A stretch of DNA of 64,000 bases. Source: a bacterium BMS3Bbin14 (lineage in GTDB: Bacteria; Desulfobacterota; Desulfobulbia; Desulfobulbales; Desulfobulbaceae). The notes beneath the pieces were generated by a model. That model searched no databases, had not been told where the DNA came from, and worked only from the letters and a program-made list of their open reading frames with translations. The DNA lies in NCBI GenBank assembly GCA_002897615.1, contig BDTX01000003.1, forward strand, positions 186,001 to 250,000, read 5' to 3'. Below are positions 1-64,000 of the stretch, piece by piece. Both the position numbers and the translations under genes were made by a program. Every line of letters starts with the position of its first letter. Positions within the stretch are counted from its first letter, which is position 1.

Positions 1-118
1 AGGCGGAAGACAACGGCCGGCCAGTCGTGCCGCGGACGTGCCTTGGAGAGCGAACGATCAGGGATGATTACAAAAGATTACAACGGAACTTCAGACCAGA
101 GTGGTGGGGGTGAGCAAG

Positions 119-152
119 TCATTGTTTTCCCACCTGGATGCGAAAACAATGA
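119..152. terminator. Hairpin downstream of the epimerase gene
   Basis: An 11-bp perfect inverted repeat (TCATTGTTTTC / GAAAACAATGA, positions 119-129 and 142-152) with a 12-nt loop lies just past the stop of the minus-strand epimerase. It has no long T-run, so it may be a weak terminator or an mRNA 3'-end stabiliser. The first 118 bases of the window show no gene I can support. Confidence 0.4.
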
Positions 153-168
153 CCTGTTCGGGCCATAT

Positions 169-1155
169 TTACGACAGGTAACCCTCCCGCCGATACCATT
201 CGCCGGTTCGCTTCAGGCCCTCGTCAAGACCGACTTTCGGTTGATAACCAAGGTCCCGCTTGGCCTTGTCGATTTTAAAGGCCCGGTTCTGTCGATACCA
301 GTCCACCCGGCGCGGAAATATCGGCGGCGTCACGTGAAACGGTTTGTATATCTTTTCACAGATATGGCCCGCGATGACCAGCGGCAGCACCGGGAAACGG
401 GGAATCTTCACCTCGACCCCGAGGGCCGCCGCCGTTTTGCGGACCAGGGTCTCGATCTCCACGTACTCTTCATCGGCGATCAGGTAGGCTTCGCCCACCC
501 CCTTTCCCGGTTCCATGGCCAGGATCAGGGCATCAATCAGGTTGTCGATATAAAGGGGATGATAATAGGTCTTCCCGGAGCCGAACATGGGAAACACGCC
601 CTTGTGCACCCGTTTGAAAATCATGAAAAAACGCTCGGGATCGCCGGGTCCGTAGATGGCAGCGGGACGCAGGATCACCGTATCCATGCCTTTGCCGCTG
701 TAGGCGCTGACCAGCGGCTCCGCCTCATACTTCGTCCGCTGGTAATAATCAGCCGGCTGGATCGGCGCATCTTCTCCCGCCGGCGGATTGGCCACGTTGC
801 CGTGCACGCCGCAGGTCGAGCAGTAGATAAATTTCTTCACCCCGTGGGCATGGGCCGCGGCCAGGACATTCTTCGTGCCGCCCACGTTGACCTCTTCATA
901 GTAGCTGTTCGGCACATCCAGTTCCCGGAAAGCCGCCGCCAGGTGATGGACGATCTCCACCCCGTCCATGCTCCGCTCCACCACCTCTTTATCGGTGACG
1001 CTGCCGATAATGACCTTGGCCCCCCATGAACGAATCTCATCGGTTTTCAGGCCTTCCTGGTAATCAAGGCTCACCACCTCGTGTCCATCCTCGATGAGAC
1101 GTTTGACCAGGGCCTTGCCGGTAAATCCCGTGCCTCCGGTTACAAGTATTTTCAT
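169..1155 (-). CDS. NAD(P)-dependent epimerase/dehydratase (extended SDR)
   Basis: This is an extended short-chain dehydrogenase of the sugar-nucleotide epimerase type, about 328 residues. The N-terminus carries the Rossmann motif ILVTGGTGFTGKALVKR. A YQRTK segment near residue 138 supplies the catalytic Tyr-x3-Lys, and AAIYGPGD is typical of the family. I chose the ATG at 1155 rather than the one 9 nt upstream because an AGAGG sits at good spacing before it. The exact substrate (NDP-sugar, steroid-like or flavonol-like) cannot be told. The gene lies downstream, in the transcription direction, of a glycosyltransferase/methyltransferase cluster but is separated from it by 248 bp that include a dispersed repeat, so it probably has its own promoter. 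A surface-polysaccharide role is inference. Confidence 0.8.
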   Translation of the reverse strand: MKILVTGGTGFTGKALVKRLIEDGHEVVSLDYQEGLKTDEIRSWGAKVIIGSVTDKEVVERSMDGVEIVHHLAAAFRELDVPNSYYEEVNVGGTKNVLAAAHAHGVKKFIYCSTCGVHGNVANPPAGEDAPIQPADYYQRTKYEAEPLVSAYSGKGMDTVILRPAAIYGPGDPERFFMIFKRVHKGVFPMFGSGKTYYHPLYIDNLIDALILAMEPGKGVGEAYLIADEEYVEIETLVRKTAAALGVEVKIPRFPVLPLVIAGHICEKIYKPFHVTPPIFPRRVDWYRQNRAFKIDKAKRDLGYQPKVGLDEGLKRTGEWYRREGYLS

Positions 1156-1262
1156 TCCTTCCATCCTCTCGCCACTGCTGTTAATTTTCCGCAGGAGTTC
1201 ACCAACACCTCATCTTCGCCCGTTTTGGCCCCCCTCGCATCCGCCAAGAATAGGCACTGTAA

Positions 1263-1322
1263 ACGGTTTACAGGTTGGATGTAAGGAATAGCGCAGAGTT
1301 TCACACCCTGTGACCAGTTACG
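1263..1322 (-). repeat. Dispersed 60-bp repeat R2, copy 1
   Basis: This 60-bp stretch recurs in opposite orientation at 29951-30010 with only a few mismatches (shared core AGGAATAGCGCAGAG). It lies in the 248-bp intergenic gap between the epimerase and the glycosyltransferase. No coding potential is visible. Confidence 0.7.
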
Positions 1323-1403
1323 AGGCACTGGCAAACTCGTACGGGCCGAGTATCTCCCGAGGCTGTCGTCCCAGGTAAACTGTTACGATTTTTGCTTATC
1401 TTC

Positions 1404-2570
1404 TCAAACGCGCGCAAGAGTTTCCTCCAGGCGCCTGTAAAAACCAACTAATTTACGCTGAAATGCCGCTCTCGTAAACTCTTCTTTTACCCTGGCCCCG
1501 GCCTGACCGGCGATTTTTTCCCGCAGCGCCGGGTCAATCCCCAACTCCAGCATGGCCTCGGCGAATTTCTCCGGCACGGGTTCCGCCAGCCGGGCGATTT
1601 CATCGTCAAGCACCTGCGTATGTGCCGGCAGGCGGGTCGCCACCAGCGGCCGGCCCGAATCCAGGTAAGAATAGATCTTCATCGGGGTATTATTACCCTT
1701 GATCCGCGGCGAGACCAATACGTCCGCCTGCCTGAGATAGCAGGCCAGGTCGCCGACCGGCCGCGGACCGAGAAAATGAACCGAACCGCCGATACCCAGC
1801 GTTGCCGCCCTCTCCCCATACCTGGATATATCGGCGTCCTTGCCGCCGATGACGACGAGAGCCGCCTCTTTTTGCACTTTTTTCAGCCGGACAAACGACT
1901 CCAGCAGGAAATCAATCCCCTGGTAGGCCTCCAGGTTGCCCACATACATAAAAACAGGGCCGGTGGCGCCCGTCTGCCGCCGGATATCTTCCGCCACCTG
2001 CCGGTCCTGCTGTAAAAGGCTGACATCTTCCAGCCGCAGAACCAATTTTTCCGGGTCGCGCTGCCGGGCAATCTCCTCCAGGGACCGGCAAACGGCGATC
2101 ACCCCGGCACTCCGCCGGATGGCGCCGTTTTCAAAGGCGGACATCAAACGGGCCGCCGGCCGGAGAAAGGGAAATTTCTCCTGCATCTGCATGGAGAGAC
2201 AGGAGTCCATATCATAGACAAAAGGGATGGAATAGAGTTTTTTCAGGACAACGGCGATAAAAACAGACTCTTCCACGGCGTGGACCAGGTCAAAATCACC
2301 CTTGCGCACAAGCCGCAGGGCCTTGCACAGCATCAGGTGGTCGGAAATCATTTTTTTGCCGGAAAAGCCGGGACCGACGCCGGAGGTGCCGGGAAAAGCG
2401 CAGATGCGGTCCAGAAAAACTCCCGGCATTTCCACATCTTCGCCCTCGGGATAGGCCAGGAGATGAATCCGGTGCCCTTCCCCGGCCAGGACCTCGGCCA
2501 GCATCCTGACGGCAATGGGTGTCCCCCGGTTCTGAAAAAAGGGCTGCGGCGCCAGAAGCAGGATCTTCAA
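1404..2570 (-). CDS. Glycosyltransferase family 4 protein
   Basis: A 388-residue GT-B fold glycosyltransferase. The N-terminal half begins MKILLLAPQPFFQNRGTP, typical of the acceptor-binding Rossmann domain. The C-terminal half has MYVGNLEAYQGIDFLLES, the donor-domain start, and SPRIKGNNTPMKIYSYL, the GT4 motif that contacts the nucleotide sugar. The start codon overlaps the stop of the upstream methyltransferase by 4 bp (ATGA), so the two are translationally coupled. Together they suggest synthesis and decoration of a cell-surface glycan. Donor and acceptor cannot be predicted. Confidence 0.85.
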   Translation of the reverse strand: MKILLLAPQPFFQNRGTPIAVRMLAEVLAGEGHRIHLLAYPEGEDVEMPGVFLDRICAFPGTSGVGPGFSGKKMISDHLMLCKALRLVRKGDFDLVHAVEESVFIAVVLKKLYSIPFVYDMDSCLSMQMQEKFPFLRPAARLMSAFENGAIRRSAGVIAVCRSLEEIARQRDPEKLVLRLEDVSLLQQDRQVAEDIRRQTGATGPVFMYVGNLEAYQGIDFLLESFVRLKKVQKEAALVVIGGKDADISRYGERAATLGIGGSVHFLGPRPVGDLACYLRQADVLVSPRIKGNNTPMKIYSYLDSGRPLVATRLPAHTQVLDDEIARLAEPVPEKFAEAMLELGIDPALREKIAGQAGARVKEEFTRAAFQRKLVGFYRRLEETLARV

Positions 2571-3370
2571 TCAACCCCTCCTGCCGCCGGCTTCTGCCGG
2601 CTCCCCTCTTGCCGCTTCCGGCTGCGCAGGATAATGGGCGAACCGAAAAGCCGCCTCAGGCCGAGAAGCCGTGCCCCGGCTTCCAGGGTCCTGGAAAGAA
2701 AGGGCCGGCCGAGTTTTCGATGCAGGACCATGGGGAAGAAGAACTCGGGCCGGTAATCGGGCGCCGAGAAGCCGTTTTTCTCCAACTCCCGGCGCAACTG
2801 CCCCCGGCTGAACAGGGTAAAAGTGCGGGTATTGCCCTCCAGGGCCTTCTTGGCCTGAAAAAGCAGACGGTACAGGACATTGAAACTCCGCTGATCCGGG
2901 TAATCCAGGATAACCCCGCGCCGCGCCACCCGGCACATCTCGGCCAGCAGCTCCGGCCATCGCTCCACGTGCGGCAAAAGGCGGACGGCGAGGACGAAAT
3001 CAAAGGCGTTGTCGGCAAAAGGCAGATGCAGGGAATCGCAGGTCCGGTACTGGAAACTCCCCGGCGCCAGGAAGCGGTCAAGCCGCTGCCGGCAGACATC
3101 ATCACTGCCGGTCACCGTGAGCCGATAGCCGTGCCGAACCAGCGGAACGGCCGACTGCGCATGCCCGCCGCCGACATCAAGAACGGAGCAGCCGGCAAAA
3201 TCCCGCAACAGGTCCAGGATGATACCCGTCTGGACATCCAGAAAATATCGGCCCGTCTCACCGGCGAAACGGGAGGCATAGTCATCCGAGGCGGTATCGA
3301 TATCGGCGGTCTCGGGATACTGCCCCGGCCCCCCTGCCTGTTCCTGTTCTCCCCTGTCGTTCAAGAGCAC
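2567..3370 (-). CDS. Class I SAM-dependent methyltransferase
   Basis: A 267-residue Rossmann-fold methyltransferase. Motif I is SVLDVGGGHAQSAVPLV. A post-I acidic residue lies in VTGSDD, and motif IV/V lies around FDFVLAVRLLPHVERWPEL. Translation is called from a GTG at 3370; no strong Shine-Dalgarno sequence is visible, so the N-terminal 20-30 residues are uncertain. It overlaps the downstream GT4 gene by 4 bp, so methylation of a glycan or glycolipid intermediate is likely but inferred. The substrate is unknown. Confidence 0.75.
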   Translation of the reverse strand: MLLNDRGEQEQAGGPGQYPETADIDTASDDYASRFAGETGRYFLDVQTGIILDLLRDFAGCSVLDVGGGHAQSAVPLVRHGYRLTVTGSDDVCRQRLDRFLAPGSFQYRTCDSLHLPFADNAFDFVLAVRLLPHVERWPELLAEMCRVARRGVILDYPDQRSFNVLYRLLFQAKKALEGNTRTFTLFSRGQLRRELEKNGFSAPDYRPEFFFPMVLHRKLGRPFLSRTLEAGARLLGLRRLFGSPIILRSRKRQEGSRQKPAAGGVD

Positions 3371-3509
3371 CCCGGCAGCGGCCCGCTCCGGAGCAGGACC
3401 GCTGATATTATCTTTTGCAAATATTTCATACAGTTAACGTGCGACCTCCCAGCCGGCATTACAAATGCAGGCACCATCTCGGGCAAAAAACCTCGTTTCC
3501 GGACGAACA

Positions 3510-4241
3510 TCAGGCGATTGCCTTCCTGCCGCCGAACAGGGCGAATATCCCATATTTAAAGGGGCAGTCAACGGCCTCGAAACCAATCTCGTCCAGGGCC
3601 GCCAACTGCGCCTTGAGGGTGTCCGGGCTGTTGTCGGGGTTGTCTTTATACTGATCCGGGACCGGTAGCAGCCGGTCCAGGCCGGCCGGACCGGGATGCT
3701 GCCTGATCCAGGCCGTCCAGAGAGACAGGTAGCATTTTTCCAGGTCTGCGGTGGGCGAGAGGACAGCGTCAAAATTGAAGAACAGCCCGCCCGGCCGGAG
3801 GTGATTGTAGATAAAACGGTACAGGTCTATTTTCTCCTCCAGGCCCAGGTGATGAATAGCCAGCGAAGAAAAAACCAAGTCAAAATCATGGTCGAGCCGG
3901 TCCTCAACGAGCAGTTCCTGGAAACTCGCCCGGCGAAAATCGATTGCGCCGCCCTGTCCTGCCAGGCGTTGCCGGGCCGCATCAAGCATCCCGGCGGAAC
4001 CGTCGACCAGGACCGCCGCCACCGGCCGCTCTTCCGCGGCCAGCAGGGCATTGACAAAAAAGCCGTCGCCGCAGCCGAGATCAAGGACCTTGCTGCCGGG
4101 ATTGCTGCCGGACAAACGCTGATACAGCGACAGGGTGATCTCGATTACCCGCTGGCGGAAAGGTATGTAGAAATCCGCCTCGTTGCGGAAGGCCCTGGCA
4201 AAGTCACGGTCCGCCCAGCGCGATGCCGCAAAGTCATTCAT
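3510..4241 (-). CDS. Class I SAM-dependent methyltransferase
   Basis: A 243-residue methyltransferase with motif I KVLDLGCGDGFFVNALL and a canonical SSLAIHHLGLEEK region (motif IV/V). The ATG at 4241 is preceded by GGAGGAG and starts MNDFAASRW. The reading frame stays open upstream to 4379, but that extension (peptide with LFGNNAINS) is encoded by a remnant of the dispersed MITE and is not real. The gene probably starts the minus-strand cluster ending at 1404. A 139-bp gap separates it from the next methyltransferase. Substrate not predictable. Confidence 0.78.
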   Translation of the reverse strand: MNDFAASRWADRDFARAFRNEADFYIPFRQRVIEITLSLYQRLSGSNPGSKVLDLGCGDGFFVNALLAAEERPVAAVLVDGSAGMLDAARQRLAGQGGAIDFRRASFQELLVEDRLDHDFDLVFSSLAIHHLGLEEKIDLYRFIYNHLRPGGLFFNFDAVLSPTADLEKCYLSLWTAWIRQHPGPAGLDRLLPVPDQYKDNPDNSPDTLKAQLAALDEIGFEAVDCPFKYGIFALFGGRKAIA

Positions 4242-4303
4242 CTCCCGACTCCTCCCGCAACCGCGGCCGGTCATCCCGTCACCCCGCCCCAGCCTGATTT
4301 TTT

Positions 4304-4410
4304 CCTGAATCCAGAACGTCCCAAGGTGACGTTCCATGCAACACCTGGAATTTATTGCATTATTGCCGAATAAGCGCATTCGCCGGCCTTCACCGCGCCG
4401 CCCGGCCAGG
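4304..4410 (-). mobile_element. MITE remnant (right-end half), copy 1
   Basis: This begins with the terminal CCTGAATCC and continues through the element's right half in reverse orientation (TTCCATGCAACACC, TTTATTGCATTATTGCC, CTTCACCGCGCCGCC). The left half is missing. It lies between the divergent methyltransferase and arsR genes. It also creates a false 46-residue N-terminal extension on the methyltransferase. Confidence 0.7.
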
Positions 4411-4491
4411 CAAGATCATGTTTCAAACCCGGCAACCATGCCTACATTACCATAGATCGACAGACAAAAAAATATTTTCCCGGTTACAGAC

Positions 4492-4533
4492 TTGACATAT
4501 CCGCTTATGCGGATATAGTAATCCGCATGCGGA
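4492..4533 (+). promoter_or_regulatory. arsR promoter with two overlapping operator-like palindromes
   Basis: A strong sigma-70 promoter is visible: TTGACA at 4492-4497, a 16-bp spacer and TATAGT at 4514-4519. It is overlaid by a palindrome at 4497-4516 (ATATCCGC, 4-bp spacer, GCGGATAT) covering the -35 end, the spacer and the -10. A second perfect palindrome at 4522-4533 (TCCGCATGCGGA) contains the arsR start codon. Both share the TCCGC/GCGGA arms, so ArsR autoregulation by binding both is likely. The predicted transcription start is at about 4526, almost at the ATG. Confidence 0.75.
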
Positions 4534-4886
4534 CTCTCACTCAGCTTTTCAAATCATTATCCGATCCGACCAGGATCAGAATTATATGGCTTCTGCAAAT
4601 CGGCGGGGAACTCTGCGTCTGTGACCTGATGGCGGTTCTTGATCTCCCGCAATCAACAGTATCCCGCCATTTGGCATATTTACGCAATGCCGGCCTCGTG
4701 AATGACCAAAGAAAGGGGGTCTGGATGTATTATCGTCTGCCGGCGGAATCGAGCGAACTCCTGGCCGGAATTCTGCGGGTTATGCAGACTGCCGCCCAAG
4801 ACCTGGAGCAAGCGGCCATAGATCGCCGGCGCCTGGCGGAACACCTGAAAACAAAGCGGGCTGATGCCTGCCGAACCGCGGAATAA
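4527..4886 (+). CDS. arsR: Arsenic-responsive transcriptional repressor ArsR
   Basis: A 119-residue winged-helix repressor of the ArsR/SmtB family. It opens with a typical [13 protein letters not shown] helix. Cys30 and Cys32 in ELCVCDL form the As(III)/Sb(III) site on the recognition region, and the HTH helix follows ([19 protein letters not shown]). It would repress its own operon until arsenite binds. The predicted transcription start coincides with the ATG and no Shine-Dalgarno is present in the preceding 20 nt, so the mRNA may be leaderless. It is followed after 19 bp by acr3. Confidence 0.93.
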
Positions 4887-4905
4887 ACAAATAGGAACAA
4901 CAGCA

Positions 4906-5994
4906 ATGTCCCAGCCGAAAAAACTCTCTTTCCTTGATCGTTACCTGACTCTCTGGATATTTATCGCCATGTTCACCGGCGTCATGGGCGGGTATATGTA
5001 TCCGGGTATCCACGACGTGATCAACACCTTCCAGGTGGGCACCACCAACATCCCCATTGCCATCGGCCTCATCCTGATGATGTATCCGCCGCTGGCCAAG
5101 GTGCGATACGAAAAACTGCACGAAGTTTTCCGCAACTTCAAGGTGCTGGCCCTTTCCCTGGTGCAGAACTGGATCATCGGCCCGGTTCTCATGTTCGGCC
5201 TGGCCGTACTGTTGCTGCCCGATCACCATGAGTATATGGTCGGTCTCATCCTGATCGGCCTGGCCCGCTGCATCGCCATGGTCATCGTCTGGAACGACCT
5301 TGCCGAAGGCGACACCGAGTATTGCGCCGGCCTGGTTGCCTTTAACTCTATTTTCCAGGTTCTTTTCTTCTCGGTCTATGCCTGGCTGTTTATCACCATC
5401 CTGCCGAAATGGTTCGGTATTGAAGGGACGGTGGTCAACATCTCCATGGTGCAGATAGCGGAAAGTGTTTTTATCTATCTCGGCATCCCGTTTATCGCCG
5501 GCATGCTCACCCGTTTTGTCGGCGTCAAACTAAAGGGCGAAAAATGGTACCAGGAAAAATTGCTGCCCCGCATCAGCCCGCTGACCTTGGTTTTTCTCCT
5601 TTTTACCATCCTGGTCATGTTCTCTCTCAAGGGGGGCTACATCGTCCGCCTGCCATTGGATGTGGTGAAAATCGCCATTCCGCTGACCATCTATTTCCTG
5701 GTTATGTTTCTGGTCTCGTTTTTCATGTCCATAAAGGTCGGCGCCACCTATGAGCAGTCTGCCACCTTGAGCTTCACCGCCGCCTCCAACAACTTTGAGC
5801 TGGCCATTGCCGTCGCTATTTCAGTGTTCGGCATCAACTCCGGCGAGGCCTTTGCCGCAGTGATCGGGCCGCTTGTCGAAGTGCCGGTCCTGATAAGCCT
5901 GGTCAGCGTCGCTCTCTGGTTCAAAAAGAAATATTTCCCCTTTGCCCGGGAAACCCCGGCCGGCATTTGTCACGTGAGCTGTGAAGATGCATGA
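4906..5994 (+). CDS. acr3: Arsenite efflux permease Acr3
   Basis: A 362-residue inner-membrane carrier of the Acr3 (BART superfamily) type with about ten hydrophobic segments. The motif [18 protein letters not shown] contains the conserved Cys used for arsenite transport. [20 protein letters not shown] is the conserved Asn/Glu helix. It exports As(III) driven by the proton gradient and can couple with ArsA. I chose the ATG at 4906 ([13 protein letters not shown]), because the 14 in-frame residues before it look like untranslated sequence. It sits second in arsR-acr3-arsC-arsD-arsA. Confidence 0.93.
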
Positions 5995-6010
5995 CGGAGG
6001 AATTTAACCC

Positions 6011-6448
<438 letters not shown>

Positions 6449-6450
6449 TT

Positions 6451-6762
6451 ATGGACAGACTTGAAATATTCGAACCGGCAATGTGCTGCTCCTCCGGGGT
6501 TTGCGGAACCAATGTTGACCAGAGGCTCGTTCAATTCACCGCCGACCTGGATTGGCTCAAGAGCCGGGGAGTAAAGGTCGAACGGTACAATCTTGCCCAG
6601 CAGCCCGACAAATTCGTCCAATCGGAACCGGTAAAAAATGCCATGGCCCTGGCCGACGACAAATGCCTTCCTATTATCCTGGCGGACGGCAGGATCGTCG
6701 CGCAAAATACCTATCCGGATCGCAGTACCCTGGCCCGGTTGGCAGGATTAACCACAGAATAA
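6451..6762 (+). CDS. arsD: Arsenite metallochaperone ArsD
   Basis: A 103-residue ArsD. The N-terminal EPAMCCSSGVCG places Cys12, Cys13 and Cys18 exactly where the arsenite relay of characterised ArsD proteins lies. It hands As(III) to ArsA and can act as a weak secondary repressor. The ATG at 6451 has a GGAG eight bases upstream; an upstream in-frame start overlapping arsC is less likely. The 75-bp gap to arsA contains a MITE remnant. Confidence 0.93.
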   Translation: MDRLEIFEPAMCCSSGVCGTNVDQRLVQFTADLDWLKSRGVKVERYNLAQQPDKFVQSEPVKNAMALADDKCLPIILADGRIVAQNTYPDRSTLARLAGLTTE

Positions 6763-6768
6763 TTTGAG

Positions 6769-6819
6769 CCTGAATCCGTGACGGCATCCGCACCATTCTC
6801 GAGCGCTCATGAATTCGGG
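6769..6819 (-). mobile_element. End-only MITE derivative, copy 2
   Basis: Fifty-one bases made only of the two element ends: CCTGAATCCGTGACGGC (right end, inverted) joined to ATCCGCACCATTCTCGAGCG...GAATTCGGG (left end, inverted). All internal sequence is gone. It sits inside the ars operon between arsD and arsA, 18 bp before the arsA start, so any hairpin formed by the paired ends would lie in the mRNA leader of arsA. Confidence 0.7.
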
Positions 6820-6837
6820 TCAAGGAGACATACCGCA

Positions 6838-8565
6838 ATGCTTTTTTTATCCCTGGCTACCAGAAACCTCTTTTTTACCGGCAAGGGCGGGGTCGGCAAG
6901 ACCACCATTTCCTGTGCCGCCGCCATCCATTTCGCCGACCGGGGAGAAAAAGTACTGCTGGTCTGTACCGATCCCGCCTCCAATCTTGACGATGTACTGG
7001 AAACACAAGTTAGTTCAGTGCCGGCGCCGGTGCCGGGGGTTGAGAATCTCCAGGCCCTGAACATCGATCCGGAGGAGGCGGCCAGGCAATACCGGGAAAA
7101 GGTCATCGGCCCCTACCGGGGCGTGCTGCCGGAATCGGCGTTGACCAGCATGGAGGAACAGCTCTCCGGGGCCTGCACCACCGAGATCGCCGCCTTTGAC
7201 GAATTTGCCCGGCTGCTCGGCAGCAAGGATATCAGCGGGCAATTCGACCGGATTATTTTCGACACGGCTCCGACCGGCCATACCCTGCGGCTGTTACAGC
7301 TCCCTTCGGCCTGGGACGGATTCATCGAGAGCAACACCTCCGGCACCTCCTGCCTGGGACCGTTATCCGGGCTTGACGCGCAGCACCAGGTATACAAAAA
7401 TGCCATTCATTTTCTGCAGGACGGGGAGGCTTCCACTCTTGTCCTGGTCTGCCGGCCCGATGAAGCAAGCCTGTCCGAAGCGGCCCGCACCAGCGCCGAA
7501 CTCGCCGAACTGGGAATCAACAATCAGCAGATCGCGATAAACGGGATCTTTTATGCCGAGCCAGGCGATGACTCGACGGCAAGAAGCTTGTCCGCACAAC
7601 ACAAAAACGCCTTGGCCGCCTGTCCCGACGCGCTCCGGCAACTCCCAAGAAGCGAGCTGCCTCTTCTGCCCTTTGCCCCGCTCGGCATTGATAGGCTGCG
7701 GCAGGTTTTTGCCGGCACCCCGGCGCCGACAGCCTCAGCGCAAACTCCGGCAAAATCCCTTGCCCTGCCGCCTGACTTCCAGGAACTGTGCAAAAACCTT
7801 GCGGCCGGCAACAGCGGCGTCATCATGACCATGGGTAAAGGCGGCGTCGGCAAAACCACCCTGGCGACCAAGATCGCGCTCTACCTGGCGGCAGAAGGCC
7901 ACAAGGTCCATCTTGCCACCACCGACCCGGCCGCTCATCTTGACTTCTCTCTTGGTGAGAAAAACAGCCGGCTCCAGGTCAGCCGTATCGATCCGGCAGA
8001 AGAGGTGGAAAATTATACCGCCAAGGTCATGCAGGAAGCGGGTTCCCAACTTGATGATGACGGCAGAAGACTGCTTGAGGAAGATTTACGTTCGCCCTGC
8101 ACGGAGGAAATTGCCGTCTTCCGGGCCTTTGCCGCTTTAGTCGACCAGGGAAGCAAGCAGTTCGTGGTGCTTGACACCGCACCCACCGGCCATACCTTGC
8201 TGCTTCTTGACGCGGCCCAGTCCTACCACCGGGAGGTGGCAAAAAAAACCGGGCAACTGCCGGATTCGATCAACCAGCTCCTGCCCCGGCTCCGGGACGA
8301 CAGTTTTACGAAAATCATTATTGTTACTCTCGCCGAAACGACGCCGGTCCAGGAGGCGCTGCTCCTCGCCGGCGACCTGAAAAGGGCGGGTATCAAGCCC
8401 TTTGCCTGGGTAATTAACCAGAGCCTGCTGCCTTTATCCATTGCCAATCCGCTGCTGGCCGGAAAACAGGCCCAGGAGTATTCTCAGGTCGAAAAAATAC
8501 TGGCCCGGAGCGCTCCACAGCCGGTCTTCCTCGAAGCATGGCAGCCGGTCGCCAGGGGTTTTTAA
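6838..8565 (+). CDS. arsA: Arsenite-translocating ATPase ArsA
   Basis: A 575-residue tandem ATPase of the ArsA/GET3 deviant-Walker-A family. Each half has a P-loop (FFTGKGGVGKTT near residue 15, MGKGGVGKTT near residue 345) and the signature DTAPTGHTL. It energises arsenite extrusion with the membrane carrier and receives As(III) from ArsD. The start at 6838 has AAGGAG upstream. The 20 residues readable before it are encoded by a MITE fragment. It is the last gene of the ars operon and is followed by a 17-nt palindrome at 8574-8590. Confidence 0.92.
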   Translation: MLFLSLATRNLFFTGKGGVGKTTISCAAAIHFADRGEKVLLVCTDPASNLDDVLETQVSSVPAPVPGVENLQALNIDPEEAARQYREKVIGPYRGVLPESALTSMEEQLSGACTTEIAAFDEFARLLGSKDISGQFDRIIFDTAPTGHTLRLLQLPSAWDGFIESNTSGTSCLGPLSGLDAQHQVYKNAIHFLQDGEASTLVLVCRPDEASLSEAARTSAELAELGINNQQIAINGIFYAEPGDDSTARSLSAQHKNALAACPDALRQLPRSELPLLPFAPLGIDRLRQVFAGTPAPTASAQTPAKSLALPPDFQELCKNLAAGNSGVIMTMGKGGVGKTTLATKIALYLAAEGHKVHLATTDPAAHLDFSLGEKNSRLQVSRIDPAEEVENYTAKVMQEAGSQLDDDGRRLLEEDLRSPCTEEIAVFRAFAALVDQGSKQFVVLDTAPTGHTLLLLDAAQSYHREVAKKTGQLPDSINQLLPRLRDDSFTKIIIVTLAETTPVQEALLLAGDLKRAGIKPFAWVINQSLLPLSIANPLLAGKQAQEYSQVEKILARSAPQPVFLEAWQPVARGF

Positions 8566-8573
8566 TTTCAGCT

Positions 8574-8590
8574 GGTGACAATTTGTCACC
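8574..8590. terminator. Short palindrome after arsA
   Basis: A perfect 7-bp inverted repeat GGTGACA-ATT-TGTCACC lies 8 bp after the arsA stop, in the gap between arsA and the convergent antitoxin gene. It lacks a T-run. It may be a weak bidirectional terminator or simply a protein-binding palindrome. Confidence 0.3.
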
Positions 8591-8639
8591 ACTTCGCTTC
8601 CTCCACTATGCAAACACTACCCTTATTCGATATGCCATC

Positions 8640-8930
8640 TCAGTGATTGCTTACCAGTTTTATTTCCAGACGACAGCCAAGAGCCTGAGCATATTTCTTT
8701 AATGTTGTGATTGACGGAGAATGTTTTCCGCTCGTTAGAGATGATTCAAGCCTGGTAATCGCAGGAGCTTTTGTTCCCATCCTGTCAGCTACTTCCGCCT
8801 GGCTTAAACCGGCATTCTGCCTGGCCTGAAGCAGTTCACGAAGTAAAGAAAACTCTGGCTCAAGGGCTTCATATTCCTTTTTTACTTTTTTTCTTTGCAG
8901 TGCTTTTTCTTTTAATTCAGAATGTGTCAT
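8640..8930 (-). CDS. HigA-type antitoxin, XRE-family HTH
   Basis: A 96-residue protein with a helix-turn-helix (GLSQAEVADRMGTKAPAITR) near residues 43-62, as in XRE/HigA antitoxins. The N-terminal third is rich in Lys/Glu and probably helical. It overlaps the upstream toxin gene by 14 bp, giving the toxin-first order typical of higBA. It likely neutralises the toxin and represses the operon. Nothing resembling an attC follows it, so I do not call it an integron cassette. Confidence 0.82.
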   Translation of the reverse strand: MTHSELKEKALQRKKVKKEYEALEPEFSLLRELLQARQNAGLSQAEVADRMGTKAPAITRLESSLTSGKHSPSITTLKKYAQALGCRLEIKLVSNH

Positions 8931-9252
8931 CTTTGATCACCTCACTCATTCTGGTTTTGGCAAGTCTCAATTCTTTTTTGGGAGTCTTTTGAGATTTCTT
9001 TACAAAAGAATGGAGCATAATGATTTTCTTCCCTATTTTCGTACAAAAGAAAACCCTGGCTATGCCCTCTTTGCTTTTAACTCGTAGCTCAAAAAGGCCC
9101 CCATCAAGCGGTTTTGTATGTGGCATGCCCAAGTTAGAACCAAACTCAAACATTAAGTCTGTCAACCTCAAATATCTGGCCAATAATCCGTCGGGGAGGC
9201 TCAGAATCTCTTCTTCAAGCTTGGGACTATAATATTTGATTTGCCACTTCAT
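8917..9252 (-). CDS. HigB/RelE-type toxin (phage Gp49-like family)
   Basis: A 111-residue RelE-superfamily protein. Features are the N-terminal YYSPKLEEEI segment, the central LGMPHTKPLDGGLFELRVKSKEGIAR stretch (here given only as an extent, about residues 41-66) and RVFFCTKIGKKIIMLHSFVKKSQKTP. The last carries the Lys/His-rich strand typical of ribosome-dependent mRNA interferases. It is paired with the XRE antitoxin downstream. The pair may stabilise the neighbouring accessory island. Toxicity is inferred from family. Confidence 0.85.
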   Translation of the reverse strand: MKWQIKYYSPKLEEEILSLPDGLLARYLRLTDLMFEFGSNLGMPHTKPLDGGLFELRVKSKEGIARVFFCTKIGKKIIMLHSFVKKSQKTPKKELRLAKTRMSEVIKDDTF

Positions 9253-9956
9253 AATTTATGATAACAAATATGTTATATCGAGACAAGCTTTTGGTTCATT
9301 TTTCTTGGGGCATATTTTCCTGATTGCTGAAATCACTGTCCTTGCTTCTGAAGCCAGCTCCCCATACGAAGCACAAATCTATCGCGATTTTTTGCGATCA
9401 TCGACGATTTCGCGGCGTTCTATTCCTCTGATCATGACATGATGCAAGAGACCGGGAGTATCTATTCGGGCTATCCTGGGCATGGCCGTATGCATGCGGC
9501 CAAATATACTTTATGTCAAGTTATTTAAATATTTAAGGTAGCCCCCCCCTCTTCTCCTCAAAAACCGGACAAGGTCCGGTTTTAACGATAAAAGCTGAAG
9601 TAGCTATATCCGGTTTTGTTCGGCGAGAGAACCCCGTGTAAGGACGTTGAGGCCACCTTGGATCTCGTGCGGGACAATCAAAGGGGCTCTCACTGAACTC
9701 TGCAATCTGGATAAGGGATGATAGGTGACCGTGTTTTTCATGGTATGCCGAATAGCTGTAACGATCAGATGCAGGGTTTGCCGATGGTGAGAACCGCCGA
9801 TGCAATCCGGTCGTTCTTTCCTGGAAAGAAGTTGGGATAAGTACGCCCGAAAAACAGCTATTAGCCTAACCTGTTATTTTTAATAAGGATATATTTTCAT
9901 CGCTTTTTTTGTTGACAGGAGGAGTATAGGATGTCCCTCCCCCCCCCCATTTTCTT
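9253..9956. other. 704-bp gene-free region between toxin and nuclease
   Basis: I see no protein gene here that I can support; a 90-codon minus-strand frame (9533-9805) has no recognisable features. The stretch contains a C8 run (9542-9549), a perfect 10-bp hairpin (9561-9583), a C10 run near 9939-9948 and a RYYYAAC-like GCCTAAC box at 9864-9870 that could be half of a decayed attC. It may hold a non-coding RNA or a decayed cassette. Confidence 0.5.
9560..9584 (-). terminator. Intrinsic-terminator-like hairpin
   Basis: AAAACCGGAC-AAG-GTCCGGTTTT is a perfect 10-bp stem with a 3-nt loop. On the minus strand it ends in five T residues. It would terminate transcripts coming from the RT-nuclease operon about 375 bp downstream of the nuclease stop, so a transcript could include the intervening non-coding region. 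Confidence 0.5.
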
Positions 9957-10658
9957 CTAATTTGATCCTATTTCATTAGAGATAAACTCGACTATATCAG
10001 AAAAAATGTCTACGGGTTGCTTGCCAGAACTTTCTTCAATAATTGTTTTCACAGGAGCTTGGAAATATAAGCCAGTTCTTGGATTAATTAATTCAATATT
10101 ATTTATGACGTATTGATGTGAAGCAAAGTTTAACGATAAATAAGTTATAATTTGCCTAATATCATTAATACGAAAATGACGATCTCCTGCCTTTACTTCA
10201 ACAAGTGTGTCTTTATAAAATATATCTGCCTTACAAGCGTGAATACTGCCACAGCCTCTAAAAGATGGCCAAAACTCCAGAGAAGGCAAATCTGTTGCAG
10301 AGAAAAAGGAAGGCAGTGAATTAGATAAAGCAACTGATTCTTCTAGCTCTTCTTGGGTTAATGGATAAATTTTAGGAATAGAGAAGCTCAAATTCTCAAT
10401 GTACGAAATCACCTCATTAGACAATTCGTTCATTCGCTTTTTGTTAACTTTATTGTTGCATGCTTTTTCTTTAAAAAAACGAAAGGCTAATTCATTAATG
10501 ACAGCTCTTTTATCTCTATTAACTGGCATGGAGGATTCCAAGGGAGGGGCGTCTCTTTCGCAAGCAAGATTCAACCTTCTCACAAAATGCTCTCCCATCG
10601 GAAACAATTGTTTCCAGAATGATGAAAATGTATTTGAAAATTTACGTTCGGAAATCAT
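9957..10658 (-). CDS. PD-(D/E)XK nuclease-like protein coupled to the reverse transcriptase
   Basis: A 233-residue protein I do not recognise by name. Residues 136-173 read as a PD-(D/E)XK core: Asp145 (KADIFYKD), Glu154-x-Lys156 (LVEVKAG) and a QxxxY box, Gln169-Tyr173 (RQIITY), the combination found in RecB-like nucleases. The N-terminal 100 residues are basic and helical. Its start codon shares one base with the reverse transcriptase stop (TAATG), a tight translational coupling. The base composition is AT-rich, unlike the core genome. The likely role is to cleave DNA or RNA as the partner or effector of the RT. Function is inferred, and other PD-(D/E)XK activities are possible. Confidence 0.65.
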   Translation of the reverse strand: MISERKFSNTFSSFWKQLFPMGEHFVRRLNLACERDAPPLESSMPVNRDKRAVINELAFRFFKEKACNNKVNKKRMNELSNEVISYIENLSFSIPKIYPLTQEELEESVALSNSLPSFFSATDLPSLEFWPSFRGCGSIHACKADIFYKDTLVEVKAGDRHFRINDIRQIITYLSLNFASHQYVINNIELINPRTGLYFQAPVKTIIEESSGKQPVDIFSDIVEFISNEIGSN

Positions 10659-12280
10659 TATATTTCTATTCGTTTGCCTGAAGATTTTTGTTCACTTGCC
10701 CACTCTTTAACTATTATATCGAAGTCTGATAATCCATTTTTTATTCTTTTACGCCATTCTCTGCCTTCGTCTTCTAAAATATAAGAAGCGACCATAAGTG
10801 ACCGTTTTTCCCAAGGTGTAGCTACATTGTACCGCTTAAGTTCTTCTGAAACCCAATAGTCGGCATTATGTTGAGCAAGCACCAGAATAATGTCACGTTT
10901 TATCAACATTGATGATGTTTCTGTGAAAACTTTTATTAGCACAGCATCTGTTTCGTCTGAATTGTCGTGTGCCAATATTCTGATTATAAACGCTAGATTA
11001 ACTGGGACTTTGCATAAATAAGAGTTTGCCTTAATAATTTCTCTTAGAACTAAGAAAATCTTTTCCTTAGTCTCTTTCTGGAGTGCATTTATAGTGCTTT
11101 TCAGTAAAAGCATCACTGTCGGAAATATCGGATACAGCACGTAAAGATTTTCTAATAACGACAGAACAGCTGGGTTTTTCGCTGACTCATGAATATGTGC
11201 TATGGCTCTAATTAGTTTTTTTGTTACGCCCTCCGCTATTCGTGTTTTTTGCATTTCACTAGCAAGCATACCAACAATATCAAACTTGCTTAACTCTTCG
11301 CATAATGAGTCGTAATCTTCCTCTGCGGTGTCTGAATAAGGATCATAATGGATATGAATTTTTAAAAAATTTCGTTTTTCTTGTTCTTCTTGATTGTCTG
11401 GAATATTTTCGTCAGAAAATGAGGATGTTTCTAAAAACTCTGCTGAGCTTAAAATTCTAGTTTTTGTTTTTTGAAGCGAGAGACCTTCATTGTTTAAAAG
11501 AGTTTCGTTTAAGTGTACGAGGTTCCCGTAAATCTCTTCTTTAGTTTCTCCAAAAACATGGTAATCATCAACAAATCTACAAAATGTAATACCTTTGCTG
11601 AGTAATAAGCGGTCAGTCCGATTAAGCAACAATTCACTTAAAAGCCTTGCGGCGGGCCCTCCAATTGGCAATCCATAGGAAGCACCTTTGGATAGGCCAT
11701 TTAGTAAATATTTAATCTGTTTAATGGTATCCGATTTTTGCGTAGCTTTTTTTAGAGAATTTTCCAGTCGATGATGATAGATGCGTGGATAATAGTCAGA
11801 TATGTCACAAACTAAGACAAACTTATGTTTTTTTGCATACTCTATCGATTTTTTTTGAAATGCCAACCAGCCATAGTCCCTATCAAAAATTGTATAGCTT
11901 GTACTATCAGGCTTAAAGCGATAAGAAAATATTATTTCTTTTTCTGATGATATCCTTGTTTTTTCTATGTCACTCCCAATACTCAATACAAGCGCAAGCA
12001 AGTAGGCGTTCCAAATAGGATCAATCTGTGTTCCTTGTCGAAAACCTGTATAACCGACAGCATTTAATAGCTTTTCGTGCTCGGCCGGCATTTGGGTAAT
12101 GATCTCGTCAAAATTACCTTTAAACTCATTCAACAGATCAATAATTTTATCTTTTTTGTCTCTGAATATTTGCCTTTCCAGAGGATATGGAAATATATCA
12201 GTATCCCCATACTTAATAATATTCTCTAGAGCAAAAGAGATACTATTCTTCAAATCAGTTAATATTGGTACTGTCGTCAT
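10658..12280 (-). CDS. Reverse transcriptase of the unknown-group/Abi (defence) type
   Basis: A 540-residue RNA-directed DNA polymerase. Motif A is VLVCDISDYYPRIYHHRL (catalytic Asp159), motif B is YGLPIGGPAARLLSELLLN (about 202-220) and motif C is CRFVDDYHVF (Asp238-Asp239). The FVDDYH box, the short N-terminus with FPYPLERQIF, and a long helical C-terminal region (about 310-540) resemble defence-associated UG/Abi reverse transcriptases. They do not resemble group II intron maturases (no X or HNH domain) or retrons. Transcription starts 37 bp beyond an attC site. The downstream nuclease gene is fused by TAATG overlap. The subgroup cannot be assigned without a phylogeny. Phage defence is inferred. 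Confidence 0.85.
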   Translation of the reverse strand: MTTVPILTDLKNSISFALENIIKYGDTDIFPYPLERQIFRDKKDKIIDLLNEFKGNFDEIITQMPAEHEKLLNAVGYTGFRQGTQIDPIWNAYLLALVLSIGSDIEKTRISSEKEIIFSYRFKPDSTSYTIFDRDYGWLAFQKKSIEYAKKHKFVLVCDISDYYPRIYHHRLENSLKKATQKSDTIKQIKYLLNGLSKGASYGLPIGGPAARLLSELLLNRTDRLLLSKGITFCRFVDDYHVFGETKEEIYGNLVHLNETLLNNEGLSLQKTKTRILSSAEFLETSSFSDENIPDNQEEQEKRNFLKIHIHYDPYSDTAEEDYDSLCEELSKFDIVGMLASEMQKTRIAEGVTKKLIRAIAHIHESAKNPAVLSLLENLYVLYPIFPTVMLLLKSTINALQKETKEKIFLVLREIIKANSYLCKVPVNLAFIIRILAHDNSDETDAVLIKVFTETSSMLIKRDIILVLAQHNADYWVSEELKRYNVATPWEKRSLMVASYILEDEGREWRKRIKNGLSDFDIIVKEWASEQKSSGKRIEI

Positions 12281-12317
12281 AGTGTTGCACCATTAAGTAA
12301 CGTTTATGTATTGCTCC

Positions 12318-12442
12318 GCCGAACGTTAAGCTCAGCCGCCGCCAGGAAAGCGGTACAGCTGACTGATACTATTGTGAATGCTGCTAAATCGTAACGAAAA
12401 TCGACCGCGCTTCTTACGGTCGGCTGTAGTGTCTGGTTGGGC
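12318..12442 (-). other. attC recombination site 2 (integron)
   Basis: A 125-bp imperfect palindrome ending in the boxes GCCGAAC (12318-12324) and GTTGGGC (12436-12442); on the minus strand R'' is RYYYAAC and R' is GTTCGGC, close to GTTRRRY. The inner boxes CAGCCGCC and GGTCGGCTG pair with one extrahelical base, a hallmark of attC. The protease stop codon lies only 6 bp away, as expected for a gene cassette. Confidence 0.7.
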
Positions 12443-12448
12443 TTTTTT

Positions 12449-13171
12449 TTAGATCTGTTTGAGTTTGATATTTAGCGCATCAAGCAGCACAGACCTGTCT
12501 AAAAAATGAATTTGTCCACCAGCCGGTGTGCCGCGCAGAGCCATACCGCAAAGTATGATTTGTCCTCGATTTCCTGGGGATTCGATCCATGCGAAAACTG
12601 GCCCACCACTGAATCCGCTGAAGGTAGTAAGATTGTGTATGCTGGACACCTCAAGCATGTGACAATAGTCCGATATGGATTCACCCGCATACTGCCCGTG
12701 AAGAGCCCAGCGGCGGCTAGTTATTGTTTCGAGATCGTAGTCCACGAACGAGTGTTCCTCAGGATAACCAAGGACGAAAAATTCTGCGGCTTCAGATTTG
12801 GACAGCCAATCTCCAGACGCAAGGTCAAGGTCGATGAGTTTTGCACTTCCAACTTCAGTGTCAGTAATTTTATTCATGTCCATTTCAATGACAGCAATGT
12901 CTCCAAAATCGTCGGGTACGTGGTCTACTGGTACAAAGAAAACATCCTTCAACGGTATTATTTTTTTTTGCGAGGCGTCGGTCGGGAATATACATATAGG
13001 AGGGCAGTCCTCAGGACAGAGGCTGTGGCGTGCGGTTAAAACGAATGCGCGCCCCGCATAACCAACAAGAAATACCGTCCCTCGAATTGAGTATGGGGTC
13101 TCTGCCCGACTAGTTTCGAACACGAGCGGCGGAACGGAAGCGCTTACACTATTAATTACTTCAGGTGTCAT
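12449..13171 (-). CDS. Trypsin-like serine protease, integron cassette gene
   Basis: A 240-residue chymotrypsin-fold protease. The catalytic triad is visible as His49 (VLTARHSL), Asp91 (DFGDIAVIEMD) and Ser188 (SGFSGGPVF). There is no signal peptide, so it is probably cytoplasmic. Stand-alone trypsin-like domains of this kind occur as effectors or processing enzymes in bacterial defence islands, but no partner is fused here. The start lies 18 bp beyond attC1 and the stop 6 bp before attC2, so it forms one complete cassette. Substrate unknown. Confidence 0.82.
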   Translation of the reverse strand: MTPEVINSVSASVPPLVFETSRAETPYSIRGTVFLVGYAGRAFVLTARHSLCPEDCPPICIFPTDASQKKIIPLKDVFFVPVDHVPDDFGDIAVIEMDMNKITDTEVGSAKLIDLDLASGDWLSKSEAAEFFVLGYPEEHSFVDYDLETITSRRWALHGQYAGESISDYCHMLEVSSIHNLTTFSGFSGGPVFAWIESPGNRGQIILCGMALRGTPAGGQIHFLDRSVLLDALNIKLKQI

Positions 13172-13189
13172 AATTCAAATCTCTATAAT

Positions 13190-13232
13190 GCCCAACCCAT
13201 CATTCACCGGCCTGCGCGGCGATGGGTTGGAC
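13190..13232 (-). other. attC recombination site 1 (short)
   Basis: A compact 43-bp palindrome. Arms GCCCAACCCATC and GATGGGTTGGAC pair at 11 of 12 positions. On the minus strand the ends are GTCCAAC (RYYYAAC) and GTTGGGC (GTTRRRY). It is shorter than most attC sites, so an internal deletion is possible. It lies 9 bp after the TIR stop codon and 18 bp before the protease start. Confidence 0.65.
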
Positions 13233-13241
13233 CACATATTT

Positions 13242-13961
13242 CTACGCGAATTCCTCTCTTTCGAGGACACGGCGCACGTCCTCGAATCTTGCGGCAACAT
13301 CGCCAGATGGAAAACGAATTGTCGTTAGTCCCGACAGATTGGAGAATTCGGTACAACCATCTTCGATCATGACTATGGCACGATGGGGCCCTAAGCGAGC
13401 TTGAAAGAGACCAATCTCGTGGATCACGTTCGGGCGAGCATGTAGCGTGCCATCTGCGTGCTTTTCCTCGGCCGTCATTACGAGGAACGCCATCCCCGCT
13501 CGCGATAGCATGGCTTCGAGACGATCTGTCGTGTGAATTCCGGGTGTCGGCTCAGAGTTGAATTCTTCGCATGGCAATACAAGTCGCTCTGTCATGAACT
13601 CCTTGAGCTTAAGCCATAGAAGCGATCTTCCATGTCCAATGAAAATGCTCTTTCCGTTTGAGGGTGAAACAGTCGTATATGGGAGAGCCTGTAGCTCACG
13701 GACTAGCTTCTCAGTTTGTGCGAGTCGCTTGGTTATTCGTACCTGCGGGGAGAGTCCGAGATCGTCATGACCCGGCGGCGGAAAACAATTTAGCTGATCA
13801 GCCTTCAGGCCGTAAACTTTTGCAAGTACGGAACGGAGCTTGATTACCCAAAACTCGATCCCAATAGCCTTGAGGTCGGCTTTGGATGCGAGGGCTTTTC
13901 CTTCGTCGAGAATCTGTCGAAGGCAATCAAGAATCGGAGGTTTCTCGGGTTCGTTACTCAT
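13242..13961 (-). CDS. TIR-like domain protein (CAP12/Pycsar-type TIR family)
   Basis: A 239-residue protein. Residues about 104-215 match the predicted nucleotide-binding TIR-like family (Pfam family PF10137): SIFIGHGRSLLWLKLKEF opens the domain, followed by CEEFNSEPTPGIHTTDRL and VMTAEEKHADG. NVIHEIGLFQARLG carries the candidate catalytic Glu182. Members are known or presumed NADases that deplete NAD+ on activation. The N-terminal 100 residues are unassigned and may sense the trigger. No cyclase or STING-like domain is nearby, so how it is activated is unclear. It is the first cassette after the attI-like core. Confidence 0.8.
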   Translation of the reverse strand: MSNEPEKPPILDCLRQILDEGKALASKADLKAIGIEFWVIKLRSVLAKVYGLKADQLNCFPPPGHDDLGLSPQVRITKRLAQTEKLVRELQALPYTTVSPSNGKSIFIGHGRSLLWLKLKEFMTERLVLPCEEFNSEPTPGIHTTDRLEAMLSRAGMAFLVMTAEEKHADGTLHARPNVIHEIGLFQARLGPHRAIVMIEDGCTEFSNLSGLTTIRFPSGDVAARFEDVRRVLEREEFA

Positions 13962-13985
13962 GGCGAAAACGGTTTCCTTTTATGG

Positions 13986-14150
13986 TGCTCAACAGTGTTA
14001 TAATAAGTGGAAATTTTCCATCATATTGAGAGTAATAGGTACCCTGGTTTTCCACTTATTCTCATATTGAGATGTCTAAAGTGGAAAAATGCTTTCCATA
14101 TATTACTTTCTTGGTTGATTTCTCCACCTATCGTGATGTTAAAAGGGGTA
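13986..14150 (-). promoter_or_regulatory. attI-like core and divergent intI/cassette control region
   Basis: GCTCAAC at 13986-13992 is GTTGAGC on the cassette strand, fitting the GTTRRRY insertion core, and it lies 24 bp before the first cassette gene. Beyond it are a palindrome TGGAAA-T-TTTCCA (14008-14020), a direct repeat TCATATTGAGA (14021 and 14062) and a 10-bp inverted repeat TTTTCCACTT/AAGTGGAAAA (14048-14057, 14079-14088). These could be integrase-binding sites or promoter elements. No convincing Pc promoter could be assigned. Confidence 0.5.
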
Positions 14151-14152
14151 AC

Positions 14153-14518
14153 ATGGAAAATAAACCTAGATTTCACCCCAATCCGAAACTCAAGCTGATG
14201 GAGCAGGTACGCGAGGTGCTGCGCTATCATCATTATGCCTACCGCACCGAGCAGACCTGCTGCCAGTGGATAATGCGCTTTATCCGTTTTTTTGGCGGCA
14301 AGACCCATCCCCGGAACCTTGGCGTCAGGGATGTGGAACGTTTTCTTTCCGACCTGGCGGTGAAATGGGAGGTGTCGTCTTCCTCGCAGCGGCAGGCCCT
14401 TAATGCCAAGAACGCCGCGATTATGTCCTGGAATCGGGCCGGCAATAAACAAAAAACCCCGTTCCTCGGGGCGAGGAACGGGGTCAGATCGGCAATAGTT
14501 TTTGGCATGTGGGCCTAA
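14153..14518 (+). pseudogene. intI: Integron integrase IntI, truncated N-terminal remnant
   Basis: Residues 1-85 match the SAM-like N-terminal domain of integron integrases: LMEQVREVLRYHHYAYRTEQ, IRFIRFFGG in slightly altered form (MRFIRFFGGKTHP), VERFLSDLAV and SSSSQRQALNA. After Ala85 the homology stops, about 36 unrelated residues follow, and the frame closes. The catalytic core (Arg...HxxR...Tyr, in a protein normally near 320 residues) is absent, so the gene cannot be active. AGGGG precedes the ATG at 14153. It is divergent from the cassettes, as in a classical integron, so the array is frozen unless an integrase acts in trans. Confidence 0.82.
14451..14483 (-). terminator. Rho-independent terminator for the methyltransferase/transporter operon
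   Basis: A perfect 11-bp stem (CCCCGTTCCTC / GAGGAACGGGG, loop of 5) lies at 14457-14483. On the minus strand it is followed directly by six T residues (14456-14451). It would end transcripts from the genes at 14676-16805. It overlaps the 3' end of the intI remnant on the other strand. Confidence 0.8.
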
Positions 14519-14675
14519 GTGCATAATTTTAACCGTTTTTTGGACTTTATTCTCAGGTAGTATAATCTTTTCGTTTAGTCAAGCTCTTTCGGAACCTCCG
14601 AAGATAACGGAAGTAATGCCATGGCGGCAGCGATCTTGCCCCTGTTTTTCATCATGATGAGAAATGCGGGTCGGG

Positions 14676-15698
14676 TTAATGATTGATTTTTTTCCCACCC
14701 ACGGCAAACATATAATCGGAACCTATATCGCCGCATTTCATCAACTCTTTTTCCAGTTTAATCATGGTGTTCAGCAACCTTCTGCCGGTTTCGTCCTTAT
14801 CGAAGTTGAAGGCTATCTGGTTCAGCAAGGGTGATAGAAGGGTGCCGCCGGTCGGCGTATATTGGATGACCTGTAGATGGTTTTTGAATGCTTTCTCAAT
14901 ATTTTCGGAGTTAATCGCTTCAGACGGGTCAACGATTTTGAGTTTATAAATATTTGGTTTTCTGGCTTTTTGTTTTATTCCGCCAGCAGGGGTTATTCTG
15001 TGTGAAGCGGGCAGGCATTGCAGCATGCCGTTGGCAATTTCCATTTGTCTCCGGCTGAACTGCAGGGAATTCGGGCCTACATATTCACGACAGAAAAATA
15101 TCCCGCCATCTTTTAAGGCCCTGTTGATATTCAAGAATAGATTGTCAAGATCCTTGATGTGGTGAATGGTCCCTACCGCCGTAATCAGGTCGTAATGGTT
15201 TTCAGGCAGAGAAACGGAGTTGAGGTCAACCCGGAGATAGCTGAAATGTTCATTGTCGGCTTTCTGTTGCTGCTTGGCAAGTAAATCGTCGGCAATATCC
15301 ATAATATCAAAATGGGAAAACAGGCCGGTTTCCCAGAAGGCCAGTTCGGTTGAATTTGCCTCGCAGCAGCCAATGGATAATCCGGTCATGCCGCTCTTGT
15401 TTAATGCTTTGAGCTTTTCTATTATGTAGGAAAAATAGTCCTGATTCTCATCGCCGGTTATGAGTTCAAACTGATATTTGGCAACGCCCGGGATGCTTTC
15501 CCAGTAAATCGCTTTGTTCCCCGTATAATACTGACCGATCGAATCATTCCAGATAGAGTCGGTCCAGCGGCCGGTTTTACAGAAGAGGACAAGTTTGTGC
15601 AGGAATGCGCGGATATATTTATTCATGAAGAAATCGACAAAAGTCTTGCCCCCCTTTCCGGCTGGTTTACCGGTGGCCAGTGTCCGGTCAAGCACCAA
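14676..15698 (-). CDS. Class I SAM-dependent methyltransferase
   Basis: A protein of up to 340 residues with a SAM-binding motif TGLSIGCCEANSTELAF, an acidic MDIADDLL segment and the TAVGTIHHIKDLDNLFL motif IV/V region. The longest frame begins with TTG/GTG codons (15698/15695), 30 bp after the transporter stop. An ATG at 15626 has no Shine-Dalgarno, so the start is uncertain. The lower GC content than its neighbours suggests acquisition. It shares an operon with the transporter and ends at a strong terminator. Substrate unknown. Confidence 0.7.
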   Translation of the reverse strand: MVLDRTLATGKPAGKGGKTFVDFFMNKYIRAFLHKLVLFCKTGRWTDSIWNDSIGQYYTGNKAIYWESIPGVAKYQFELITGDENQDYFSYIIEKLKALNKSGMTGLSIGCCEANSTELAFWETGLFSHFDIMDIADDLLAKQQQKADNEHFSYLRVDLNSVSLPENHYDLITAVGTIHHIKDLDNLFLNINRALKDGGIFFCREYVGPNSLQFSRRQMEIANGMLQCLPASHRITPAGGIKQKARKPNIYKLKIVDPSEAINSENIEKAFKNHLQVIQYTPTGGTLLSPLLNQIAFNFDKDETGRRLLNTMIKLEKELMKCGDIGSDYMFAVGGKKINH

Positions 15699-15728
15699 CT
15701 AACGTATCTTGCTCGTCCTTTTTTCCCT

Positions 15729-16805
15729 TCACCTCATTTTTTCCATGCCGAAATACAGGCCAAGCCCGATGAAAAAAGCAAGGTAACCTAAAATGATGAA
15801 CTTTGTTGTAAATACTGCCGGATTACTTGTACTTTCGTGTGAGGTATAGAGCCGGTAGGCGATCAAGTTGGCCAGCGACCCCACAAGGCTTCCGAACCCG
15901 CCAACATTCGCCCCCCAGAGCAAAGCTTTCCATTGAGTTGTAAACTTGGCGAACAATAACGTTGCCGGGACATTGCTGATAACCTGGCTTGCCAAAGCGG
16001 AGAAGATGAAGATATGCCCGGCGTTTTCAAGATTGGCGGCAAAAATGCTCTTCATGTTTTCCGAAATACCAAAAAAACAAATTAAAGTAAGCAATAGAGC
16101 ATAGTCAATATGAAGGCTGCCTCGGTCAAATAACAGGGCATAGATTATAACGATTATTCCCGCTTGAACCGGCAAAATACGTAGAATCGTAAGGATAACG
16201 GTTAATAATAATGCCCCGTAAATAAATGCACTGTAATTTATCGGGGGATTAGCATGGTTGTTTTTTCTGTTGTTTGCTGTTTTGACAAAAAGTGATGCCA
16301 GGACAAATAGCGCCATAAATGTCATTGAGAACGGCGCGATAGACAAGATAAATGTTTCTGGCTGAATATTGTAAAACCAATAAATGAATAGATTCTGCGG
16401 ATTGCCGAAAGGCGTTAAAGCTGAGCCGGCATTGGCGGCCAACGCTTCGAGAATAACGATTATGTCTTTTTGGTCGGTCGTAAGTGCCAATGTCAACGGC
16501 ACGATTACAACCAGGGCCACGTCGTTTGTGACAACCATTGACAAAAAGAAGGTGGCGCATACCAACTTTAACGGCAGGTACGGCCCTTTTTCAAGATATT
16601 GAGATAAGCGCCCGATCAGGCCGCTACGCTCAAGTCCCTTGACGACAATAAAGAGAACCGTCAGGATAAAAATAATCTGGAGATCATTTATTGAGTAGGA
16701 AGGGAGCCGGTTCAGGTAAACGGAGGTAACGGCAATTCCTGAGACGGATACCAGGAGCAGCCATTCCTTTAAGAGAAAATCAAGAAATATGCGTTGCCGT
16801 ATCAT
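15729..16805 (-). CDS. ArsB/NhaD-SLC13 superfamily anion or sodium transporter
   Basis: A 358-residue polytopic membrane protein with about ten hydrophobic segments. Signature loops are VVTNDVALVVIVPLTLAL, the first re-entrant/unwound helix of the ion-transporter superfamily, and ALTPFGNPQNLFIYW, with a second-half counterpart around ALASQVISNVPATLLF. It could move dicarboxylate, arsenite-like anions or Na+/H+; the sequence alone does not decide. Its low GC relative to core genes and its position beside the integron suggest recent acquisition together with the methyltransferase. Confidence 0.75.
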   Translation of the reverse strand: MIRQRIFLDFLLKEWLLLVSVSGIAVTSVYLNRLPSYSINDLQIIFILTVLFIVVKGLERSGLIGRLSQYLEKGPYLPLKLVCATFFLSMVVTNDVALVVIVPLTLALTTDQKDIIVILEALAANAGSALTPFGNPQNLFIYWFYNIQPETFILSIAPFSMTFMALFVLASLFVKTANNRKNNHANPPINYSAFIYGALLLTVILTILRILPVQAGIIVIIYALLFDRGSLHIDYALLLTLICFFGISENMKSIFAANLENAGHIFIFSALASQVISNVPATLLFAKFTTQWKALLWGANVGGFGSLVGSLANLIAYRLYTSHESTSNPAVFTTKFIILGYLAFFIGLGLYFGMEKMR

Positions 16806-16968
16806 GCCGTTCCCTGCATGTTCTCTGCCTGACTTCCAAGTTTTACACTTAAGGCCGACGAACGGAAAAGCCGGTGGAAGAAGAGGGCGGCTTCCCGGGA
16901 TTCGTCTTGATCCGGGGGCAAACCGGCTGGAGTTTTGGAGACTGTGCGGCGGATGAGTTCAGGCCGGG

Positions 16969-18714
16969 TTATGGTTTTGTGCCGCTGTTTTTCTTCATCT
17001 TCTCCTTCATCTTGGTCCAGCTGTCGCGCAGGGTGACAACCCGGTTGAATACCGGTTTGCCGGCGGTCGTGTCCTGTTCGTCCAGGCAGAAGTAACCTTG
17101 GCGTTCAAACTGGAAGCGGTCGGCAGGTGTCGCCTTTTGCAGGGAGGGTTCGAGCATGCAGTCCGTCAGGACCTCGAGGGATTCGGGGTTGAGGAACATT
17201 TTGAAGTCCTTGTCCTTGTCCCGGTCGGGATGTTCGACGGTAAAGAGCCGATTATAGAGACGAATCTCGGCCCGCATGGCATGGCGGGCCGAAACCCAGT
17301 GGATGGTTCCCTTGACCTTGCGGCCGTCCGGGGTGGAGCCGCCGCGGGTTGCCGGGTCGTAGGTGCAGCGCAGTTCAACGACGTTGCCGTGCTCGTCCTT
17401 GATGACTTCCCGGCAGGTTATCAGGTAGGCATAGCGCAGCCGGACTTCGCGGCCCGGGGCCAGCCGGAAGAATTTTCTGGGCGGTTCTTCCATGAAGTCG
17501 GTGGCCTCGATATAGATCTCCCGGCAGAAGGGAACGGTCCTGGTTCCCATTTCCGGTTGTTGCGGATGGTTGCTGGCCTCAAGCTCCTCTTCTTTATCGT
17601 CGGGGTAATTGGTCAGCACGACCTTGAGCGGTTTCAGCACGCCCATGACCCTGGGCGCGTGCTCATTCAGGTCGTCCCGGGCCGCCTTTTCCAGCACGCC
17701 CATGTCAATCCAGGCGTCCCGCCTGCCGATCCCGATGATGGCGCAGAAATCGCGGATCGAGGCAGGGGTGTAACCCCGGCGCCGCAGTCCGGACAGGGTG
17801 AGCATGCGCGGATCATCCCAGCCGCTGACATGGCCCTCGTCCACCAGTTGCAGGAGCTTGCGCTTGCTCATGACCGTGTAGTTGATGTTGAGCCGGGCAA
17901 ATTCAATCTGCCTGGGGTGGCAGGGCGTTTCCAGGGTGTCCAGGACCCAGTCGTACAGCGCCCGGTTGTTCTCGAACTCCAGGGTACAGAGCGAATGGGT
18001 GATGCCCTCAATCATGTCGGACAGGCAGTGGGTAAAATCGTACATGGGATAGATGCACCACTTGTCGCCGGTGCGATGGTGGCTGGTCTTGATGATCCGG
18101 TAGATGACCGGGTCCCGCAACAGGATGTTGGGCGCGGCCATATCGATCTTGGCCCGCAGGACGCAGGTGCCGGCCTCCAGCTCGCCGTTTTTCATCTGCT
18201 CGAAGAGTTGCAGGTTTTCGGCCGCGGAACGGTTGCGGTACGGGCTTTCCCGGCCCGGCTCCGTCAGGGTGCCGCGCTGCTCCCGGATCTCGTCGCCGCT
18301 TAAATGGCAGACAAAGGCCTTGCCCTTTTTGATGAGTTCGACGGCAAAGTCATACAGCCGGTCGAAATAGTCGGAGGCATAGTAGAGATGCCCGCCCCAG
18401 TCATATCCCAGCCAGTGGATGTCCTTCTTGATCGCCTCGACGTATTCCGTCGATTCCTTGCCTGGGTTGGTGTCGTCAAAGCGCAGGTGGCAGACCGAAT
18501 TGTATTCCTCGGCAATGCCGAAGTTGAGGCAGATGGACTTGGCATGGCCGATATGGAGAAAGCCGTTCGGCTCCGGCGGAAAACGGGTTACGATCTGTTG
18601 ATGTTTCCCCGATTGCAGATCGTTGGCGATAATGGTCCGGATAAAATCGGTCGCCGGCGCTGCTGCCTTGGGCCCTGGTGATACTGGTTTGTTGCTGCCG
18701 TCTGCTCCGTTCAT
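16969..18714 (-). CDS. glnS: Glutaminyl-tRNA synthetase
   Basis: A 581-residue class I synthetase. The HIGH motif is [15 protein letters not shown], the KMSKS equivalent is [10 protein letters not shown], and [20 protein letters not shown] is the conserved stretch between. The C-terminal part is the anticodon-binding beta-barrel pair of GlnRS. It charges the two tRNA-Gln isoacceptors, both of which are also in this window, so the organism need not depend on Glu-tRNA-Gln amidation for glutamine. It follows gltX by 15 bp, in the same operon. Confidence 0.96.
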
Positions 18715-18729
18715 GCGGTGTTCCTCTCC

Positions 18730-20220
18730 TCAGGCCTCGGACGTTGTATACAGGCCGTCGATGTTTTTCAGCCGGTCGATGACCCGGTCACGGCCCAGGG
18801 CAACGAGAATATCAAACATGCCCGGCCCGGCCAGCTGGCCGGTGAGGACCGTCCGCATGCCGTTGATGATGATGCCCGGTTTGACCCCCAGCTCTGCGGC
18901 GAGTTCGCGGGCCGCGGTTTCGGCCGATTGTTGGTCGAAGGTATCAAGGGCGGCAAAACGTTGCGCCAGCATGGGCAGCCAGGTACGCAGATCGGGATGC
19001 TTGAGGATGTTTTTTTTCAGCGGTTTCTGCTCGATGGTGTAATCGTCGGCAAAGTAGGCCCGGCCCATGGTGGCAAAATCCTTGGTGGTGTGAAAGCGGC
19101 CCCGGATCAGGTCCAGGGTCGAGAGATACCAGTCGCGCCGGTCCTGATCATAGGCATCATCCCAGAGCCCCTGCGCCTGGAAGTCCTGTTTGACCAGCTG
19201 CCCGAGTTCTTCGATGGGCATGGTGTGCAGGTAGTGGGCATTGATGGAAATGGCCTTGGGATCGGTGAAGAATTTGGGATCATCCTTGCGATAGTTGAAT
19301 ACCGAGTTGACCTTGCCGATGCGCTCCAGGGAAAAGGCCTCGATCAGTTCTTCACGGCTGAATATCTCCTGCTCCGTCCCCGGATTCCAGCCGAGCAGGA
19401 TCAGGAAATTGCACAGGGCCCAGGGGATGAAGCCGTGATCGCGATAGAACTGGACCGCGACGATCTCGCCGTGGCTGCGCTTGGAAATTTTACGCTTCTG
19501 CTGGTCCAGGGTCAGCGGCATGTGGACAAAGACCGGCACCGGCGCGCCGAGGGCCTCGTAGAGCAGGACCTGGCGGGTGGTGTTGCTCATGTGGTCCTGG
19601 CCGCGGATGACATGGCTGATACGGTCGCGGATATCGTCGACCACGTTGCAGAGCAGGTAAAGGGGCTTGCCGTTGGAGCGGACGATGACAAAGTCCTCGA
19701 TGTCGTCATAGCGACGTTCGATACGGCCCAGCACCCGGTCGTCGTAGGCAACGGTCCCGCTTTGTCTCGGGACCTTGAACCGGACCACGAAGGGCAGTCC
19801 CTGTTGCTCTTTTGCCGCAATCTGCTCAGGGGTCAGCTCCCGGCAGGTGCCGTCATAACGGATGTCCTGTTTGGCGGCCAGCAGGGCTTGACGTTTCCGG
19901 TCCAGTTCCTCTTTGGTGCAGAAGCATTTGTAGGCATGGCCGGATTGCAGCAACCGGTCGGCCGCGGCCAGGTGGTCGGCGGCGAAGTCGGTTTGAAAGT
20001 ATGGCCCTTCATCCCAGTCCAGGCCGAGCCAGGTCAGGCCGTCCAGGATGCCGTCAATGGACTCGCGGGTCGAACGTTCGGCATCGGTGTCCTCGATGCG
20101 CAGGATGAGTTTGCCGCCGGTTTTCCTGGCATAGAGCCAGTTCATGAGCGCCGTGCGGGCGCCGCCGATATGGAGGTAGCCGGTGGGGCTCGGGGGAAAG
20201 CGAACGCGAACTTCAGTCAT
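18730..20220 (-). CDS. gltX: Glutamyl-tRNA synthetase
   Basis: A 496-residue class I synthetase. HIGH motif: PPSPTGYLHIGGARTALMNW; KMSKS motif: KISKRSHGEI; the GluRS-specific RIEDTDAERST follows the Rossmann start. AAGGAG lies seven bases before the ATG. It is the first gene of the gltX-glnS operon. The 346-bp upstream region contains a promoter, an intrinsic terminator placed between promoter and gene, and a short MITE derivative, which together suggest attenuation or a read-through control. Confidence 0.96.
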   Translation of the reverse strand: MTEVRVRFPPSPTGYLHIGGARTALMNWLYARKTGGKLILRIEDTDAERSTRESIDGILDGLTWLGLDWDEGPYFQTDFAADHLAAADRLLQSGHAYKCFCTKEELDRKRQALLAAKQDIRYDGTCRELTPEQIAAKEQQGLPFVVRFKVPRQSGTVAYDDRVLGRIERRYDDIEDFVIVRSNGKPLYLLCNVVDDIRDRISHVIRGQDHMSNTTRQVLLYEALGAPVPVFVHMPLTLDQQKRKISKRSHGEIVAVQFYRDHGFIPWALCNFLILLGWNPGTEQEIFSREELIEAFSLERIGKVNSVFNYRKDDPKFFTDPKAISINAHYLHTMPIEELGQLVKQDFQAQGLWDDAYDQDRRDWYLSTLDLIRGRFHTTKDFATMGRAYFADDYTIEQKPLKKNILKHPDLRTWLPMLAQRFAALDTFDQQSAETAARELAAELGVKPGIIINGMRTVLTGQLAGPGMFDILVALGRDRVIDRLKNIDGLYTTSEA

Positions 20221-20267
20221 GGAAACTCCTTGCCTTCTATTGTTAAACCATCGTTAAGCCGAAGGGA

Positions 20268-20298
20268 GATAAAAAACCGCCCGGCATTCATGGGCGGT
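20268..20298 (-). terminator. Intrinsic terminator in the gltX leader (possible attenuator)
   Basis: On the minus strand ACCGCCC, a 9-nt loop and GGGCGGT form a perfect 7-bp GC stem followed by six T residues. It lies only about 48 bp upstream of the gltX ATG and about 10 nt downstream of the predicted transcription start. Transcription into gltX must therefore pass it. Confidence 0.7.
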
Positions 20299-20315
20299 AC
20301 GCGGAAAACGAGATC

Positions 20316-20344
20316 TTTATATCGTGTCGGCGTGAATTCTTCAA
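20316..20344 (-). promoter_or_regulatory. Putative sigma-70 promoter for gltX-glnS
   Basis: On the minus strand TTGAAG (20344-20339), a 17-bp spacer and TATAAA (20321-20316) fit a sigma-70 promoter directed at gltX. The predicted start is near 20309. The terminator hairpin begins about ten bases later. Confidence 0.55.
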
Positions 20345-20380
20345 GGGGAAGCTTGCCGCCCCCCGGCTCTCTGGCTTTTA

Positions 20381-20435
20381 CCTGAATCCGTGAGCGTTTG
20401 CATGGAATATCACCGCAAGCCGTCACGGGTTCAGG
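20381..20435 (+). mobile_element. Internally deleted 55-bp MITE with target duplication, copy 3
   Basis: CCTGAATCCGTGAGCG joins directly to TGCATGGAATATCACC and CCGTCACGGGTTCAGG, so only the two ends remain. It is flanked on both sides by TTTTA, a perfect 5-bp target-site duplication. It lies in the divergent region between gltX and serA. Confidence 0.8.
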
Positions 20436-20566
20436 TTTTATACATTAAGACAACGATGAGCGGTAATTTCCTGTTGTCGTGAAAACTGTTTGACGGTATA
20501 GTTCCTTTTTCCTGATTAAAATGCAACGAGTATATGATATTATAACCAGGTTTCAAGAGGAGAATG

Positions 20567-22162
20567 ATGAAGGTACTGATCAGTGACAATCTGGCCCCTA
20601 TAGGAGAAAAGATTCTCCGGGAGGCCGGGATTGAGGTGGACGTAAAGACCGGCCTGCCGCCCGAGGAACTCAAGGCCATTATCCCGGCATACGACGGTCT
20701 GGTGATTCGGAGCGCCACCAAGGTTCGCGAAGATATCATTGAAGCGGCGACCGGACTCAAGGTGATCGGCCGGGCGGGAATCGGTCTGGACAATGTCGAT
20801 ATCCCGGCGGCCAGCCAGAAGGGGATCGTGGTAATGAATGCGCCGGACGGCAATGCGACCACGGCCGCCGAGCATGCCATTGCCATGATGATGTCCCTGG
20901 CCCGCAATATCCCGCAGGCAACGGCCTCCATGAAGGCCGGCAAATGGGAGAAGAAGAGTTTCATGGGCCGCGAGGTGAGCGGCAAGACCCTGGGGATTGT
21001 CGGTGTCGGCCGTATCGGTTCCATCGTGGCCAACCGGGCCCAGGGCCTGCACATGAAGGTCATCGCCTTTGATCCGCATATGCCTGCCGACCTGGTGGAG
21101 AGGATCGGGGTCGAGCTGGTGGACCTGCCGGAGCTGGCCAGGCGGGCCGATTTTATCTCGGTGCACACGCCGTTGACCAAGGAAACGCATCACCTGCTCT
21201 CCAGCGAATTTTTCACCAACGTGAAAAACGACGCCATGTTCATTGACTGCGCCCGCGGCGGGGTGGTTGACGAAGAGGCCCTGTACGAGGCCCTCGATAC
21301 GGGCAAGATTGCGGGCGCGGCCCTGGATGTCTTTGAAAAAGAGCCTACCTCGCTTGAGGAGACACCGCTGCTGGCCCACCCCCATTTTATCTGTACCCCC
21401 CATCTCGGCGCGTCGACCAGCGAGGCCCAGGAAAACGTGGCCTCGGCAATCGCCGAGCAGATGGCCGACTACCTGCTCAAGGGCGTGGTCCGCAATGCGG
21501 TCAACGTGCCTTCCGTCAGCGACGAGGTGCTGGCTTCAATCGGCCCGTACATACGGCTGGGCGAGATGCTTGGTTCGCTGCACATGCAGATCGCCAAGGG
21601 CGGCGTGGAAGAGGTCAATCTTGAATTTAACGGCGACCTGGCCGACCAGGATGTCGGGCCGGTAACGGTGGCCTTTCTAAAGGGTCTCTTTACGCCGATT
21701 CTCCAGGATGCGGTGAATTTCGTCAACGCTCCGCTCATCGCCGAGGAACGCGGTATCCGGATTGTGGAATCAAAGAGCCGGCAAGCGGCCGATTTTACCA
21801 ATTTATTACGGGTCACGGTCAAGACCACTGATGGTGAGAACATGCTGGCCGGCACGGTGTTCGGCAAGAAAGAGCCCCGCCTCGTCCGGCTCAATTCTTT
21901 CCGTCTGGAAGCGCTGCCCGCCGGCCCCATGCTGCTGGTCTACAACCGGGATGTCCCCGGGGTGATCGGTCTCCTGGGCACGACCCTCGGGGCCGCCGGG
22001 GTCAACATTGCCAGCATGACCGTTGGCCGGGAAGAAAAGTCCAGCCAAAACGTTATCCTGCTCAACACGACCCCCCGGATTTCCAAGGACCTGCTGGCTA
22101 AAGTCCGGGAACTGTCTTCCATCGACGATGCCATGGTTCTCGAGTTGCCGCCGTATTGTTGA
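20567..22162 (+). CDS. serA: D-3-phosphoglycerate dehydrogenase
   Basis: A 531-residue enzyme of the long SerA type. It has a substrate domain (KVLISDNLAPIGEKIL), a nucleotide-binding domain with GIVGVGRIGSIVANRA and the catalytic DCARGGVVDEEAL region (Arg) and HLGAST (His). An intervening domain follows, then a C-terminal ACT domain starting near YNRDVPGVIGLLG. It oxidises 3-phosphoglycerate to 3-phosphohydroxypyruvate for serine synthesis and is probably serine-regulated through ACT. GAGGAG fits the second of two adjacent ATGs (20567) best. A full-length MITE follows 44 bp after the stop. Confidence 0.96.
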   Translation: MKVLISDNLAPIGEKILREAGIEVDVKTGLPPEELKAIIPAYDGLVIRSATKVREDIIEAATGLKVIGRAGIGLDNVDIPAASQKGIVVMNAPDGNATTAAEHAIAMMMSLARNIPQATASMKAGKWEKKSFMGREVSGKTLGIVGVGRIGSIVANRAQGLHMKVIAFDPHMPADLVERIGVELVDLPELARRADFISVHTPLTKETHHLLSSEFFTNVKNDAMFIDCARGGVVDEEALYEALDTGKIAGAALDVFEKEPTSLEETPLLAHPHFICTPHLGASTSEAQENVASAIAEQMADYLLKGVVRNAVNVPSVSDEVLASIGPYIRLGEMLGSLHMQIAKGGVEEVNLEFNGDLADQDVGPVTVAFLKGLFTPILQDAVNFVNAPLIAEERGIRIVESKSRQAADFTNLLRVTVKTTDGENMLAGTVFGKKEPRLVRLNSFRLEALPAGPMLLVYNRDVPGVIGLLGTTLGAAGVNIASMTVGREEKSSQNVILLNTTPRISKDLLAKVRELSSIDDAMVLELPPYC

Positions 22163-22206
22163 TTGGGCAGGTCGACTCGACAGGGCTTGCAGGATTAAAG
22201 GATAAG

Positions 22207-22450
22207 CCTGAATTCGTGAGCGTTCGAGAACGGTGCCGATGCAGATAGCGAGCCGACGAGACCTTCGGGGCGGCAACGAGGTTGATTATCCTTGTGATAT
22301 CAACTTGGTTGCCAACGCAGCAGATGCGCCGTTATCGGGCGGACCGCATGGCGGAGCGTTGAAGATCATAAAATGTATTTATTTGGCAACAATGCAATAA
22401 GTTTGCACATGTTGTATAGGGTGACGACCTCAAGCCGTCACGGATTCAGG
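22207..22450 (+). mobile_element. Full-length MITE, copy 4
   Basis: A 244-bp element from CCTGAATTCGTGAGCG to CCGTCACGGATTCAGG, the longest copy in the window. It has an extra segment of about 25 bp near the left end compared with the copy at 38090. It carries the shared internal blocks GTTGATTATCC, GCAGATGCGCCGTTATCGGG and CAATAATGCAATAAG-like sequence. Flanks GGATAAG and GGATAAA are near-duplicates. It fills the gap between serA and the DUF1844 gene. Confidence 0.85.
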
Positions 22451-22470
22451 GGATAAAGAAAGCAGCCATT

Positions 22471-22797
22471 ATGAGTGAAGAAAAGCAGAATTGTAAACCG
22501 TGCCCGGATGGTCATGTCCGCGACAAGGCCGGTAAATGCGTGATGCCCGATGTGACCTTTTCCGGGCTGGTCCTGTCGTTAAACACCACGGCGCTCCTGC
22601 ATCTGGGTGAACTGGTTCATCCGGAAACAGGAGAAAAAACCGTTGCCCTTGAACTGGCCAGAAGTGCCATCGATACGCTTGCCCTGCTGCAGAAGAAGAC
22701 CCGGGGCAACCTGGATCGCGAAGAAGATGAACTGCTGACCAGGGTTCTGTATGAATTGAAAATGCGTTTTGTTAAAGTTGCGGACAAGTCGAGCTGA
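22471..22797 (+). CDS. DUF1844 family protein
   Basis: A 108-residue protein with the domain signature VTFSGLVLSLNTTALLHLGE and a second helix pair AIDTLALLQKKTRGNL, matching the DUF1844 family common in Desulfobacterota and Acidobacteriota. The N-terminal CKPCPDGHVRDKAGKC contains three cysteines that could bind metal. It is small, soluble and of unknown function. It lies 18 bp upstream of ispE and is probably cotranscribed with it. Confidence 0.8.
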   Translation: MSEEKQNCKPCPDGHVRDKAGKCVMPDVTFSGLVLSLNTTALLHLGELVHPETGEKTVALELARSAIDTLALLQKKTRGNLDREEDELLTRVLYELKMRFVKVADKSS

Positions 22798-22815
22798 AAG
22801 TCCGGCCGGGGCGGG

Positions 22816-23745
22816 ATGAGCACGACCGCTGTCGATGGCCTCCGGCTGACTGCCCCTGCCAAGATCAACCTGTATCTGCGGGTGACGGGCCGGCGGCCGG
22901 ACGGGTATCATTTCCTGGCGACCCTGATGCAGAAGATCGGCCTGTTCGATCAGCTCGTCCTGCAACGGAGCGCGGCCGGAATCAGTCTTTCGTGTCCGGA
23001 CAGCGGTCTGCCCGAGGACGAGGGCAATATCGTTTACCGGGCCGCCCGGCTTTTCCTGGCAACCATGGCCGAACGTTCGACCGGGCCTCGGCCCGGCGTC
23101 AAGATCACCCTCTATAAATCTATTCCCGTCGCCGCCGGGCTTGGCGGCGGTTCAAGCGATGCCGCCGCCGTGCTGCGCGGCCTGGATAAACTGTTCGGCA
23201 CCCGCTGCCCGACCAGGGAACTGCTGGCCATGGGCGTGTCTCTCGGCGCCGATGTCCCGCTGTTCGTGGTCGACTGGCCCGTTGCCTGGGCGACCGGGAT
23301 CGGCGATCGGCTGCAGCCGGCGGTCGCCTTGGCCGATGTTGATATTCTGCTCGTGAATCCCGGATTTTCCGTGTCAACTTCATGGGTCTATGAGAGATTT
23401 GCATTGACAGCGGCGGAAAATATTTTTAACCTGTCGAATTTGCAAAAAGGTAATGCTGATGCAGGAGAGGGTCACAAGTTCACCCAGCGGGCGATCAGGC
23501 CGGATGAGCTGCGCAATGATCTGGAACTGGTCACGGCGGACCGTTATGCAGAGATCGGGATCCTGAGAGAAAGGCTGCTGAAGGGCGGGGCCGCAGCAGC
23601 GCTTATGTCCGGCAGCGGTCCCTCGGTTTTCGGACTTTTTCCGAAGCAGGAGGGCGGCGGACCGGCGGAAGCCTGCTTTCGGGATCTGGCAAGGGACTAC
23701 GACAATACATTCCTTGTCGCGCCCCTGCCTGCACCAAGCATATGA
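22816..23745 (+). CDS. ispE: 4-diphosphocytidyl-2-C-methyl-D-erythritol kinase
   Basis: A 309-residue GHMP kinase of the non-mevalonate isoprenoid pathway. Motif 1 is LTAPAKINLYLRVTGRRPDG, motif 2 is the ATP-binding PVAAGLGGGSSDAAAVL, and motif 3 is ALMSGSGPSVFGLF. It phosphorylates CDP-methylerythritol. A GGGCGGG precedes the ATG. The order ispE, tRNA-Gln, prs, rplY downstream is a common bacterial arrangement. Confidence 0.95.
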   Translation: MSTTAVDGLRLTAPAKINLYLRVTGRRPDGYHFLATLMQKIGLFDQLVLQRSAAGISLSCPDSGLPEDEGNIVYRAARLFLATMAERSTGPRPGVKITLYKSIPVAAGLGGGSSDAAAVLRGLDKLFGTRCPTRELLAMGVSLGADVPLFVVDWPVAWATGIGDRLQPAVALADVDILLVNPGFSVSTSWVYERFALTAAENIFNLSNLQKGNADAGEGHKFTQRAIRPDELRNDLELVTADRYAEIGILRERLLKGGAAAALMSGSGPSVFGLFPKQEGGGPAEACFRDLARDYDNTFLVAPLPAPSI

Positions 23746-23761
23746 CATTGAACTCCCGGAA

Positions 23762-23836
23762 TGGGGCGTCGTCAAGTGGTAAGACACAAGATTTTGATTC
23801 TTGCATTCGCAGGTTCGAATCCTGCCGCCCCAGCCA
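23762..23836 (+). tRNA. tRNA-Gln (anticodon TTG)
   Basis: A 75-nt cloverleaf including an encoded CCA. Acceptor TGGGGCG pairs with CGCCCCA, the anticodon loop is TTTTGAT with TTG, and the T-arm is GCAGGTTCGAATCCTGC. It lies between ispE and prs on the same strand. It reads CAA and probably CAG. Confidence 0.95.
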
Positions 23837-23872
23837 TTTGTTGATGATAAGGTGTAAGATGGACAGAGAATT

Positions 23873-24802
23873 ATGAAGATTTTTTCCGGTAATGCCAACA
23901 GAAAGATGGCAGAGGAAATCTGCAGTTATCTCGGCGTACCGCTGGCTGCCGCTGAGGTGAAAAAGTTCAGCGACGGTGAAACTTCGGTCGATATCGGTGA
24001 GAATGTCCGGGGGCAGGATGTGTTCGTCATTCAGCCGACTTGTCCGCCGGTCAATGACCACCTGATGGAGCTGATTATCATTGTCGATGCCCTGCGTCGG
24101 GCCTCGGCCCGCCGGATCACCGCCGTAATGCCGTATTACGGCTATGGCCGCCAGGACAGAAAGGTCCGGCCCCGGGTACCGATCACCGCCAAGGTCGTGG
24201 CCGAAATGCTCATGGCGGTCGGCACCCGCCGGGTTTTGTGCATGGATCTCCATGCCGGGCAGATCCAGGGCTTTTTTAATATACCGGTTGATCATCTCTA
24301 TGCGGCCCCGGTGTTGCTCAAGTATATGCGGAAAACCTTTACAGAAGATGTAATCATGGTTTCTCCAGATGCCGGCGGGGTTGAGCGGACCAGGGCCTTT
24401 GCCAAGCGTCTTAACGCCGGCCTGGCCATTATCGACAAGCGGCGGGAACGGGCCAATGAGTGCCAGGCCATGCATGTCATCGGTGACGTTTCCGGGAAAA
24501 CGGTTGTCCTGCTTGATGACATGGTCGATACGGCCGGGACCCTGTGCGGGGCTGCCGCCAAGTTAAAAGAAAGGGGGGCCAAAGAGGTGCATGCCTGTTG
24601 TTCCCATCCGGTACTTTCCGGACCGGCCATTGAACGACTGAACAAATCCTGTATCAAGTCGCTGGTGGTCACCAATTCCATCCCGTTGAATGAAAAGGCG
24701 GGGCAGTGTAAAAAAATAAAGGTGCTTTCGGTGTCGGAACTGCTTGGCGAGGCCATCCGCCGGATAAATTCCGAGGATTCCGTCAGTTATCTTTTTGTCT
24801 GA
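23873..24802 (+). CDS. prs: Ribose-phosphate pyrophosphokinase
   Basis: A 309-residue class I PRPP synthetase. The N-terminal [14 protein letters not shown] and [10 protein letters not shown] start the fold, [11 protein letters not shown] is the ATP/flexible-loop region, and [14 protein letters not shown] is the PRPP-binding loop. It makes PRPP from ribose 5-phosphate and ATP for nucleotide, His and Trp synthesis. It starts 37 bp after tRNA-Gln and is followed by rplY after 112 bp. Confidence 0.96.
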
Positions 24803-24914
24803 AATCGATCACTACGAATAAAATATTTTTGTAATAGTTCACCTGGGGCGACAACCTCGGGGATACTCAGCCCGTACATATTTTTGAGCTTATTGAAAGG
24901 GAAGGAGGTTTTCC

Positions 24915-25472
24915 ATGTTAAAGATAGATGTGTCGGCGACAGTCCGCACGGTTTTCGGTAAAGGCGCGGCCCGGCGTTTAAGGATGGATGAACAGACGCC
25001 GGCTGTTTTGTACGCCGGCGGCGCAGATGCCCTGTCTCTGCAGGTTGGTGCCGTGGCGCTGCACAGGAGTCTGTTTGACATCCATGGCCGCAATGCCGTT
25101 GTTTCGCTGAACATTGACGGCGATACCAAGGGAACGCGCCACGTGCTCGTCAAGGAAATTCAGAAAAATCCGGTGACGGATCAGTTGATCCATGTTGACT
25201 TTATCGAGATACCATTGGATAAGCCACGGGAGTTCAACGTGCCGATCCAGTATCTCGGCAAGGCCCGGGGAGTTGACAAGGGTGGTCTCCTGCAGGTCTT
25301 CAGGTCCAGCGTGAAGCTGCGCGGCTGTCCCCTGGATATTCCTGATGCCCTTGAGGTGGATATCACCGAGTTGGATCAGGGTCAGGACGGTTTGACCTGC
25401 AATGATCTGGATATTCCGAATAATGTCGAACTGATCGAAAAGCGTGAAACAGTTTGCGTGGCGGTTGCTTAA
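24915..25472 (+). CDS. rplY: 50S ribosomal protein L25/general stress protein Ctc
   Basis: A 185-residue two-domain L25 (TL5/Ctc type). The N-terminal L25 domain binds 5S rRNA and shows FGKGAARRLR and PAVLYAGG. A C-terminal beta domain begins near NVPIQYLGKARGVDKGG. GGAGG precedes the ATG by six bases. It commonly follows prs, as here. It stabilises the central protuberance of the 50S subunit. Confidence 0.94.
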   Translation: MLKIDVSATVRTVFGKGAARRLRMDEQTPAVLYAGGADALSLQVGAVALHRSLFDIHGRNAVVSLNIDGDTKGTRHVLVKEIQKNPVTDQLIHVDFIEIPLDKPREFNVPIQYLGKARGVDKGGLLQVFRSSVKLRGCPLDIPDALEVDITELDQGQDGLTCNDLDIPNNVELIEKRETVCVAVA

Positions 25473-25579
25473 GAATCGTCGTGGTTCGGAACAGTATGCC
25501 GGGTGTGGCGTGAGCGGGCAGGGGAGAACCAAGACCAAGACCCTGCTCGATTTGAGCTGTAATGTAACAGGGTGATATT

Positions 25580-25837
25580 ATGAGCCAGGAAGATGAAATT
25601 CGATTCCTGCCCTACGAAGAGGCAGTAAAGATAGTGGCCGCCATTCAGGAAGAAGAGGATGTGCGTCGGCCCGATCATCGTGTTCTCACCGTATATAATC
25701 ACGATGACAAGGAAATATGCTGGTTCGATTTTGACGAAGTGATCGCGGCGGCAGCCGCGAAAGACAAGTCGGCAGAAAAGGACGCTGTTTCCAATTATAT
25801 CCTCCGTCATTTGCCCGACTGGGCCCTGGATATCTAG
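25580..25837 (+). CDS. Small hypothetical protein
   Basis: An 85-residue acidic protein with no domain I recognise. It begins MSQEDEIRFLPYEEAVKI, has a central DHRVLTVYNHDDKEICWFDF stretch that looks like a small beta sheet, and an alanine-rich helix towards the C-terminus. Pth often follows rplY, but this protein is not a peptidyl-tRNA hydrolase. The codon use matches its neighbours, so it is probably real. Confidence 0.6.
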   Translation: MSQEDEIRFLPYEEAVKIVAAIQEEEDVRRPDHRVLTVYNHDDKEICWFDFDEVIAAAAAKDKSAEKDAVSNYILRHLPDWALDI

Positions 25838-25857
25838 CCCGCATTTCTCTCAGTTGC

Positions 25858-25889
25858 TGAATATCACCTCCGGCCGTCACGGATTCAGG
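25858..25889 (+). mobile_element. MITE right-end fragment, copy 5
   Basis: A solitary right end, GAATATCACCTC followed by CCGTCACGGATTCAGG, 20 bp after the stop of the small hypothetical gene. No matching left end is recognisable upstream. Confidence 0.6.
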
Positions 25890-25935
25890 ATAGTGCTTCC
25901 CGCCTTTGCAGTAGATTGCTGGTTAAGGATGCGGG

Positions 25936-26763
25936 CTACACCACGCCGTCCGGCATCGGGGGGACGGACTCTCCGCCCAGGAGATAGCCGCCATCGAGGC
26001 GGATGACACTGCCGGTCATAAAATCCGCGTCACGGACGAGGAACATGACCGCCGCCGCCACTTCTTCGGGGGTCCCGGTACGGCCGAGCAGGGTGTGCGC
26101 CAGCAGTTCTTGCCTGTCTTTTTCCGCCAGGATTTTCCAGCCGCGTGTTTGCCGGCCGTGCCGCGTATCAATCAGGCCAAGCATGATTTCATTGACCCGG
26201 ATGGTCGGGGCGCCAAGCCGTGCCCAGGTCTCCGTCAGCGAGGAAATCCCGCGGTTGGCGGCGGCGTAGCCGTCATTGAAGATGAGACCGGCCGGCCCGG
26301 AGCGGCCGACGGCGCCGGCAATGGATGAAATGTTGACGACCGACGCCTGGTCCGCCTTTTGCAAAAGAGGCAGGCAGTGTTCGAAGACCAGCCACTTTGC
26401 GTGCAGGGTTGTTTCCATCTCCAGCTGCCACTGCCCCCGGTTGACCTCCCGTTCATAAGAACCGTGGACGACCGGCATGCCGCCGCGCTCAATGTTATTG
26501 ACCAGGATATGCAGGCCGCCGAATTTCCCGGCAATACGTGCAACCATCTCCCGGACCTGGAGAGAATCGCGCAGGTCCGTTTCAATCATCAGGTGACCTC
26601 CCCCCAGGCGGCCGAATTCTTCCCGCACGGCCTCCGAGTCTTCGGGCCAGTCAAACCAGGGCAGGGCGAGCCGGACACCGTGGGCGGCCAGTTCCCGGGC
26701 AACGGCCAGGCCGATGCCGCGGGTTGCGCCCAGGACCAGGGCGCATTTATTTTTGATCTTCAT
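25936..26763 (-). CDS. Short-chain dehydrogenase/reductase
   Basis: A 275-residue classical SDR. The cofactor motif is ALVLGATRGIGLAVAREL, the NNIER segment replaces the usual NNAG, and the catalytic serine region is VVNISSIAGAVG. The usual YxxxK is replaced by a region reading FNDGYAAANRG, where Tyr-x3-Asn stands in place of Tyr-x3-Lys. The C-terminal GSVIRLDGGYLLGG matches beta-ketoacyl-reductase-like SDRs. AGGAGAGG precedes the ATG at 26763; an upstream start is unlikely. The altered catalytic lysine makes activity uncertain. It is divergent from the M16 protease gene. Confidence 0.78.
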   Translation of the reverse strand: MKIKNKCALVLGATRGIGLAVARELAAHGVRLALPWFDWPEDSEAVREEFGRLGGGHLMIETDLRDSLQVREMVARIAGKFGGLHILVNNIERGGMPVVHGSYEREVNRGQWQLEMETTLHAKWLVFEHCLPLLQKADQASVVNISSIAGAVGRSGPAGLIFNDGYAAANRGISSLTETWARLGAPTIRVNEIMLGLIDTRHGRQTRGWKILAEKDRQELLAHTLLGRTGTPEEVAAAVMFLVRDADFMTGSVIRLDGGYLLGGESVPPMPDGVV

Positions 26764-26896
26764 ATTGCCTCTCCTGAAATGTTGCGATACAGTGGGGGTC
26801 CGCACTTTACGGCAATTCAGCACTGGTTACCGTGTATCTGCCGGATCATTCCTCAAGGTAACGCACAAATTTTACCCTATTTCCACCGGTGAAACA

Positions 26897-29818
26897 ATGA
26901 AACGCGACATTCGCTATTTCCTTTTCTTTATCTGCTGCTTCTCGCTGATCACGGCCGCCCTTTCGGGGTGCGGGCCGCTCGGCCTGACCGGGCCCGGGCT
27001 GTCTTCCTCGTCCTCCTGTATATCCAGGGGCTGGCCGCATGACCATAGTGATCTGAAACCTGATCCGAGCCTGGACTTCGGCACCCTGGATAACGGTTTT
27101 CGTTTTGTCATCATGAAAAATAATGAGCCGAGAAACCGGGTCGCCCTCTATCTCGATGTCCAGGCCGGTTCACTCGCCGAGACGGAATCGCAGCGCGGCC
27201 TGGCCCATTTTCTTGAACATATGGTGTTCAACGGCTCCACCCACTTTCCGCCCGGCACCCTGATCAAATATCTTCAGTCCATCGGCATGAGTTTCGGCGC
27301 CGACACCAATGCCCATACCTCCTTCAACGAGACGGTCTATAACCTTTTGCTGCCCAGGGGCGGGCGCCGGGATCTTGGCCGGGGTCTGCTGGTCATGGCT
27401 GATTATGCCCGTGGCGCCTTGCTGCTGAAACGTGAGATTGATCGTGAACGCGGGGTTATCCTGGCGGAAAAGCGGACCCGGGATTCAGCCGGGTACCGGC
27501 TGTACAAGAAACGCCTGCAGTTATCCCTGGCCGGGACCCGGGCGGCCAGACGTTTGCCGATCGGCACGGAAAAAACGATCAAGGGCGCGGATTCGGCTTT
27601 GCTGCGGGATTTTTATGATACCTGGTATCGGCCGGACAACATGATCCTGGTGGTGGTCGGTGATGTAAATGTCGCGCAGGCGCGCAAGATGATCGCCGAG
27701 CGCTTCGGTCGTCTGGCCAAGGCCGGTCCCAAACCTGAATGTAAAGACTTCGGCCGCCTGACGCTCCGGGGGACCAAGGTGTTGTACCTGCACGATGCGG
27801 ATCTCGGCTACACGGAACTCTCCATCGGCACCCACTGGAATACGCAGCCCCGGCCTGATACCCTGGCCTGGGAGACGAAACAGCTGCGCGATTATATCGC
27901 CGCTTCCATTATGAATAACCGCCTCAAGCAGCTTGTCAGCCGGCCGGCAAGTCCGTTAACCGGGGCCGGGTTTTATTCCGGCATTTTTTTGCAGCGCGTA
28001 GGCTATGCAACCCTGTCGGCCAAAACCAGGGCGGGCAGTTGGCGGCAGGGCTTTCAGCTCCTGAATTACACCCTGCGTCAGGCCCTGGAGCTGGGCTTTT
28101 CCGACCAGGAACTGGCCCGGGCGAAAAAAGAGCTGCGGGCGGCCCTGAAAAAACAGGTGGAGACCAAGGCCGGCAGAAACAGCGGGCAACTCGCCTCTCA
28201 GATTGTCGGCAAGCTGAACAGCAACGAGGTCATCCTGTCGCCGGAACAGGAGTTGGCAATCTATGGGCCGCTCCTGGAAAAAATGACGCCGGCCGAGGTG
28301 AACGGCGCCTTTCGGTCCGCCTGGCACCATGATAACCGGCTGCTCCAGGTGGCGGGTACGGTTGAAATAAAGGATTCGGCCAAGACGCCTGAAGAGGTGA
28401 TCCGGAGTCTTTTCAAGCACTCTGCCGCAACAGCCCTGAAACCCTGGACCGGTGAGGCGCAGGTCGCTTTTCCGTATCTGCCCGTGTCCTCCGCGCCGGC
28501 GCGGATTGTCAAGAGAGAAAAACTGGCCGGGATCGGCGCCCTCAGGGTGGTTTTTGCCGACGGCACCATTCTTAACATCAAAAAAACGTCGTTTAAACCC
28601 AACGAGGTGCTGATCTCCGTGCATTTCGGTAACGGCCGGCTCGGCGAACCGAGTCCGGGGCTGGGTATCCTGGCCGAGTCCGTGGTCCGGCAGAGCGGTT
28701 TCGGCCGCCTGACCAGGGACGAGCTGGACGAAGCGCTGGCCGGCCATAACGTCAAGGTAGCCTTCCGGGCCGGGTCGGCAAGCTTTGCCCTGAACGGCCG
28801 GGGGCTGAGCAGTGAGTTTGAACTCATTCTGCAGCTCATGCAGACCCAGCTGCTCGATCCCGCCTTCCGGCCCGAGGCCTACCGGCTCAGCATGGCACGG
28901 TTCGGCCAGATGTATAAACAGATGAGGGGCTCTGTCGACGGGATGATGGGGCTGCAGGGGGAACGGTTCCTGGCCGGCGGCAATCCGTTCTACGGCATGC
29001 CGCCGCAAAAACAATTCATGGGGCTGAAGCTTGAGCAGGTCCGTCACTGGCTGGCCCCCGTATTTCGCGGCGCGCCGCTGGAGATATCGGTGGTGGGTGA
29101 TATCGACCCCGGGCGGGTGATCGAGTTGACCGGCAGGTATCTCGGCACCCTCCACCGGTCACTTGTGGTCCGGCAACCGGAGCAGTCCCTGACCTTTCCC
29201 GCGGGAAAAGTCCTGGAGCGCCGGGTCGCTACTAAAATCAACAAGGCCCTGGTTGTGGTGGCCTGGCCCACTGCCGATTTCTGGGATATCTCCCGAACCA
29301 GGAGGCTCAATGTCCTGGCCTCGGTTTTCACCGACCGGCTGCGCCGCGAGATCAGGGAAAAGATGGGGGCCACCTATTCGCCGGTCGTCTATAATAACTC
29401 CAGCCGGATCGCCCGGGGGTACGGGGTCATGAGGGCCATGCTGACCGTTGCTCCGCAACGGGCCAGGGCGATAGCGCAAAAGGTAAAGGACGTAGGGGCC
29501 GGCCTGGCCCGGAAAGGCCTGGGGCCGGCGGAACTGCAAAGAGCCGTGAAGCCGATCCTGACCTCGATCAAGGACATCATGAGAACAAATCGCTACTGGC
29601 TGGAATCGGTACTGGTCCTTTCCAGCCGGCATCCGGAGCAGCTCCGATGGCCGCTTTCCATCAGGCGTGATTTCGCCTCGATTACCGCCCCGGAAATTTC
29701 CGCCCTTGCGGCCCGCTATCTCGAGAAGTCTGCGGCGGCCGAAATTATTTTTCAGCCGGCCGTGAAGAAGAAAAAGGAGCGGCCGGCCGTCTCGAACCCG
29801 GCCCGAAGAAAACGCTGA
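26897..29818 (+). CDS. M16 family metallopeptidase, predicted lipoprotein
   Basis: A 973-residue insulinase-like zinc protease. The N-terminus is a lipoprotein signal (FFICCFSLITAALSGCG), so it should be anchored to a membrane facing the periplasm. The inverted zinc motif HFLEH lies in RGLAHFLEHMVFNGSTHFPP, with the distal Glu in SFNETVYNLLLP. The length fits two tandem M16 halves plus the inactive C-terminal half. ATG 26897 is chosen because the lipoprotein signal starts there; the frame is open further upstream. It probably degrades periplasmic peptides. Confidence 0.9.
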   Translation: MKRDIRYFLFFICCFSLITAALSGCGPLGLTGPGLSSSSSCISRGWPHDHSDLKPDPSLDFGTLDNGFRFVIMKNNEPRNRVALYLDVQAGSLAETESQRGLAHFLEHMVFNGSTHFPPGTLIKYLQSIGMSFGADTNAHTSFNETVYNLLLPRGGRRDLGRGLLVMADYARGALLLKREIDRERGVILAEKRTRDSAGYRLYKKRLQLSLAGTRAARRLPIGTEKTIKGADSALLRDFYDTWYRPDNMILVVVGDVNVAQARKMIAERFGRLAKAGPKPECKDFGRLTLRGTKVLYLHDADLGYTELSIGTHWNTQPRPDTLAWETKQLRDYIAASIMNNRLKQLVSRPASPLTGAGFYSGIFLQRVGYATLSAKTRAGSWRQGFQLLNYTLRQALELGFSDQELARAKKELRAALKKQVETKAGRNSGQLASQIVGKLNSNEVILSPEQELAIYGPLLEKMTPAEVNGAFRSAWHHDNRLLQVAGTVEIKDSAKTPEEVIRSLFKHSAATALKPWTGEAQVAFPYLPVSSAPARIVKREKLAGIGALRVVFADGTILNIKKTSFKPNEVLISVHFGNGRLGEPSPGLGILAESVVRQSGFGRLTRDELDEALAGHNVKVAFRAGSASFALNGRGLSSEFELILQLMQTQLLDPAFRPEAYRLSMARFGQMYKQMRGSVDGMMGLQGERFLAGGNPFYGMPPQKQFMGLKLEQVRHWLAPVFRGAPLEISVVGDIDPGRVIELTGRYLGTLHRSLVVRQPEQSLTFPAGKVLERRVATKINKALVVVAWPTADFWDISRTRRLNVLASVFTDRLRREIREKMGATYSPVVYNNSSRIARGYGVMRAMLTVAPQRARAIAQKVKDVGAGLARKGLGPAELQRAVKPILTSIKDIMRTNRYWLESVLVLSSRHPEQLRWPLSIRRDFASITAPEISALAARYLEKSAAAEIIFQPAVKKKKERPAVSNPARRKR

Positions 29819-29847
29819 ACCGTAAGGGCCGGGCAGGGGGGGTACAG

Positions 29848-29952
29848 GGTGCCGCGGATTCGTGCAGACGCGACTGTCCGCCATAGCCTTGCTATGCGGG
29901 CGGGAGTGACCGCGTGAAGATGTGGTGCCCGTGGTCGCTTAAGGGCTAGCCG
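29848..29952 (+). repeat. Direct repeat R3, copy 1
   Basis: About 105 bp repeated in the same orientation at 30015-30118. The second half is nearly identical (GCGGGCGGGAGTGACCGCGT, then GAAGATGTGGTGCC, ending CTAGCCG) and the first half is diverged. The two copies flank dispersed repeat R2 (29951-30010). Confidence 0.7.
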
Positions 29953-30010
29953 TAACTGGTCACAGGGTGTTAAACTCTGCGCTATTCCTTACATTCAACC
30001 TGTAAACCGT
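29951..30010 (+). repeat. Dispersed 60-bp repeat R2, copy 2
   Basis: Inverted copy of the 60-bp sequence at 1263-1322, lying exactly between the two R3 direct repeats. The composite R3-R2-R3 fills the 293-bp gap between the M16 protease and the UspA gene. No coding potential is visible. Confidence 0.7.
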
Positions 30011-30014
30011 CACA

Positions 30015-30118
30015 GGTGCCACAGATTTACGTAGTCGCTTCCGTTCGCTATAGTCCCTCTATGCGGGCGGGAGTGACCGCGTGAAGATGTGGTGCCTGTG
30101 GCGGTTTACGGCTAGCCG
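30015..30118 (+). repeat. Direct repeat R3, copy 2
   Basis: Second copy of the 105-bp repeat. Its last bases overlap the stop codon of the minus-strand UspA gene, so the repeat contributes the 3' end of that gene. Ends GTGCCACAG and CTGTGGC are complementary and could fold the copy into a hairpin. Confidence 0.7.
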
Positions 30119-31056
30119 ACCAGCCATAGGGCGATATCCTCGGCCTGCTGTAAGGCCCGGTCAGACACCCCGCCGAATATTCCCTTGTCTTCGCTTCTTG
30201 GCCGGCGGCCGATGACGATGGTGCCGCATTGATGTTTCCGAGCCTGCCGCAGCAGGTCGCGGCTGGCCTCCAGGTCCGTCCGTGTCGGTAATGCGTGGAT
30301 CCGTTCCGCCTCTATCCCGTTGTCGAGCAGGATTTGAGTATGGGCATGATAGAGACGGGTGTCCAGGTCGATATGCTGATCGCACCAGTCTTTGCCCCAC
30401 GGATCATGAAAATCCTCCACCTTCGTTTTTGCTTTGCCCCCGAACAGAACGCTCGAGTGGTAGAGAAGGATTTTGGACCCCGGCTCGTTTTTGATGATGT
30501 AACCCAGGTAGTCGGCAGCCATGAGCGAGTGCGGCTTAGTTTGAACGGCGAGGAGAAAATGGGCCGAGGTGATCGCGCCGTCAATGATCCAGAGCGGGAC
30601 AGCGTGGCATTTTTCCACCAGGTAGGAGGAGACACTGCCGAAAAACATCTCGCCGACCTTGCCGATTCCCCGGCGGCCGATCAGCAGACCGTCATAGGTT
30701 CCCCGGTTGGCCTCCGCGTGGATGGCGGTCGCGATAGAGGCGGATGTAATTTCCGCCCGGAATGTTATATTGTTCTCGTTGAAGCCGTTGCGAACCAGCC
30801 TGGCCCGGGCGTCTTTCAGGTATTTTTCCGCAGTGCTCCTGCGTCGTTCCGTGGCCGGAGAGTGCTGCCGCAACGGGTCAACATCAAACATCCAGCTCTG
30901 GTCTCCGGCCGCCGAGGAGATAATGCTCAACAGGTGGACGGAGAGGGATTCATTGTTTTTGAACAGACGGATCAGGTAGTCGAGACTGTTGGAACTGTAA
31001 GCGGAGCCATCAATGGCAATGAGAATTTTTTTGTCCATTTTGTTCATTTTGTCCAT
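30112..31056 (-). CDS. Universal stress protein, tandem UspA domains
   Basis: A 314-residue protein with two Usp domains. Domain 1 starts ILIAIDGSAYSSNSLDYL and has the ATP-binding GRRGIGKVGEMFFGSVS (Gly-2x-Gly-9x-Gly-Ser). Domain 2 ends with GTIVIGRRPRSEDKGIFGG, a variant of the motif lacking the usual second half, so ATP binding there is less sure. Several in-frame ATGs exist at the start (MDKMNKMDKK). It is probably a cytosolic stress-response nucleotide-binding protein. Confidence 0.85.
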   Translation of the reverse strand: MDKMNKMDKKILIAIDGSAYSSNSLDYLIRLFKNNESLSVHLLSIISSAAGDQSWMFDVDPLRQHSPATERRRSTAEKYLKDARARLVRNGFNENNITFRAEITSASIATAIHAEANRGTYDGLLIGRRGIGKVGEMFFGSVSSYLVEKCHAVPLWIIDGAITSAHFLLAVQTKPHSLMAADYLGYIIKNEPGSKILLYHSSVLFGGKAKTKVEDFHDPWGKDWCDQHIDLDTRLYHAHTQILLDNGIEAERIHALPTRTDLEASRDLLRQARKHQCGTIVIGRRPRSEDKGIFGGVSDRALQQAEDIALWLVG

Positions 31057-31088
31057 AAGCCGACCTCAAAGGAAGGGTGATCTCTGTT

Positions 31089-31122
31089 CCTGAATCAGTG
31101 AGCGCCAGGTAACGGATCCAGG
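31089..31122 (+). mobile_element. Minimal 34-bp MITE relic, copy 6
   Basis: CCTGAATCAGTGAGCGCCAGG followed by TAACGGATCCAGG keeps both ends and no interior, with a few changes. TGTT flanks it on both sides. It lies in the divergent gap between UspA and pepN, 41 bp upstream of the pepN start. Confidence 0.5.
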
Positions 31123-31162
31123 TGTTAATCAATGCAACCAAATGATATAAAAGGCGGAAATT

Positions 31163-33826
31163 ATGTCCACGAAACAGCATAAAACTACCTATCTTAAGAA
31201 TTATACACCACCACCGTACCTGGTGACAACCGTTGATCTGCGTTTTGAGCTGGACGAGACAGCTACCCTGGTCCGGTCACGCCTGCAGATGCAGCGCAAC
31301 AAAGAGGCAAAAGGAGAGGGCGGCCGTCTGGAGTTGAACGGCGAGGATCTGCAGCTCAAATCGGTCCGTCTCGACGGCCGTGAACTGACCGCCGGTCAGG
31401 TTGCCTGCGCCGGCGGGATATTGACGCTTCCCCACGTGCCGGACCGCTTTATCCTGGAAATAGAGACCATTATCAATCCCGGGGGGAACACCGCCCTGGA
31501 GGGTCTGTATCTCTCAGGCGGCAATTTCTGCACCCAGTGCGAGGCCGAGGGGTTTCGCCGCATAACCTGTTTTCCCGACCGGCCCGATGTCATGGCCGAA
31601 TTCACGACCACCATTATCGCCGATGCCCAAAGGTATCCGGTGCTGCTGGCCAACGGCAATATGATCGCCCGGGGAGAAATGGAAAACGGCCGCCACTTCG
31701 CCACCTGGCATGACCCGCATAAAAAACCATGTTATCTCTTTGCCCTGGTCGCCGGGGACCTGGTCCATATCGAGGATCGCTTTCGCTGCCGCTCCGGCCG
31801 GGACGTGGTGCTGCGCATCTTCGTTGAAAAACGCAACCGGGACAAGTGCGCGCACGCCATGGAGTCGCTGAAAAAGGCCATGCGCTGGGACGAGGAGGTC
31901 TTCGGCCTGGAATATGACCTGGATATCTTCATGATCGTGGCCGTGGATGATTTCAACATGGGGGCCATGGAAAACAAGGGCCTCAATGTCTTCAATTCCA
32001 AGTTTGTCCTCGCCCGTCCCGAAACCGCGACGGACAGTGATTACGAGGGCATTGAAGGCGTCATCGCCCATGAATATTTCCATAACTGGACCGGCGACCG
32101 GGTCACCTGCCGGGATTGGTTTCAACTGAGCCTGAAAGAGGGCCTGACCGTTTTCCGCGACCAGGAGTTCTCGGCGGACATGACTTCGCGGCCGGTCCAG
32201 CGAATTCGTGACGTGCAGATCATCCGTAATTTTCAGTTTCGTGAAGATGCCGGGCCGATGGCGCACCCCGTCCGGCCGGAATCGTATATTGAAATCAATA
32301 ACTTTTATACCCTGACCGTTTATGACAAGGGGGCCGAGGTGGTCCGGATGCTGCATACCCTGCTGGGCGCGGCCGGGTTCCGCCGGGGAATGGATCTTTA
32401 TTTTGCCCGCCACGACGGCCAGGCCGTCACCTGTGATGATTTTGTCGCGGCCCTGGCCGATGCCAACGGTTTCGAGGCCGGGCAGTTCAAGCTCTGGTAC
32501 AGCCAGGCCGGCACGCCGGAACTCGAGGTGCATGGAGAGTATGATGCCGGGCGGCAGGAGTACCGCCTGACCGTGAGCCAGACGACCCCGCCGACGCCCG
32601 GCCAGCAGAAAAAAGAGCCGCTGTTGATACCGGTCGCCATCGGCCTGCTGGACAGCAGGGGCCGGGACCTGCCCCTGCGCCTGGCTGGAAATCATGAGGA
32701 TGCGGCAGAGACGACGAAGATCCTGCGTCTGCGGCGGCAACTCGAAACGTTTGTCCTGCAGGATGTACCGGAGCGGCCGGTCCTGTCTTTCCTGCGCAAT
32801 TTTTCCGCCCCGGTCAAGGTCGGGCTTGACCGGCCGGACGAGGAACTGGCCTTTCTCATGGCCCGCGACCCGGATGCCTTTAACCGCTGGGACGCCGGCC
32901 AGCAACTGGTACTCAAGTACCTCCTGCAGCAGATTTCGTTGTCCCGGCAGGGGAAGACGGCGACTGTCCCCGACCTGTTTATTTCATCTTTTCGCCGGGT
33001 CCTGCTTGACGAGAAGGCCGACCCCGCCTTCCTGGCCCTGGCCCTCAATCTGCCGCTGGAAAGCTGGATCGGCCAGCAGATGGAGACCGTCGATCCGCTG
33101 GCGATTTTCGCCGTCCGCCAGTTATTTCGCCGCCAGTTGAGACGGCAACTGCGTGACGAATTGCTGGCCGTTTATCATCGGCACGGCAGTCAGGGACCAT
33201 ACCGATATTCGGCCGCGGAGGCGGGACGGCGCAGCCTGAAGAATATCTGCCTTGCCTATCTGCTGGTGCCGGAAGCTGACGGCAGCCTGGCCGCCGAACT
33301 TCTTGAGATCGGCCGGAACCAGTATGACGGCAGCGACAACATGACCGATACCATGGCCGCCCTCGCCGCAGTGGTCAACGCGGACCGGGCCGCCGGCGAT
33401 GAATTGCTGGCGCATTTTTACGGGCAATGGCGGCACGACCCCCTGGTGGTTGACAAATGGTTCAGCCTGCAGGCCACCTGCACCTTGCCCGGCACCCTTG
33501 GCCGGGTTCGGGAGCTGAGCCGTCATCCCGCCTTTGTCCTGAAAAATCCCAATAAGGTCAGGGCCTTGATCGGTGCCTTCTGCTCCGGCAACCAGGTCGG
33601 TTTCCATGCGGCGGACGGAGAAGGGTACGCCTTTCTCGCCGATTACGTAATCCGGCTTGACCCCATGAACCCGCAGATTGCCGCCCGTCTCCTCACGCCG
33701 TTGACGACCTGGCGACGATATGACCAGGCGCGCCAGGCCCTGATGTGCAAGGAACTGGAACGAATCCTGGCCGTTGACAATCTGTCGGGCGATGTCTCCG
33801 AGGTGGCCGGCAAAAGCCTGGCATAG
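31163..33826 (+). CDS. pepN: Aminopeptidase N (M1 family)
   Basis: An 887-residue zinc aminopeptidase of the E. coli PepN type. The substrate motif GAMENKGLN and the zinc site HEYFHNWTGDRVTCRDWF (HExxH in the form HEYFH with the downstream Glu in LKEGLT) are intact. The N-terminal beta domain (YLKNYTPPPYLVTTVDL) and the long C-terminal helical domain (DUF3458 type) are both present. Length is usual for the family. It removes N-terminal residues from peptides in the cytosol. Confidence 0.95.
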   Translation: MSTKQHKTTYLKNYTPPPYLVTTVDLRFELDETATLVRSRLQMQRNKEAKGEGGRLELNGEDLQLKSVRLDGRELTAGQVACAGGILTLPHVPDRFILEIETIINPGGNTALEGLYLSGGNFCTQCEAEGFRRITCFPDRPDVMAEFTTTIIADAQRYPVLLANGNMIARGEMENGRHFATWHDPHKKPCYLFALVAGDLVHIEDRFRCRSGRDVVLRIFVEKRNRDKCAHAMESLKKAMRWDEEVFGLEYDLDIFMIVAVDDFNMGAMENKGLNVFNSKFVLARPETATDSDYEGIEGVIAHEYFHNWTGDRVTCRDWFQLSLKEGLTVFRDQEFSADMTSRPVQRIRDVQIIRNFQFREDAGPMAHPVRPESYIEINNFYTLTVYDKGAEVVRMLHTLLGAAGFRRGMDLYFARHDGQAVTCDDFVAALADANGFEAGQFKLWYSQAGTPELEVHGEYDAGRQEYRLTVSQTTPPTPGQQKKEPLLIPVAIGLLDSRGRDLPLRLAGNHEDAAETTKILRLRRQLETFVLQDVPERPVLSFLRNFSAPVKVGLDRPDEELAFLMARDPDAFNRWDAGQQLVLKYLLQQISLSRQGKTATVPDLFISSFRRVLLDEKADPAFLALALNLPLESWIGQQMETVDPLAIFAVRQLFRRQLRRQLRDELLAVYHRHGSQGPYRYSAAEAGRRSLKNICLAYLLVPEADGSLAAELLEIGRNQYDGSDNMTDTMAALAAVVNADRAAGDELLAHFYGQWRHDPLVVDKWFSLQATCTLPGTLGRVRELSRHPAFVLKNPNKVRALIGAFCSGNQVGFHAADGEGYAFLADYVIRLDPMNPQIAARLLTPLTTWRRYDQARQALMCKELERILAVDNLSGDVSEVAGKSLA

Positions 33827-34000
33827 CCGGGGTCGCTTGAGATGTCCGGCCAAAAAATAATGATTTTACTCAGGGCAAAAAGTTGCCAGAAACGTTAAAG
33901 TGTTTATCTGTAATATTTTGGTGGTGCGCAGTGGAAATTCTGCGATGGTGGTCCGAGGAGTGATTTATTAGCCGCCATTCTACCCGGTATGGAGGTGTGT

Positions 34001-34444
34001 ATGGATTCGACGAGCAGGAAATTGATAAAAGAGCTGGAAGAGATGCAGCAGACCGGCCGGATGCTGCGCAATATGTCGCTTGCTCGGATGCTGTCGCTGG
34101 AGACGGGAAACTGGCAGCCGCCGGTTGATCTCTACGAGGGAAAAAGCGAATTTTTCGTTTATTTCGACCTGGCCGGGGCGAACCGGGAATCGCTGTTGGT
34201 GACCGCGAACGAGCACCAGGTGCGGGTCAGCGGCAAAAAAGAACTGACCGCCCAGAAGGCCATTGCCGGTATTCATCAGTTGGAGATCGAGGTCGGCGCC
34301 TTTGAGCGCACGATTCCCCTGCCGGCGGCCGTCCAGGTCGACGAGGTCACCTCCAGTTATAACAACGGGATACTGATTATCACTCTGCCCAAGAAACGGA
34401 AAAGAGGCAAGGTCTGTATTACAATTTCGACCGGAGAGAAATAA
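34001..34444 (+). CDS. Hsp20/alpha-crystallin family small heat shock protein
   Basis: A 147-residue small heat shock protein. The alpha-crystallin domain covers about residues 38-135, with VYFDLAGANRESLLVTANEH and the conserved hydrophobic strand GILIITLPKKRKRGK. GGAGG sits five bases before ATG 34001, favouring it over the ATG at 33989. Its stop overlaps the lon start by one base (TAATG). The chaperone-protease pairing suggests a heat-stress operon, though no sigma-32 promoter could be recognised in the 162-bp upstream region. Confidence 0.9.
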   Translation: MDSTSRKLIKELEEMQQTGRMLRNMSLARMLSLETGNWQPPVDLYEGKSEFFVYFDLAGANRESLLVTANEHQVRVSGKKELTAQKAIAGIHQLEIEVGAFERTIPLPAAVQVDEVTSSYNNGILIITLPKKRKRGKVCITISTGEK

Positions 34445-36819
34445 TGGGAACGCAAAAGCCAGAACAGACAAAACGGGTTGATCCCCTGGCCTTGCAGGTT
34501 CCGGAAATTTTACCGGTTCTGCCCCTGTACGGTTTTGTCTTCTTCCCCGGCATGGGGTTTCCCCTGCAGGTGGCCAGCGATTCATCCCGGCAGCTGGTTG
34601 ACGACGCCCTGCTCGCCGACCGGATGGTCGCCCTGATCGCGAGTCGCGACGAAACCGTGTCCCATGGTGAACCGGCCACGGCCAAGGACCTCTTCCGGGT
34701 CGGCCTGGTCGGTTATATCCATAAATTGACCAAGGTCGACGATGAGCATTACCAGGTCCTGGTCAGCGCCACGAAAAAGATCGAGGTGATCGAATATGTT
34801 GAAAACGAGCCATATCTGAAGGCCAGGGTGCGGGAAATCCCCATGGAGCGCATCGAGGACAAAAAGATTGACGCCCTGCTTTTCAACATCCGCAACCAGT
34901 TCCAGAAACTGGTGAAAATAAGCCCATTGGCCCCGGAAATGGCCATGACTGTCAATTCCCTGGCCGATCCTTTTCATGTGGCCTACCTGGTCGTATCGCA
35001 GCTCAACCTTAAGGTGCAGGAGGAGCAGGAGTTACTCGAAATCCGCCCCCTTGACGAGCTTCTGCACCGGGTGGCCCTGGAGCTCAGCAAACGCATCGAG
35101 ACGGCGGAGATGAGCAATCAGCTCCAGGAATCCATCAAGAAAGACATGGATCACCGCCAGCGGGAGTTTTTTCTGCGGCAGCAAATGAATGCGATCCGGA
35201 AAGAGCTGGGCGAGGGAGATGACGACAAGGTCGAGATCAACGAACTGCGTAAACGGGCGGAGGAGACAGGGCTGAGTGAGGAGGCCCGCGCCGCGCTGGA
35301 CAAGGAACTGGCACGCCTGGAGCGCATCCCGCCGTCCTCTCCGGAATATACGGTGTCCCGTAATTATATCGACTGGATTCTTGACCTGCCCTGGACGGTG
35401 TCGACCACCGATACCCTGGACCTGGACCAGGCCGAAAAAGACCTGGACCGCGACCATTACGGCCTGAAAAAGATCAAGAAGAGGATCCTCGAATTCCTGG
35501 CCGTTCGTAAGCTGAAGCCGGATATCCAGGGGCCGATTCTCTGCTTTGTCGGCCCGCCCGGCGTGGGCAAGACCTCGCTCGGCCAGTCCATTGCCCGGAC
35601 CATGAACCGCAAGTTTGTCCGTATCGCCCTGGGCGGTCTTCGCGACGAGGCTGAAATCAGGGGCCACCGGCGGACCTATATCGGGGCCTTGCCGGGCCGG
35701 ATCATTCAGAGTTTGAAAAAGGCCGGCGCGAATAATCCTGTTTTCATGCTGGACGAGATCGACAAGCTGGGGGCCGATTTTCGCGGCGATCCCTCGTCCG
35801 CTCTTCTCGAAGTCCTGGACCCGGAGCAGAACTCCACCTTTACCGATCATTATATCGACATCGAGTTCGATCTCTCGAAGGTGCTGTTTATCGCCACCGC
35901 CAATATGCTGGATACCATCCCCGGCCCGCTCCGGGACCGGATGGAAGTTGTTGAACTGACGGGCTATACGGATTATGAAAAGGTGGTAATCGCCCGGAGA
36001 CATCTGCTGCCCAAGCAGCTTGAGGCCCATGCCTTAAGTGAAGATGACCTGGAGGTGACGGATGAGGCGATTCGCACCCTGATCCGTTCCTACACCAGGG
36101 AAGCCGGGGTGCGGAACCTGGAGCGCGAGCTGGCCGCCGTCTGTAGGCGGGTGGCCAGTGAAATCGCCCGGGGCCGGACGGAAAAAGTCGTGGTGGATGC
36201 CGAGCGCCTCTATGATATCCTCGGGCCGGTCAGGTATTTTCCCGAGATCCAGGCCCGTTCCTGGGGGCCGGGCCTGGCGACCGGCCTGGCCTGGACGCCT
36301 GTGGGCGGGGTGATTCTCTTTATCGAAACATCGAGCATGAAGGGAAAGGGGGGGCTGACGCTGACCGGCAAGCTCGGCGATGTCATGAAAGAGTCGGCCA
36401 CTGCCGCCCTGACCTATATCCGCTCCCATGCCGGGGAACTGGGGATTGACGAGGACCTCTTTTCCCGCATCGATCTTCATGTGCATGTCCCGGAAGGCGC
36501 GGTTCCCAAAGACGGGCCGTCGGCCGGCGTGGCCATGATCTGTTCCCTGGTCTCGGTGATGACCGGCCGCACCGTGCGCTCCGATGTGGCCATGACCGGT
36601 GAAATAACCCTGCGCGGCGACGTGCTGCCGGTGGGGGGAATCAGTGAAAAAGTTCTGGCGGCGCTCCGGGCCGGGATCAAGGAACTGATCCTGCCGGTGC
36701 TGAATGAAAAGGACGTCCTGGAGATTCCCGAGGACGTGCGCAAGGGGGTTGTCTTCCACTATGCGCACACCATCAGCGAGGTCCTCGATATAGCTCTGGA
36801 GAAAAAGGTGGACGCATAA
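34444..36819 (+). CDS. lon: ATP-dependent protease Lon
   Basis: A 791-residue LonA. It has an N-terminal substrate-binding domain (LPVLPLYGFVFFPGMGFPL), an AAA+ module with Walker A CFVGPPGVGKTSLGQSIA and Walker B PVFMLDEIDKLG, and a C-terminal Ser-Lys protease domain with catalytic Ser in PKDGPSAGVAM and Lys in GGISEKVLAALRAG. It degrades misfolded and regulatory proteins. It is coupled by 1-bp TAATG overlaps to hsp20 before it and ftsY after it. Confidence 0.97.
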   Translation: MGTQKPEQTKRVDPLALQVPEILPVLPLYGFVFFPGMGFPLQVASDSSRQLVDDALLADRMVALIASRDETVSHGEPATAKDLFRVGLVGYIHKLTKVDDEHYQVLVSATKKIEVIEYVENEPYLKARVREIPMERIEDKKIDALLFNIRNQFQKLVKISPLAPEMAMTVNSLADPFHVAYLVVSQLNLKVQEEQELLEIRPLDELLHRVALELSKRIETAEMSNQLQESIKKDMDHRQREFFLRQQMNAIRKELGEGDDDKVEINELRKRAEETGLSEEARAALDKELARLERIPPSSPEYTVSRNYIDWILDLPWTVSTTDTLDLDQAEKDLDRDHYGLKKIKKRILEFLAVRKLKPDIQGPILCFVGPPGVGKTSLGQSIARTMNRKFVRIALGGLRDEAEIRGHRRTYIGALPGRIIQSLKKAGANNPVFMLDEIDKLGADFRGDPSSALLEVLDPEQNSTFTDHYIDIEFDLSKVLFIATANMLDTIPGPLRDRMEVVELTGYTDYEKVVIARRHLLPKQLEAHALSEDDLEVTDEAIRTLIRSYTREAGVRNLERELAAVCRRVASEIARGRTEKVVVDAERLYDILGPVRYFPEIQARSWGPGLATGLAWTPVGGVILFIETSSMKGKGGLTLTGKLGDVMKESATAALTYIRSHAGELGIDEDLFSRIDLHVHVPEGAVPKDGPSAGVAMICSLVSVMTGRTVRSDVAMTGEITLRGDVLPVGGISEKVLAALRAGIKELILPVLNEKDVLEIPEDVRKGVVFHYAHTISEVLDIALEKKVDA

Positions 36820-38102
36820 TGCTGGGCTGGTTTAAAAGAAAACGTAAGAAGAAGGAAGAAGCCGTTGCCGCGGCCGAGGTTGAAGCCGGAGAAGAGGCGG
36901 TCGGCCGCCCGGCGGCGGCAGGGACTGGGGACGATCAGGATGGCGCTCCGGCCGTTCCCCCGGAGCCTGAGCCCGAGCCAAAACCCGAGCCTGAGCCTGA
37001 GCCCGAGCCCAAACCCGAGCCGAAGCCCAAGCCGGAGCCGGACGCCGCCCCGGAAAGCGAAGCCGGTGACCAGGAGGAACCGCCGCCGGCAGATGCCGCC
37101 CCGGCCGCGGAACCGGGCGGAGAAACAGCCAGCCCGGCCGGAGCCGGCCGGGAGAAGCCGGCCCGCAAGTCTTCGTTCCAGCGGTTGCGCGAACGGCTGG
37201 GCAAGACCAGGAGCGCCCTCGTTTATCGGCTTGACAGCCTTTTTCGCGGCCGGAAGAAAATCGACCAGGCCCTGTTTGACGACCTGGAGGAGATCCTCAT
37301 CACCGCCGACCTGGGTGTCGGCACGACTCAGGATCTGCTCGATGACATCAGGATAAAGGTCAAGCGCGACCAGCTCAGTGATCCCCAGGCCCTGAAAGCC
37401 GTTCTCAAGGACAAAATTCTTGATTATTTACAGGAATCCGACCAGGCAACTGAGCTGAATATGCCGCAGACCGGCCCCTTTGTCATCCTGGTGGTCGGCG
37501 TCAACGGGGTGGGCAAGACGACGACCATCGGCAAGATTGCCGCCAAGTTTTCCGGTTCCGGTCATTCGGTCCTGCTGGTGGCCGGCGATACCTTCAGGGC
37601 CGCGGCTATCGATCAGCTCCGGATCTGGGGAGAACGGACCGGGGTGGAGGTGGTGGCCCGGCAGCCCGGCGTCGATCCTGCCTCGGTCGTTTTTGACGGT
37701 ATCGAATATGGAACCGCCCACGCCTTTGATGTCATTATCATCGACACCGCCGGTCGCCTGCACACCCAGGTGAATCTCATGGAGGAGCTGAAAAAGATCA
37801 AGCGGGTGATCGGCAAGAAAATGGCTGGCGCCCCTCATGAAGTCATGCTGGTCCTTGACGCCACCACCGGCCAGAACGCCATCTCCCAGGCCAAGCTCTT
37901 TAACGAGGCGGTCGGTATAACCGGCCTGGCCATGACCAAGCTTGACGGTACGGCCAAGGGCGGTATCGTCGCCAATGTCTGCCGGGAACTGAAAATCCCG
38001 GTTCGGTTTATCGGGATCGGTGAACAGGTCGACGACCTGCGCGATTTTGATCCGACGGAATTCGTCGAGGCCCTGTTTAATGAGGGTAACCTGAATCCGT
38101 GA
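36819..38102 (+). CDS. ftsY: Signal recognition particle receptor FtsY
   Basis: A 427-residue SRP GTPase. The C-terminal NG domain has G1 [16 protein letters not shown]3 [16 protein letters not shown] and G4 [10 protein letters not shown]. The N-terminal A region is a low-complexity Pro-Glu/Lys repeat ([15 protein letters not shown] pattern, about residues 45-75) followed by acidic stretches, probably a membrane-interaction tether. The final residues NLNP and the TGA stop are encoded by the left end of a MITE that begins at 38090, so the native C-terminus was probably EG with a TAA stop. Confidence 0.95.
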
Positions 38103-38308
38103 ACGTTCGAGAACGGTGCAGATGCAAGGCGGCAACGATGTTGATTATCCTGGTGTGATATCAACGAGTTGCCAACACAGCAGATGCGCCGTTATCGGGC
38201 GTCCCGGAGGGCGGCGCGGTGAAAAGTATAAAATGCATTTGTTCGTAAATAATGCAATAAATTCCACATATTGCCTGGAATGTTACTTCAAGCCGTCACG
38301 GATTCAGG
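38090..38308 (+). mobile_element. Full-length MITE providing the ftsY stop codon, copy 7
   Basis: A 219-bp element from CCTGAATCCGTGAACG to CCGTCACGGATTCAGG, with all internal blocks intact. It is the best reference copy. The flanking pentamers are GGTAA and GTTAA, a near target duplication. Its first bases read through in the ftsY frame and the terminal CCGTGA supplies the stop. The remaining 185 bp up to the J-protein gene show nothing else. Confidence 0.88.
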
Positions 38309-38493
38309 GTTAAATGATGCGCCACATTGCCAGGTTATGACGGATTTCCCCTGTTACCCGGGTACCTGAATAGTTGCAGAATGGGATCGAACACTGCAAG
38401 GATGAAGAATCCGGTCGTTTCGAACCACTTTTATGAAAACCGGGCCGCCCAGCCGCCCGCTGTTTTCTTCCTTCTGGATTTCACTTTTTAATT

Positions 38494-39333
38494 ATGGAAT
38501 ATCGGCAACACAATCAACCCGGTTGCGGGGGCTGTCTGCTCATTGCCGGACTTCTGGTCCTCCTTTTCGGCGGTGCCCCGGCACTTCTTGACTTCCTCGG
38601 TTTTCTTTTCTTCACCGGCATCTTCGGCGTTGTGCTGCTGGTGGCGCTCTTCTGGGGCTTCAGCTATTACATCCAGCAGCGGGTCAGTTCCTACGAGTCT
38701 TCGCAGACCGAGACCCATAACCGCTTTGTCTACCTGCTGGTGAATATCCTGGTCAAGATTGCCCAGGCGGACGGTCATTTCTCCAAGGCCGAACTCCGGA
38801 CCATGCTGAATTTTTTCCAGTACAACCTGCGTTACAGTCAGGACCAGATGTACTGGGTCAAACAATTGATCAAGGACGCCCGTGACGAGCAGGTCGGCAT
38901 GGACGCGCTGCTCAGGGAATTCCGGGATACTTTCGCCTACGAGCCCCGCCTGATTCTGCTGGAATTGATTTATCAGATTCTCTACACCAAGGAGACCGTC
39001 TCGGCCCAGGAACTGCAACAGGCGAGAAATATTGCCGCCTTCCTGGAGATTTCAGTTTATGACCAGCGGACCATCGAGGCCAAGTACATGTACCGGCAGC
39101 GCCAGGAAGCGGCAACGGCGTTCCAGGCCGAGGAACAGTATTACGCGGTGCTCGGCCTGGAGCCGGGCGCGGATTTTGCGGTTATTAAAAAGGCCTATCG
39201 CAAGCTGTGCCTGCAGTACCATCCTGACAAGGTCAGCCATCTCGGAGAAGAGTTCCAGCGGGTCGCCGAGGAAAAGATGAAGGAAATCAACGGGGCCTAC
39301 GATTATTTCAAGAGAAAATATAATGAGACGTAA
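38494..39333 (+). CDS. DjlA-like membrane-anchored J-domain co-chaperone
   Basis: A 279-residue protein. Residues about 12-60 hold one or two hydrophobic segments ([19 protein letters not shown] and an adjoining helix). Residues 75-190 form a TerB/DjlA-like helical domain ([18 protein letters not shown]). A C-terminal J domain (about 215-279) contains the HPD motif in [12 protein letters not shown]. The architecture equals DjlA, an inner-membrane DnaK co-chaperone. It lies downstream of ftsY but is separated from it by a MITE. Confidence 0.85.
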
Positions 39334-39341
39334 TCGGGTTT

Positions 39342-40075
39342 GCCGGCGGGTCGGATGGTCAGGTAGGTTGGCGTAGAGCGGTTAACGGCTGCCGGGTTTG
39401 TTGGGTTTCGCTCTGCCTGGTGGTGTCTCCGACGTTCCGGCAGGAATAAAGGATAAGCGAAACCCAACGTTTTTGCTTACGATCCGCTCTACGCCAACCT
39501 ACGGGAATACATCTGGTCATCCCTTTGATCCGTCTGCCGTCTGCCGGCGGGTCGGATGGTCAGGTAGGTTGTGGTAGAGCGGTTAGCGGCCGCCGGGTTT
39601 GTTGGGTTTCGCTCTGCCTGGTGGTGTCTCCGACGTTCCGGTAGGAAAAAAGGATAAGCGAAACCCAACATTTTGCTTACGATCCGCTCTACGCCAACCT
39701 ACGGGAATACATCTGGTCATCCCTTTGATCCGTCTGCCGGCGCCGGCGGGTCGGATGGTCAGGTAGGTTGTGGTAGAGCGATTAGCGGCTGCCGGGTTTG
39801 TTGGGTTTCGCTCTGCCTGGTGGTGTCTCCGACGTTCCGGCAGGAAAAAAGGATAAGCGAAACCCAACGTTTTTGCTTACGATCCGCTCTACGCCAACCT
39901 ACGGGAATGCATCTGGTCATCCCTTTGATCCGTCTGCCGGCGCCGGCGGGTCGGATGGTCAGGTAGGTTGTGGTAGAGCGGTTAGCGGCCGCCGGGTTTG
40001 TTGGGTTTCGCTCTGCCTGGTGGTGTCTCCGACGTGCCGGCAAGAATAAAGGATAAGCGAAACCCAACGTCTTTC
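39342..40075 (+). repeat. 200-bp tandem repeat array of nested palindromes (about 3.6 units)
   Basis: Units begin at 39342, 39543, 39742 and 39942 (period 199-201 bp); the last stops after about 130 bp. Each unit holds an outer inverted repeat (GTAGGTTGGCGTAGAGCGG with CCGCTCTACGCCAACCTAC, for example 39363-39381 and 39484-39502). It also holds an inner one (GTTGGGTTTCGC at 39400-39411 with GCGAAACCCAAC at 39457-39468). Units are almost identical; in units 2-4 the first outer arm has drifted to GTAGGTTGTGGTAGAGCGG. The whole gap between the J-protein and aminotransferase genes is repeat, with no gene. Confidence 0.93.
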
Positions 40076-40089
40076 TGATGGAGAGAACC

Positions 40090-41277
40090 ATGACTGTTGC
40101 GGAAAAAATGAGGGATTTTGCGGAAAAGTCGTCCTGGATTCGCAAAATGTTTGAAGAGGGGGCCAAGATGAAGGCCGAGTTCGGGGTGGAAAATGTGTTT
40201 GATTTCAGCCTCGGCAATCCGGACGTCCCGCCGCCGCCGGAGTTCAGCGAAGTGCTGCGGGAGCTGGCGGTGAATGACAGGGCCGGCGTCCACGCCTATA
40301 TGCCGAACGGCGGCTACCCCTATGTGCGGGAGGCGGTTGCGGCCACGCTCGCCGCCGAGCAGGAGGTGGCAATCGACCTGGGCGACGTGCTGATGACCTG
40401 CGGCGCCGCCGGGGCGCTTAACGTGGTGATGAAATCTCTGCTTGACCCGGGGGACGAGGTCATTATCCTGGCGCCGTTTTTTGTGGAATATCATTTTTAC
40501 GTGGACAATCACGGCGGCGTGACCAGGGTCGTGTCCACGGATGACGAGTTTAACCTCGATCTTGACGCCATCGAAGAGGCGCTGACCGCGAAGACCAAGG
40601 TGGTGCTGATCAACAGCCCCAATAATCCCACGGGCCAGGTCTATTCCCGGGAGTCCCTGGCCCGACTGGGACAACTGCTTGACCGGGCCGGGAATAAGTT
40701 CTGCACCACCATCTACCTGGTGGCCGACGAACCCTACCGCAAGATCGTCTTTGACGGTTGCGAGGTGCCTCCGGTGATGACGGCAACCGCAAACACCATT
40801 GTCGTATCGTCATATTCCAAGGACCTGTCCCTGCCGGGCGAGCGCATCGGCTACCTGGCCGTGCATCCCGATATCAAGGACAAGGTGGCCCTGCTTGACG
40901 CCATGACCCTGGCCAACCGCATTCTCGGTTTTGTCAATGCGCCGGCCCTGATGCAGCGGGTAGTGGCGGAACTGCAGGATGTAACCGTTGACATCTCAAT
41001 CTATGAACGCCGCCGGCAGTTGTTCTGTACCGTTCTCGATGCCGCAGGTTTCGAGTATGTGAAACCCAGGGGGGCCTTCTACCTGTTTCCAAAGACGCCC
41101 ATTGACGATGATGTGGAGTTCTGCGGCATCCTGCAGCAGGAGAAGATCCTCGGCGTGCCCGGCCGGGGGTTCGGGGCGCCGGGATATTTCCGGCTGGCCT
41201 TCTGCGTGCAGGACGAGGTGATTGAGCGCTCTGCCGAGGGTTTCATGGCGGCAATGGCCAGGGCTATTAACCGTTAG
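40090..41277 (+). CDS. Class I/II PLP-dependent aminotransferase
   Basis: A 395-residue fold-type I aminotransferase. The PLP lysine is in [16 protein letters not shown], the cofactor motifs are [11 protein letters not shown] and [12 protein letters not shown], and the N-terminal substrate loop is [14 protein letters not shown]. The nearest family is aspartate/aromatic aminotransferase-like, but the substrate is not certain. GGAG precedes ATG 40090. Its 3' end overlaps the convergent glmM gene by 11 bp. The upstream sequence is the 200-bp repeat array, so its promoter must lie in or next to the last repeat unit. Confidence 0.88.
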
Positions 41278-42619
41278 CCGCCTGCCTGATGAAGTCGCCC
41301 AGGTCTGCGGCAATGGCGGCGATTTCGTTTTCGTCCTCGCCCTCGGTCATGACCCGGATGACCGGCTCGGTGCCGGAGGGCCGCACCAGGATCCGCCCCC
41401 GGCCGCCTAACTGCTCTTCCGCCGCGGCCAGGGCCGCGGGGAAGCCGCTGATCCGTTCAGGTGCAATTTTCCGGGACATCCGCACGTTTTCAAGCACCTG
41501 CGGGTAGCTGGACATGATGGATGCCAGTTCGGATAGCGGTTTGTTCTTCTTGATCATAATGGCCAGCAGTTGCAGGGCCGCCAGGATGCCGTCGCCGGTG
41601 GTGTTTTGCTCGAGAAAGATGAGGTGCCCCGACTGCTCCCCGCCGAAGGAGTAGCCCTTGCTGCGCATGGTCTCAACCACGTAGCGGTCCCCGACCCGGG
41701 TGCGGACCAGGTGGCCGCCCATTTGGCGCATCGCTTTTTCCAGGCCCATGTTGCTCATCACCGTGGCAACCAGGGTCTTTTTTTTCAATTTCCGCCGCTT
41801 CATCAGTTCGGCGGCGCAGATGGCCATGATGTGATCCCCATCCACGATTTCCCCGTGTTCATCGCAGACAATGAGCCGGTCGCCGTCACCGTCCAGGGCC
41901 AGGCCGATATCCGCCCCGGTCCGGCGGACCTCGGCCGCTATCTTGTCGGGATGCAGCGCCCCGCACTGGTGATTGATATTCTTGCCGTCCGGTGACACGC
42001 CGAGGGCGGTGACCCGGGCGCCGAGTTCGGTGAAGACATGGGGAGCAACACTGTAGGTTGCGCCATGGGCGCAGTCCAGGACGATATGAAAATCGTCCAG
42101 GGTGTATTTTTTGGGAAAGGTGTTTTTCAGAAAAACAATATAACGGCCCTTGGCGTCGTCAATGCGCGAGGCCCTGCCGACTTCGTCAGCCACCGGCATG
42201 AGAGGGGCCATCTTCTGCGAGACAATCAGGTCTTCAATCTCGGCCTCCATCTCATCGGGCAGTTTAAAGCCGTCACCGGAGAAGATTTTTATGCCGTTGT
42301 CCTGAAAGGGGTTGTGCGACGCGGAGATGACAACGCCGGCATCGGCGCGCATGGAGGTGGTGATAAAGGCGATTCCCGGTGTCGGCAGCGGGCCCACCAG
42401 CTGGACATTGACCCCCATGGAGCAGATACCGGCGGCCAGGGCGTTTTCGATCATGTAACCGGAAAGGCGGGTGTCTTTGCCGATGACGATATGGTGGCCT
42501 TTCGCCCGTTTTTTTACCAGAAAGGCAATGGCGCGGCCGATCTGCATGGCGATTTCCGTGGTCATGGGATAGACGTTGGCTACCCCGCGTACTCCGTCTG
42601 TACCGAAAAGTTCACTCAT
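41267..42619 (-). CDS. glmM: Phosphoglucosamine mutase
   Basis: A 450-residue alpha-D-phosphohexomutase. The start [15 protein letters not shown] is the GlmM signature. The phosphoserine loop is [16 protein letters not shown], the metal loop is [12 protein letters not shown], and the C-terminal phosphate loop is [12 protein letters not shown]. It makes glucosamine 1-phosphate for cell-wall UDP-GlcNAc. It is third in cdaA-cdaR-glmM, a conserved order in which GlmM and CdaR modulate the cyclase. The reading frame is open 20 codons upstream, but the family start is clear. Confidence 0.95.
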
Positions 42620-42682
42620 GTTTATTTCCGTTGGTAAGTCGATAAGCCGGTTGCGAGGGTGGAGGTCCAGGTCGAACACTGA

Positions 42683-43672
42683 CTACTTAGAGTTGTTTGT
42701 TTTGCCGTTTTTCTTCGATCCGGGGTTGGCTTGCAGGATGGGGGTAACTATGACCTCTGTTGGCCGGACCGACAGGATCTTAATGGGATCGTGGCCCGGA
42801 ACATTGACGCCGCTGACCGTGACCGGCAACCGCAGGGAGGAATGGATATCCTTGGCCGACACCGATGCCCGCAGCAACATGGCCAACTCCGGGGTGTCAC
42901 GAATCAGATTTTTGGGGATACTGGCCGTAACCGTGACCGAATCTGGATGGACGGTTACCGGGACCCCGGCTTCCCGGACATTGATCGGAATGTTTTTGAC
43001 CGTGCGCTCCTCCATTTTATCGTGCACTTCCAGTTTTGCCGTTACCACTGTTTCACCGATCAGATCAAGAAATTCGGGCCGGAGATTGAGATGAATCTGC
43101 AGGGTGGTGGAACGGTCAAGGCCGTCCAGGTTGATCAGGTAGGTCTTCAGGCTGGCCTCCTGGTCCAGGATGGTTTTCGGGCCGGAGATAACCAGGTGAT
43201 CGGGTGTCAGGTAGATTTTCTTCAAAACATAGCCGGGTGCCACCTCTCCTTCGGTGACCGGGACGATGGGGAAATCCTTTTGCACCAGTTTATCCAGCAG
43301 CAGGGTAATATTGGTCGGCTGCAACCGCTGGATTTTAACGCCGCTGGGGAAGGGGATCGAGTTTTCATCGTTGTGGATGACGATCGTTCCCGGTTTGGCG
43401 TCGGAGAGGTCGACGGGCCGGGTAATATTCCGGTTGCGGAGGTCCTGGATTATGCTGCGGGAGCCGCGTACCGAGACCTCGATGTCTTTCTTGTATTGAT
43501 TGGAGATGATCAGGTCCGACGGCAGGTTCAGTATCTCGAGGGGAACCAGCACATTCATGTCAACCTGTTCTTCGCCGACGACAAAGTACCAGAGCAAAAC
43601 GCTCAGGGCCAGCGATATACACTTGAGTACCCAGTTCTTGGGACGTTTTTTGAAAATGGTGGGGATCTTCAT
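42683..43672 (-). CDS. cdaR: YbbR-domain protein, CdaA regulator
   Basis: A 329-residue protein with one N-terminal membrane segment (WVLKCISLALSVLLWYFVVG) followed by extracytoplasmic YbbR-like repeats, with strand motifs such as VDMNVLVPLEILNLP and IEVSVRGSRS. Its ATG at 43672 overlaps the cdaA stop by 4 bp (ATGA), so it is translationally coupled. YbbR/CdaR proteins bind and tune CdaA. Three or four repeats fit the length. Confidence 0.87.
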   Translation of the reverse strand: MKIPTIFKKRPKNWVLKCISLALSVLLWYFVVGEEQVDMNVLVPLEILNLPSDLIISNQYKKDIEVSVRGSRSIIQDLRNRNITRPVDLSDAKPGTIVIHNDENSIPFPSGVKIQRLQPTNITLLLDKLVQKDFPIVPVTEGEVAPGYVLKKIYLTPDHLVISGPKTILDQEASLKTYLINLDGLDRSTTLQIHLNLRPEFLDLIGETVVTAKLEVHDKMEERTVKNIPINVREAGVPVTVHPDSVTVTASIPKNLIRDTPELAMLLRASVSAKDIHSSLRLPVTVSGVNVPGHDPIKILSVRPTEVIVTPILQANPGSKKNGKTNNSK

Positions 43673-44469
43673 GAGGCCTGTGACCTGCCGAGCCAGCTTT
43701 TCCATGTTTGACCGGAGACATCCTGATGAACAAATATCTCCCGCAGTTTTTTTGTCAACGTTTCTTCATCGGGTATCGGAGTCATGGTGCCGTGCTGCAC
43801 CAGGGAGATTTGCTGGGTCTCTTCGGATACAACGATAATGACGGCGTCGGTTTCCTCGGAAAGCCCGAGGGCGGCCCGATGCCGGGTCCCGTAACGTTTA
43901 TCGATGTACGGATTCCGTGACAGGGGCAGGACACAGCCCGCGGAATGAATCCGGCCCTTGTAGATGATGACCCCGCCATCATGAAGCGGGGAGGCGGTAT
44001 GAAAGATCGAGAGCAGCATTTCACGGCTCAGCCGGGCGTCGACAAGCTGCCCTGATTCAACATAGTCCCGTAGCCCGGTTTCGCGCTCAATAACGATCAG
44101 GGCGCCGATTTTGCGGCGTGCCAGGCTGGTTACGGCCTTGATGATCTCGTTTAACTCGTTGACCGCCATGTCATACTGCCGGTAAAATGGAGTTTTTCCT
44201 ACCTGGGTCAGGGCGCGGCGGATATCGCGCTGGAAGACGATAATAACAATGAGGAATATGGAGTTGAGAAAGGTCCGCAGGAGCCAGTGCAGGGTAAGCA
44301 GGTCAAACTGTTTGGAAATAAAGTAGAAAATAGTAATGATCACGATGCCGACAAGCATCTGGACCGCCCTGGTGCCCCGGATAAGCAGGATCAGTCGATA
44401 GATGATAATCGAAACAAGCAGGATATCGACGATATCCCGCCATCTGACGGCATGGAGGACGTTAAGCAT
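43669..44469 (-). CDS. cdaA: Diadenylate cyclase CdaA
   Basis: A 266-residue membrane DAC enzyme. Three N-terminal transmembrane helices span about residues 10-80 (VDILLVSIIIYRLILLI and following). The DAC domain has the catalytic SPLHDGGVIIY (DGA-type motif, here DGG) and the ATP-binding GTRHRAALGLSE. It condenses two ATP into cyclic di-AMP. It heads the cdaA-cdaR-glmM operon. DGG rather than the commonest DGA is a frequent natural variant in the family, so activity is expected. Confidence 0.94.
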   Translation of the reverse strand: MLNVLHAVRWRDIVDILLVSIIIYRLILLIRGTRAVQMLVGIVIITIFYFISKQFDLLTLHWLLRTFLNSIFLIVIIVFQRDIRRALTQVGKTPFYRQYDMAVNELNEIIKAVTSLARRKIGALIVIERETGLRDYVESGQLVDARLSREMLLSIFHTASPLHDGGVIIYKGRIHSAGCVLPLSRNPYIDKRYGTRHRAALGLSEETDAVIIVVSEETQQISLVQHGTMTPIPDEETLTKKLREIFVHQDVSGQTWKSWLGRSQAS

Positions 44470-44665
44470 CGGGATTTACGGTTTTCATTTATTTTTGTTT
44501 ATGTAACTCTTCAGGTAGGAGCCGCCGGTTTTGATCTTTTTACTGAACTGTAACTGCTAATATTCTTTATATTATTTAGCATGCCCAACTTAAATTGAAC
44601 AGGAAAATAAAAGGAACGCCAAAAAAATTCATTTCTGGTATAAAATTCGACGAATGATGTTTGTT

Positions 44666-44821
44666 CTGAATCCGTGAGCGTTCGAGAATGCAGCAGATGC
44701 GCCGTTATCGGGCGGACCGCCGGGCGGCGCGGTGAAGATCAGCAAATGCGTTTGTTTGGCAATAATGCAATAAGTTCCACATATTGCATGAAGTGTCATC
44801 TCAAGCCGTCACGGATTCAGG
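44666..44821 (+). mobile_element. Internally shortened MITE with target duplication, copy 8
   Basis: A 156-bp copy (CTGAATCCGTGAGCG to CCGTCACGGATTCAGG) lacking the GTTGATTATCC block. It is flanked by TTGTT on both sides (44661-44665 and 44822-44826), a perfect 5-bp duplication. It lies between the divergent cdaA and DUF748 genes, and its sequence reads as a false N-terminal extension of the latter. Confidence 0.85.
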
Positions 44822-44864
44822 TTGTTGCTCATATGTAGTTTTGTTTCCCGAAGCTCATGGTTTT

Positions 44865-47800
44865 ATGAAAAAGCAGGACGAGTTATCTGACAGATTTGGC
44901 GGCATTCAAATCAATCCCGGCCTGGAAAAAGAAGTGCCCGAGGCCGGTGACAATGATCGGCGGCAGGGACAAAACGGCCCGGCGGCGATTGGTCCCGCCG
45001 ATTCTTCTCCTCTGTCGGCCGCGCCTGATGCCCCGGCCGCCGGCCGGAACTTGCCGCCGCGCCGGCAACGGCCGGTCGGCTGTACCTGCCGTTTCCGGCC
45101 GGGGCGGCCTTTCTTCTGGATCATGCTGCCCTTCGCCCTCGCGGCCCTGTACGGGATTGTAAGTTTTTTTCTGGTCCCGGTCCTGGTCAAGGGGCCCCTG
45201 GCGAGCAACGTCTCGGCCCGCATCGACCGGCCGGTCCGGATCAGGCGGGTCCTCTTTTCCCCTTTTACCCTGCGGTTTTTTTTCCGCGACATCTCCATCG
45301 GCGCCGTCTCGGGCGACCGTAACAGCCGGAAGCTTCTCGACTGCGGCAGCCTGGAGTGCGATTTGAGCATCGCTTCCTTGTTCAGGCGGCAGCTTATCTT
45401 CAGGCAGCTGGTTGTCGATCGTCTCGCCCTGAATCTGGTGCGATTCCCTGATTCATCATATAACCTGGCCACGGCGTATCGGCTGCTTTTTCCGGCAACG
45501 GGAGAGCGGCAACTGCCGGTCTGGCCGCGCTGGCTTGTTTTAAGCGGAATCAGGGTGACTGACAGCCGGATACTTTTCGATGACCGGGTTTCCGGGGATC
45601 AGCATCGTATTGAAAAAATCAACCTGTCGGTTCCCTCCTTTGCCGGGCTTGCAGGCCGGCAGGATGTGACGCCGCAGCTCAGCGCGGTTATCAATGGCAG
45701 CCCGGTGCGGATTAAAGGCGTAACCAGCAGGGCCGCGGACGGTTCGCTCGAGGCCAGGGCCAGCCTTCATCTCGAACGGGTCAACCTGAAGGATTATCTC
45801 GCTTACCTGCCGCGGATGCAGGGAAAAATCAAGCTCAGTGATGGTCAGGCCGATATTGATCTGGAACTGGTCCTGCCGCAGGCCTCGGTCGGTTTGAAAG
45901 GTCTTTTCCTGCGGGGCGATGTCAGCTTCAGGGCGCTGCATCTGCAAAGCCGGGACGGCCTGGCAAGCTTGAAAATCCCCACGGCCAGGATGAAGGTCCA
46001 GATCAAACCGCTGGCGCAGCAGTACCGCTTCAAGGACATCGTTCTGACCCGGCCGGAGCTGACCTTGACATTCAGGCAAAAAAAGAAGGGGCCGCGGCAG
46101 GGCGGGGGATTGCCTGGGGATATTGCAGATCTTGCCGGTCTGTTTCAGGAATCCGCTTTCGGCCTGAGGGTCGACCGGCTCCGGGCCGATCAGGGCCGGG
46201 TCAATCTGCGCCTTGGCACCGGGCCCGGGCACGATGCCCTCTGGAACGATGTGCATCTGGAGCTCGCCGGTCTTGTCTCGCCCGGTTATGGAGGAAAACA
46301 CCGGGACCGGCGGCTGCCGGCTTCCTATGTCATGAGCGGCCGGAGCATTTCCCGGGGAGAAACAATGAAGGCCTCCGTGCAGGGTCGTGTCGACGCCGAT
46401 CTCGGTATGGCCGGCCGCCTGACCTTGAACAATGTCGACCTGGCCGTTTATCGCTCTTTGCTGCCGGCTGCCGGTGTCAGCTTGTCCAGGGGCCGGCTGG
46501 ACCTTGACAGCGCCTTTACCTTCAGGCCCCGGCCCGGCGGCCGGGGGGCGGCCGTGAGCGATCAGGGTTTTCGCCTCCATGACGGCAGTCTGCGGCTCCG
46601 GGGGTTCTCGATGGCCGAACAGGGCCGAAAAATACTTTCCGGGCAGGAGCTATCCTGCCGCGGCTTACAGGCGGATTTCGCCGGCCGCCGTCTTTCCTGT
46701 CAACAGTTGCGTCTGGTCAAGGATGAAATTTTTCCGGCCCGGCGCCCGGCCGGCCGGGCCGGGGGGCGGGACTCCTGGCGGACAGCCGTTCAGAGTCTTG
46801 AGGTGCAACGTTCCATCCTGCATGTGGTTATTCCCCGGCCGCTCCGGCCCGGCCGCCGGGGCCTGCCGCTGACCCTTGCCGATTTTTCCCTGCAGGCCGA
46901 CGGCCTGCAACTGAAGAATCATAAAAAGGACAATGTCTCGGCTGCGGCCCGGATCGGCAAAAAAGGACGGATCAAGGTCAACGGCACCTACAGCCTGGTC
47001 AGCCGGCAAGGGAAATTGCAGGTGACAATCAGTGACCTGGCGCTGCGGACTTTCGCCCCCTTCCTGTCATCGTGGTTTGTTCCCAAGATCCGGCAGGGGG
47101 TCTTGCATGCCCGGGGCGTAGTCACCCTGCCGGCACGCGATTTCGCCGGCCTGGTGTGGCTGGATGATGTCGCGGCCGGGGCGGCAGGGAAACCGCTGGT
47201 CCGTTGGCGGCAGGCCATGGCCTCCGGGGTGGCGCTGTCTCTCCGGCCCTTTCGCCTGACCGTGGATGAGATTACGGTCGAGAAGCCGCTGGTCGCGGTC
47301 GGCTGGGACCAGGCGAAAAACGGCGCCGGCCGGTTTTTTCGCCGGCCGCGGCAACCGGACCACGATGGTGCGGGGCAAATTTTTTCGATCAGCAGGATTT
47401 ATCTCAGTGATGGCCGCTTTGTTTTGCCGCAGCCGGTCGTTCTGCCCGGCTACCGGCCGGAATTAAACGCAATTGACGGCACGATCTTGTCCGTTTCGCC
47501 GGCCGGTCACATGGTTTTTAATCTCCACGGCAAAATAGGTTCCGGCGGCGACTTTACCATCAACGGCACGACTGGATTTCAGCAGGTTGATAAATATACG
47601 CTCAAGGTCAGCGGCCTGCCCCTGGCTCCCTTGCAGGCGGAATTCCGCCGCCGGATCCAGGCGGATGTCCGGTCCGCGACCGGACAGTGGCAGCAGGTTT
47701 TTACCCGGACGGCAAGCGCGGCAACGGTGACCGACCGGGTGCGGATTCGCGGCCTGCGCCCGGCCCCCGGTTCCGAATTTGCCGGAGTCCTCTCATTGCT

Positions 47801-48518
47801 TACTGATGAAAATGATACCATTGAACTGCAAACGACCGGGGAACACGCCCCGGACTCGAAGCCGCCGTTACTCATGGAATCGGTGTTCGAACGTTTGCGG
47901 TACCAGCGGGTCAAGGCGGCCCTGGCGCCCGGGCTGGTCGTAAAGGAGGTGCTGCCGCAACTCGAGCTCCCGGAGCAGGTCCCTTTTGCCCCGGGCAAGG
48001 CCGAATTGGCCAAGCCGGAGAGCCTGGCCGGTTACGGCATCTTGCTGCGGAAACGGCCGTATCTGCGCCTGGTCTTGACCGGCAGCTATGATCCGGTCCG
48101 GGACCGGGCCGCCCTGCTGAATGTTCTGCAGAAAGAGGCGGACCGGCAGCGCCGGGCGGAAAACCGGCGGCGGGCCGAACAACGGCGTAAAATAGCGGCC
48201 AGGGAAAAGGCGCGCCTGGCCGCCATTTCCGCCGGGTCGAGCAAGGTGGTAAGCGAGAAAATCAGCCCCGGCGAGCTGGACAGAGACCTCCAGCCCCTGC
48301 CGCCGGTGCAGGTGCAGGTGAGTTCGGCAATGCTGCAAAAACTCGCCAGGCAGCGGCTTGCAGCCGTTCGAGACTACCTGCTTCGCAACCCGGCCCTGGC
48401 AAAACAAAAAATATCGGCCGCGGAAAAGGTACAGACGGACGGGGCTCTGGTCAGCATTAGCCTGCAGCCTGATTTCAATCGGAAAAAAGTAGAAAAAGGT
48501 ACCCCGGATGATACGTGA
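44865..48518 (+). CDS. DUF748/AsmA-like large membrane-associated protein
   Basis: A 1217-residue protein. The N-terminus is basic, followed by one transmembrane helix (FWIMLPFALAALYGIVSFFL, about residues 84-103) and then the conserved DUF748 opening VKGPLASNVSARIDRPVRIR. The rest is a long beta-rich extracytoplasmic region with repeated LSD/DGR-type strands, and a charged Arg/Lys/Glu helix before the C-terminus. AsmA/DUF748 proteins are implicated in lipid transfer between membranes, but the role of this one is unknown. Start MKKQDELSDRFGG is chosen because upstream codons are MITE sequence. Confidence 0.75.
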   Translation: MKKQDELSDRFGGIQINPGLEKEVPEAGDNDRRQGQNGPAAIGPADSSPLSAAPDAPAAGRNLPPRRQRPVGCTCRFRPGRPFFWIMLPFALAALYGIVSFFLVPVLVKGPLASNVSARIDRPVRIRRVLFSPFTLRFFFRDISIGAVSGDRNSRKLLDCGSLECDLSIASLFRRQLIFRQLVVDRLALNLVRFPDSSYNLATAYRLLFPATGERQLPVWPRWLVLSGIRVTDSRILFDDRVSGDQHRIEKINLSVPSFAGLAGRQDVTPQLSAVINGSPVRIKGVTSRAADGSLEARASLHLERVNLKDYLAYLPRMQGKIKLSDGQADIDLELVLPQASVGLKGLFLRGDVSFRALHLQSRDGLASLKIPTARMKVQIKPLAQQYRFKDIVLTRPELTLTFRQKKKGPRQGGGLPGDIADLAGLFQESAFGLRVDRLRADQGRVNLRLGTGPGHDALWNDVHLELAGLVSPGYGGKHRDRRLPASYVMSGRSISRGETMKASVQGRVDADLGMAGRLTLNNVDLAVYRSLLPAAGVSLSRGRLDLDSAFTFRPRPGGRGAAVSDQGFRLHDGSLRLRGFSMAEQGRKILSGQELSCRGLQADFAGRRLSCQQLRLVKDEIFPARRPAGRAGGRDSWRTAVQSLEVQRSILHVVIPRPLRPGRRGLPLTLADFSLQADGLQLKNHKKDNVSAAARIGKKGRIKVNGTYSLVSRQGKLQVTISDLALRTFAPFLSSWFVPKIRQGVLHARGVVTLPARDFAGLVWLDDVAAGAAGKPLVRWRQAMASGVALSLRPFRLTVDEITVEKPLVAVGWDQAKNGAGRFFRRPRQPDHDGAGQIFSISRIYLSDGRFVLPQPVVLPGYRPELNAIDGTILSVSPAGHMVFNLHGKIGSGGDFTINGTTGFQQVDKYTLKVSGLPLAPLQAEFRRRIQADVRSATGQWQQVFTRTASAATVTDRVRIRGLRPAPGSEFAGVLSLLTDENDTIELQTTGEHAPDSKPPLLMESVFERLRYQRVKAALAPGLVVKEVLPQLELPEQVPFAPGKAELAKPESLAGYGILLRKRPYLRLVLTGSYDPVRDRAALLNVLQKEADRQRRAENRRRAEQRRKIAAREKARLAAISAGSSKVVSEKISPGELDRDLQPLPPVQVQVSSAMLQKLARQRLAAVRDYLLRNPALAKQKISAAEKVQTDGALVSISLQPDFNRKKVEKGTPDDT

Positions 48519-49122
48519 ACTAATTGTCAAAACCCGGACAATTCGTCGTTTTAAAGAAGATGAAGGTCTTGATGAAACCGTTTTACGCGAATTGATCGAC
48601 CTGGCCCGGCTGGGTGGTTCCGCCCGCAACAGCCAGCCGCTCAGGTACATGATGGTGACGGACAGACAGCTGGGAGCCCGTATTTTTCCCCATCTCGGCT
48701 GGGCCGGCTACCTGGTGGACTGGCCCGGCCCGGCCGAGGGAGAGCGCCCCCCGGCCTACGTCATCTGTCTGCTGGACCGCCGCTGCTGCCAGGGCCCTGA
48801 AAGCGAGGCCCGTATCGACCTGGGGATCGCCACCCAGAACCTGCTTCTCGGGGCGGCCGCACGGGATATTTACGGCTGCCGTATCGGTTCATTCGCACCG
48901 GATATCAGCGGGTTGCTGCAGATTGACGGCAGCAGGTACAAGCTGCTCCTGGTTATCGCCCTGGGCCGGGCCGCGGAAGAGGTCGTTCTGGAAGAAGCCG
49001 GGCCGGACGGCGACATCCGTTACTGGCGCGACCGGCAACAGGTACACCATGTGCCCAAGCGTCCCCTGACCGATATTATCATCGCCCCTGGATCTCCTCC
49101 ATCGAAAAGAGGCTCTCAATAA
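48508..49122 (+). CDS. Nitroreductase family protein
   Basis: A 204-residue flavoprotein of the nitroreductase fold. The N-terminal RTIRRFKEDEGLDETVLREL and ARLGGSARNSQPLRYMMV are the FMN-binding signature, and GIATQNLLLGAAARDIYG is the dimer helix. It likely reduces quinones, nitro groups or a flavin-bound substrate with NAD(P)H. It overlaps the end of the DUF748 gene by 11 bp. Substrate unknown. Confidence 0.87.
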   Translation: MIRELIVKTRTIRRFKEDEGLDETVLRELIDLARLGGSARNSQPLRYMMVTDRQLGARIFPHLGWAGYLVDWPGPAEGERPPAYVICLLDRRCCQGPESEARIDLGIATQNLLLGAAARDIYGCRIGSFAPDISGLLQIDGSRYKLLLVIALGRAAEEVVLEEAGPDGDIRYWRDRQQVHHVPKRPLTDIIIAPGSPPSKRGSQ

Positions 49123-49202
49123 CTGCACTGATCTGATTCAGGCGGAGCGTGGGGACGGACGATGACCGGTTTGCCGAAAAAAAATGAGAACGGATATACC
49201 CT

Positions 49203-49646
49203 GTGATCAGCATCAGCACCGAAGCTTACACTTATTTTCTGGAGGGACTCGGTATCCTGTCGGTCCTGACCTTTACCGGCAGCCTGATCGTTGTGCCCTG
49301 GCTTATTGCCAGGCTGCCGGCGGATTATTTCATCAGGCACCGGTACCGGGTCGAAGAACGGCACCGGCGTCATCCGCTCCTGACCCGGGTTATATTTGTG
49401 CTCAGGAATGGAATCGGGACCGTTTTTCTGCTGGCCGGGGTGGCGATGCTCGTCCTGCCGGGGCAGGGGGTCCTGACTATTCTGCTGGGCATTTCCCTGA
49501 TGGACTTTCCCGGGAAACACCGGCTGCTGGAGTTCCTGATGCACCGGCCCCGGGTAATCCGGAGTTTAAACTGGATTCGCCGGCGAGTACGGAAGCCGCC
49601 CTTTGTATTTGAACCGGAGAGCGGCTTTCCGCATCAGAGTTGCTGA
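49203..49646 (+). CDS. PGPGW-family small membrane protein
   Basis: A 147-residue protein with an N-terminal membrane helix pair (GILSVLTFTGSLIVVPWLIA) and a second hydrophobic region (GTVFLLAGVAMLVLPGQG), followed by a short basic tail. The LPGQG turn corresponds to the PGPGW family motif. Function unknown. The gene ends 11 bp before the convergent flavodoxin gene. Confidence 0.68.
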   Translation: MISISTEAYTYFLEGLGILSVLTFTGSLIVVPWLIARLPADYFIRHRYRVEERHRRHPLLTRVIFVLRNGIGTVFLLAGVAMLVLPGQGVLTILLGISLMDFPGKHRLLEFLMHRPRVIRSLNWIRRRVRKPPFVFEPESGFPHQSC

Positions 49647-49657
49647 TCCTGATCGGT

Positions 49658-50182
49658 TCAGACAAACATACCTTTTTCCGGCGGCTGCCGTTTTTCAACC
49701 AGGCCGGCTTCTGCCAGCGCTTCGGCCAGTTTATAGAAATCATCGCTGTTCGGGTGTCCCTTGGCGGCCGGCGCGTCTTTGAGCCAGACCGGCTGCGGGT
49801 CCTTGTTGGCGGCATTTTCCAGGGTCTTGGCCGATACTTCTCCGGGGCAGTCGAAACAGCCGACAATTTGAGCCCCCGCAGCCAGTTCGCGCGCCCGGTT
49901 CATGCCGATTGCGGCATAATCGGAGTTGGCGGCCGAGCCGTGGGTCGCAAAGAGAAAGAGCTTGCCGCCAGCCGCGGCGCACTTTTTCAGGTACTTCTGA
50001 CTGTCGGGATCAGGCTGGCCCGCCTTGAACCAGAAGCCGACTGCTACCATGTCATAGCCGGCCGGATCCGGAGCTTTATCAACCGATTTGATCTCTTTGT
50101 CTCCGTCAAGCCGGGAAAAAATAAATTCCGCCAGTTTTTTTGTATTTCCGCTCCGTGATGAGTACACAACAAGCTGTTTCAT
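49658..50182 (-). CDS. Flavodoxin family protein
   Basis: A 174-residue flavodoxin-fold protein. The FMN phosphate loop is VVYSSRSGNTKKLAEFI and a second loop is LFATHGSAANSDYAAIG. It has an ordinary length for long-chain flavodoxin-like proteins of anaerobes. It probably carries electrons or binds FMN for a redox partner. Its 3' end converges with the PGPGW gene. Confidence 0.85.
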   Translation of the reverse strand: MKQLVVYSSRSGNTKKLAEFIFSRLDGDKEIKSVDKAPDPAGYDMVAVGFWFKAGQPDPDSQKYLKKCAAAGGKLFLFATHGSAANSDYAAIGMNRARELAAGAQIVGCFDCPGEVSAKTLENAANKDPQPVWLKDAPAAKGHPNSDDFYKLAEALAEAGLVEKRQPPEKGMFV

Positions 50183-50485
50183 TAGTTTTCTCCTTTAGTT
50201 AAATAACAAAGTGTAATGAAATATGTTTTGACAAATTACAATCCGAGGTAGTGTGAGATGTTGCTGCGGGCAACATGCACATCCGGCCGGCAAGGCTGTT
50301 TTAACGATGAAAAATGTTTGCGGCAGCCAAAGCCGGAGATTGACTTCACCATTTATTTTAACTTATGTGTATTATTTTATAGCGTTTCTCCTCGCACCTC
50401 AAGGCGTTTTTTGAGGATGACGATGACATTTCATCGGTCCGCCGTACCTTTATTCGCGGCGGTAACCTGTTTTTTTGATATTCAC

Positions 50486-50710
50486 CTTGAATCCGTGATT
50501 GCTCAAGGTGATGTTTCAGGCAATATATGGAATTTATTATATTATTATTAAATAAATGCATTTTCAGGTCTTCACCGCGCCGCCCTCAGGGGTGTTCGAG
50601 AACTGCGCCTCTGCTGCGTTGACAACTAGTTGATATCACACCAGGATAATCAACATAGTTGCCGTTTTGCATCTGCACCGCTCTCGAACGCTCACGGACC
50701 CCGGATTCAA
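50486..50710 (-). mobile_element. Full-length MITE in reverse orientation, copy 9
   Basis: A 225-bp inverted copy: CCTTGAATCCGTGA at the left and CCGGATTCAA at the right, with the internal blocks CTTCACCGCGCCGCCC, TTGATATCACACCAGGATAA and GCACCGCTCTCGAACG in reverse. It is more diverged than copy 7. The 300 bp to its left (50183-50485) and 119 bp to its right show no gene. Confidence 0.8.
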
Positions 50711-50829
50711 TCCTGGTATTTGCATGGCAGCTGCACTATAATATGAGGCAACAGCGGGTCGTGTCCCCGGCTGCGGGTTTTCGCCGCCGTTCGGAGATTT
50801 TTCTTTATCATTTTTTATTATTATATAGA

Positions 50830-51216
50830 GTGTCCCTGGTAGAGCCGGTGCATATCATACTTTTTTCATTTGGTTTCAAATACGGTCCTCCGGAGGCGGA
50901 CACGGTTTTTGATGTGCGCTTTCTGCCCAATCCGTATTGGGTCCCGGAGTTGAAACCGTTTACCGGACTGCATCAACCTGTTGCTCAATATGTTTTGAAT
51001 AATTCCACAGGTCAAGAGTTTTTAATTTCGGTGGAATTTTTTCTGGAATTTTTTCTTGGTGTTCATCAGAAGGCCGGCCGGGAAGAAATTCGCCTGGCCG
51101 TGGGCTGTACCGGCGGCAGGCATCGTTCCGTAGCCGTGACAGAGTCTTTGCGGCGGTTTTTAGACGGTCAACCATTTACCGCGGATGTTTTTCACCGTGA
51201 TATCGACAGGGAGTGA
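50830..51216 (+). CDS. RapZ C-terminal domain protein (no kinase domain)
   Basis: A 128-residue protein matching only the C-terminal RNA-binding domain of RapZ: LFSFGFKYGPPEADTVFDVR, PYWVPELKPFTGLHQPV and AVGCTGGRHRSVAVTESL. Canonical RapZ is about 285 residues and has an N-terminal P-loop kinase-like domain, which is missing. A GTG at 50830 is the likely start; no strong Shine-Dalgarno is seen. A MITE ends 119 bp upstream. RapZ controls glmS mRNA decay in enterobacteria, but the role of such a half-length form is not known to me. Confidence 0.82.
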   Translation: MSLVEPVHIILFSFGFKYGPPEADTVFDVRFLPNPYWVPELKPFTGLHQPVAQYVLNNSTGQEFLISVEFFLEFFLGVHQKAGREEIRLAVGCTGGRHRSVAVTESLRRFLDGQPFTADVFHRDIDRE

Positions 51217-51308
51217 TTGCAACCATCCGGGAAGGGTGGCGGCGTGAAGTTTTAAATCGGCGGCGATGGCCGGTCATCAATATCATGTTCAAACCATGGA
51301 GGATTATT

Positions 51309-51620
51309 ATGAATGAGTTGCTCAAGAATGTTTTATACCTCAGCGCCGGGGCCGTATTTTTGACCAAGGACAAGATTGAGGCGTTAAAAGGCGAACTGAT
51401 CGGCAAAGGCAAAATGACCCAGGAAGAGGGAAAGCAATTTGTCGACGAGCTGGTCAAAAAATCAGAAGCCATAAAGGAACAGCTCGAAGAACGAATCCAG
51501 CAGGTGGTTGCGGAGCAGCTCAAGAAGATGAATGTCGCCACTCACGATGATATCGCCGCCTTGAGTGCCCGGATCGATGAATTGGCGAAGGTCGTTGACA
51601 AAGGGCAATCCGAGGAATGA
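51309..51620 (+). CDS. Phasin-like/polyhydroxyalkanoate regulator family protein
   Basis: A 103-residue protein with a hydrophobic N-terminal helix (MNELLKNVLYLSAGAVFLT) and a long amphipathic Lys/Glu-rich coiled-coil segment (EEGKQFVDELVKKSEAIKEQ). This matches the short phasin-like proteins often found next to ABC1/UbiB kinases. GGAGG precedes the ATG at 51309. It ends 23 bp before the kinase gene and they are probably one operon. Granule association is not shown by the sequence. Confidence 0.75.
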   Translation: MNELLKNVLYLSAGAVFLTKDKIEALKGELIGKGKMTQEEGKQFVDELVKKSEAIKEQLEERIQQVVAEQLKKMNVATHDDIAALSARIDELAKVVDKGQSEE

Positions 51621-51643
51621 ACTGACGTTCTGCCGGGGGAAGC

Positions 51644-53341
51644 ATGTTCAGTATCAGGAAACTTGGCGCCATAGGCCGCACATACCGGCATCTTAACCGG
51701 TACCGCCGGATTTTGCGGGTTCTGTTCAAGTACGGTTTTGCCGATCTGGTCGAAGGGCTGCATGTTGATCAGTACCTTGAAACCGGTTTGCGGATGATCA
51801 ACCGGAAGCCGCGCGAACATATCGAAAAAAAATCCCGCCCCGAACGGCTGCGGATGGCCATGGAGGAGCTGGGACCGACTTTTATCAAGCTGGGCCAGTT
51901 GCTTTCAACCCGTCCTGATTTTGTCGCCCCCGCCTATCTGAGTGAGCTGGCCAAGCTGCAGGATGATGTCCCGCCTTTCCCGGCAGAGGCGGTGGATGAG
52001 ATTTTTTTCGCCGAGACCGGTAAAACCCCCGGCGATCTGTTTCAGAGTTTTGAAGAGCAGCCCCTGGCCGCGGCCTCTATCGGCCAGGTACACCGGGCTA
52101 TCCTGTTTGACGGGAGCGAGGTCGTGGTCAAGGTGCAGCGGCCGGACATTGAAGAGGTCATCGCTGTCGATCTGGAGATTCTCGCGCACATTGCCTCGCT
52201 GATGGAGCAGTACCTGGAAGAGGTCCAGGGACATCGGCCAACGGTCATTGTCGAAGAGTTTGCCCGCAGTCTGGCCCGGGAGATCGATTATACCGTCGAG
52301 TCCTTTAATGTCCAGCGTTTTGCCAGGCAGTTCGAGGGCAATCCGGCCATCTATGTTCCGGCGATTTACAGTGACCTGTGTACCGAGCGAATCCTGGTTA
52401 TGGAATATGTCAATGGCGTCAAGGTCTCGCATCTTGAGACCCTGCGGCAGCAGGGCGCTGATCTGCGCCTGCTTGCCGAACGGGGCGCCAACCTGATCAT
52501 GGAGCAGATTTTCGTCCATGGTTTTTTCCATGCCGATCCCCATCCCGGCAATATCACCATTCTGCCCGACAATGTGGTCTGTTTCCTGGATTTCGGGATG
52601 ATGGGCCGGCTCGGCCGCAAGGACTGCGAGGATTTTTCCGACCTGGTATTTTATATTGTTGACCGTAACGAGCGTAAGGTGACGGAGAGCGTACTCAAAC
52701 TGACCATTCAGTATGATGAAGTGGATCGTGCCGCGCTTGGCCGCGATCTCGGAGAACTGTTGGACCGTTATGTCTATCTGCCGCTGAAACAGCTGGAGGC
52801 CGGCAAAATTCTTCAGGACCTCCTGCATTTGGTCTCCCATCATAAACTCTATTTCAAGCCAGACCTGTACCTGATGATGAAGGCGCTGGCCACGGTCGAG
52901 GGTGTCGGACTGATGCTGGACCCCGACCTCGAATTGCTCCGCCTTGCCGAACCGTTCATGCGAAAGGTCAAGTCAAACCGGATGCGGCCGAGCCGGCTGG
53001 CGGAAGAGGCCGGCATTACCGGTTCTGAATATCTAAAGTTGATTCGGGGGCTCCCTGAAGAGCTGGGCTCGATTATGAGTCAACTGCGGGGAGGGCGCCT
53101 GAAGGTCGAGATTGAGCATAGCGGCCTTGACCTGCTCCGGTCCGCCCTGGACCAGGTCTCCAATCGTATCGCCTTTGCCATCGTCCTGGCCTCGCTCATT
53201 ATCGGTTCTTCCCTTATTGTTCTGTCCGGTATTCCGCCGAAATGGAACGGGATCCCGGTTATCGGCCTGTTCGGGTTTCTTTTCGCCGGGATCATGGGCT
53301 TCTGGCTCCTGATTTCCATTATCAGACATGGCCGCATGTAA
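51644..53341 (+). CDS. ubiB: ABC1/UbiB-family protein kinase-like
   Basis: A 565-residue atypical kinase. The signature KxGQ motif is in PTFIKLGQLLSTRPDFV. The Ala-rich nucleotide loop is LAAASIGQVHRAIL, the catalytic-loop region is FFHADPHPGNITILPDN, and the Mg-binding DFG equivalent is VVCFLDFGMMGRLGRKD. Two hydrophobic C-terminal helices (FAIVLASLIIGSSLIV and the following) anchor it to the membrane. In UbiB it supports ubiquinone biosynthesis; in a menaquinone-only organism the role is less clear. Symbol assigned by family only. Confidence 0.82.
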   Translation: MFSIRKLGAIGRTYRHLNRYRRILRVLFKYGFADLVEGLHVDQYLETGLRMINRKPREHIEKKSRPERLRMAMEELGPTFIKLGQLLSTRPDFVAPAYLSELAKLQDDVPPFPAEAVDEIFFAETGKTPGDLFQSFEEQPLAAASIGQVHRAILFDGSEVVVKVQRPDIEEVIAVDLEILAHIASLMEQYLEEVQGHRPTVIVEEFARSLAREIDYTVESFNVQRFARQFEGNPAIYVPAIYSDLCTERILVMEYVNGVKVSHLETLRQQGADLRLLAERGANLIMEQIFVHGFFHADPHPGNITILPDNVVCFLDFGMMGRLGRKDCEDFSDLVFYIVDRNERKVTESVLKLTIQYDEVDRAALGRDLGELLDRYVYLPLKQLEAGKILQDLLHLVSHHKLYFKPDLYLMMKALATVEGVGLMLDPDLELLRLAEPFMRKVKSNRMRPSRLAEEAGITGSEYLKLIRGLPEELGSIMSQLRGGRLKVEIEHSGLDLLRSALDQVSNRIAFAIVLASLIIGSSLIVLSGIPPKWNGIPVIGLFGFLFAGIMGFWLLISIIRHGRM

Positions 53342-53605
53342 TTCCCCGGTCTTCTCCTCTCGACACTCCCTCGCCTTGCAGTATTACCTGCCGTCTCTGC
53401 TGATCCGTTGTCTGTCTCTCCCTGAGCCGTTCCGGGTTGACAGGCAGGAATTCATACATATATTGTGGAAATAACATGATATTTGTTTGATGTTCATGGC
53501 CGTTATTGATTAGGCCATTTTTTTTGGATCGGCGGCGCCAGCCGCCCCGCCGGTGGTTTTATCGGGGTCGTCAAAGGAGAGAACGGGAATGGCCAGGGGA
53601 AGCCT

Positions 53606-54661
53606 GTGGAAATCGGACCGGCTATGAATGGAGCAACGGAAGAGATCGACTGCTGCCTGTCGGCCGTTGCCGGCAGCTGCCGCGTCGACATGGACGGCTG
53701 GCTGCAGTCGAACACCTTTCATTACAGCCAGTTCAGTGATCTGCCCGCTCTGATCAGGGAAAAAAACAGACAGGGCTTGACCATCTCGCTCTGTATTCCG
53801 ACACTGAATGAAGAAAAGACGATCGGCAGGGAGGTGACACTGTTCAGGTCCGAACTCCAGGACCGCTATCCTCTGCTCGACGAAATCGCCGTGATTGATT
53901 CCGGCTCGACCGACCGGACCCTGGCAACGGCCGCCGCCGCCGGGGCCGATGTCTATCTGGCCGCGGACATTCTCCCGGAAATGGGGTTCAGGCAAGGCAA
54001 GGGTGAAAATCTGTGGAAGGCCGTCTACCAGTTGCGGGGCGATATCATTGTCTATGTCGATGCGGATATCAGGAATATCCGCCGCCGTTTTGCTTACGGC
54101 CTGGCGGCTCCCCTTATTTTCAGGCCTGAAATCAAGTACGTCAAGGCCTTCTATGACCGGTCGGCCGACCCGGCCGACGGCACCCGCCCCCCGGGCGGGG
54201 GACGGGTAACCGAACTCCTTGTCCGGCCGCTTTTTTCACTCTTTTTTCCGGAACTGACCGCTATGATTCAGCCGTTGTCAGGGGAGTATGCGGTCCGGCG
54301 GGAAGTCCTTGAACGTCTTTCTTTCCCTGTCGGCTACGGTGTTGAAACCTCGCATCTCATTGATGTTTATTCAGAGTATGGCCTGGAGGCCTTTGCCCAG
54401 ACCGACCTGGTTGAACGGCTGCACCGCCACCAGGATATCCGGGACCTGGGCAAGATGTCCTTCGGCATCCTGCGAACCTTCCTTGAACGGCTCAAGGCCA
54501 GGGGGATCGTCCGCGGTCTGCCTGATCTGACCGCCTATCTCCGCCAGTTCGAGGTCCGGGGCCAACGCTGCCGTCAGGTCAGCCATGAAATTCCCGCGGA
54601 TGAACGGCCCCCCATGATTGAAATTGAGGCCTACAGGAAGAAAATCAGCCTGACGCGCTGA
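53606..54661 (+). CDS. GpgS-like glucosyl-3-phosphoglycerate synthase
   Basis: A 351-residue GT-A glycosyltransferase resembling GpgS/MpgS (GT81). It has SLCIPTLNEEKTIGREV at the start of the nucleotide-sugar domain, VYVDADIRNIRRR with the DxD metal motif, GFRQGKGENLWKA for the acceptor loop, and LSGEYAVRREVL. It would transfer a sugar to 3-phosphoglycerate. The GTG at 53606 has AGGGGA five bases upstream. The 264 bp upstream of it (53342-53605) show nothing else. It is followed 16 bp later by a glycosyltransferase, suggesting a two-step compatible-solute pathway. Confidence 0.72.
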   Translation: MEIGPAMNGATEEIDCCLSAVAGSCRVDMDGWLQSNTFHYSQFSDLPALIREKNRQGLTISLCIPTLNEEKTIGREVTLFRSELQDRYPLLDEIAVIDSGSTDRTLATAAAAGADVYLAADILPEMGFRQGKGENLWKAVYQLRGDIIVYVDADIRNIRRRFAYGLAAPLIFRPEIKYVKAFYDRSADPADGTRPPGGGRVTELLVRPLFSLFFPELTAMIQPLSGEYAVRREVLERLSFPVGYGVETSHLIDVYSEYGLEAFAQTDLVERLHRHQDIRDLGKMSFGILRTFLERLKARGIVRGLPDLTAYLRQFEVRGQRCRQVSHEIPADERPPMIEIEAYRKKISLTR

Positions 54662-54677
54662 TTTTTTTTATTATTCC

Positions 54678-56138
54678 ATGCGGCTGGCCTTCATCCATTA
54701 TCATCTGCAACCCGGCGGGGTCACCCGGGTTATTCAGCATGGGCTGGAGGCCCTCAAGGGACAGGATGCCGAAACGGTTGTCCTGACCGGGGAACCGCCC
54801 TGCGGGGACTGGCCGAGTGAGTACCGGGTCATTCCCGGTCTTCGCTATGAAGAAGTTCGGCCGCGGATTTCGTCCGTTGAGCTGGCCGCGCAGCTGGAAC
54901 AGTCGGCCCGGGAAGCGCTTGGCGGGTTGCCTGATATCTGGCATGTGCATAATCACAGCCTGGGCAAGAACCTGGCCCTGCCGCAAGCGCTTTGCCTGCT
55001 GGCGGAAAAAGGCCATCGCCTGCTCCTCCATATCCATGATTTTGCCGAGGACGGCCGGCCGGGTAATTATCGCCGGATGCTCGACAGGCTGGCCAACGGC
55101 AAGCCGGAAATAATGTCCCGCCTGCTCTATCCGAGCGGCGGGCATATTCACTATGCGGTCCTCACCGGCCGGGACTTTGGCTTTCTGCACCGGGCCGGGG
55201 CCGAACCCGCCCGTCTGCACCGGTTGCCCAACCTCGCCAAGCTGGCCGAGGTTTCGGCGCCGGCGCATGGCGACCATGGACATGGTCATGGAAATATCTG
55301 GCTCTATCCGACCCGGGCCATTCGGAGAAAGAATATCGGCGAGTTCCTGCTCTGGTCGGCCGTGTCGTCCGGGGAGAAACTTTTTGCCACAACCTCCGGC
55401 CCTTTGAATCCCAGGGAACGGCCCCGCTACGAGGCCTGGCAGCGTCTTGCCGCGCAGTTGAAACTGCCGGTTGAATTCGAATTGGCCAACCGGCCCGGCT
55501 GCTGCTTCGAGGGTCTGCTCAGGGAAGCGCGAGTCCTGCTGACGACGAGTATGGCCGAAGGGTTCGGCATGGCTTTCCTGGAACCCTGGCTGGCCGGCCG
55601 GTCGGTCTGCGGCAGAGACCTGCCTGAGATCACGAAGGAGTTCAGAGAAGAGGGCCTTTGCCTGCCGCATCTCTATGAACGGCTGAACATTCCGGTGCAA
55701 TGGCTTGGCCGGGAGAGAATTGCCGCCAAGGCGCGGGCCGGGCTGCGGCGGAGTCTTGCCGCCTATGGCCGGCAGCCGGGCCGGGACGACCCGGACCGGG
55801 TCCTTGCCGCCTGGATCATTGCCGACCGTGTTGATTTCGGCCGGCTCGATGAAGAGCTGCAGGAAATAGTGCTGCGCCGGGTTGTCGAGAGTCCGGCCGA
55901 GGCCCGGGCGCTGGGTCCATGCTCCCTGCCCGATCCGGCTCGCTGTGCGGAAAAAATTGAGCCGAACCGCCGGATTCTCCGGGAGAAGTACGGCCTGCAG
56001 GCCTACGGCAGAAAATTGATGCGGGTATACGGCAAACTGCTGTCATCCCGGGTCTCCGCCGTCGGCTGTCTCAACGGCGAAATCCTGCTCGATTTCTTCC
56101 TGGCCCCGGAACGGCTGACCCTGTTACGGGTGGACTAG
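54678..56138 (+). CDS. Glycosyltransferase, probably GT4-type, partner of GpgS
   Basis: A 486-residue GT-B protein. It starts RLAFIHYHLQPGGVTRVIQ, shows DIWHVHNHSLGKNLALPQAL and ends the donor domain with VLLTTSMAEGFGMAFLEPWL, the Glu-rich sugar-nucleotide site of GT4 enzymes. It has an extra C-terminal helical region of about 130 residues. It lies 16 bp downstream of the GpgS-like gene. No GpgP-type phosphatase is adjacent, so this enzyme could act on a different acceptor. Substrate not assigned. Confidence 0.7.
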   Translation: MRLAFIHYHLQPGGVTRVIQHGLEALKGQDAETVVLTGEPPCGDWPSEYRVIPGLRYEEVRPRISSVELAAQLEQSAREALGGLPDIWHVHNHSLGKNLALPQALCLLAEKGHRLLLHIHDFAEDGRPGNYRRMLDRLANGKPEIMSRLLYPSGGHIHYAVLTGRDFGFLHRAGAEPARLHRLPNLAKLAEVSAPAHGDHGHGHGNIWLYPTRAIRRKNIGEFLLWSAVSSGEKLFATTSGPLNPRERPRYEAWQRLAAQLKLPVEFELANRPGCCFEGLLREARVLLTTSMAEGFGMAFLEPWLAGRSVCGRDLPEITKEFREEGLCLPHLYERLNIPVQWLGRERIAAKARAGLRRSLAAYGRQPGRDDPDRVLAAWIIADRVDFGRLDEELQEIVLRRVVESPAEARALGPCSLPDPARCAEKIEPNRRILREKYGLQAYGRKLMRVYGKLLSSRVSAVGCLNGEILLDFFLAPERLTLLRVD

Positions 56139-56214
56139 GCTTGGCCTTTGAGCAGGGACGTTCGGAAATTTTTCGAAAGAGGAAGTCAAGGAAGAGAATC
56201 ATTCGGTCATGCAT

Positions 56215-56288
56215 TGGCTGGGGGACAGGGATTCGAACCCCGATAGGCAGAGTCAGAGTCTGCTGTCTTGCCATTAGACCATCCCCCA
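56215..56288 (-). tRNA. tRNA-Gln (anticodon CTG)
   Basis: A 74-nt cloverleaf on the minus strand with an encoded CCA end. Acceptor arms TGGGGGA and TCCCCCA pair, the anticodon loop is CTCTGAC with CTG, and the T-arm is GGGGTTCGAATCCC. It reads CAG. This is the second glutamine isoacceptor in the window. It lies between the GT gene and ubiX with clean flanks. Confidence 0.95.
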
Positions 56289-56434
56289 GTCCGGTATTTG
56301 AAAGGATAGTAAATTAGAAGGATTACCTGAAGATGTCAAGTGAAAAGGTAACAGTTAGCGGTCGGGAATATGGTTTTTCGTTTGTCCCTGAATCGTTACG
56401 GAAAAAAACTCGGCCCGGCACCCGGACGCCGGTT

Positions 56435-57016
56435 TTATTCCGCGCGCTCCGGCCCTTGCCAGCGCTTTAAGCCTGGAATCATGATGCCGATCTGGTCGCA
56501 CAGGCGACCGGCGAAATGGCCGGCCATGTCCTTCAAGTCCTCGGGTTGCTGATAAAACGACGGCATGGGAGGGCAAACAACGGCGCCGGCGTCATGCACG
56601 GCCAGCATGTTTTTCAGGTGCGTTCGATTGAGGGGCGTCTCCCGGACCGCAAGAAGCAGGGGCCGCCGTTCCTTCAGGGAGACATCGGCCGCCCGGTGGA
56701 TGAGATTGCCTGAAAAACCGCCGGCAACCGCGGCCAGGGTTCCGGCCGTGCAGGGCAGGATAATCATGGCGTCGTAACAACTTGAGCCGCTGGCCATGGG
56801 GGCCGTGAAATCATCAATGTCGAACCAGCGGTCCACTCCGTGCAGTTCGGCCGGGTCGAGATCCTGTTCCAGGCGCAGCACCTGGCGGCCGGCGTTTGAA
56901 ATAATGGCATGAACCGTGACGTTCTTCTGCCGCTGCAGGAGCTCGAGCAGGGCCGTCACATACAGCATGCCGGTTGCCCCGGTAACGGCCAGGATGATGC
57001 GTTTTGTTGCGGCCAC
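56435..57016 (-). CDS. ubiX: Flavin prenyltransferase UbiX
   Basis: A 193-residue flavin prenyltransferase. IILAVTGATGMLYVTALLEL is the FMN-binding start, CTAGTLAAVAGGFSGNLIHR the prenyl-phosphate site, and RRPLLLAVRETPLNRTHL the conserved basic/aromatic loop. It makes prenylated FMN for UbiD-type decarboxylases. It is separated by 2 bp from menG, so they are coupled. In futalosine-type organisms a UbiD-family decarboxylase acts late in menaquinone synthesis and would need this cofactor. No ubiD is in the window. Confidence 0.93.
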   Translation of the reverse strand: MAATKRIILAVTGATGMLYVTALLELLQRQKNVTVHAIISNAGRQVLRLEQDLDPAELHGVDRWFDIDDFTAPMASGSSCYDAMIILPCTAGTLAAVAGGFSGNLIHRAADVSLKERRPLLLAVRETPLNRTHLKNMLAVHDAGAVVCPPMPSFYQQPEDLKDMAGHFAGRLCDQIGIMIPGLKRWQGPERAE

Positions 57017-57018
57017 GT

Positions 57019-57735
57019 TTATTTGACTCCGATATAGATGTTGACGATGCCGAAGGTCAGCGGTTTCCGCTCGGTATGACTGAAACCGGCCTGGCGCATC
57101 ATGTCAAGCAGTTCTTCCGGTTCGTAAAAAGCGGCAATGGAACTGGCCAGGTACTCGTAGGCCTCCTTGTCACCGGACACCAGGCCGGCAACCGCGGGCA
57201 GTACCTTGTTCAGGTAGAAGGCGTACAGGGGCCGGATGATCGGATTGCGCGGCCGGGAAAACTCCAGGATCAGCAGTTTGCCGCCCGGTTTGATCACCCG
57301 GTGCATCTCCTTCAGTCCCTGCAGGGTCCGAGCCAGGTTGCGCACCCCGAAGGCCACGGTGCAGCCCCAGAAGGTGTTGTCCGGGGCCGGGATCTCTTCG
57401 CCGTCGCCGCAGACCGGGAAAATTCTCGGTTTGCGGTGATCATCGGGCAGTGCCTGCATCCCGCTGCGCAGCATGTCCTCGCAGAAGTCAACGGCCAGGA
57501 CCCGGCGTCCTTTCGCCTGCCGGGTCAGCTCCAGTGACAGGGGCAGGGTGCCGGCACAGAGATCAAGCACGCTCCCGTCCGGGAATTCCTTGAGCAGGCG
57601 GGTCGTTTTCCAGCGCCAGTACTTGTCAATCTGCATGGAGAGCAGGGAATTGAGCAGATCATACCTGGAGCTGATGGCGGCGAATTTATTCCGCACAAAC
57701 TTCTTTTTTTCTTCAGGCTGGTTTAACTGTGGCAT
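57019..57735 (-). CDS. menG: Demethylmenaquinone methyltransferase
   Basis: A 238-residue UbiE/MenG-type methyltransferase. FAAISSRYDLLNSLLSM is the family N-terminus and SVLDLCAGTLPLSLELTRQA is the SAM site, followed by DFCEDMLRSGM and the motif GNLARTLQGLKEMHRVIKPG in which the first residue varies (VRNLARTL). It methylates demethylmenaquinone as the last step. It is cotranscribed with ubiX. A MITE lies between it and mqnA upstream. Confidence 0.92.
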   Translation of the reverse strand: MPQLNQPEEKKKFVRNKFAAISSRYDLLNSLLSMQIDKYWRWKTTRLLKEFPDGSVLDLCAGTLPLSLELTRQAKGRRVLAVDFCEDMLRSGMQALPDDHRKPRIFPVCGDGEEIPAPDNTFWGCTVAFGVRNLARTLQGLKEMHRVIKPGGKLLILEFSRPRNPIIRPLYAFYLNKVLPAVAGLVSGDKEAYEYLASSIAAFYEPEELLDMMRQAGFSHTERKPLTFGIVNIYIGVK

Positions 57736-57777
57736 GCTGGGTCGGTTTCCGTTTAGTGCGAGTTATATTGCCGGGAA

Positions 57778-57903
57778 CCTGGATCCGTTATCGGCCGCCC
57801 CGCAGGGCGGCGCGGTGCAGACCAGGAAGTGCGTTTGTTCGGCAATAATACAATAAATCCCGCATGTTGCATAGTGTATCCCTCGAGCCGTCACGGATCC
57901 TGG
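57778..57903 (+). mobile_element. Shortened MITE, copy 10
   Basis: A 126-bp derivative from CCTGGATCCGTTATCGGC to GTCACGGATCCTGG. The left third is missing. It keeps GCGGCGCGGTGCAGACC and the CAATAATACAATAAATC block. It sits between menG and mqnA in the middle of an otherwise continuous minus-strand cluster. Confidence 0.75.
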
Positions 57904-58724
57904 GGGAAAATTTTGAGCGGCAGGGCCTGTTCGTCTGCCTCGTTGCGGCTGATAAGATAGGTGAAAAATTTTTCCAGGGCCTGCTGTTTGGTCGGCCCGA
58001 GATCGTATTCGATACCCTGCAGGTACCGGCAGCAGGCTGCCGGGTCCATGGGGATACGTTTTGCCACCCGGTCGCAGATCTCGGCCAGTTGTTCGAGTCC
58101 TGCGGCCCGGCAACGCAGAAGGGCGTCCCTGATTGCCAGCGCCGTTTCCGGTTCCGAGCGGACAAAATCTTCGCGGATTGCGCAAACCGAGAAAACAAAG
58201 GGCAGCCCGGTAGTCTGGTGCCAGAACCCGGCCAGGTCGATCTGCACCGGGTAACGGTTTTCAAGCTTTATCCGCAGGGCCTCGTCGCCGATAGCCAGCA
58301 CCGCGTCGATTTTTCTGTCCGCTTCCCGGCGGCCGGAAATCTCGCCAACGACATATTCGGGCCGCACGTGAAAGAACTCTTCCAGGATGATCCGCACCAG
58401 ACGGATGGAGGTGTCGGACTGGCCGGTGAGCAGGACAAGCCGGCCGGTCAACTCTGCCGGCGCCACGGTGGAGAAGAGAAAGACGCTGCCCACGGGGCCG
58501 GTCGCGCTGATGGACAGGTCGGCAAGTATCCGGTATTTTGCCGGCCGGGCCGCATACTCATAGGAGGAGACGAAGCCGAGATCGAGTTCGTCGGCTGCCA
58601 GCAGCCGGTTGAGGACGCTCGGCGGCGCCTCGGTAACCTGCCAGTCAGGCCGGTTGATCGTGGCCTTCCACACCTCGTAAATAGGGGCGGTATTGATATA
58701 ATTGACCATGCCGATACGGGCCAT
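57891..58724 (-). CDS. mqnA: Chorismate dehydratase MqnA
   Basis: A 277-residue MqnA. It starts MARIGMVNYINTAPIYE and continues SVLNRLLAADELDLGFVSSY, the periplasmic-binding-protein-like fold of the family. TVAPAELTGRLVLLTGQSDTS-type residues bind chorismate. GGAGG precedes ATG 58724. It converts chorismate to 3-enolpyruvoylbenzoate, the first step of the futalosine route. The last bases overlap a MITE end by 13 bp, so the C-terminal residues were probably altered by insertion. It follows mqnX by 14 bp. Confidence 0.92.
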   Translation of the reverse strand: MARIGMVNYINTAPIYEVWKATINRPDWQVTEAPPSVLNRLLAADELDLGFVSSYEYAARPAKYRILADLSISATGPVGSVFLFSTVAPAELTGRLVLLTGQSDTSIRLVRIILEEFFHVRPEYVVGEISGRREADRKIDAVLAIGDEALRIKLENRYPVQIDLAGFWHQTTGLPFVFSVCAIREDFVRSEPETALAIRDALLRCRAAGLEQLAEICDRVAKRIPMDPAACCRYLQGIEYDLGPTKQQALEKFFTYLISRNEADEQALPLKIFPQDP

Positions 58725-58738
58725 AGATCCTCCGCGAT

Positions 58739-59956
58739 TCAAATCCAGACGGGTTTAATGGCCGGGCCGCCCGTGACGAGATAGTCCAGAAGCTGACCTG
58801 GCGTCCTGATCCCGCCCGGCAGGGGCACGGCCAGGAAATCTGCCGATTTTCCGGGTTCCAGGGTCCCGTAGTCTTGCCCTATTCCCAGGGCCGTGGCGCC
58901 GCTCAGCGTGGCCATGGCGAGAATGGCCGCCGGGTCGAGATCAGGGTGGTCTTCATGCAGCAGCCGCATTTCCCGCCACATGGAAAGTTCCCGGTTGCTG
59001 GCCAGGCTGTCGGTCCCCAGGGCGGGCAGGATGCCGTGCTGCAGGAACAGGCCGACCGGTGCCCGGCCGACGCCCAGGAAACGGTTGCTGCCCGGACAAA
59101 GACAGACCCTTGCCTTGTCGGCGGCAAGCAGGCCGGCCTCTTCCCGGCCGACATGGACGCAATGAACGCAGAGCGTCCGTTCGTCCAGGATGCCAAGTTG
59201 ATGTAAGTACCGCACCGAACCGGAGTTGTCAATTCCGGTGGGTTGAAAAGAATCATCCCAGAAACCGCGCTGCCGGAGAAAATCTTTAAGCTCGCCGCTG
59301 CCGGAGCTGACCAGCTCGTTTTCCGCTGCAGACTCGGCGACATGGAGAGGAAAGAGATGGCCCCGTTGGCGGGCCCGTTTTTTCAGCCCCGTGATCAGGT
59401 CGGCATGGGTGGAGTAGGGCGCATGGGCGGTGCAGCGGTTCATCTCCGGTTCGCCGGCCAGCAGCGCCAGGTTTTCCCGGGCGGCATTCCGGGTCAGGCC
59501 GAGAAATTCACGAAAATGAAGGACCAGCGGCCCGGCGCCGGCGAGTTTTGCGGCAGTGTTCGTGTTGCCGATGTCGGCCAGGGCGATCACCCCGGATCGA
59601 TGCTGTTGGTCAAGCGTCTGCCGGGCCGCCGCAACCACGTTTTCACCGGTTGCCCCGAGCTGTTCACGCCTGGCAAGCAGTCCGGCCACCCAGGCGGTAA
59701 AGCTTCCCGGGACCGGGTTCGGACCGGGCTGGGCCAGGTGCGAGAGTTCGAGGTGAATATGGGCGTTGACCAGGGGCGGGACAAGGGCGCAGTTATGATG
59801 GTCCCGGACCTTGGCCCCGGGATACCCGGACCGCAGTTCGGTAAATTCGCCGACGGCCAGGATGCGGCCGCCGGCAACGGCAACGGCTCCTGCGGCCGGC
59901 CCGGCCCCGGCGACCGTGACCAGCCAGGGGGCACGATGAATGATGATCGGTTTCAC
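58739..59956 (-). CDS. mqnX: Aminofutalosine deaminase (MqnX-type amidohydrolase)
   Basis: A 405-residue amidohydrolase. The metal site is in LVNAHIHLELSHLAQPGP (HxH), FPLHVAESAAENELV (His) and LPALGTDSLASNRELSM (Asp). APYSTHADLITGLKK is the adenosine-deaminase-like substrate loop. Among mqnA, mqnC and mqnE, the amidohydrolase is the aminofutalosine deaminase that makes futalosine. A GTG at 59956 is preferred because it avoids a 50-bp overlap with mqnC. An upstream ATG at 60019 is the alternative and neither has a good Shine-Dalgarno. Confidence 0.85.
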   Translation of the reverse strand: MKPIIIHRAPWLVTVAGAGPAAGAVAVAGGRILAVGEFTELRSGYPGAKVRDHHNCALVPPLVNAHIHLELSHLAQPGPNPVPGSFTAWVAGLLARREQLGATGENVVAAARQTLDQQHRSGVIALADIGNTNTAAKLAGAGPLVLHFREFLGLTRNAARENLALLAGEPEMNRCTAHAPYSTHADLITGLKKRARQRGHLFPLHVAESAAENELVSSGSGELKDFLRQRGFWDDSFQPTGIDNSGSVRYLHQLGILDERTLCVHCVHVGREEAGLLAADKARVCLCPGSNRFLGVGRAPVGLFLQHGILPALGTDSLASNRELSMWREMRLLHEDHPDLDPAAILAMATLSGATALGIGQDYGTLEPGKSADFLAVPLPGGIRTPGQLLDYLVTGGPAIKPVWI

Positions 59957-59969
59957 AGGGGGATAGAGG

Positions 59970-61028
59970 TCAAACCAGGGTGTAGTCCATGAGCCTCTGT
60001 TTCGGCTCGAATCCGGCATCGGTAACCAGCCGCCGAATTTCCTGTTCGGAAAGTCTGAACTGGACTCCGGCCGCGGCCACGACGTTTTCCTCGATCATGG
60101 TGCTGCCGAAGTCGTTGGCGCCGAAAAAGAGGGCCAACTGGGCGATCTTGGGGCCTTGGGTGACCCAGGAGACCTGGATATTATCCACGTTATCGAGAAA
60201 AATCCGGCTTAAGGCCAGCATTTTCAGATAGCCGAAAGCGGTTTCCTTGTCAATTTTCCGGCTCGCGGCCAGGGCGGTGTGATCAGGCTGGAAGGGCCAG
60301 GGAATAAAGGCGGTAAATCCCGAGGTCCTGTCCTGCAGGTCACGAATCCGCTGCAGATGCTCCAGCCGTTCCTCCATGGTCTCGATATGACCGAACATCA
60401 TGGTGGCCGTTGTGCGCAGGCCCTGATGATGGGCCTCTTCCATGACCTCTATCCAGCGGTCGGCCGAGCATTTGCGGGGGGCCAGCGTCTCGCGGACCCG
60501 GTCGGAGAGGATCTCCGCCCCGCCGCCCGGCATCGAATCCAGGCCGGCGGCAATGAGCCGTTTTAACACCTCGCTGGTCGTCAGGCCCGAGAGGGCGGCA
60601 AAGTGGCAGATTTCCGGCGGGGAAAAGCCGTGAATATGAATGTCCAGGCCCTTCATGAACCGCAGCATTTCTTCGTAGAACTCAAGGGGTTTGTCGGGGT
60701 GCAGGCCTCCCTGCAGCAGAATCTGTGTCCCGCCGAGTTCCTTGGTTTCCCTGATTTTCTGCTCCAGTTCCCGGTGGGTGAGGATCGTGCCGTTTTCATC
60801 CTCGGGGGCCTTGAAAAATGCGCAGAACATGCAGGCGGAGATGCAGATATCGGTGTAATTGATGTTGCGGTCAATTATATAGGTGACGACCGGCTGCGGA
60901 TGAAGGCGCTGCCGGACACTGTCGGCCAGGAAGCCGAGCCGGTACAGGTCGGCTGATTCCGCCAGGTCCAGGGCCTCCCCGGCCGTGATCCGCGCGCCGG
61001 CCAGGATTTTGTCCATAGTCTCGTTCAT
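59970..61028 (-). CDS. mqnC: Cyclic dehypoxanthine futalosine synthase MqnC
   Basis: A 352-residue radical-SAM enzyme. The cluster motif CxxxCxxC is in DICISACMFCAFFKAPED. The substrate region LLQGGLHPDKPLEFYEEML, GFSPPEICHFAALSG and LDSMPGGGAEIL identify MqnC. It turns dehypoxanthine futalosine into the cyclic intermediate. It lies 13 bp before the mqnX start and 12 bp after mqnE. Confidence 0.93.
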   Translation of the reverse strand: MNETMDKILAGARITAGEALDLAESADLYRLGFLADSVRQRLHPQPVVTYIIDRNINYTDICISACMFCAFFKAPEDENGTILTHRELEQKIRETKELGGTQILLQGGLHPDKPLEFYEEMLRFMKGLDIHIHGFSPPEICHFAALSGLTTSEVLKRLIAAGLDSMPGGGAEILSDRVRETLAPRKCSADRWIEVMEEAHHQGLRTTATMMFGHIETMEERLEHLQRIRDLQDRTSGFTAFIPWPFQPDHTALAASRKIDKETAFGYLKMLALSRIFLDNVDNIQVSWVTQGPKIAQLALFFGANDFGSTMIEENVVAAAGVQFRLSEQEIRRLVTDAGFEPKQRLMDYTLV

Positions 61029-61040
61029 GGTCGGCAGGGC

Positions 61041-62135
61041 TTAACAGGTCCTGATGACGTTATAGAGGGTGTCGCGCTCCACCGGTTCCCGGCCGGCCTC
61101 CCTGATCAGCCGGATAAGCGTCTTGTGGCCCAGGGCCTGTTCGGTTTCGGCCCCGGCCATGTGGGTAACCACCTCTTCCTTGACCGTGCCGTCCATATCA
61201 TCGGCGCCGAAGGAAAGGGCCACCTGGGCCAGCTTGGTGCCGATCATGACCCAGTAGGCCTTGATGTGCGGGAAGTTGTCCAGCATCAGCCGGGCAACGG
61301 CGATATTCTTGAGATCGTCTATGCCGGTCGTGCTGGAATGCTCGGACATTTCGGTATTTTTAGGATGAAAGGCCAGGGGGATGAAGGCCAGGAAGCCGCC
61401 GGTTTCGTCCTGGGCCAGGCGGAGCGCATCCAGGTGCTCCAGCCGTTCGTCGATCGACTCGATATGACCGTAGAGCATGGTGGCATTGGTTTTCAGGCCG
61501 TGACGGTGCGCGGTTTTGGCGACCTCGAACCAGCCGTCGCCGGATAATTTTTTTTCGCAGATAATCTTGCGGATTCTCGGACTGAAGACCTCGGCCCCGC
61601 CGCCGGGGATGGAGCCCAGGCCGGCCGCCTTGAGTTCTTCCAGGGTTTCGCCGACGGATTTGCCCGCCAGCTCGGCGAGATGAAAGATTTCAACACAGGT
61701 AAAGGCCTGGATGTGGACCTCGGGCCGGACGTCCTTGATCCCTTGCAGCAGGTCCAGGTAGTAGGAATACGGGAGGTCGGGATGGATGCCGCCGACCATG
61801 TGGATTTCGGTGATAGGTTCGTCGAGACGATCGCGAACCTTTTTTTTGACCTCGTCCACACTCATCTCGTAGGCAAGGTCGGATTCCCTGTCTTTGCCGA
61901 AGGCGCAGAATTTACAGAGATTGGTACAGATATTCGAGTAATTGATATGCTGGTTGTAAATAAAATAGGCCTTGTTGCCGTTTTTCCGTTCCCTGGCGAT
62001 ATTGGCCAGGGAGCCGACCGCCAGGACATCGGCGGAGGCGAAAAGACGCCGGCCGTCATCTATGCTCAGGCGTTCATCGGCTTGAACTTTTAAGAGAATA
62101 TCATCAAAACCGGCATTGCGGATAAATTGTTCCAT
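61041..62135 (-). CDS. mqnE: Aminofutalosine synthase MqnE
   Basis: A 364-residue radical-SAM enzyme. The CxxxCxxC motif is in YSNICTNLCKFCAFGKDRE, and EIHMVGGIHPDLPYSYYLD and GLGSIPGGGAEVFS are the family blocks. It couples 3-enolpyruvoylbenzoate to S-adenosylmethionine, making aminofutalosine. Gene order in transcription is mqnE-mqnC-mqnX-mqnA. It starts 53 bp after rpoD. MqnD and MqnB are not in this window and must be elsewhere. Confidence 0.93.
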   Translation of the reverse strand: MEQFIRNAGFDDILLKVQADERLSIDDGRRLFASADVLAVGSLANIARERKNGNKAYFIYNQHINYSNICTNLCKFCAFGKDRESDLAYEMSVDEVKKKVRDRLDEPITEIHMVGGIHPDLPYSYYLDLLQGIKDVRPEVHIQAFTCVEIFHLAELAGKSVGETLEELKAAGLGSIPGGGAEVFSPRIRKIICEKKLSGDGWFEVAKTAHRHGLKTNATMLYGHIESIDERLEHLDALRLAQDETGGFLAFIPLAFHPKNTEMSEHSSTTGIDDLKNIAVARLMLDNFPHIKAYWVMIGTKLAQVALSFGADDMDGTVKEEVVTHMAGAETEQALGHKTLIRLIREAGREPVERDTLYNVIRTC

Positions 62136-62188
62136 GAAAAAATCGGCGTGAGTGGAGGTAATGGAAATGATGGATCAAAGATGATGGA

Positions 62189-63508
<1,320 letters not shown>

Positions 63509-63530
63509 CGGCCTTCCACCCCCGAACTAT

Positions 63531-63558
63531 ATGATAAAGTATGATTGATTAAATGCAA
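63531..63558 (-). promoter_or_regulatory. Putative promoter upstream of rpoD
   Basis: On the minus strand TTGCAT (63558-63553), a 16-bp spacer and TATCAT (63536-63531) form a plausible sigma-70 promoter about 25 bp before the GTG start. The region 63560-63660 further upstream is strongly AT-rich and has an A8 run. Nothing else is recognised between here and the MITE at 63799. Confidence 0.35.
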
Positions 63559-63798
63559 AAAAAACGCAAAAAATGCGATTTCTACAATTTTCCACAGAAT
63601 AATATAATCTAATACAAAAATGAAAAAAAATCAAATAAAGATTCTGCTTAAGGGATCGCTTAAAAAACAATTCCGCATTTTCGCCTCCCGGTTTCCAGGC
63701 TGTTTTTAGTCGAATCTCAAGCACGAAATCTGGCGCCGATTCTCCGGACTTGTTCCCTGCGCGAATTCCCTGGCCGGGAGTGAAGGTTTTTAATGCAA

Positions 63799-64000
63799 CC
63801 TGGATCCGTGAGCGTTCGGGAATGGTGCGGATGCAAGGCGGCAACGATGTTGATTATCCTGGCAGGATATCAACTTTGTTGCCAACGCAGCAGCTGCGCC
63901 GTTATCGGGCGGACCGGAGGGCGGCGAGGTGAAGACCAAGAAATACGTTTATTGGGCAATAATGCAACAAATTCCATATGTTGCATGGAATGTCACCTCA
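63799..64000 (+). mobile_element. MITE cut by the window end, copy 11
   Basis: Starts CCTGGATCCGTGAGCG and runs through GTTGATTATCC, GCGCCGTTATCGGGCGG and CAATAATGCAACAAATTCC to the last base of the window. The final CCGTCACGGATTCAGG end would lie just outside. At least 202 bp are present, matching copies 4 and 7. Confidence 0.85.

Follow-up and report, generated by a model that had tools for sequence, protein, structure and literature searches.

We identified a tandem array of palindromic units in the window, the 64,000-nucleotide stretch of DNA analysed here. TRF reported a single long-period array in the window, at 39342-40074 (period 200, 3.7 copies, 95% match). It fills almost the entire intergenic gap between a TerB-DnaJ gene and an aminotransferase gene, up to the aminotransferase start, and both genes are co-directional. 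Unit boundaries were set by splitting the array at a common 18-mer, which placed the unit starts at 39350, 39551, 39750 and 39950. In this split, the units are spaced by 201, 199 and 200 bp and share 94-97% identity. These values agree with the sequence-only reading, which had placed the array here with a period of 199-201 bp and about 3.6 units. The aminotransferase gene that it had named directly after the array was also confirmed (ORF start at 40078, class I/II by Pfam). The features of the locus are:

38494 to 39333, + strand: upstream gene, TerB plus DnaJ domain protein of 279 aa (Pfam), stop at 39333
39342 to 40074, no strand: whole tandem array, 3.7 units of about 200 bp (TRF and unit split)
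39350 to 39550, + strand: unit 1, 201 bp, the only unit whose 19-bp outer inverted repeat is perfect (unit split, fold)
39551 to 39749, + strand: unit 2, 199 bp (unit split)
39750 to 39949, + strand: unit 3, 200 bp (unit split)
39950 to 40074, + strand: partial unit 4, which stops just past the inner right arm and lacks the right outer arm (TRF and unit split)
39363 to 39381, + strand: outer left arm of unit 1, begins GTAG
starts at 39564, 39763 and 39963, + strand: outer left arms of units 2-4, bases changed
39484 to 39502, - strand: outer right arm of unit 1, with its GTAG start on the - strand
39684 to 39702 and 39884 to 39902, - strand: outer right arms of units 2 and 3
39400 to 39412, + strand: inner left arm of unit 1; those of units 2-4 start at 39601, 39800 and 40000
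39456 to 39468, - strand: inner right arm of unit 1; its 12-bp core starts at 39658, 39857 and 40057 in units 2-4
39503 to 39562, no strand: linker between elements 1 and 2, with its own imperfect inverted repeat; not found beside dispersed copies
40078 to 41277, + strand: downstream gene, class I/II aminotransferase (Pfam), 399-aa ORF with a second in-frame ATG at 40090

Each unit comprises a nested palindrome of about 145 bp (defined as "family A"), with GTAG at both outer ends, and a locus-specific linker of about 55 bp. In family A, the two ends are formed by outer arms that start with GTAG; further inwards lie the 13-bp inner arms, which enclose a centre of about 42 nt. An outer 19-bp and an inner 12-bp inverted repeat had been proposed for every unit. 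The inner repeat (GTTGGGTTTCGC/GCGAAACCCAAC) does occur in all four units, but its length is 13 bp when extended. The outer repeat is perfect in unit 1 only: units 2 and 3 are mismatched at two adjacent positions, unit 3 has one further mismatch at the inner end, and unit 4 lacks the repeat. The left outer arms of units 2-4 have GTAGGTTGTGGTAGAGCG in place of GTAGGTTGGCGTAGAGCG. The imperfect inverted repeat of the linker was recognised by eye. No convincing gene was found inside the array units in the ORF list. Elsewhere in the window, a 30-bp (6-bp) tandem repeat, rich in Pro and Glu, lies at 36960-37039, in the N-terminal part of a 427-aa ORF (36819-38102).

A single strand of family A is predicted to fold into one long hairpin. 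As RNA, unit 1 reached -76.3 kcal/mol (z -7.4), and 0 of 200 shuffles were as good; unit 3 folded as DNA had a z of -3.9 compared with shuffles. At the level of predicted folding, this agrees with the hairpin-forming potential that had been suggested for the palindromes. Among 17 aligned copies, the number of stem pairs changed on both sides was 4, compared with 0.8 in shuffles (1 of 500 shuffles was as high), and pairing cells made up 94.7%, compared with at most 46% when the alignment was slid. Selection, hairpin repair or both may account for the pairing preserved among family A copies.

The window belongs to a 2.71-Mb draft genome, assembled into 30 contigs and with a completeness of 94%. 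In it, the 12-mer GTTGGGTTTCGC was counted 25 times and a reversed-pattern control 0 times. Together with the fold of unit 1, this indicates that the inner repeat did not arise by chance. A genome-wide search for single units had been proposed; with unit 3 as the query, it recovered 10 family A units at 9 places outside the array, with 73-84% identity (matches at E<1e-6; weaker ones, REP-B pieces included, were left out). These dispersed places are on C16 (two units in tandem), C22 (two places), C9, C19, C3, C6, C5 and C21. The matches are mostly confined to unit positions 9-158, which is the palindrome without the linker. The window linker is specific to its locus, with no repeat elsewhere in this genome at E<1e-5, and the linker of the C16 array is part of another repeat. 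Both outer arms are present in the C16 and C9 copies; in the alignment, the left one is missing from the remaining dispersed copies. Where both are retained the outer arms are 18-19 bp long, and GTAG begins both of them in all six two-armed copies (units 1-3, C16a, C16b and C9). At five of the nine dispersed loci (C9, C22a, C3b, C6 and C5), at least 60 bp of further common sequence extends past the right arm. Nine dispersed loci plus the array is a low copy number for a REP, and an intergenic position was established for the window array alone.

Family A was detected at E<=1e-5 in 2 of 57 related genomes, namely this genome and a congener (G001). The orthologous gap in G001 is 236 bp long, and the only part of the element in it is a single left half; the flanking proteins share 94-95% amino acid identity. 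The aminotransferase was present in 54 genomes, and of the 30 loci examined, six lack the TerB-DnaJ neighbour and hence had no gap to count. Another 22 relatives have the two genes next to each other, separated by 22-320 bp without a family A match. Within the set of genomes searched, only this lineage has the array, and from the half element of G001 and the 22 relatives without a match we infer that it originated locally. The near identity of the units had been taken as a sign of recent amplification. The comparison with relatives agrees with amplification in this lineage, but the units differ by 3-6%, so it was not extremely recent.

Two of the dispersed family A copies are located in stretches of 307 and 273 nt, whose counterparts in G001 measure 18 and 15 nt. 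The long stretches look like insertions and favour mobility of family A, with either gain in this genome or loss in G001. At C3b, the missing stretch starts and finishes with the ends of a second repeat, which family A seems to have entered. We found no clear target-site duplication for family A by eye in the flanks of the copies or in the two empty sites. A pattern scan of a wider contig collection, from which records near this genome were possibly excluded, returned a single match, in a Desulfobulbaceae MAG, without the right outer arm.

TRF detected at least four more tandem palindrome arrays in this genome, all GTTGGGTTTCG-bearing. Their units are 242 bp on C16 (family A, running to the contig end), 198 bp on C26, 195 bp on C14 and 133 bp on C3, and the last three arrays consist of REP-B-type palindromes. 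The linker differs from array to array, which suggests that an element was duplicated on site together with adjacent DNA. Such arrangements have published parallels. For Pseudomonas fluorescens SBW25, section 11 of PMC3116915 describes 16 clusters of REPINs arranged in tandem together with flanking sequence; the largest comprises four REPINs and one REP over >700 bp. As in family A, the SBW25 clusters contain inverted pairs that form one hairpin, in tandem with flanks. Compared with the REPINs described there, family A has halves without a self-folding stem, is about 145 bp long and has 10 dispersed units, whereas SBW25 has hundreds. Sections 5 and 14 of PMC3733652 describe head-head dimers of GTAG REPs, and clusters of these dimers in tandem with flanking DNA of variable length. 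These dimers are like family A in having GTAG at both outside ends (their spacers are mostly 20-100 bp) and in forming large tandem clusters with flanking DNA. In contrast to the REPs of these sections, the GTAG-adjacent stem of family A arises only between the halves, not within each REP. Tandem amplification of such palindromes had been called less usual than their dispersal; the clusters described in these parts of the two papers, and the at least four other arrays found here, do not bear this out.

The family A sequence was not found in the literature searched: among the papers listed as containing its sequence strings, no title concerned bacterial repeats, and no paper combined Desulfobulb- taxa, MITEs and palindromes. 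Repeat sequences are often given in figures. The sequence family of the array is new, but its arrangement is of a known kind and largely ordinary. With it, REP/REPIN-like elements and tandem clusters of them are extended to a lineage that has been little studied (the close pattern match is in a Desulfobulbaceae MAG). The part of PMC3116915 that treats REPIN clusters suggests a second mechanism for them and leaves their origin open; this genome, in which tandem palindrome arrays number at least five, could address this by comparison of the array junctions. The window array could also be a strain marker.

A search for a linked RAYT transposase had also been suggested. We detected five Y1_Tnp matches in this genome and one in G001. 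One of them, on C25, is a 180-aa Y1_Tnp protein (Pfam), a RAYT with inverted copies of GTAGGTTGGGTAGAGGAACGAAACCCAAC (defined as "REP-B") on both sides, which together form a REPtron. It is the only Y1_Tnp gene flanked by GTTGGG-type REPs, and those are REP-B, not family A. Thus, the genome does encode a RAYT with inverted GTAG-REPs, but on another contig and with a related rather than identical repeat. In the stretches read around these matches, no RAYT flanked by family A was found in this genome (94% complete) or in G001. The head GTAGGTTGG and tail CGAAACCCAACAAACC are common to family A and REP-B, and palindromes of both occur in tandem. REP-B differs in being 29 bp long, in folding alone as a monomer (z -3.62) and in flanking the RAYT. 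Four family A half-elements, in contrast, folded no better than shuffles (z -0.11, -0.93, -0.01 and 0.20). In head and stem, REP-B is like the RAYT-flanking REP of Coxiella burnetii, GTAGGTTGGGCTGAGCTTGCGAAGCCCAAC, tabulated in PMC2817692 (Table 1), the paper in which RAYTs are defined; the table entry is a single REP from a different host, and the relevant part of the paper has no nested element like family A. In PMC8266576, single-stranded REPs were shown to be cleaved in a GTAG-dependent manner.

Exact REP-B matches occur in 17 of 257 genomes of the order (0 control matches), and homologues of the C25 RAYT in 39 of the 257. The two are found together in 8 of the 17 REP-B genomes, compared with 39 of 257 overall (hypergeometric P 0.0012, a value that ignores phylogeny and completeness). 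The other nine REP-B genomes, G001 among these, are without a RAYT homologue at E<=1e-50. In G113 and G123, the closest C25 RAYT homologues (71 and 69% identity) are encoded <1 kb from REP-B.

Like a REP, family A has the tetranucleotide GTAG 5′ of a palindrome, but its halves do not have their own stem-loop next to it (z -0.93 to 0.20). A single long hairpin is predicted, but the halves are not REPs by this self-folding test, and a cognate RAYT flanked by the same sequence, as defined for REPINs, was not found in this genome (94% complete). As in REPIN clusters, the tandem array includes flanking DNA, given that the 55-bp linker is absent from the dispersed copies. The terminal inverted repeats and lack of coding capacity are those of a MITE. 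Because its halves are not self-folding and no RAYT flanked by it was found, we did not file family A as a strict REP or REPIN, although it is built and arranged like one.

We consider it probable (roughly 0.68, for the whole class of explanation) that the array arose by tandem amplification, at this locus, of a miniature element that is REP/REPIN-like and non-autonomous. One family A copy would have resided between the TerB-DnaJ and aminotransferase genes before the split from the congener. In a later step, the element and about 55 bp of adjacent DNA would have been duplicated in head-to-tail orientation; the most likely route is replication slippage or unequal recombination, with the hairpin as the promoting structure. 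Single elements may have spread with the help of an HUH (Y1/RAYT-like) transposase that works in trans on the ends carrying GTAG. The C25 REP-B RAYT is tentatively the best candidate for the mobilising enzyme, and this RAYT step is clearly less likely than the whole class of explanation. Such an origin would not require a function in the cell, and any effects on neighbouring mRNA would be incidental. In a bolder version, which we regard as improbable, family A would be a new RAYT-substrate architecture. It would be a GTAG-ended hairpin that gains its stem only through pairing of the two ends, and a RAYT whose usual substrate is the 29-bp REP-B would mobilise it in trans. Adjacent DNA would then be copied too, and tandem arrays would form by a replicative single-strand mechanism, not by slippage.

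It is also possible, if rather doubtful, that family A is a TIR MITE moved by a cut-and-paste (DDE) transposase and that its GTAG ends are coincidental. Terminal inverted repeats of 18-19 bp, a length of about 145 bp and the lack of coding capacity fit a MITE, the genus contains two other MITE-like families (5-bp target duplications accompany one of these), and the sequence shared past the right arm at five of the nine dispersed loci (at least 60 bp) points the same way. However, no target duplication was seen for family A, most dispersed copies lack the left outer arm, and the GTAGGTTGG head is common to the family A ends and the RAYT-flanking REP. The co-directional genes, an array that takes up nearly the whole gap to the aminotransferase start and the very stable RNA fold of unit 1 would suit a selected regulatory leader, with mRNA hairpins serving as an attenuator, processing site or stability element. 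We consider this very unlikely, as 22 relatives are without the element at this locus, an Rfam search of 39000-40300 gave 0 matches at E<=1, and a scan of the array found 0 promoter-like sites and 3 terminator-like sites compared with 1.6 in shuffles, which is chance level. Moreover, partial unit 4, which is nearest to the aminotransferase gene, folds no better than shuffles (z -1.15).

The copy number of the array could be an assembly artefact, given that the genome is a draft of 30 contigs and that the other family A array (C16) reaches the end of its contig. We see little likelihood of this in the window, where the units differ by 3-6% and in length (201, 199 and 200 bp), and are thus distinguishable from each other, and where the contig continues into both flanking genes. 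Integron attC sites have the core motif RYYYAAC...GTTRRRY, with which ACCCAAC...GTTGGGT across the linker agrees, and the genome encodes an integron integrase (C6:274313-275248; 364.7 bits, with the cut-off at 265) as well as another one that is broken. We nevertheless rejected the interpretation of the units as attC sites or gene cassettes as scarcely credible: the intervals between the cores do not accommodate a cassette ORF, family A has no match in the DNA of the integrase loci, which lie on other contigs, and family A copies are scattered singly.

Other mobile-like elements were noted in the genus. A 220-bp MITE-like repeat with ends CCTGAATCCGTGA / TCACGGATCCAGG occurs at six places in the window at E<1e-10 (38090-38308, 50484-50706, 22269-22450, 63796-64000, 44693-44822 and 57785-57898). 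There are >40 copies in this genome among the matches listed (456 first-look candidates) and about 40 in G001, and the repeat may number in the hundreds. Both ends were read in 11 copies, and 6 of these have exact 5-bp flanking duplications. Another MITE-like repeat, about 109 bp long and with ends GTAACTGTTCAG / CTGAACAGTTAC, was identified in G001 (L139:1455-1563) and on C3 of this genome (L014, ~2026-2298), with no match in the window at E<=1e-3; the family A copy C3b sits inside it. The integron integrase above the NCBIfam cut-off is at G000:C6:274313-275248 (L173), and the broken one, at C27:347-1268 (L174), has a copy of the 220-bp repeat nearby. A second RAYT-like gene on C28 (L026:1912-2382; 156 aa, Y1_Tnp) has inverted repeats with GTAGGAGCCCACC-type sequence around it and is another REPtron candidate. 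In G001, a 356-aa Y1_Tnp protein (L122:317-1387) has GGGGTCAAGTC-type inverted repeats at its ends, like the TIR-flanked tyrosine transposases described in part of PMC3733652.
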